Shown here in pieces: positions 1-22,019 of a DNA stretch of 22,019 bases (within the stretch, counting starts at the first letter, position 1; every line of letters begins with the position of its first letter). Below the pieces are notes generated by a model. That model was not told the origin of the DNA. It did not search any database and saw nothing but the letters and a program-made list of their open reading frames with translations. The translations under genes and the position numbers were made by a program. This DNA is from a virus. The DNA is taken from positions 1 through 22,019 of the IMG/VR virus record IMGVR_UViG_3300049893_000108. One strand, 5' to 3'.

Positions 1-61
1 GCCGTTCACTTGGGATTTGATGGTGCCCCACCCAGAAATATCCGGCCTTACGGTTATCGGA

Positions 62-84
62 CGGGTGAATAAATAAATCACCCG
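62..84. other. Hairpin between scaffold and presumed capsid gene
   Basis: A perfect 7-bp inverted repeat, CGGGTGA (62-68) and TCACCCG (78-84), encloses a 9-base A/T loop. It lies just downstream of the scaffold-like stop codon on the leftward strand. No U-run follows on that strand, so it is not a standard intrinsic terminator. An RNA-processing or transcript-stabilising hairpin before the capsid gene is possible but is inference. Confidence 0.4.
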
Positions 85-98
85 CCCAATTCTGTCAA
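70..98 (-). promoter_or_regulatory. Candidate leftward promoter upstream of the capsid region
   Basis: On the minus strand a consensus TTGACA (98-93) is followed after exactly 17 bases by TATTTA (75-70), which matches the -10 consensus only in its first three bases. It sits between the scaffold-like gene and whatever is transcribed leftward beyond the window, presumably capsid. The -10 overlaps the loop of the adjacent hairpin. It is supported only by motif match and position. Confidence 0.3.
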
Positions 99-99
99 A

Positions 100-906
100 T
101 TAACCCGGAATTGCCTGAGCAAACATCTTCTCAACCTTGCGGGTATAAGCCATGTCTTTTCCGTAACGCGGGTCGCCAACCATTGCGTATAAGTCATCCT
201 TAGATACGCCTTGCTCTTCGACCATACCGCTAGTTGGGATAGCCATTTCACCAGAGGCTTGACGAATCTTGTTCAAAGCCGACACGAAAGCGGCGCTTGT
301 AGACGCTTGGGCTACCGCATTGAGTTCTGCTTCGTTCAGGATTGACCGTCCCAACTTACCGAGCCACTGGTTATTGGCCTTGATGATCTCGTCTGCACGG
401 TTGCCGAGCTTCTTGAGTTCAGCCTCGCGGCTTACTTTCATCTGCTCCATAGCACCAGAGACGTTATCAAGGTATGACTTGGCGATCTTCTCAAAAGCAT
501 CCTGAGACAGGCCAAGTTCCTTAGCCGTAGCCAGATAATTGACCAAAACAGGGTCATCATCCGGCACATTGGCAGCCTTGAACGCTTCAAGATTGTATTT
601 GCCATCTTTCGGAGCCTTGTGTTGCCCCTGAGAGAACTTGGTTCTTAACTCTGTATAGGACTTGGCAAGCGCCTCAACGTCTGGGCCGTCCGTTTCAGAC
701 CAAAAGTTTTCCGGCCAAAAGTCTGGGCGTTCCAGTTTCTCGTCTTCTTCAGGTGCTTGAGCGGCTTTTTCTTCGTCCGTCAGTTCCCGATGTGGGATTT
801 CCGGCTCTGCTTTAACTTCAGTTACCGTTGCTTCAGGAGCTAACAGGCTCTGGTTGTCGGTTTGGGCTTCGCCCTCTCCGGCCTGAGTTGTCTGTTCTTC
901 TGTCAT
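100..906 (-). CDS. Putative scaffolding / capsid assembly protein
   Basis: A 268-aa protein with a long acidic, disordered-looking first third rich in Glu/Ala/Pro. A short Trp/Phe-rich patch follows (RPDFWPENFW, about 60-69), then a charged, helix-prone body. This composition and the position between the portal and the expected capsid gene match scaffolding proteins of T7-type podophages, which assemble inside the procapsid and leave before maturation. The segment with LAKSYTELRTKF (about 80-91) resembles a recurring region of phage scaffold-like proteins. The ATG overlaps the stop of the upstream 71-aa gene as TAATG, and GAGGA sits just upstream. The assignment rests on context plus composition; there is no catalytic motif. 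Confidence 0.7.
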   Translation of the reverse strand: MTEEQTTQAGEGEAQTDNQSLLAPEATVTEVKAEPEIPHRELTDEEKAAQAPEEDEKLERPDFWPENFWSETDGPDVEALAKSYTELRTKFSQGQHKAPKDGKYNLEAFKAANVPDDDPVLVNYLATAKELGLSQDAFEKIAKSYLDNVSGAMEQMKVSREAELKKLGNRADEIIKANNQWLGKLGRSILNEAELNAVAQASTSAAFVSALNKIRQASGEMAIPTSGMVEEQGVSKDDLYAMVGDPRYGKDMAYTRKVEKMFAQAIPG

Positions 907-1121
907 TAAGTCCTCGCACGTTTGATCCGCTCTTTGATAAGCCGAACGACGCTATTTTGGCCTTCTCGGTGGAACCCATGAGACGCTTCGTCCCCCGGGA
1001 ACCAAGTCGGTTGTTCGAGAAACCGATTTTCTAAGTCAGCCAATACTTTAGCGCCAGCTTCGGAAGTGAACACCAGAGCGTAAAGGGTGTCCAAATCCTT
1101 CTGTTTATTTGGTTCTGTCAT
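906..1121 (-). CDS. Small conserved-position hypothetical protein
   Basis: A 71-aa charged protein between the portal and scaffold genes. It starts at an ATG eight bases after the portal stop and ends in a TAATG overlap with the scaffold start, so it is surely part of the same transcript and probably translationally coupled. The sequence is mostly helical in character (DTLYALVFTSEAGAKVLADLE splits around residues 11-31) with a basic C-terminus (KERIKRART). I recognise no family. Its position suggests a head-assembly accessory, which is inference only. Confidence 0.6.
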   Translation of the reverse strand: MTEPNKQKDLDTLYALVFTSEAGAKVLADLENRFLEQPTWFPGDEASHGFHREGQNSVVRLIKERIKRART

Positions 1122-1128
1122 CTAAGTC

Positions 1129-2712
1129 TCACTGTAATGAGCGCATCAATGCTTCTTGGTTGCCAGCGCCTTGCGGTGCGGCAGCCTGAGCCTGCTGCTG
1201 CTGGGCCATTGCCTGCATCTGTCCATATTGTTGGGCAATCTGCTCACGCTCTTCCGGCGTAGTCAGGAGTTTACCCGGGACACCGAGACGTTCAGCCACA
1301 AAGTCGATGATCTCGTCCTTCTTGATGGTCATCATGGCCTCTGGACCCATACCAGCGACGATCTGGACGAACTGCATAACATCATTCAGTTCTTCCATAT
1401 TCTGCGCTTGGGCCAATGGGGAGATCGGGACGATCTTAACTTCCTCGCCATTGATCTTCAGCGGCAAGTCGATGTCACCACGCTGGTCCATAATGAACAG
1501 GATACGGCTGACAATCGGAACCATCGCCTCGGTAATCAAGCGGCCAAAGGCAGCTCCGAGGTTCTGGGCCAACTCATTACGACGTTGCACGACTTCAGTT
1601 GCTGATCTGGCTGACATATTGTCAGGAGGCAGCGTATCATCAAGTAGCATCTTCTTGATGTTCATCCGCATATCGTTGATGACGAGTTGCGCGACATTGA
1701 AATCAGCCGATTTAGGCAGCGGCGTAAGGCTTGGCCCTTGCGGTCCACCGTTACGGGCCACGGGGATGATCGCACCGGGCTGGATTTTGACGTTCTGCGG
1801 GTTAATCACCCCGTCATCTGCCGCTGTATAGACACCAGAAACGGCCAAAGAAGCGTTCTTCAGGACCAGTTCCAAGGTCTTATTAAGGGTTTTTACGTCC
1901 GGCATAGCCGTAATCAGTGGGCCACGACCGTAAACTTCCCCGGCAACCTTCATGTAACGGGTCACGATCCACGGAGAAACCTTCATCTCGCGGTAAACGA
2001 GCATGATCTTCAGCTTCTCATGGATAACGTAATAGCAGTAGCTACCAGTGTCCTTATTGAAGACCGTGGCTTCTAAAAGTTCTACATCATCGGTCGGCTT
2101 GCGGTCGATCTGTTGCTGCAAGACTGGCGAGATGTTGGCATCCGGCCATTGCAATGAGATCGCATCGCCCTTCATCTTCATCTTACGATAGACATTATCG
2201 ACCGTGCCATGCGGCCCTTCTTCCAGCGATACAAGATATTGCGGCACCGCTGTAAAGCGAATCGGAGCCTTCTCGTCACCGGGCTGAATGAGCATGATCG
2301 CTGTGCCAACGGCCAGATCGAGCAAGAACTCTGACATTGACAAGTCAAAGTTTGTTTGACGCAGGATGTTGAACATCCGCTCATTGTAGAAATCCAGAAC
2401 AGTCTGGACCTCTGCGCGGCGTTGCATCGGGATTCCGTTACCAGCTTGAAGACGACACCAAGCGCGATAGGGAGGGAACAGACTTGATTGGATACGATTG
2501 GCAAACCGTTGAGTCGAATGGATGGCAGTCGAGTCATAGACCTTCTGCATCTTCTTCTGACCCGGAACGCCGCCTTCGTAGTTCCCGTCATAGAGATTGC
2601 GCTGTGGGAGTGCGTATTCGTAGCACTCCTGATAGATCGTGCGCCACTCGTCCTTCTTAGCTGCGGCCAAGGAAGCGCGTTTGATTACGTTTTCAACACT
2701 CATCTTGGCCAT
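1129..2712 (-). CDS. Head-tail connector (portal) protein, T7 type
   Basis: A 527-aa protein matching the podovirus head-to-tail connector family. A dodecameric portal of this kind sits at one capsid vertex, docks terminase during DNA packaging and later the tail. Recognisable features are the N-terminal YEYALPQRN segment, the region around STAIHSTQRFANRIQSSLFPP typical of these connectors, the MPDVKTLNKT helix, and a Gln/Ala-rich C-terminal tail. The open frame reaches 2757, but the ATG at 2712 is chosen because GAGGG lies just upstream and the preceding 15 residues overlap the upstream small gene. It ends eight bases before the next ATG. Length is typical for the family (roughly 500-550). 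Confidence 0.92.
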   Translation of the reverse strand: MAKMSVENVIKRASLAAAKKDEWRTIYQECYEYALPQRNLYDGNYEGGVPGQKKMQKVYDSTAIHSTQRFANRIQSSLFPPYRAWCRLQAGNGIPMQRRAEVQTVLDFYNERMFNILRQTNFDLSMSEFLLDLAVGTAIMLIQPGDEKAPIRFTAVPQYLVSLEEGPHGTVDNVYRKMKMKGDAISLQWPDANISPVLQQQIDRKPTDDVELLEATVFNKDTGSYCYYVIHEKLKIMLVYREMKVSPWIVTRYMKVAGEVYGRGPLITAMPDVKTLNKTLELVLKNASLAVSGVYTAADDGVINPQNVKIQPGAIIPVARNGGPQGPSLTPLPKSADFNVAQLVINDMRMNIKKMLLDDTLPPDNMSARSATEVVQRRNELAQNLGAAFGRLITEAMVPIVSRILFIMDQRGDIDLPLKINGEEVKIVPISPLAQAQNMEELNDVMQFVQIVAGMGPEAMMTIKKDEIIDFVAERLGVPGKLLTTPEEREQIAQQYGQMQAMAQQQQAQAAAPQGAGNQEALMRSLQ

Positions 2713-2719
2713 AGCACCC

Positions 2720-2851
2720 TCACTTCTTCTTTGACTTGCCAGCTTTAGACAAAGCAATAGCGACAGCCTGTTTCATTGGCTTGCCGTGCTTCATTTCCAG
2801 CTTGATGTTCTGGGAAATTACCTTTTGGGATGAACCAGCTTTAAGCGGCAT
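2720..2851 (-). CDS. Small basic phage protein ([13 protein letters not shown] family)
   Basis: A 43-aa lysine-rich protein starting [16 protein letters not shown] and ending in [11 protein letters not shown]. The same N-terminus and the [12 protein letters not shown] motif recur in many podophage and siphophage structural regions; the function is unknown to me. The open frame extends upstream to 2980, but that extension lies inside the Cys-rich gene in another frame. The ATG at 2851 overlaps that gene's stop (TAA at 2841-2843) by 11 bases. It lies between the Cys-rich gene and the portal. Nucleic-acid or capsid association is plausible from its charge. Confidence 0.75.
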
Positions 2852-3317
2852 CTTCGTCGTCCTCTTCTTCCATTGCCTCAGCTTTAGCATACTTCTCATC
2901 AGTGATCGGGCCACCGACGAGCCAAGCATCACAAGTGCGTTGAGCCGCACATTTGAATGCAAATAGTTCGCAAAATCCAAGATCGGCAGTTTTAATCATA
3001 ATATCGTCGTAACCGCCTTCATCTTCCGGTGCTTTCTCAAGCCCTTTCTCGATGCATTCCATCATCTGAGATGTCTGGATAAAAGCAGCGCAATTCCCGC
3101 AGCGCATGGTCATCGCTTCAGGAACAGTGACGTTATACATAGCCGCCTTCTTTAACCAAAAGGCTATATTTGGTTCTTCTGGATTAGGTGGTCCATAGCC
3201 ATACATGATGAAGGCATGGTTACGGTTCTTAAGATTGTGCGAAATGTCTTGCGTGGCCAGTGGGCAAGCATATTCACCAGCCTCTTCCGTTTCCATTTCA
3301 GCCTTTAGAAGCGCCAT
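2841..3317 (-). CDS. Cys-rich protein with HiPIP-like cysteine pattern
   Basis: A 158-aa acidic protein with seven cysteines (residues 18, 73, 76, 88, 116, 123, 129). The arrangement RCGNC (72-76), then GFCELF (114-119), then TCDAW (128-132) recalls high-potential iron-sulfur proteins, where CxxC is followed by a C-x-L/I-F-P turn and a final C-S/T-A-W. That predicts an Fe-S or Zn site using Cys73, 76, 116 and 129. It ends in a very acidic tail (EEEDDEDAA). The ATG at 3317 follows an AGGG site. It sits among late head genes, between the 54-aa basic protein and the 43-aa basic protein. Function is unknown; iron-sulfur binding is inferred from spacing only. Confidence 0.7.
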
Positions 3318-3319
3318 AG

Positions 3320-3484
3320 TCAGCCCTTTTTCTTCATCATGGAAGCACGCATATTGTCGATCAGATTGGGGTATGGTCGTCCCGCTGCCGCTGCCATCTT
3401 TTTGGCCTTGGCTTTCTGCTCCGGTGTGAGCTTTTTGCTCTTACCGAGAGACTTAGGACGCTCCTTATCCCAAACTTCTTTCAT
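3320..3484 (-). CDS. Small basic phage protein (RPKSLGK...GRPYPNL family)
   Basis: A 54-aa protein encoded from the ATG at 3484 to TGA at 3320-3322. It begins MKEVWDKERPKSLGKSKK, has a Lys/Ala-rich middle and the segment AGRPYPNLIDNMRA near the C-terminus. This combination is familiar from small genes beside portal and terminase in many tailed phages; no function is known to me. It fits exactly between the 101-aa gene (stop at 3487) and the Cys-rich gene (ATG at 3317), which supports its being real. Confidence 0.7.
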   Translation of the reverse strand: MKEVWDKERPKSLGKSKKLTPEQKAKAKKMAAAAGRPYPNLIDNMRASMMKKKG

Positions 3485-3486
3485 GA

Positions 3487-3792
3487 TCAGTCCTTCATAT
3501 TCTTAATACGCGCACTCAAGGCGGCAGCTTTCTTCTTTGCATCAGCGGTTGAGGTGGCTCCCCAAGCCCTTAATGCAAGAAGTTTCCGAGTCGGGCGACC
3601 TTTCTCATCACGATCTGGACCTTTGACCCCAGCCATTCTAGCCAAGAAACTAGCTTTGCGGCCAAGTTCCTCGCGTGATTTAGGAGCGCCTTTAACTGGA
3701 GCCTTGAGATTAGACCCTTCAGTGCGCTTAAAGAAAGCTCGACCAGCGGCATTGAGTCCACCTTTCGGGTTCTGATACTTCTTGGCGACCAT
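3487..3792 (-). CDS. Small basic phage protein, DUF6321-like
   Basis: A 101-aa strongly basic protein. GGLNAAGRAFFKRTEGSNLK (residues 11-30), followed by KSREELGRKASFLARMAG and DEKGRPTRKLLALRAWGA, is the signature of a widespread small phage family that I associate with DUF6321. The function is not known; the charge suggests DNA or capsid-interior association. The ATG at 3792 touches the stop of the 80-aa gene upstream, so the two are likely coupled. Confidence 0.75.
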   Translation of the reverse strand: MVAKKYQNPKGGLNAAGRAFFKRTEGSNLKAPVKGAPKSREELGRKASFLARMAGVKGPDRDEKGRPTRKLLALRAWGATSTADAKKKAAALSARIKNMKD

Positions 3793-4034
3793 TAGAGACC
3801 ACTGAGTTTTGTCGGGAGGCCAGTTTCAGGAGCAATACGCTCTGGTGACAGAAGCTGACGATAGCCGCCACGGGTCCGGGCACGGATAGATGCAGCGAGT
3901 GCAGCACCCTGAGCAGCTTCCTGAGCAGTCAAACGCTCTTCTTGCTTCTGCTGAATATCCATCTGACGTTGCTGGGCAGCCGAAGCGCCATCATCGCGTC
4001 TGTCTAAACCGAGAGCCTGTGCTATGAATCCCAT
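3792..4034 (-). CDS. Small structural-region protein
   Basis: An 80-aa protein beginning MGFIAQALGL with a Gln/Glu/Ala-rich helical middle (about 18-50) and the segment RGGYRQLLSPERIAPETGLP. Short proteins with a GYRQLLSP-like C-terminus are common between terminase and portal genes of podophages. The start at 4034 is preceded by AAGAGG at suitable spacing. It overlaps the 3' end of the GNAT-like gene by 44 bases. The function is not known. Confidence 0.65.
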   Translation of the reverse strand: MGFIAQALGLDRRDDGASAAQQRQMDIQQKQEERLTAQEAAQGAALAASIRARTRGGYRQLLSPERIAPETGLPTKLSGL

Positions 4035-4524
4035 GATTCAACCTCTTAAAAATATGAGCATCACACCCGTCTGGGGCATAGGCTTCTAGGAACGCCTCAT
4101 GGCTGAATCCTATCAGTTCTGCCCATCGCAGGGCATAAGGATTATCATTTCTGACGGTTATCTGCAAACGACGCACATTATCCCGTTTAGATATGTGTTC
4201 GATCATCCGGCGGCTGCATCGGGTAAAGGTAACGATATTCTCGTTGGCGAAGTTCTTGTCCTTGAAAACTGTCACTTCCCAATTACCGGGCCAGAGATTG
4301 TATAGCAGATAGGCCGCTACTGGTTGACCATTGAGTATGACAGAAAAGGCATAAAAATTGTTAGCATACGCGACAACTATGTCATCGAAATTGTCATAAG
4401 CCGCAACCGTTCTTTGGTCTAAATCGGACAATTCCATGTCATGAATGTGTTTCACATGGAACTCGGTCGGTATCCATGTCATTGGGAACTGTGCTGATCC
4501 GATAATCTTCTGATCCGGCATCAT
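3991..4524 (-). CDS. GNAT-like N-acetyltransferase-fold protein
   Basis: A 177-aa protein with a GNAT-type pattern: a central beta segment (YAFSVILNGQPVAAYLLYNL, about 58-77), a helix-strand unit (RRMIEHISKRDNVRRLQITV), then the typical NPYALRWAELIGFSHEAFLE motif near residue 130, which matches the C-terminal acetyl-CoA-side region of GNATs. T7-type podophages often carry a GNAT-fold protein beside terminase or portal genes; its substrate is unclear. The start is an ATGATG at 4524 overlapping the TerL TGA, so translation is probably coupled. The last residues (HSTGSRFRQTR) overlap the next gene. Confidence 0.75.
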   Translation of the reverse strand: MMPDQKIIGSAQFPMTWIPTEFHVKHIHDMELSDLDQRTVAAYDNFDDIVVAYANNFYAFSVILNGQPVAAYLLYNLWPGNWEVTVFKDKNFANENIVTFTRCSRRMIEHISKRDNVRRLQITVRNDNPYALRWAELIGFSHEAFLEAYAPDGCDAHIFKRLNHGIHSTGSRFRQTR

Positions 4525-6104
4525 GCGAATACGTCGAAGTCCGTGTTTGCGGTTGTGGTTGCGAAGGGTTTACCACCGATGTGGTGGCCACGGGTCAATG
4601 TCCTAAACTCACCGCCGCCAAGCATAAGATACCCAAAAGCGTCCCCGATATGAGAATGTTCATTCTTGTTTGGCGCGTCACGGAATCTATCTGTGCCTCC
4701 ACCGACTCCAATTCTTTTAAAATGATAGCCTCCGGCAAGACTTTTTCTGAGTCTTTGGCATCCTGAGTCGAGGATAAGTCCGGGTTTTCCATCTATGAGC
4801 CTCTGCATTGGCAATGCGCCAGCTTCGCGGCGAACCATAAAGTCGTTCGATGCGGTCGGTTGAGCATTTAATCCGAGGGTTTTCAGGTAATCAAAGGCAG
4901 TTACCTCAAAAATACCGTCTCTCGCCACACCAGCCGGATCGCCCCAGATGAAGAGTTGAGCCTTTGGGAAGTGGGTCATGACATCGTGCATCATGATCTG
5001 GCCGAATCTTTCGAGGCCCATCGAGAACGAGACGATTTCGTGAAGGATATGCCAGCGTCCATTACGCATCTTCTGGCCGAAGACAGCCGCAGGAGTAAGC
5101 CCGAAGTCGAGCCCGATCTGGAGAGGTATTGATGGATCATAATCGAGCTTATCAACCACCATAAGGGTGTCTGAATACTCTGGCCAGACCTGTTTTCCTT
5201 CTTGGACATAGACATATTGGCCCCCGACATAGCATTTGATCCAGTCTAGGTTCTTGCCACCGAGTTGTTGCTCATAATAGCCGGGCGGAAGGTTGTTCGT
5301 GTTCTCTGCCTGATCATTCAGTATCCAGTGTCTGCCTGCCGCTGGTATAGCGTTTGGGTGGTCGGCTGGAACTTCGACCATTCCGGGTGGCTGTTTGAAG
5401 AATTTCCACTCATATTTGCCACGAATCGGCTCTTTTTCTGACAATCTATACCACCAATGGTCGGTATCCATCGGGTTGGTATCGGCCCAGATGCCACGCC
5501 AAGTCGGTCCACCATGCAGTTTAGTCGGGAAACGGCCCACGCGGTGTGTTAGGCCTTGAATAACAGCTAGCGGGAGTTCTCTTGCCTCGTTCACCCAAGC
5601 GCCAGTGAGTTCGAGAGACAGGAGTTTACGAACATCTTTTGGCTGATCTAGGGCTAAAAATATAACTTCGCAGTCAACGCCGGGTATTCCGTCACGGCCC
5701 GGCAGCTTCAGATGGTGGGTAATGGGCGGAGACCAGCGCATTGGTCCCCATACATCCTCTGGAAACAGGTTTTGCCATGTTTTAATCGTAGTTGTTCGCA
5801 ATTCAGGATACGAGTTACGGACGATGACGAAGCGGGTATAGCGCGTATTATCGACCGGAGACGGCTTTTGCTGGACGGCTTTTAGGAATATCTCGGCAGC
5901 ACAAGCATAGGATTTCCCACTACCGACAGGGCCGAGTAGCCCACGGAAGAAGGCATCGTTATTGAGGAACTTCCAAGTGGTCGGGGCTTGCGAGAAGTCG
6001 AGGTCTAGGCCAGCGGCGGCGAAAGACTCTGCGGCTTCATTCCGGGACTTCTTCTTTGGCGCTTTCATGCTTGATCTCATAGGTTGTTGTGGCTTGCGGT
6101 CCAC
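4521..6104 (-). CDS. terL: Terminase large subunit
   Basis: A 527-aa packaging motor. Walker A is GPVGSGKS (58-65); the Walker B/catalytic Glu region is GAWVNEARE (about 180). The C-terminal nuclease has acidic residues at IGLDFG, WGDPAG and HIGDAFGY. The ATPase pumps DNA through the portal and the RNase H-like nuclease cuts it. The longest frame begins with GTG at 6104, overlapping terS by 68 bases. ATG codons at 6080 and 6068 are alternatives, and the latter (MKAPKKKSR) has GAG about eight bases upstream and may be the true start. It ends in an ATGA-type overlap with the GNAT-like gene. Confidence 0.95.
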   Translation of the reverse strand: MDRKPQQPMRSSMKAPKKKSRNEAAESFAAAGLDLDFSQAPTTWKFLNNDAFFRGLLGPVGSGKSYACAAEIFLKAVQQKPSPVDNTRYTRFVIVRNSYPELRTTTIKTWQNLFPEDVWGPMRWSPPITHHLKLPGRDGIPGVDCEVIFLALDQPKDVRKLLSLELTGAWVNEARELPLAVIQGLTHRVGRFPTKLHGGPTWRGIWADTNPMDTDHWWYRLSEKEPIRGKYEWKFFKQPPGMVEVPADHPNAIPAAGRHWILNDQAENTNNLPPGYYEQQLGGKNLDWIKCYVGGQYVYVQEGKQVWPEYSDTLMVVDKLDYDPSIPLQIGLDFGLTPAAVFGQKMRNGRWHILHEIVSFSMGLERFGQIMMHDVMTHFPKAQLFIWGDPAGVARDGIFEVTAFDYLKTLGLNAQPTASNDFMVRREAGALPMQRLIDGKPGLILDSGCQRLRKSLAGGYHFKRIGVGGGTDRFRDAPNKNEHSHIGDAFGYLMLGGGEFRTLTRGHHIGGKPFATTTANTDFDVFA

Positions 6105-6444
6105 GGATATTGATGCCGAGGATAGACGGTCGTTGTTCGTCCGACCCGATCTCTAGTAGGCCGTGATGTTTACTGAGAAGGCGAAGAGCAGACAATTTGT
6201 CGTGCATCTCGACTTCGATAGCGTTTCCATCCTTGGTCGGGGTGACTTTGACCTTCTTGATCGACTTCTGAACGTGCAAAGGCAAGTCATAGGAGTTCTT
6301 TACCATCACATTACCAGTGGAGTCCCATGAGAGGACATCCGTAATGGCTGCCGACCCTATAGCCTCAATCTCATTCAGAACAGCTTCCCGCTTGTCTTCC
6401 GAACCAGAAGAGACCGATTTCCTCATAATTCTAACTCTACCCAT
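6037..6444 (-). CDS. terS: Terminase small subunit, short form
   Basis: A 135-aa protein whose body matches the C-terminal half of the Terminase_2-type small subunit: AITDVLSWDSTGNV (33-46), SIKKVKVTPT (61-70), EVEMHDKLSALRLLSKHHGL (77-96). The N-terminal helix-turn-helix segment usual in this family, which recognises the packaging site, is absent; only about 25 charged residues precede the conserved part. The ATG at 6444 has an excellent AGGAG site seven bases upstream, so the short form appears to be the real product. It is directly upstream of terL and overlaps it. Confidence 0.85.
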   Translation of the reverse strand: MGRVRIMRKSVSSGSEDKREAVLNEIEAIGSAAITDVLSWDSTGNVMVKNSYDLPLHVQKSIKKVKVTPTKDGNAIEVEMHDKLSALRLLSKHHGLLEIGSDEQRPSILGINIRGPQATTTYEIKHESAKEEVPE

Positions 6445-6633
6445 GAAGTCTCCTGTGGAACACGCTTGAAACTACCTTGACAGATATTGACTTAGACACC
6501 GCGAACCCCCTTAGTTATCCCCGTGAGGGGATACATCGTAACTTAGCTTAAACACGTTCTCCGAAAATTGAAAAAAAATTGAGAGGGTGACCCCGCAGTA
6601 GAGGCCGACCCCGGGGGGGAGGGATGGTGCCTG
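6445..6633. other. Noncoding region upstream of terS
   Basis: This 189-base gap lies between the Rep-like gene and terS, both leftward. I see no convincing gene in it. It holds a perfect hairpin (6516-6533), an A-rich tract (about 6568-6579) and a GC-rich patch (6584-6620) with two GACCCCG copies and a run of seven G. Two TTGAC elements sit ten bases apart (6477 and 6487, plus strand) just upstream of terS. A terminase recognition or cleavage site often lies beside terS, so this is the natural place for one, but nothing here proves it. Confidence 0.5.
6516..6533. repeat. Perfect 7-bp hairpin upstream of terS
   Basis: TATCCCC (6516-6522) and GGGGATA (6527-6533) form a perfect inverted repeat around a 4-base loop, 72 bases before the terS start. 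No U-run follows on either strand. It could be a protein-binding palindrome, an RNA hairpin in the late leader, or part of a packaging site. Confidence 0.5.
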
Positions 6634-7347
6634 TCACGCAAAGCACCCCCGTTGGATTAGGACGGCAAGTGACGGTGGTAACGATCCAAAGCGCGATAGA
6701 TGTGAGCGAAAAGCAAGCGTGATCTGTTCGGTTGTTGCGTCCTTTTCTATGAGCGTTTGAAGCGATGGCTTGTCGATGGTTATGTTGTAACCGTATGTGT
6801 TAGCCATTGATCTCACACCCCTTTCAATCCCCTTTGCCTTTTCCGTCTGTTCATCCGGTTCTTTTGGTTGAGCGTTCAACAGCTTAGTCTCACTTTGAGC
6901 ATAAGTTTCAAACGTATCTGTCGCGTATGGTATCGAAGCGATTAGGTCTTCATCAGTTGGCAAAGGATCGTCAGGTCTAAACATTACCTGATAGCGATTA
7001 GTTAGCCATTTGGAGGTTTGCGAGGGAAAGCGCTTTTGTTGTAGTTTACGGATCAACCCGTGGATCGTTAGGCGCTTAAGAGCATTGAGGATGCTTGAAC
7101 GGCTTAACCCTGTATAGGCTCTTATGGTCTCAATCGTTGGAAATGAGACACCGGAACGGCTGACAAACAAGCCAAGGGTGCCAAGAACCAATAGATCATA
7201 CGGCGCAACGTTCGGGTCACTTAGTGCCCTAGCCGGAATAATTGCATAGCGTTTGTTTGACGGGCGGCCCCTATGATTTTCACCGTCCACTATGCGGGAA
7301 ATGTATTTCACCCCGTTTGCGTTACGCCGTTTCTTTAACAATTTCAA
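6634..7347 (-). CDS. Winged-helix plasmid-Rep-like protein
   Basis: About 237 aa. Residues 34-123 look like the HTH_36/RepA-type winged helix found at the N-terminus of plasmid and phage replication initiators: KRYAIIPARALSDPNVAPYD, then a recognition-helix region PTIETIRAYTGLSRSSILNA followed by HGLIRKL. The rest is polar with a helical C-terminal part. There is no ATG: the frame opens at TTG 7347, and a second TTG at 7341 is better spaced (8 bases) from AAGG. It faces away from the ArdC unit across a short AT-rich gap, like a plasmid rep beside cargo. A transcriptional regulator is the alternative. Confidence 0.65.
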   Translation of the reverse strand: MKLLKKRRNANGVKYISRIVDGENHRGRPSNKRYAIIPARALSDPNVAPYDLLVLGTLGLFVSRSGVSFPTIETIRAYTGLSRSSILNALKRLTIHGLIRKLQQKRFPSQTSKWLTNRYQVMFRPDDPLPTDEDLIASIPYATDTFETYAQSETKLLNAQPKEPDEQTEKAKGIERGVRSMANTYGYNITIDKPSLQTLIEKDATTEQITLAFRSHLSRFGSLPPSLAVLIQRGCFA

Positions 7348-7373
7348 AGCCTTATATTATTCTAATCTTTTTT

Positions 7374-7402
7374 TAAATACCCCTATTGACTAAATCATTC
7401 AA
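7374..7402 (-). promoter_or_regulatory. Candidate leftward promoter for the Rep-like gene
   Basis: On the minus strand TTGAAT (7402-7397) and TATTTA (7379-7374) are separated by 17 bases, about 27 bases upstream of the first start codon of the Rep-like gene. The surrounding 70-base divergent gap is very AT-rich. The -35 matches four of six consensus bases and the -10 only three, so this is weak motif evidence. Confidence 0.3.
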
Positions 7403-7450
7403 TGTTGACAGATTGTAATGGTCTTTAACGCTCACAATATAGGTGCACAA

Positions 7451-7651
7451 ATGACCATCTCAGAAAAAACAAAGCAAATAGCAATTCTGAAGCGCGCGCA
7501 TGATAAGCGCATTGCTGATTTACGGGCGCAATATGAACGCGCCACGGCATTCGACAAAAAGTGTGATTTAATCGCGGCCAGAATTGAGGAAATACAAGCC
7601 TATTGTGACCAGGTATCCAAAATTTGCCACGGAAGCAAAGCTAATGTCTGA
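7451..7651 (+). CDS. Small basic coiled-coil protein
   Basis: A 66-aa protein, MTISEKTKQIAILKRAHDKR and onward, strongly helical with alternating charges (RIADLRAQYERATAF) and two C-terminal cysteines. The frame extends upstream to an ATG at 7418, but the ATG at 7451 follows AGGTGCACAA, almost the same leader as that of the downstream ArdC gene (GGAGATGCACAA). That supports this start and a common origin of the two leaders. Its stop overlaps the ATG of a 30-aa membrane peptide. The function is unknown. Confidence 0.6.
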   Translation: MTISEKTKQIAILKRAHDKRIADLRAQYERATAFDKKCDLIAARIEEIQAYCDQVSKICHGSKANV

Positions 7652-7736
7652 TCTCTTAATCATCCTTGAAGCCTATCAGGTATTTATCATTCCGGCCCTA
7701 ATCGGCCTTATCCTTTCCGCAATCATTGAAGCCTAA
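7644..7736 (+). CDS. 30-aa membrane peptide
   Basis: ATG at 7644 to TAA at 7734-7736 encodes MSDLLIILEAYQ followed by the hydrophobic stretch VFIIPALIGLILSAII and EA. One transmembrane helix is evident. The ATG lies eight bases inside the preceding gene (ATGTCTGA overlap), with GGAAG upstream, so coupled translation is likely. It fills almost the whole gap before ArdC. I recognise no family. The hydrophobic run and tight packing support a real gene, but its small size keeps confidence moderate. Confidence 0.5.
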   Translation: MSDLLIILEAYQVFIIPALIGLILSAIIEA

Positions 7737-7750
7737 TTGGAGATGCACAA

Positions 7751-8647
7751 ATGAACATTCAGGAAACAATTACCAATAAGATCGTGGCCGCCATTGAAGC
7801 CGGAGCAGGGGATTTTGAAATGCCTTGGCACCGTTCCGGTATCTCTTCCGGCTTGCCTCACAATCCTATCTCAAAGAATACTTATTCAGGGGCCAACGTC
7901 CTGAATTTATGGATTGAGCAACGAGATCGTGGCTATTCCTCGAATGAATGGGCAACGTTCAAGCATTGGCAATCCGTAGGGGCTACGGTTCGCAAGGGTG
8001 AGAAATCGGTTCATTGCGCCTATTTCTCACAAGGCATTAAGACAAAACAGAATGAGCAAGGCGAGGACGAAACAAAGGCCTTTTTGTTTGCCAAGCCCTT
8101 CTTTCTTTTCAATGCCGATCAAGTTGACGGATACAAGGCTAACGGTGAACCTGACACAATACCCGAGAACCTAGTTCAACGGATCGAAAACGCCGATCAA
8201 GCGATTAAGGCTACAGGCGCTGAAATCATTGAAGGGGGCTCACGGGCTTTTTATCGCCCCTCAACCGATGCTATTTATATGCCGGACCAGTGGCGCTTCA
8301 AACAAACCCCTGAGCACGATCCTACGCAAGCCTATTATTCAACGCTCTTGCATGAATTAACGCATTGGTCAGGGGCCGAGAAGCGCCTCAACCGGACCAA
8401 AGGCAAGCGATTTGGTGATGACGCTTATGCCTTTGAGGAATTAGTGGCCGAACTTGGTGCCGCCTTCCTTTGCTCTTCTCTTGGCATTGAAAATGAGCCG
8501 CGCATTGACCACGCGCAATATATTGACGGATGGTTGCGGGTTCTCAATGGCAACAAGAATGCAATCTTCTCAGCCGCAAGCCTCGCAACAAAGGCCATGC
8601 AATACATTCTGAAAGCGGAAGCCAAGCCGGAAGCCTTAGCCGCCTAA
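7751..8647 (+). CDS. ardC: ArdC-type antirestriction protein
   Basis: A 298-aa protein with the two-domain ArdC layout. An N-terminal single-stranded-DNA-binding domain (about 1-125) includes MPWHR, NPISKNTYSGANVL and VRKGEKS. A C-terminal zincin-like domain contains HELTHWSG (201-208), the metal-binding HExxH, followed by AFEELVAELGAAFL (227-240), which carries the third-ligand Glu region. ArdC proteins on conjugative plasmids protect incoming single-stranded DNA from restriction. GGAG precedes the ATG. It is the last gene of a short rightward unit ending in an intrinsic terminator. The full family length and intact HExxH suggest a functional protein; in a phage it would be an anti-defence cargo gene. 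Confidence 0.9.
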   Translation: MNIQETITNKIVAAIEAGAGDFEMPWHRSGISSGLPHNPISKNTYSGANVLNLWIEQRDRGYSSNEWATFKHWQSVGATVRKGEKSVHCAYFSQGIKTKQNEQGEDETKAFLFAKPFFLFNADQVDGYKANGEPDTIPENLVQRIENADQAIKATGAEIIEGGSRAFYRPSTDAIYMPDQWRFKQTPEHDPTQAYYSTLLHELTHWSGAEKRLNRTKGKRFGDDAYAFEELVAELGAAFLCSSLGIENEPRIDHAQYIDGWLRVLNGNKNAIFSAASLATKAMQYILKAEAKPEALAA

Positions 8648-8670
8648 TTGAAAGGACATAGAAACGAATT

Positions 8671-8697
8671 AGGGGGCCAACAAAGCCCCCTTTTTCT
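8671..8697 (+). terminator. Intrinsic terminator after ardC
   Basis: AGGGGGC (8671-8677) pairs perfectly with GCCCCCT (8685-8691) across a 7-base loop and is followed by TTTTTCTT. It lies 24 bases after the ardC stop and ends the rightward unit, before the leftward early genes that terminate from the other side. Confidence 0.9.
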
Positions 8698-8756
8698 TGA
8701 CCATATAAAACCACCGGAAAGATTAGGCTTGCCAATGGCGGGCCGTTTCTGTTGAT

Positions 8757-9041
8757 TTAAAACGGTATAGCATCGTTTAGATCATGCGCTGATTGATAAC
8801 CATCAGCTTGAACCCTTGGTGAGCCACCCCTTGCGACAGTCTTGGCCACGCCATTGTTGTCGGGGTTCTCGTATTGACGGGCGGAGAGACTATAGAACGT
8901 CCGGCCATCTTCTTCGCGCATCCAGCCACCGAGATCAAACTTAACCCCGTCGATCCAGATGTAGCCTTTGAGATCGGGGTGTTTGTCTTCTTTTTTCGTC
9001 GGGTTTTTCCAGATTTTACCCATGTTTTTTTGAGTCGTCAT
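8757..9041 (-). CDS. Small phage protein with SSB-like acidic tail
   Basis: A 94-aa protein starting MTTQKNMGKIWKNPTKKEDK, with a beta-rich core (GYIWIDGVKFDLGGWMREED, then FYSLSARQYE) and a C-terminus DLNDAIPF. The core resembles small phage proteins of the type KNxxKxxDKHPDxxGxxxxDG. The last residues resemble the acidic D-D-I-P-F tail by which bacterial SSB recruits partners. The ATG at 9041 is chosen over the GTG at 9068 because AAAGGA precedes it at proper spacing. It is the last gene of the leftward early block. A single-stranded-DNA or replication accessory role is inferred. Confidence 0.6.
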   Translation of the reverse strand: MTTQKNMGKIWKNPTKKEDKHPDLKGYIWIDGVKFDLGGWMREEDGRTFYSLSARQYENPDNNGVAKTVARGGSPRVQADGYQSAHDLNDAIPF

Positions 9042-9146
9042 TGCATTTGATCCTTTCAAATTGTGCAATCCTGATACAGTAGCCCCATGGCGTTATGGCC
9101 GCAATCGGACGGGCCAATTTCCCAGTGGGCAAATCTCAGGGCGGCC

Positions 9147-9548
9147 CTAAAATTCCAATGCTTCCGATGGAATATCCTCTTTGCCTGTCATGGTGTCGAT
9201 CAGGGCGTTTACTCTCGCCTTCTCTTGCGCGGTCATGATTCTGGGCGGCTTGATCAATCTCTGGCTAGTATCTCCATGGCGCTCGTCGTAGCTGGTGTCA
9301 TACCAAACGGGCCACTGAGCCGGAACCATATACGGTTTGCCTTCCAGAAGCCTGCGATACAACCCGTCGGCCTTACTCGGTCGGCCCTTCCTCATGTAGT
9401 AATGCCACCAAGAAACGGCCTCCGGCCCATCGGAAACCATGAAACCTATGGCATCCGAGTTCATGCCTTGTAACTTCAGCATATAGGTAAGCTCCTCAAC
9501 GTCCTCGATTGGCATCGGGTGGCGTGGTTTAAACTGCTGTGTTTGCAC
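9147..9548 (-). CDS. Hypothetical early protein
   Basis: A 133-aa protein with a GTG start at 9548 preceded by GGAGAGAG. It overlaps the end of the O-like replication gene by 20 bases, so the two are cotranscribed. The Trp/Tyr-rich middle (VSWWHYYMRKGRPSKAD and PAQWPVWYDTSY) and the segment ARVNALIDTM are not a family I recognise. Operon position suggests a role with the replication genes. Confidence 0.6.
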   Translation of the reverse strand: MQTQQFKPRHPMPIEDVEELTYMLKLQGMNSDAIGFMVSDGPEAVSWWHYYMRKGRPSKADGLYRRLLEGKPYMVPAQWPVWYDTSYDERHGDTSQRLIKPPRIMTAQEKARVNALIDTMTGKEDIPSEALEF

Positions 9549-10308
9549 GTTGCTCTCTCCAGAATTGTTCGACTCTTGCTCTGCGTTCCTCGTCTGTCAT
9601 CTCGGCGAGGGGTTTCCATGGTGTCCCATCAGGGAATAATTTAACTGGTGCGGCGGCGGGGGAACTCCCCACGGTGGGCACATCCTCCCATCTCCTTTGG
9701 TTCAACCAAGTGGCTGGGTGAGGGATGTAGTTAATATCCTCTGAAAACTTATGGCTGCCGAGGGAAGCTATGATCGTCTGGGCTTCCGTGCTCTGCACCG
9801 CTTTGACCCACGCCTTCTCTGCGGCTCCTTTGCCTACCTTCCTCGGATAGCCAAGCCAAAACTTATCAAAGTCCTTAGACTTACTATCCTTCGACCGAAC
9901 TTGTTTCGGTTGATGAATATATTTCTTATTCTGTTCTGTATCTGTATCTGTATCTGGGGGCGTTACAGTAACGGTTTCGGAACGTTGCCTGAAACGTTTC
10001 ACTCTTTCCGTAGAAGTGTCTGATTTATATTGTCTTTTGTCCCAGTTATGAGGAGCGTAGTGATACCCGTTAGTGCCACCGTTCAGCTTGTCGATAAGGG
10101 TAGCGTTAAGCAACCGTTCGAGGAGCGTTACGACAGTGTTCTTTTCAATTCTGAGATGAAAGGCAATGTCAGCAACGTCCGGCAGAACACCGTCCTTCAT
10201 GCTTGCAATGCACAATAGATTGATCCAATGCCGGAATGTCTCGGCATCTAAAGCCTGAACTTTGGGATCGTTGAGAACTTCATTGTAAAGTCTGAACCAC
10301 TTGGACAA
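9529..10308 (-). CDS. O-like replication initiation protein
   Basis: A 259-aa protein from the chosen TTG start. The N-terminal winged helix begins SKWFRLYNEVLNDPKVQALD and continues with HWINLLCIAS and GVLPDVADIAFHLRI, as in phage O-type/DnaD-like initiators. A Thr/Asp-rich linker (TPPDTDTDTEQ) leads to a C-terminal module FDKFWLGYPRKVGKGAAEKA and IPHPATWLNQRRWED, which recurs in phage replication proteins. The frame is open to a GTG at 10362, but TTG at 10308 matches the family N-terminus and has AGGATTAAGG just upstream. It would bind the origin and recruit the host helicase. Confidence 0.75.
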   Translation of the reverse strand: MSKWFRLYNEVLNDPKVQALDAETFRHWINLLCIASMKDGVLPDVADIAFHLRIEKNTVVTLLERLLNATLIDKLNGGTNGYHYAPHNWDKRQYKSDTSTERVKRFRQRSETVTVTPPDTDTDTEQNKKYIHQPKQVRSKDSKSKDFDKFWLGYPRKVGKGAAEKAWVKAVQSTEAQTIIASLGSHKFSEDINYIPHPATWLNQRRWEDVPTVGSSPAAAPVKLFPDGTPWKPLAEMTDEERRARVEQFWREQRANTAV

Positions 10309-10363
10309 TGCCTTAATCCTCTTGAAAAGGTAGGCATGATCGTCCATAAGGTTAGACAACACG

Positions 10364-10382
10364 CCTACGGCTGCAACGTAGG
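10364..10382. repeat. Small hairpin between O-like and DnaA-like genes
   Basis: CCTACG (10364-10369) and CGTAGG (10377-10382) form a perfect 6-bp stem with a 7-base loop. It lies in the leader of the O-like gene, next to the larger terminator-shaped hairpin. Neither strand has a strong U-run after it. It may be part of a regulatory leader or a replication-origin structure. Confidence 0.4.
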
Positions 10383-10386
10383 TTTA

Positions 10387-10431
10387 GAGGCGGCTACTGT
10401 TTCGGATGCGGTAGTCGCCTCATCTTTTTTT
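10387..10431 (+). terminator. Terminator-shaped hairpin on the gene-free strand
   Basis: GAGGCGGCTAC (10387-10397) pairs with GTAGTCGCCTC (10411-10421) through 11 positions, one a G-U, with a 13-base loop. It is followed on the plus strand by ATCTTTTTTT. By form this is an intrinsic terminator for rightward RNA, yet all genes around it read leftward. The U-run overlaps the end of the DnaA-like gene. It may stop antisense transcription, or act in leftward RNA simply as a hairpin. Confidence 0.6.
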
Positions 10432-10954
10432 AATCTAGTTTGAAGCCGTTAGCAATCTTCTCTTCCATCCTGCGGTAGCCATGAAGCACCGATGTATGGT
10501 CTTTATTCAGCATCCGGCCAACTTGCATCAGGCTCAGACCAAGTTCTCGTCTCAGCCGATAGTAAATCTCGAACCTACAATCAACGAACTTCTGGCTCTT
10601 GGCTTGGCCAGCCACGTCTATGAATGTCATGCCGTGCTTTACGAGAACCTTAGCGATCACATACCGAGCCGACTGCCGACCGGAGAAGCCCTTCATCAAG
10701 AAAGCTGTCTTCCGAAGGAACTCATTCTCGCCGTAGATTTGAGTCCAGACCTGATCCAGCATGGCGCGGAGAGCAATCTCTTCTTCCGGCTCTTGTGGTG
10801 CTAGATTGATGACGTCTCTAACTACTGGCTTCGGTGGCTCTATTGGCTCAGGCAGCTTCTCTTGTGGCTTTACTGGCACGATTGGCCGCGAGGGATAGAA
10901 CTTCTCCCGTAGGGCTTTGTGCTTCTCGTATGAATATGCGTATGCCGTTTCCAT
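10430..10954 (-). CDS. DnaA domain IV-like DNA-binding protein
   Basis: A 174-aa protein. Its C-terminal part (about 85-165) resembles the DnaA-box-binding domain IV: RLRRELGLSLMQVGRMLNKD followed by HTSVLHGYRRM (153-163), a variant of the DHTTVxHA signature that contacts the DnaA box. The N-terminal half is Pro/Glu-rich and lacks the AAA+ ATPase of full DnaA. Such truncated proteins in phages probably bind origins or DnaA boxes. The ATG at 10954 has GGGTGA upstream and lies inside the end of the RusA gene, an unusually long overlap of 107 bases. It precedes the O-like gene, consistent with a replication role. Confidence 0.8.
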   Translation of the reverse strand: METAYAYSYEKHKALREKFYPSRPIVPVKPQEKLPEPIEPPKPVVRDVINLAPQEPEEEIALRAMLDQVWTQIYGENEFLRKTAFLMKGFSGRQSARYVIAKVLVKHGMTFIDVAGQAKSQKFVDCRFEIYYRLRRELGLSLMQVGRMLNKDHTSVLHGYRRMEEKIANGFKLD

Positions 10955-11258
10955 TGTTCACCCATTTAGCTGTTAATTCTGCACATAGGCTGTCGTCCTC
11001 GACGGCTCCAGCCTGAACGATTAAATCCATTAGTGGTTTGATTAGATTGTCGATGTCCCTCTTTCTTTTGTCTGGTCTTGCTGCCTCAAATACGACTACA
11101 TACTGACCAGTGATTTTGCTGTTAAGTTGTCCACGAGTTATCCCCAGATTTATTTCTAACCAATCACGATAAACCTTGGACTTAATTACGCCTCTGCCCG
11201 GGACTGCCCGGAACAGACGGTTCGCAGACGGTGGGTATTCGCAAGTTAATTCAATCAA
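10848..11258 (-). CDS. rusA: RusA-family Holliday junction resolvase
   Basis: A 136-aa homodimeric endonuclease that cleaves four-way junctions. Family features are the N-terminal EYPPSANRLFRAVPGRG (7-23), then KRDIDNLIKPLMD (66-78), and AVEDDS (85-90). Asp68, Asp70 and Asp89 correspond in spacing to the three catalytic aspartates of E. coli RusA. The start is TTG at 11258, overlapping the TGA of the upstream gene as TTGA. Beyond the core it has an extra Ala/Arg/Ser-rich tail whose coding sequence doubles as the start of the DnaA-like gene. It probably acts with ERF recombination and resolves branched DNA before packaging. Confidence 0.9.
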   Translation of the reverse strand: MIELTCEYPPSANRLFRAVPGRGVIKSKVYRDWLEINLGITRGQLNSKITGQYVVVFEAARPDKRKRDIDNLIKPLMDLIVQAGAVEDDSLCAELTAKWVNNGNGIRIFIREAQSPTGEVLSLAANRASKATREAA

Positions 11259-11503
11259 GACTTAGTTAATTCCCATCCACGCCCAGCGTTGACGATACAA
11301 GCGGAGCCGTCAGGCTGGATGAACACAAGCGTCCAAGACTCAGGGCCACGATAGAACTGGATCGCTAGCTTGTCGTCGATCCTAACCGGCTCTTGCGGCT
11401 CCTCTCGATATTCAGACCGTAGGCTATTGTCTATGATCGAACGATCCAAACAGAAGTGCGGTCCAAGTATAATCATTGAAGAGGCAAGAATTATTGGTTC
11501 CAT
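11255..11503 (-). CDS. Small hypothetical early protein
   Basis: An 82-aa protein beginning MEPIILASSMIILG. The hydrophobic start is too short for a confident membrane helix. The C-terminal half looks beta-rich (IDDKLAIQFYRGPESWTLVF). The ATG at 11503 has GAGG six bases upstream. The stop overlaps the RusA start, so translation is coupled. I know no family for it. It follows an intrinsic terminator, so some transcripts may stop before it. Confidence 0.6.
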   Translation of the reverse strand: MEPIILASSMIILGPHFCLDRSIIDNSLRSEYREEPQEPVRIDDKLAIQFYRGPESWTLVFIQPDGSACIVNAGRGWELTKS

Positions 11504-11512
11504 AGCAGCCTC

Positions 11513-11543
11513 GAAAAAGGTGCCGGAGTTTTTAGGCTCCGGC
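11513..11543 (-). terminator. Leftward intrinsic terminator
   Basis: On the minus strand GCCGGAG and CTCCGGC (11543-11537 and 11528-11522) form a perfect 7-bp stem with an 8-base loop. The stem is followed by ACC and then TTTTT (about 11518-11514). It lies between the Cro-like gene and the 82-aa gene, so it would end or attenuate the leftward transcript from the 12751 side. Confidence 0.7.
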
Positions 11544-11596
11544 TAGTCTGGGAGGAACGCTTCAACAAGAGGCGCAGTTCTTAGGCTAGCACCAAT

Positions 11597-11803
11597 CTAC
11601 CTTTCGTCAATACACATTTGATAGATTGTCTGAAGAAAAACTTTCAGCTTCTTCTCATCAGCCATCTTGAGTAGCCCCTGCCAGTGCTTCACAGGGATGT
11701 TGCCACGCCTGATCCATTGAGCCGGAAGAGACGGTGCGACTTGTAGGCGACGAGCGATCTCACGCTGGCCGCCTAGTGCTTGAAAAAACTCAGCCATGTT
11801 CAT
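11597..11803 (-). CDS. Small Cro/YdaS-like HTH DNA-binding protein
   Basis: A 68-aa protein: MNMAEFFQALGGQREIARRL, then QVAPSLPAQWIRRGNIPVKHW. This is the compact helix-turn-helix of Cro/YdaS-like phage regulators, with Gly-Gly-Gln at the start of helix 2, SLPAQW as the recognition-helix region and IPVKHW after it. The frame extends to 11911, but ATG at 11803 follows AAGGAT at good spacing. It overlaps the 49-aa gene upstream by 14 bases. It is likely an early-gene or lytic-switch regulator; no partner repressor is visible. Confidence 0.75.
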   Translation of the reverse strand: MNMAEFFQALGGQREIARRLQVAPSLPAQWIRRGNIPVKHWQGLLKMADEKKLKVFLQTIYQMCIDER

Positions 11804-11939
11804 TTGATTTATCCTTAAGAGGTATTGCGGGAACACCTGATTTAGTTTTGCGTTGCGGTTTATTTTTTTGTTGTATGTCCATTGATGGTGGGCGTGGCAT
11901 TGGCTCCCCAAGCGTGTAATTGAATTGTGGGAAGCTCAT
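11790..11939 (-). CDS. 49-aa Pro/Lys-rich small protein
   Basis: ATG at 11939 to TGA at 11790-11792 encodes MSFPQFNYTLGEPMPRPPSM, a basic middle (QQKNKPQRKTKSG) and the end VPAIPLKDKSNEHG. The start overlaps the upstream stop by one base (TGATG) and has GGAG upstream. The same 15-base junction (GGAGAAAGAGTGATG) precedes the neighbouring 91-aa gene, which strongly suggests a translated frame. It has no recognised family and is probably disordered. Confidence 0.55.
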   Translation of the reverse strand: MSFPQFNYTLGEPMPRPPSMDIQQKNKPQRKTKSGVPAIPLKDKSNEHG

Positions 11940-12214
11940 CACTCTTTCTCCATTAAAGCGCGATGTGCTGCCTCAATAAGCGCCTCCCACATTACCGCGC
12001 CTTTGAGGATGTTTTTATCGTGCTCTTCATACTCAATCAGTAATGCCACAACCTTTCGCAACCGCTCAATCTCGGCGGCATCTTCTTTTCGTTTGTGAAG
12101 CTGAAAATCTACTTCATCACGCAACCGCTCAATTTCAAATGCCGCATCGTTCTTTAAAAAAAGAAGGTCAACATTGCTCGTTTCAAAATTCCGCAACCGT
12201 TCAACGATGTCCAT
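11939..12214 (-). CDS. Coiled-coil hypothetical protein
   Basis: A 91-aa protein starting MDIVERLRNFETSN. It has repeated ERLR units (AFEIERLRDEV, DAAEIERLRKVV) spaced by heptad-like intervals, giving a clear coiled coil, and a C-terminus ALIEAAHRALMEKE. A GTG three bases upstream is in frame, but the ATG at 12214 is preferred because of the GGAGAAAGAG leader and one-base stop-start overlap. It is probably related by duplication to the 65-aa gene upstream, which ends in DALKEKE. The function is unknown. Confidence 0.6.
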   Translation of the reverse strand: MDIVERLRNFETSNVDLLFLKNDAAFEIERLRDEVDFQLHKRKEDAAEIERLRKVVALLIEYEEHDKNILKGAVMWEALIEAAHRALMEKE

Positions 12215-12324
12215 CACTCTTTCTCCTTCAACGCGTCGTCGACAAACACTTGAATTATTCCGTAGGCAGCTTCGCTGTTTGGGACTTTCTTGATGCTCTT
12301 CAACGCTTCCCGCAACCGTGCATT
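12057..12324. repeat. Degenerate CGCAACCGYTCAA repeats in coiled-coil genes
   Basis: CGCAACCGCTCAAT occurs exactly at 12057-12070 and 12120-12133. Variants lie at 12192 (CGCAACCGTTCAAC) and 12311 (CGCAACCGTGCATT). The first two intervals, 63 and 72 bases, are multiples of three, and the repeats encode the ERLR units. Together with the duplicated gene junction (11937-11951 and 12212-12226 identical), this points to internal and tandem duplication. Confidence 0.7.
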
Positions 12325-12411
12325 TTCTTTTTGCATTTTGATTAAATGATCCTTTAATTCCTCACCGCGCTTCCAAAGCCTTTCAGCCTCGATCCTTAGT
12401 TGCTTAGTCAT
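12214..12411 (-). CDS. Small coiled-coil protein
   Basis: A 65-aa protein starting MTKQLRIEAERLWKRGEELK. The middle, IKMQKENARLREALKSIKK, is a clear coiled coil, and it ends IIQVFVDDALKEKE. The frame opens at 12447, but ATG at 12411 is chosen because AAGGA precedes it and the longer form overlaps the winged-helix gene by 44 bases. The last 12 coding bases plus stop match those of the neighbouring 91-aa gene. The function is unknown. Confidence 0.6.
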   Translation of the reverse strand: MTKQLRIEAERLWKRGEELKDHLIKMQKENARLREALKSIKKVPNSEAAYGIIQVFVDDALKEKE

Positions 12412-12751
12412 GGATGAAGTCCTTATGCTTCCAGACGATGTGGTCACGATTGTTTCCGCGCTCTGGATGGCGGCGGCGAACCTCTGTAGCTACGATATAC
12501 CCAACCTCAGTAAGCTGGGCTCTCCGGCTACGGTAATGGCTGGTGAGGCAATTAAAGTGATTAGCCATCTCGACATCGGTGAACCCGCCATACCCACAGT
12601 CAAACGCATAGCTGAGAACCTTCTCATGCGTTTCTGACATACTTGGCATTACTGATCTTGCCGCCTCAATAGACGTATCGCGGCTCTTTTCCCGATACAG
12701 ATAGCGTTCTTGAATGTTCATCACATTATTCAAAGCGTCCATAAAACTCAT
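12404..12751 (-). CDS. Winged-helix DNA-binding protein
   Basis: A 115-aa protein, first gene of the leftward early unit. Residues about 38-112 read as a winged helix: SETHEKVLSYAFDCGYGGFT, then DVEMANHFNCLTSHYRSRRA (recognition helix), QLTEVGYIVAT and a wing ending RDHIVWKHKD. Small phage proteins of this pattern occur near replication genes. The ATG has GGAGAT seven bases upstream. Being first after the divergent control region, it is a candidate early regulator of its own promoter. Confidence 0.7.
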   Translation of the reverse strand: MSFMDALNNVMNIQERYLYREKSRDTSIEAARSVMPSMSETHEKVLSYAFDCGYGGFTDVEMANHFNCLTSHYRSRRAQLTEVGYIVATEVRRRHPERGNNRDHIVWKHKDFIHD

Positions 12752-12834
12752 TTGACAATCTCCATTTGTGTATGTAGCGTTCGGCTACGTTCTGATTCGT
12801 AAGAGCGTATGCACAATCTGTCAAGGGGGTATCC
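12752..12834. promoter_or_regulatory. Divergent early control region
   Basis: An 83-base gap between the leftward and rightward early units. TTGACA occurs on the plus strand at 12752-12757 and on the minus strand at 12824-12819, so both -35 elements point inward across the gap. Leftward, TTGACA is followed after 17 bases by TACGAA (12801-12796). I see no good -10 at the right distance for the rightward TTGACA. A small stem GTAGC/GCTAC (12774-12778, 12784-12788) lies in the middle. Regulation by the adjacent winged-helix or Cro-like proteins is plausible. Confidence 0.45.
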
Positions 12835-13059
12835 GTGACACTCAATGAACTAGCCCACCTATCGAATGAGTTGCTGGCTGAACTAGATACGTTCTTTGTA
12901 ATGCTATCAGCCGAAGAGCCGCCATCAGATGAAGATTTGCGGGTAGCTATAGAGGATTTGATCGTAGCTGCCGAGGACGTTCAAGTCGCCATCGACGAAG
13001 TATTCAGCGATGAGCTTGATGACGATGAACAAGATGAACAAGAGGATGAACTACAATGA
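12835..13059 (+). CDS. Small acidic protein
   Basis: A 74-aa very acidic protein: MTLNELAHLSNELLAELDTF, a helical middle, and a C-terminal run rich in Asp/Glu (DELDDDEQDEQEDE). The GTG start is preceded by AGGGGG at ideal spacing. It is the first gene of the rightward operon and its stop overlaps the ERF ATG as ATGA. Its composition recalls DNA-mimic proteins, but acidity alone does not show that, and helical bundling with a partner is equally possible. I recognise no family. Confidence 0.65.
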   Translation: MTLNELAHLSNELLAELDTFFVMLSAEEPPSDEDLRVAIEDLIVAAEDVQVAIDEVFSDELDDDEQDEQEDELQ

Positions 13060-13670
13060 CACAATTAGCGAATAACCAGTTGATCGAGGCATTGCATAAG
13101 GTTCAAGGCCAGATTTCTGGCGTGAAGCGAGACTCAACTAACCCGCATTTTAAGAACAGATATGCGTCTTTAGAAGCAGTTGTTGATGCACTTAGACCAG
13201 TCTTGCAAGCGAATGATTTGATTGTGACCCAAGCACCCGGTCGATTTACTGAACTTGGATGTATTGAGATTACTACCACAATTTCGCACATCTCTGGCCA
13301 ATCAATGAGCAGCGTATTTGAAATACCTTTATCAAAGAAAGACAGTCAGGGGGCAGGCTCAGCAATTACCTATGGCTGCCGCTACTCTTTGATGGCATTA
13401 TTTTTATTGCCCCCACAGGATGACGACGCTGAGGGGTCTATTGATCGCAGTGAAACTCGCCCTGCTAAAAGCAGTTATGCCCTAAAGAAAGAGAACCCTA
13501 ATCGGTGGCCAGAAGTTGAGGCTATGATCCGGGGGGCGAAGAACCGCAAGCAATTACTGGAAGTTAAATCTGAGTTGAGGAAAGAAGCCGAGACTTGGCC
13601 ACAAGCATGGCGTGACTCTCTAAATGAGATTTATTCAGTCGCTTGGGATGAGTTGGAATTTACTCAATGA
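13056..13670 (+). CDS. erf: ERF-family single-strand annealing protein
   Basis: A 204-aa recombinase. The N-terminal ERF domain (about 5-130) is clear: NPHFKNRYASLEAVVDALRP (29-48), ISHISGQSMSSVFEIPL, the central GAGSAITYGCRYSLMALFLL signature (about 99-118) and the DDDAEGS loop that follows. The C-terminal third (ALKKENPNRWPEVEAMIRGA onward) is helical and variable. ERF proteins anneal complementary strands and support phage genome circularisation and recombination. It begins within the preceding stop (ATGA) and ends in another ATGA overlap with its partner gene. Confidence 0.92.
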   Translation: MTQLANNQLIEALHKVQGQISGVKRDSTNPHFKNRYASLEAVVDALRPVLQANDLIVTQAPGRFTELGCIEITTTISHISGQSMSSVFEIPLSKKDSQGAGSAITYGCRYSLMALFLLPPQDDDAEGSIDRSETRPAKSSYALKKENPNRWPEVEAMIRGAKNRKQLLEVKSELRKEAETWPQAWRDSLNEIYSVAWDELEFTQ

Positions 13671-13978
13671 GCAATCTCTCTGAGGAATACAGACTGGCGG
13701 CGAAGGAGTGGGTTCATCAAGACTCCGTTGCCGCCTTGATGGAAGAAACAAAGAGCCACTGGTTTGCTCAACGTGTTCTTAAGTTAGGTGCTGACAGGCC
13801 AGTGAACCAAAGAGAGATGGAAGTTAAGGCTCACCCAGAGTGGCATGAATATATCGAGAAGATGGTCATGGCGCGAAAGGAAGCTAATCTCTTGAAGGTG
13901 AAGATGGAATGGATACGGATGCGGTTCGCAGAAAGACAGTCATCAGAGGCGACGACGAGAGCCGAGATGCGCCTGTAA
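13667..13978 (+). CDS. Conserved partner gene of ERF
   Basis: A 103-aa helical protein: SEEYRLAAKEWVHQDSVAAL, LMEETKSHWFAQRVLKLG, PVNQREMEVKAHPEWHEYIE and KEANLLKVKMEWIRMRFAER. The last segment is a strong amphipathic helix. This architecture is familiar from genes placed directly after ERF or Rad52-like annealases in tailed phages; its biochemical role is not known to me. ATGA overlap with ERF shows coupling. The last 70 bases are shared, in another frame, with the HNH gene. Confidence 0.75.
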   Translation: MSNLSEEYRLAAKEWVHQDSVAALMEETKSHWFAQRVLKLGADRPVNQREMEVKAHPEWHEYIEKMVMARKEANLLKVKMEWIRMRFAERQSSEATTRAEMRL

Positions 13979-14337
13979 GAAAAACGAAGTCGAGGAAGTT
14001 ACGTGCAGAATTATTCCAACAACACAACGGCATCTGTCATATTTGCCAAGGTAAAATCTTGGGCCACGAACGCTGGGAAATCGAACACATCATACCGCTC
14101 TCGCTCGGCGGAGAAGATGGTGGCGATAACCTCGCTCCGGCTCACCAGTCCTGTCATCGCGGGAAAACGAAAGAGGATATTAGGCGGCTTTCTAAAGCCA
14201 AAAGACAACGCGCTTTTCACTTGGGTAATAGAGTCTCCAGAACTCCGCTACCCTTTGGAAGACAAAGCAAACTAAAGAGAAAATTAGATGGCACAATTAT
14301 TCAGCGTAAACCAAGGAAGAACACCGATGCACCATAG
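13909..14337 (+). CDS. HNH endonuclease
   Basis: A 142-aa basic protein with an HNH nuclease fold. Zinc-type CHIC (43-46) and SCHRG (81-85) bracket the catalytic EIEHIIPLSLGGEDGGDNLA (58-77), with His60, Asn74 and His83 as the HNH residues. A Lys/Arg-rich tail follows. The chosen ATG has GAAGATGGA before it and overlaps the preceding gene by 70 bases; a start nearer the core is possible because the first 25 residues are poorly conserved in appearance. Inside a recombination operon it is more likely a phage nuclease acting in DNA processing than a homing endonuclease, but this is inference. Confidence 0.85.
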   Translation: MDTDAVRRKTVIRGDDESRDAPVRKTKSRKLRAELFQQHNGICHICQGKILGHERWEIEHIIPLSLGGEDGGDNLAPAHQSCHRGKTKEDIRRLSKAKRQRAFHLGNRVSRTPLPFGRQSKLKRKLDGTIIQRKPRKNTDAP

Positions 14338-14650
14338 TGACGTATTAAAATCAGCACAGTCGATCCTCAATCAACGTAGCAATGAATATGGCGACATGAG
14401 CGCGTCATTCGTTCGGGCCTCGACGATTGCATCTGCAATCTCTGGGAAGACAATTAGTTCTTACGACATCGCTATCGTGATGATGGCGGTAAAAATGTCC
14501 AGGATCGGCCACAATAAATCCAAGCCTGATAGCTGGGTTGATCTGGTTAATTACACGACATTTGCTGCTCAGTTTGCAGATGAAGAACCTGACAATGTTC
14601 GCAAGTTAAACCTTGCAGAGACAAAGCAGAATATCGCCGATGCCAGTTGA
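14327..14650 (+). CDS. DUF6378-like protein
   Basis: A 107-aa protein from the chosen ATG: MHHSDVLKSAQSILNQRSNE, YGDMSASFVRASTIASAISG, SSYDIAIVMMAVKMSRIGHN and PDSWVDLVNYTTFAAQF. The pattern RxxxYGD...F, D.A..M...K..R and D...D...Y matches what I know as DUF6378, common in phage replication regions and of unknown function. An ATG at 14288 is in frame, but 14327 has AAGGAAG upstream and matches the family N-terminus. It overlaps the HNH gene by 11 bases. Confidence 0.8.
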   Translation: MHHSDVLKSAQSILNQRSNEYGDMSASFVRASTIASAISGKTISSYDIAIVMMAVKMSRIGHNKSKPDSWVDLVNYTTFAAQFADEEPDNVRKLNLAETKQNIADAS

Positions 14651-14741
14651 TGATCACACCACTGGAGTTGTCTTTGCAATCTATATGTTCACAGGATTTT
14701 TAGCCTTCGTAATATGGATGTATCAAAATGGTAGGCTTTGA
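14640..14741 (+). CDS. 33-aa membrane peptide
   Basis: ATG at 14640 to TGA at 14739-14741 encodes MPVDDHTTG, then the hydrophobic run VVFAIYMFTGFLAFVIWMY, then QNGRL. This is one convincing transmembrane helix with a short acidic N-terminus. The start lies inside the last codons of the DUF6378-like gene and the end overlaps the next gene by 14 bases, as with other genes here. The ribosome site is weak. It is probably a small inner-membrane protein; function unknown. Confidence 0.5.
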   Translation: MPVDDHTTGVVFAIYMFTGFLAFVIWMYQNGRL

Positions 14742-14982
14742 GACAAAACGAGACATGGCAATGGCACGATACGCAGACATGGAAACCATTGACCACATCA
14801 TCGAACTGCGTAAAGAATTAACACAGGTCAAGAAAGAACGTGACAATGTGTTGGCTCATGCAGTTGAGATGGCTGTCATCCGTGCCGAGAATGATTGGCT
14901 GAAGGATAAGGTTATCAAACTCAATGGTGTGGTTACCAAGTTGTCTAATGAATTGAAGATCATGCGAGACAATGAAGAGTAG
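14728..14982 (+). CDS. Coiled-coil protein
   Basis: An 84-aa charged protein with a helical, heptad-like middle (IIELRKELTQVKKERDNVL and IRAENDWLKDKVIKLN) ending in LSNELKIMRDNEE. GGATG precedes the ATG at 14728; an internal ATG at 14755 is an alternative start. It is tightly packed between the membrane peptide and the amidotransferase-like gene, which begins 11 bases before this gene's end. No family is recognised. Confidence 0.6.
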   Translation: MVGFETKRDMAMARYADMETIDHIIELRKELTQVKKERDNVLAHAVEMAVIRAENDWLKDKVIKLNGVVTKLSNELKIMRDNEE

Positions 14983-15613
14983 GATCGCAATCTTCAGGCA
15001 TGATCCAGAGGCAAGCCAAGACTGTGTCGATGGCATGGTCGAGGCTTTGTCTGGTGAGTTCTCTATAGTTACATTCGATGAGACAGAATATGCACAAGCA
15101 ATTACAGACGCAGACATCGTGGCATTTCCCGGTGGAATCGGGGATGCGGCAAGATATTACGATTTCTTTAGACGTAGGGACGGAAACGAAATTGAAGATT
15201 TCATCTCGCGTGGGGGGAAATATCTCGGAATCTGTATGGGCGCTTACTGGGCTGGACCAGATTACTTTGACTTGCTCAACGGCCTTAGTCCCGTTCAATA
15301 CATCAAGCGTGAAGGAGCAGACGTAAAGAGATCATTCAGCACGATTGCCGATGTCGAATGGCTCGGTAAGAAAACGAAGATGTTCTTCTATGATGGATGC
15401 ACATTCACCGGAGAAGGACGCTGTCAGATCATTGCGCGCTACGCGAACGGTGATCCGATGGCAATCATACAAGGAAGGGTTGGGCTTATCGGCTGTCATC
15501 CAGAGGCCCAGCAAAAATGGTTCAATAAAAAGTATATGCAGAAATACTGGCATGGCGGCGCTCATCATGAGTTGCTGCTGTCATTCACAAAGAGACTGAT
15601 GAGGCAGAAATGA
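14972..15613 (+). CDS. Class I glutamine-amidotransferase-like (BPL_N-type) protein
   Basis: A 213-aa protein with the flavodoxin-like amidotransferase fold. FPGGIGD (52-58) is the oxyanion region, YLGICMGAYWAG (84-95) is the nucleophile elbow with Cys88, and GCHPEAQ (174-180) supplies His176 and Glu178. The triad spacing is that of class I glutamine amidotransferases, and the overall look is closest to the biotin-protein-ligase N-terminal (BPL_N) group. It could hydrolyse glutamine or another amide to feed a partner enzyme, but no amidoligase or synthetase is visible in this window. It overlaps both neighbours, the next by ATGA. Fold is confident, substrate unknown. Confidence 0.85.
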   Translation: MKSRIAIFRHDPEASQDCVDGMVEALSGEFSIVTFDETEYAQAITDADIVAFPGGIGDAARYYDFFRRRDGNEIEDFISRGGKYLGICMGAYWAGPDYFDLLNGLSPVQYIKREGADVKRSFSTIADVEWLGKKTKMFFYDGCTFTGEGRCQIIARYANGDPMAIIQGRVGLIGCHPEAQQKWFNKKYMQKYWHGGAHHELLLSFTKRLMRQK

Positions 15614-15729
15614 AATACTACATATTCTTGCTGTCGATTAAGCTGGCTAAGTGGTCATGCAGTTGTGGGCTCGTGTTTGATCATCTTGATGCGGCAGAAG
15701 ACTTAGAGGTCTGGCATCATCATGGCTGA
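15610..15729 (+). CDS. 39-aa Cys/His micro-protein
   Basis: ATG at 15610 (ATGA overlap with the previous stop) to TGA at 15727-15729 encodes MKYYIFLLSIKLAKW, then SCSCGLVFDHLDAAEDLEVW and HHHG. CxCG followed by FDH and a C-terminal HHH resembles a minimal C2H2-like zinc site. It is followed at once by an HTH gene starting within its last codons. The exact ATGA coupling and metal-site spacing support a real gene; the function is unknown. Confidence 0.55.
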   Translation: MKYYIFLLSIKLAKWSCSCGLVFDHLDAAEDLEVWHHHG

Positions 15730-15898
15730 ACCTTGGACGCAGAAAAGACTTGACATGGCTTTACGTCTTGTCAATGTTAAAGGACTATCACTTACATCAG
15801 CCGCGCATGAACTTGGTATTACACGCAAGGCGCTAACAGATGCGGTGATCAGGCACGGCTATAAGGTAATATGTAAAACCACAATCGCAAAGGCATGA
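15722..15898 (+). CDS. 58-aa HTH protein
   Basis: ATG at 15722 to TGA at 15896-15898 encodes a single helix-turn-helix: MAEPWTQKRLDMALRL, LTSAAHELGITRKALTDAVI, then a short tail. SAAHELGITRKAL fits the HTH pattern, with Ala-Ala in the first helix, Gly at the turn and RKALTDAV as recognition helix. It overlaps the Cys/His micro-protein by eight bases. It is possibly a regulator of the late switch, given its place near the end of the early operon. Confidence 0.6.
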   Translation: MAEPWTQKRLDMALRLVNVKGLSLTSAAHELGITRKALTDAVIRHGYKVICKTTIAKA

Positions 15899-15901
15899 AC
15901 A

Positions 15902-16219
15902 ATGTATAACCTTGAGAAGCAGGCATCCGGTTCAATCACATACGACTTCGATATTGAGTTCACGCATGGAACAGAGTTCTACTTCGGTGAGGGTAGCGTC
16001 GAGGTAGAGTATAAAGCCGAGACCCAAGACGGTTTCTGGCAAGTCGATGATAGTAAAATATCTACGATCTATAAGGTCGTGCTTTACAATACAGACGGCA
16101 ATGAGGTGGCTCCCTATCCGGCGCTGATTGATGCCATGATCCAGACTCTAGAAGAGAAGCAACTAGAGCGCATAGACCAAGCGATCTATGACGAGATCGA
16201 GTCGTCAGAGTATTATTAA
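15902..16219 (+). CDS. Hypothetical acidic protein
   Basis: A 105-aa acidic protein with a beta-rich first half (ITYDFDIEFTHGTEFYFGEG, VEVEYKAET) and a helical second half (LIDAMIQTLEEKQLERID) ending SSEYY. It is the last gene of the rightward operon. Its stop and the stop of the converging metallophosphoesterase gene lie in the same four bases TTAA, with no terminator between. No family is recognised. Confidence 0.65.
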   Translation: MYNLEKQASGSITYDFDIEFTHGTEFYFGEGSVEVEYKAETQDGFWQVDDSKISTIYKVVLYNTDGNEVAPYPALIDAMIQTLEEKQLERIDQAIYDEIESSEYY

Positions 16220-17148
16220 ATCAGATAGTCGCCACGGAATACCGGACGGCAATCGACCAACTCACAGAGTTCTGGTGGCATCATAATACCATCTCGGAAG
16301 GTAATCAGGACGAAGCCCGGTTGTGCCCTGCTTGCTGTGCCTTCGGCATACTCAAACGCCTTGTGCATTGGGTCTCCGAGCATCCCGCACTCGACACCCC
16401 AATGAGAGCCATTGCGGTTTCTGACTGCCGTGATCTGAAGCTGGTGGGTGTGGCCAGTGACTACCGAAATCCCAGAGTGAAGAGCACTGTTCCAGCCAGC
16501 ATGAATACCGCTTCTAAAGCGATGGCGTATTTCCACTTTGTTGATGTGAGTCGCCCAGCAGAAAGTCCAATCGCTAAACCGATCAGAAAGCCGCCCAGCG
16601 TAATCATCAAGTTCTGGGGCATTGTTGGCCAGATAATTATCGACACGTTGATCATGGTTTCCCATCGTCCAGATGCGATGCTTGGCTCTGTATAAGGTAT
16701 TGATCCAAGCGGTCGCTGCTTCAATCTCTTTGGTCAGCTTAGGAGCGTTCTGACCGAGAAGACTACCGTGGCGGCTGACTCTTGCACCATCAAGAATGTC
16801 CCCGTTGAGGACGATCACTTGCGGCTTGAATTGCTTACTGGCGATTGCGAACGCCTTCATCATGATCGTTTCATTGTGTGGCCAGATATGGGCATCCGAT
16901 CCGATCAGTATCTGGCAGTTATCTAGTTCGATCTCATGACACTGAGGATAGGTCCAGTTTTGCGCTGGCGCGTTATTCGCCTCAATGAATAGTTCTGGGT
17001 AGTAGGACTTGGCTAATTCAATTCTGGCTTGGAAGGTGGAGCGTGGGAGTTTCATTTCCCGTGCTCCGGCAGCATGATTGTGGTTCAGTTTAAAGAAGAC
17101 CTTGACGGTCTCTGCCGCTACTTCCTTGGATAACTTAGGGGGAGACAT
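16216..17148 (-). CDS. Calcineurin-like metallophosphoesterase with N-terminal HTH-like region
   Basis: A 310-aa protein. The phosphoesterase motifs are in order: SDAHIWP (84-90; Asp85, His87), LNGDILDG (114-121; Asp117), MGNHD (162-166; Asn164, His165), IHAGWNS (215-221; His216) and TGHTHQ (231-236; His233, His235). All metal ligands expected for a two-metal site are present. The first 60 residues (AAETVKVFFKLNHNHAAGAR, then KLPRSTFQARIELA) look like a small helix-turn-helix that may bind nucleic acid. It overlaps the endolysin gene by 14 bases, so it is the last gene of the lysis unit. The substrate is unknown; DNA or a nucleotide is possible. Confidence 0.85.
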   Translation of the reverse strand: MSPPKLSKEVAAETVKVFFKLNHNHAAGAREMKLPRSTFQARIELAKSYYPELFIEANNAPAQNWTYPQCHEIELDNCQILIGSDAHIWPHNETIMMKAFAIASKQFKPQVIVLNGDILDGARVSRHGSLLGQNAPKLTKEIEAATAWINTLYRAKHRIWTMGNHDQRVDNYLANNAPELDDYAGRLSDRFSDWTFCWATHINKVEIRHRFRSGIHAGWNSALHSGISVVTGHTHQLQITAVRNRNGSHWGVECGMLGDPMHKAFEYAEGTASRAQPGFVLITFRDGIMMPPELCELVDCRPVFRGDYLI

Positions 17149-17656
17149 CTGCCATTTCCAATGCTACGCGCTCTACATCTGAGACTCGACGCATCCAGCC
17201 TGTGCCGAATGTGTCAAATGTTGCTAGACGATGCAGGAACTCACGACGCTCCTGACAAATCTTCTGGATCAATTCTTTAGGATCAACCTTGGCAATCGCG
17301 TTCATTGTGCCGGGTCCGATCAGACCATCAGCCACAACACCGGATGCAAGTTGCAAGAAGCGCACGGCTCGACCAACACCAGAGTTTACCGACACATCGA
17401 AGGCGCAGTAATCCACCCCTGCGGGTAACTCATCCCCTCGGACAAGATTCCAGTATCGGGTCTTATAGAATGGCGTGACCATCTCTTGCGTCAGGCTCCG
17501 CATTTCCTGTTCATCGACAGGATTACCTTTATACTCTTCCCATGCCCGTTGTGTGACACCGAGATTGGTGCGACCGCCCGGGTCTCGCGGATGATTTACG
17601 TAACCGCCCTCATGCTTCAGGAGATGCTTAAGAGCCAAGTCAAAGTTCGATTTCAT
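17135..17656 (-). CDS. Endolysin, GH108 with peptidoglycan-binding domain
   Basis: A 173-aa lysozyme-like endolysin. The GH108 signature is complete: HEGGYVNHPRDPGGRTNLGV (15-34), with Glu16 as the catalytic acid, followed by TPFYKTRYWNLVRGDELPAG and the FDVSVNSGVGRAVRFLQ helix. The C-terminal half (GVVADGLIGPGTMNAI) is the peptidoglycan-binding type found fused to GH108. There is no signal peptide, so export should depend on the adjacent holin. The ATG at 17656 overlaps the holin stop. Length is typical (about 165-185). Confidence 0.92.
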   Translation of the reverse strand: MKSNFDLALKHLLKHEGGYVNHPRDPGGRTNLGVTQRAWEEYKGNPVDEQEMRSLTQEMVTPFYKTRYWNLVRGDELPAGVDYCAFDVSVNSGVGRAVRFLQLASGVVADGLIGPGTMNAIAKVDPKELIQKICQERREFLHRLATFDTFGTGWMRRVSDVERVALEMADVSP

Positions 17657-18153
17657 TACTTGCCATCCGTATGACGGTGAGCGGAGCCGAAATAGTATGA
17701 AAGAACCAACATCAAAGCGCCATCAAGTGTGCCGAGAACACGGGCAATCAATTCACGCATGGATGATTCGATGACATTATGCAACATGAACCATTGCACA
17801 CATCCCCAAGCCACGACAACGATAACTGCCAAGACACGCGGTGTAAGATCGTGGGTCATAATGGCATAGTTTCTGGCGCTGTCACGATCAGAAGCAGCAA
17901 TTCTTTCCAGATCAATATCCAGAGACTTCATCTGAACCTTGAAGTCAGCGTCGATCTTTTTAAGAGCAGCTAGTTGGTCAGCAGTTGGATTGGCGAGAGC
18001 GGCATTGATCTCGTCTTCTGTGCCGTCAGCGTGGCCTAGCAAGGCATTAGACAGGGCTTTAACAGCCATACCAGCGACAGGCCCACCGAGAGCCGTAGCA
18101 ATCGTAGGCGCGACCGAGCTAACCAGTGGTCCAAAGGTCTTCAGCAAATCCAT
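17656..18153 (-). CDS. Holin, 3TM (gene-transfer-agent type)
   Basis: A 165-aa membrane protein. An N-terminal weakly hydrophobic Ala/Gly-rich helix (7-40) is followed by a charged cytoplasmic region with ERIAASDRDSARN (83-95). Two strong transmembrane segments come next, VLAVIVVVAWGCVQWFML (107-124) and VLGTLDGALMLVLSYYFGS (139-157). The DRDSARN and GTLDGALMLVLSYYFGS motifs are those of the 3TM holin family described from gene transfer agents. It is directly upstream of, and overlaps, the endolysin. AAGGAT precedes the ATG. It would form the membrane lesion that releases the endolysin. Confidence 0.88.
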   Translation of the reverse strand: MDLLKTFGPLVSSVAPTIATALGGPVAGMAVKALSNALLGHADGTEDEINAALANPTADQLAALKKIDADFKVQMKSLDIDLERIAASDRDSARNYAIMTHDLTPRVLAVIVVVAWGCVQWFMLHNVIESSMRELIARVLGTLDGALMLVLSYYFGSAHRHTDGK

Positions 18154-18163
18154 AGGATGATCC

Positions 18164-18643
18164 TTAGTGGCTGAGTTTGATTATTAGGAGAATACCAACT
18201 ACGGCAATGGCCACGATCAGTCCCATGACGATCAGGAACAAGCCAGCGGCATCCTTTAGTTCTGCGGCACGTTCGGCAGCCAGCCGTTCTTCTTCACGGT
18301 GCTGACGATCTACTTCTTTACGAATCTCTATGACTTCCCGCTGCACCGATTCATAGGCTCCAACTCCGTAGATGGAGATAAACAGGTTCTTGATCTCCTC
18401 TTGCATCTTGAAAGCCTTAGCCTTGGCAGCATACCGCTCCATAGCTTGCTTCTCGATGTCAGCGGGATTGGAGAACAGACCCTTCTTTACGGGTGTAGAG
18501 GCTAGATGGGTGAGCTGCCCGACAGCGTTCCAGAGATTGCCCAAGTCCTGAGCCATCTCCTGTATCTCTTTGCCAGCCGCAATAGCAGACTTCAGCCCGT
18601 TATAGGCCGCAGTCGCTCCGGCTATCAGAGTAATCGGGTCCAT
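18164..18643 (-). CDS. Lysis-region protein with C-terminal membrane anchor
   Basis: A 159-aa protein beginning MDPITLIAGATAAYNGLKSA and containing DLGNLWNAV, a long charged coiled coil (about 85-132; IRKEVDRQHREEERLAAERA) and a C-terminal transmembrane helix (FLIVMGLIVAIAVVGILLII). The same N-terminus plus GxLW pattern recurs beside lysis genes of podophages. A spanin-like or tail-associated role has been my working guess for such proteins, but nothing in the sequence settles it. The ATG overlaps the upstream stop as TAATG. Confidence 0.7.
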   Translation of the reverse strand: MDPITLIAGATAAYNGLKSAIAAGKEIQEMAQDLGNLWNAVGQLTHLASTPVKKGLFSNPADIEKQAMERYAAKAKAFKMQEEIKNLFISIYGVGAYESVQREVIEIRKEVDRQHREEERLAAERAAELKDAAGLFLIVMGLIVAIAVVGILLIIKLSH

Positions 18644-18846
18644 TATTTCGTTACAAATCCGACGAGGCTATCAACCATATAACCTAGGATTGCACCAAGG
18701 ATGAGGAGCAGGGAGCCAGCACCCTTCCAGCGGTTCATAGACGCGCTGATAGCCTTAATGTCTGTCTTGAGTTCAGACATATCTTTATGCAGATTCTCAA
18801 CCTGAGCCTCTAGCCGTCCGATTTGTTGGTTGAGATCATCTGACAT
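18643..18846 (-). CDS. XhlA-like coiled-coil membrane protein
   Basis: A 67-aa protein with an N-terminal coiled coil (QQIGRLEAQVENLHKDMSEL, then KTDIKAISASMNRWK) and one C-terminal transmembrane helix (GSLLLILGAILGYMVDSLVG). This is the architecture of XhlA-type haemolysin/holin-accessory proteins. AGGGGG lies five bases before the ATG. In the lysis unit it may assist holin action. Confidence 0.75.
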   Translation of the reverse strand: MSDDLNQQIGRLEAQVENLHKDMSELKTDIKAISASMNRWKGAGSLLLILGAILGYMVDSLVGFVTK

Positions 18847-18858
18847 AATTGCCCCCTA

Positions 18859-19302
18859 TCAGATTGTCGCGTTAGGATTACGTGGCCATTGCATAGTTGT
18901 AGCCGCAGAAACAAATGCGTCAATATCGGCTGCGGCAGTCAGAGCCGCCTTATTAGTAGCAGCAGCAGACCGAACAGCGGCGCGATAGGCTGACCACTCA
19001 GCCGGAATCTCAGTGCCGATCTCTTGCTTGCGAACGACCATCCAATCGCTAGGTGAGAGGAGTGAATAGGCAATCTCATTAACCCGACGATCCCATTCGG
19101 TCTTTAGGCCATCAAGGTCTTTAGGAAGGCCAGCATCCCAGTAGAAGCGGTCATCGTAACGCACTGGATCAGCGACCTCGGTAATGCCGACAGCCGCCTT
19201 CTCTTCAGCCGACGCTAGGCGAAGCCAATTAGATGGATACTTCACTCCATTGAAAGTGAAAGCTACATCAACCTGTAATGGTGAACCGTTGAGAAGAAAC
19301 AT
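18859..19302 (-). CDS. Tail-fibre accessory / assembly-like protein
   Basis: A 147-aa protein with MFLLNGSPLQVDVAFTFNGV, YPSNWLRLASAEEKAAVGI, DDRFYWDAG, LLSPSDWMVVRKQE and a C-terminal AAVRSAAATNKAALTAAADI helix. The Y-P-x-N-W-L-R-L-A-S and DW-M-V-R-K motifs are those of a common gene placed directly after phage tail-fibre genes, often annotated as tail-fibre assembly. It starts right after the fibre gene, with the GGAGTAATC leader overlapping the intergenic space. It probably helps fold or attach the fibre. Confidence 0.75.
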   Translation of the reverse strand: MFLLNGSPLQVDVAFTFNGVKYPSNWLRLASAEEKAAVGITEVADPVRYDDRFYWDAGLPKDLDGLKTEWDRRVNEIAYSLLSPSDWMVVRKQEIGTEIPAEWSAYRAAVRSAAATNKAALTAAADIDAFVSAATTMQWPRNPNATI

Positions 19303-19311
19303 GATTACTCC

Positions 19312-21678
19312 TTATCGAGCGCGTGAGTATTTGAATGGGTTTTCCGCAAATGCCGCGTAAATTATGGTATTTCCTGAACCGTTAATTCCAGCGCCAGTTG
19401 TCCTAACTTTGAAACCATTTGATAAAATATCCAACCTTGGCCTACCATCTGTTTCTGCGCCTGAAGTATTTGGAAATAACTCCAACCCTGCCGCATTATA
19501 TGTATCACGAGAAGTATCAACTATTTCCCAATCAGCAGTTCCAAGACTTGCATTTTTATATAAAATAAAACGAGGGCGGAAATTTGTAAAAATAAATGGC
19601 CCATCTGAGTTTGCTGTCCCAGACCATGAACCCATAGCACTATAGCCAGAGACAGCGGCGAAGCAGTAGGCGACGTAGGTTGACCCGTTATCGTTTGTTC
19701 CCCACCCACCACCAGCGCCAATAGTAAACACAGATGATGTTGGAGCTGTATTGTTCCAAGCTGAAGAGCTAGATGTAGATGCGATTGTAGAATTTAATTG
19801 TAGATAATTTGTTGCACCAATGGATGCGTGATAAACAATCCAAGATTCACCCGCCGCATTTCTTTGTTTAACAAAGAACAAACTAGGCGCAATACCAAGC
19901 CCATGTCCAACAGTTGAACCTGCTGTGCCATTACCCGTATAAGTCACAACACTAAACCCAGCGGTAGTATTAGCCGACACGGTAGATGTGATGCTGCCAG
20001 AGGTGTTGGTTACGCCTGTGCCGCCAGCTTTCCATTGCCAGCCGACCATCGTATAGCCATTAGTAAAATTTGTGCTACCAAGGCTGAACCCATTAGAATT
20101 AAATGATGTTAAATAGTTTGCATCAGTTAACTCTGCGTTTGTGGTATTTGTTGTTAAATATAAACTTGCTCCTCTTACGGAGTCATTTATGATATTACCA
20201 CCAACATTGCTTCTTGGCTTTGTCCACACAAGATCAGGCTGAAATGTAGTTCCAATAGTATTGTTTGTGCCATTGTTAATAGTTTGAACGCCGCCATTAG
20301 CCGTATAAGTCGTAGCCGCCATATACTGTGCGCCATTAGCAATGCTTGGAGCAGGGAGATTATATGTGTTTAGTGCTTTGAAGCCTGATGGTGGTGTGTA
20401 GGTGAATGGGCGTTGGCCGAAGTTGAAATCCCAAGCGGAAGAACCGCTAGAAAAGTCAGAAACACACGGGAACATTGTCCCAGAAAGACTGCTATATGCC
20501 GTTCCTTGACTAGCATTATTTTTATAGAAAGCAAGTGTTCCGTTATCCATATCAAGAGCAACGCCTATTACATCGCCAGTTGTATAAGATACCCCATACG
20601 ATGATGCTGATCCGCTATTGTATTTACGCGCATCTTGTAGATAACCCCAGCTATTTGCCGTACTCCCACACTCTGTTGTAATAGTGTGCGATGAATTAGC
20701 AATTCCAATACTGGAAGATGTAACAGAACCAACAGTAACTTCCCAATACCATTTGCCGGAATAAACGCCTAAAGTACCACGAGTGGAAGGCGAGTTTGTT
20801 GTCGGACTTACTATGCTTAAATCAGCAGCCGACAAAGTATTGCCGCCATTATCTAATGGATTCAATACACAGTAATTTGCCGCAGTCGCGCTTGTCAGCG
20901 TAGGCACATCCGTCATGCTGTCATAGGTCGTTCCAGCCGTTAGGCTGATATTGTTAGGTGTCCAGTTATTACCGTTGCCTGACGAGTCTTGCACAAGAGT
21001 TGTCGTGCTAGTTGTATTGCTGAACGGCAGATAGAAGCCATTGGTGCCGTATGTGCCAGTGTATTTCTTTGGTTGCCATACGCCGTTAGTGTCGTATGCG
21101 CCGAATGATGATGGTGTTAGAGCTTGACCGTCGATGAAGTTAACTTCGGCAAGGTAGCCACTCAAAGTTGCACTATTGTCAGATAATGCACCAGTAGTAT
21201 GATAAACATTATTATTTATAAATCCGTTCGTGTTTAACGGCACCGTATTGTTAACAGTTAATGTTTGAGAAACACCATTTATATAAATCAACATCCTATT
21301 AGCAGATGTTGCATTTGTGCTGTCATACACAACAACTAAATGATACCATGCAGAAGGATCGCGATAAACTGCTTTTGTTATAACATATCCTTGAATTGTA
21401 GAACTAGTGCGAGTGTAAAATTCAACTGTGTCGTTATAAGCAAAATAAAATCCAGAATCATTTACACCGATTGTCCCAGCAAGAAATAATCCTTGTTGCA
21501 CTCCCAAGCCGCCGCGTTTAACCCAACCACTCCATGTCCATGTAGTGCGGTTAGATGCACTAGCTGGCGTTCTATTCAAATAGGCACTTGCAGACGAGCG
21601 GAAGCGCAAGCTACGATTAACATTGTATCCACCTAATGAACCCATCATTAAGTTATTGACTTCGACAGGTAATCCCAT
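19312..21678 (-). CDS. Tail fibre protein with LamG-like, SPRY-like and DUF7483-like domains
   Basis: A 788-aa protein, probably the host-binding fibre or tip. Residues about 22-185 form a LamG/concanavalin-like lectin domain (TWTWSGWVKRGG, WYHLVVVYDST, YINGV, YLAEVNFIDGQAL). Residues about 300-435 look SPRY-like (GKWYWEVTVGS, IGVALDMDNGTLAFYKNNAS, FPCVSDFSSGSSAWDFNFGQRPF). From about 440 the repeats of the DUF7483 type follow (VGWQWKAGGTGVTNTSGS, HGLGIAPSLFFVKQR, YVAYCFAAVSGYS, RPRFILYKN). Composition is very rich in Thr, Ser, Asn and Gly. The ATG at 21678 follows GGGTGA at short spacing. GC content changes abruptly along the gene, as expected of a shuffled adhesin. Confidence 0.85.
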   Translation of the reverse strand: MGLPVEVNNLMMGSLGGYNVNRSLRFRSSASAYLNRTPASASNRTTWTWSGWVKRGGLGVQQGLFLAGTIGVNDSGFYFAYNDTVEFYTRTSSTIQGYVITKAVYRDPSAWYHLVVVYDSTNATSANRMLIYINGVSQTLTVNNTVPLNTNGFINNNVYHTTGALSDNSATLSGYLAEVNFIDGQALTPSSFGAYDTNGVWQPKKYTGTYGTNGFYLPFSNTTSTTTLVQDSSGNGNNWTPNNISLTAGTTYDSMTDVPTLTSATAANYCVLNPLDNGGNTLSAADLSIVSPTTNSPSTRGTLGVYSGKWYWEVTVGSVTSSSIGIANSSHTITTECGSTANSWGYLQDARKYNSGSASSYGVSYTTGDVIGVALDMDNGTLAFYKNNASQGTAYSSLSGTMFPCVSDFSSGSSAWDFNFGQRPFTYTPPSGFKALNTYNLPAPSIANGAQYMAATTYTANGGVQTINNGTNNTIGTTFQPDLVWTKPRSNVGGNIINDSVRGASLYLTTNTTNAELTDANYLTSFNSNGFSLGSTNFTNGYTMVGWQWKAGGTGVTNTSGSITSTVSANTTAGFSVVTYTGNGTAGSTVGHGLGIAPSLFFVKQRNAAGESWIVYHASIGATNYLQLNSTIASTSSSSAWNNTAPTSSVFTIGAGGGWGTNDNGSTYVAYCFAAVSGYSAMGSWSGTANSDGPFIFTNFRPRFILYKNASLGTADWEIVDTSRDTYNAAGLELFPNTSGAETDGRPRLDILSNGFKVRTTGAGINGSGNTIIYAAFAENPFKYSRAR

Positions 21679-21681
21679 TTG

Positions 21682-22019
21682 TCACCCGATATTGGTCAGA
21701 AGTTGAGCCGCAATGCTTGTCGATGAACGGACTGTGTAAACCAACACATCCACCGCATTAGCCGTTGTCGTGAGCGTAGGAGCCGTCTGAGACGGGAAGT
21801 CCCAATAGGACGAGTAAGCCAGCGTCCGAGAGCCTGTGCCGTCCTGTGTAATGAAGATCACACCAGACTGACCCGCTGTGAGATTTGTCGGGTTGCCGAG
21901 CGTCCGGTTACCACCAAGGGTTACCGAGAAGTTATTAGCTACGGACATATTAACCGCAATTGTAGCCGCATCTGTCAAAGCAGATATATTAGCCGCTGCA
22001 CTTCCACTTACATATAATT
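21682..22019 (-). CDS. C-terminal end of a tail fibre protein (cut by window edge)
   Basis: An open frame enters from the right edge and ends at TGA 21682-21684. The visible 112 residues read LYVSGSAAANISALTDAATI, then VTLGGNRTLGNPTNLTAGQS, DGTGSRTLAYSSYWDFPSQT and VLVYTVRSSTSIAAQLLTNI. The TLGGNRTLGNPTNLTAGQSG and SxxxxxxLLxNxG endings are typical of the C-terminus of phage tail fibre/spike proteins. A TTG at 21978 is in frame, but the reading frame stays open upstream and matches the family, so this is a partial gene rather than a 98-aa one. It lies four bases before the next gene. Confidence 0.75.
   Translation of the reverse strand, partial: LYVSGSAAANISALTDAATIAVNMSVANNFSVTLGGNRTLGNPTNLTAGQSGVIFITQDGTGSRTLAYSSYWDFPSQTAPTLTTTANAVDVLVYTVRSSTSIAAQLLTNIG

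Follow-up and report, generated by a model that had tools for sequence, protein, structure and literature searches.

A divergent ArdC cassette in a variable gene slot beside a terminase-linked winged-helix gene of MEP301-like phages

ArdC is best studied on conjugative plasmids and shields incoming DNA from bacterial restriction enzymes, which raises the question of what an ardC gene is doing next to the terminase genes of a tailed phage, facing a gene for a Rep-like protein. The window analyzed here is a whole virus record of 22,019 bp (IMG/VR record IMGVR_UViG_3300049893_000108), a fragment of a genome of approximately 34 kb of which some 12 kb is missing. Near terS, the Rep-like gene (hereafter Rep) points leftward while a small gene (P77), a 30-aa peptide and ArdC point rightward, all located where an initial sequence-only reading had placed them (Table 1). 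That reading regarded the block as a captured plasmid fragment, an anti-defence cargo island or the sign of a phage-plasmid lifestyle, with Rep as a surplus initiator. Two of its descriptions need tempering, as the “basic” protein P77 is only mildly basic (13 K+R vs. 9 D+E) and the “strong” terminator, while it does have a hairpin and a T run, is only of moderate strength (DNA-fold z-score of −1.8). A foreign composition of the block was considered and rejected, since its GC content (0.475 for Rep and 0.494 for ArdC) lies inside the spread of the phage's other genes. A search of Rfam gave no match and PADLOC gave nothing notable.

Table 1. Features of the terminase-Rep-ArdC region, in window coordinates.
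Feature	Position	Strand	Remarks
terL, large terminase	4521..6104	(-)	phrog_2 1e-23; 66% to Methylophilales phage MEP301 TerL; constant partner of Rep
terS, small terminase	6037..6444	(-)	Pfam Terminase_2 2e-8
Conserved rep-terS intergenic element	6474..6612	.	hairpin TATCCCCGTGAGGGGATA, TTGACAGATATTGAC, ACCCCGCAGTAGAGG
Rep-like winged-helix protein	6634..7347	(-)	TTG start, 237 aa; HTH_36 6e-7
Divergent promoter region, with TTGACTAAATCATTCAATGTTGACAGATTGT	7348..7417	.	kept in L002 and L006
P77, variable small gene of cargo operon	7418..7651	(+)	77 aa; no family match
Hydrophobic (membrane) peptide of 30 aa, directly before ArdC	7644..7736	(+)	93% in L006
ArdC	7751..8647	(+)	298 aa; ArdcN + MPTase-PolyVal
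Terminator-like hairpin, closes ArdC operon	8671..8691	(+)	GC-rich, T run
ssDNA-binding-like (SSB-like) protein, far border of cargo slot	8757..9068	(-)	phrog_7364 2e-9
O-like replication protein, separate from Rep	9529..10362	(-)	phrog_270 9e-24
DnaA domain IV-like protein	10430..10954	(-)	Bac_DnaA_C 7e-8

The position of Rep is constant across its relatives. From 94 non-redundant Rep loci, the 83 with at least 1.8 kb of downstream DNA were taken into the linkage count, and a terminase gene lies downstream of Rep in every one of them (TerS in 80 and TerL in 82). As a guard against circularity, loci obtained through Rep alone were given their own count, and here too the terminase was present in 25 of 25. 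Among IMG/VR relatives found by TerL (66–97% identity), every contig that extends far enough has Rep upstream of terS and in the same orientation. The gene on the other side of Rep varies: of the 45 loci whose upstream DNA is long enough, 30 have a primase/helicase, 9 an O-like gene and 6 a divergent ArdC. The primase-helicase-like protein is encoded on the same strand as Rep and matches Pfam AAA_25 (4e-41), while its putative Toprim part was read from the sequence by eye and has no family match. In the sub-clade to which the window belongs, O-like and SSB-like proteins upstream of Rep replace the primase-helicase arrangement. Rep is a terminase-linked core gene of the MEP301-like phage family, upstream of terS and terL, with the terminase as its constant partner and an upstream partner that varies. 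The separate O-like and DnaA-like proteins that made Rep look surplus do exist, but Rep coexists with an O-like protein in the sub-clade and, across most of the broader family, with a primase/helicase, which makes this a family trait.

Three neighboring genes deserve a separate description. The O-like gene keeps its C-terminal half (YPRKVGKGAAEKAW...) in the close relatives L002 (5094–5843) and L006 (5455–6309), while the N-terminal DNA-binding half differs, an exchange that appears from the sequences to be a swapping of initiator specificity. The DnaA domain IV-like protein is without the AAA+ part, is 99–100% identical in close relatives, and may be an origin-site binder or a decoy. Further along, the rightward early operon carries a gene (14972–15613) for a protein resembling the biotin-protein-ligase N-terminal/glutamine-amidotransferase family (BPL_N 2e-12), which is also kept in close relatives.

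What kind of protein Rep is can be approached through its family, its fold and its distribution. HTH_36 is the sole family above the Pfam cutoff in the window protein, and the Rep family as a whole is seen by Pfam only as a generic winged helix, with weak matches that include MarR-type regulators; no membership of a plasmid Rep family (Rep_3, RepA_N, RP-C and others tested) was found above cutoff. The PHROG matches, on the other hand, are overwhelmingly to replication-initiation families, with 35 of 36 members matching phrog_270. An AF2 model (pLDDT of 81.5) has a winged helix, a disordered linker and a helical C-terminal domain that does not match a known helicase-binding C-domain. Foldseek searches with this model gave 127 viral matches at E ≤ 1e-3, of which most are phage HTH proteins and some are O-like proteins, and no PDB match at the same threshold; DnaD-like, RepA_N-like and regulator winged helices are not distinguishable in the PDB fold search. 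Rep shares the winged-helix domain with the O-like/DnaD-like replication proteins of phages (phrog_270, phrog_391) but is without the conserved YPRKVGK C-terminal domain of the O-like protein, and unlike those proteins it is always linked to the terminase. It is under purifying selection (dN/dS of 0.12–0.15). A single-sequence tblastn against INPHARED phages returned no match, and four Rep homologues were found in MAG contigs fetched via TerL, each adjoining a terminase. In the cultured phage MEP301 the Rep homologue is gp55, annotated as hypothetical. MEP301-type marine phages (PMC8024684) also resemble the window in TerL identity and in genome size (~34.8 kb), but MEP301 has no ArdC match, and GC content is 33.5–37.8% in those phages compared with ~49% here.

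These observations bear directly on the two plasmid readings of the locus. Were the whole block of Rep, P77, the membrane peptide and ArdC a captured plasmid fragment, Rep would be a vegetative plasmid initiator, and some evidence leans in this direction: plasmids often carry ArdC (it matches 3062 PLSDB records, the best at ~48–50% identity across most of the query), the generic winged helix of Rep is common to plasmid RepA_N initiators (weak Foldseek matches to 4pql, 4pt7 and 5kbj), and 7 of the 36 family members have weak RP-C matches, 0.0017 at best. Rep itself, however, has no tblastn match among 72,556 PLSDB records at E ≤ 0.01 and no relative in GTDB genomes for the one pattern set searched, which was made from a smaller Rep alignment. 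It is linked to the terminase with or without ArdC, and no iterons were found around it. Relatives have this gene in the same location and with ordinary composition, and it groups with phage proteins; for Rep, this is the pattern that the sequence-only reading had itself named as contrary to capture. We regard capture as an extremely improbable account. An extrachromosomal prophage maintained by Rep is scarcely better placed and very unlikely. It would suit the finding that 15 relatives, several of them near-complete at ~34 kb, have no tyrosine integrase, as well as the presence of three initiator-like proteins in the phage. The same 15 relatives nevertheless have no ParA/AAA_31 partition gene, and one member of the family (L233, at G016:C36 63,502–98,844, with TerL at 69% and Rep at 5e-53) is an integrated prophage in a 186-kb Hyphomicrobiales MAG contig. 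This prophage has an integrase ~22 kb from terL, a YqaJ-like gene, and a flanking 16-bp exact repeat, 35.3 kb apart, as candidate att site, so the phage family includes integrated temperate members, and no sign of a plasmid state was seen.

The third possibility, an anti-defence cargo island, is supported once it is narrowed. Within the O-like sub-clade, the interval between Rep and the SSB-like gene forms a slot whose genes are divergent from Rep and whose content differs: the window clade has ArdC there, L018 and L168 have GP88, L171 has DUF7227, and L013 has six small ORFs. Loci L022, L175 and L178 likewise have ArdC immediately divergent from Rep, and L174 has GP88 in this position, although not every one of these four loci shows the far border. 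The slot ArdC proteins occupy at least three separate positions on the ArdC tree (at least three changes), and a single origin is rejected with an AU p of 0.009, an optimistic value in that the grouping was chosen after a quick tree had been viewed. One site with differing content among relatives is what characterizes a counter-defence or accessory hotspot. ArdC and its small companions therefore do sit in a content-changing slot as cargo, ArdC not being part of the Rep unit, and Rep stands outside this cargo.

Exchange is visible at finer scale as well. P77 has no homologue in the relatives, where unrelated ORFs of 57, 81 or 105 aa take its place, so that even close relatives differ in the leading gene of the operon while the membrane peptide and ArdC are retained; hydrophobic ORFs of 30–40 aa lie directly 5' of ArdC in L002, L009 and L088. 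Compared with relative G002, DNA identity is 0.92–0.97 just left of 6.6 kb, falls to 0–0.8 at 6.7–10.3 kb and then returns to ~0.9 or more, whereas G001 departs from the window at just two points within the same stretch, the P77 region and the O-like N-terminus. The drop relative to G002, with recovery on both sides, suggests that the Rep allele, the cargo, ArdC and the O-like gene act as an exchangeable module. A further proposal would make the slot a dedicated counter-defence site, with GP88 (phrog_1617), DUF7227 (phrog_2554), P77 and the small ORFs as new anti-defence proteins interchangeable with ArdC; we offer this tentatively and consider it rather doubtful. GP88 and DUF7227 are counter-defence candidates by position, and nothing relevant to their function was found in the literature.

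ArdC itself is well preserved. It has an N-terminal ArdcN domain (PF08401 3e-32, residues 2–118) and a C-terminal zincin domain (MPTase-PolyVal, PF18818 1e-48), matches the anti-restriction family phrog_7245 at 3e-87, and keeps the metallopeptidase residues intact (HELTH at 201–205, with HE(202)LTH and the glutamate E230); its dN/dS is 0.03–0.05. The match to R388/pSa ArdC (PDB 6i89, 6sna) extends over the full length of both domains (1e-46) with the HExxH motif and glutamate ligand conserved, but here the gene is on a tailed phage beside terS and no conjugation genes are seen in the window. The phage anti-restriction proteins of phrog_7245 (Caulobacter phiCbK group, Pelagibacter phages Hodr and HTVC011P) belong to the same family at 35–44% identity but occupy separate ArdC branches, and what sets the window ArdC apart from them is its location beside terS, within a divergent slot of variable content. 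In Pelagibacter phage Hodr (OQ414635, L134; TerL 43%), ArdC (13573–14457) is annotated as hypothetical and lies in a rightward operon near the terminase region. ArdC of R388 binds ssDNA, acts against HsdRMS and has to be present in the recipient, and it resembles Spartan/IrrE (PMC7213743). Its antirestriction activity is independent of protease activity (PMC7213743), so the catalytic step may serve something else. Among phage-type polyvalent proteins, ArdC-N is reported to occur only rarely (PMC5512222). By analogy with these characterized proteins, the window ArdC would have an anti-restriction role.

It is also important to consider the DNA between the genes. The rep-terS intergenic DNA is 97% identical to that of L002 and L006, for which terS dS is 0.25 and 0.18, and 82% identical to that of L009, where TerL dS is 1.26. 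This conservation, far above that of synonymous sites, means that the region is probably a functional element, with an operator, an origin or a packaging site as possible identities. The motif TTGACAGATTGT is common to 7405–7417 (+) and 12812–12824 (−), both in divergent early promoter regions, and is possibly a common phage promoter or operator. A TGACA-N3-TGTnA dyad at the ArdC promoter, present in L002 (identical to L004) and L006, was dropped as a Rep operator since it is missing in L013, L018 and L089. No origin signature emerged when the genome was scanned for repeats in 400-bp stretches. A CGCAACCGYTC repeat at 12.0–12.3 kb was set aside, as it is irregular and two relatives did not show it.

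Two alternatives concern function rather than origin. Instead of being a replication protein, Rep could control transcription, either of the terminase/late operon or at the divergent ArdC promoter. The linkage to the terminase while upstream replication genes change, the strong conservation of the rep-terS DNA, and the TTGACAGAT-type motifs at early promoters all speak for this. The PHROG matches point the other way, as does the operon that Rep shares in most of the family with the Toprim-like/AAA_25 primase-helicase, and we hold this to be a serious but less probable reading. Family and operon context slightly favor Rep as an initiator, and its retention when replication genes change favors a regulator. 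ArdC, for its part, could serve phage DNA metabolism instead of counter-defence, through ssDNA protection in replication or Spartan-like removal of bound proteins. The ssDNA binding and Spartan/IrrE resemblance of its R388 counterpart are consistent with this, and the window ArdC neighbors SSB-like and recombination genes, but its patchy presence and its replacement by unrelated slot genes are better suited to accessory cargo, and we judge such a role unlikely.

The explanation that we favor, with fair confidence, is that an anti-restriction cassette, expressed early from a divergent promoter, lies next to a DNA-binding initiator or regulator of the phage that is fixed at the terminase. The most likely role of Rep is to bind phage DNA, as an initiator-type replication protein and/or a switch protein, with the conserved rep-terS element and the divergent promoter as its likely targets. 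As the layout suggests, the rightward accessory operon would be expressed early, soon after DNA entry, from the divergent promoter. ArdC would then coat single-stranded or replicating phage DNA and/or cleave bound protein via its metallopeptidase domain, and immediately after entry this would keep type I or similar restriction systems of the host from attacking the phage genome. The interval from Rep to the ssDNA-binding gene is a slot in which accessory genes of this kind replace one another repeatedly.

What was suspected to be plasmid capture thus becomes a rule of the widespread, mostly uncultured MEP301-like phage family, namely that the DNA-binding gene keeps its place at the terminase, with a slot of changing content opposite Rep in one sub-clade. 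The entry of ArdC into this slot at least three times means that dsDNA phages appear to use ArdC in their own right, and the position of the slot yields a short list of uncharacterized counter-defence candidates, GP88 and DUF7227.
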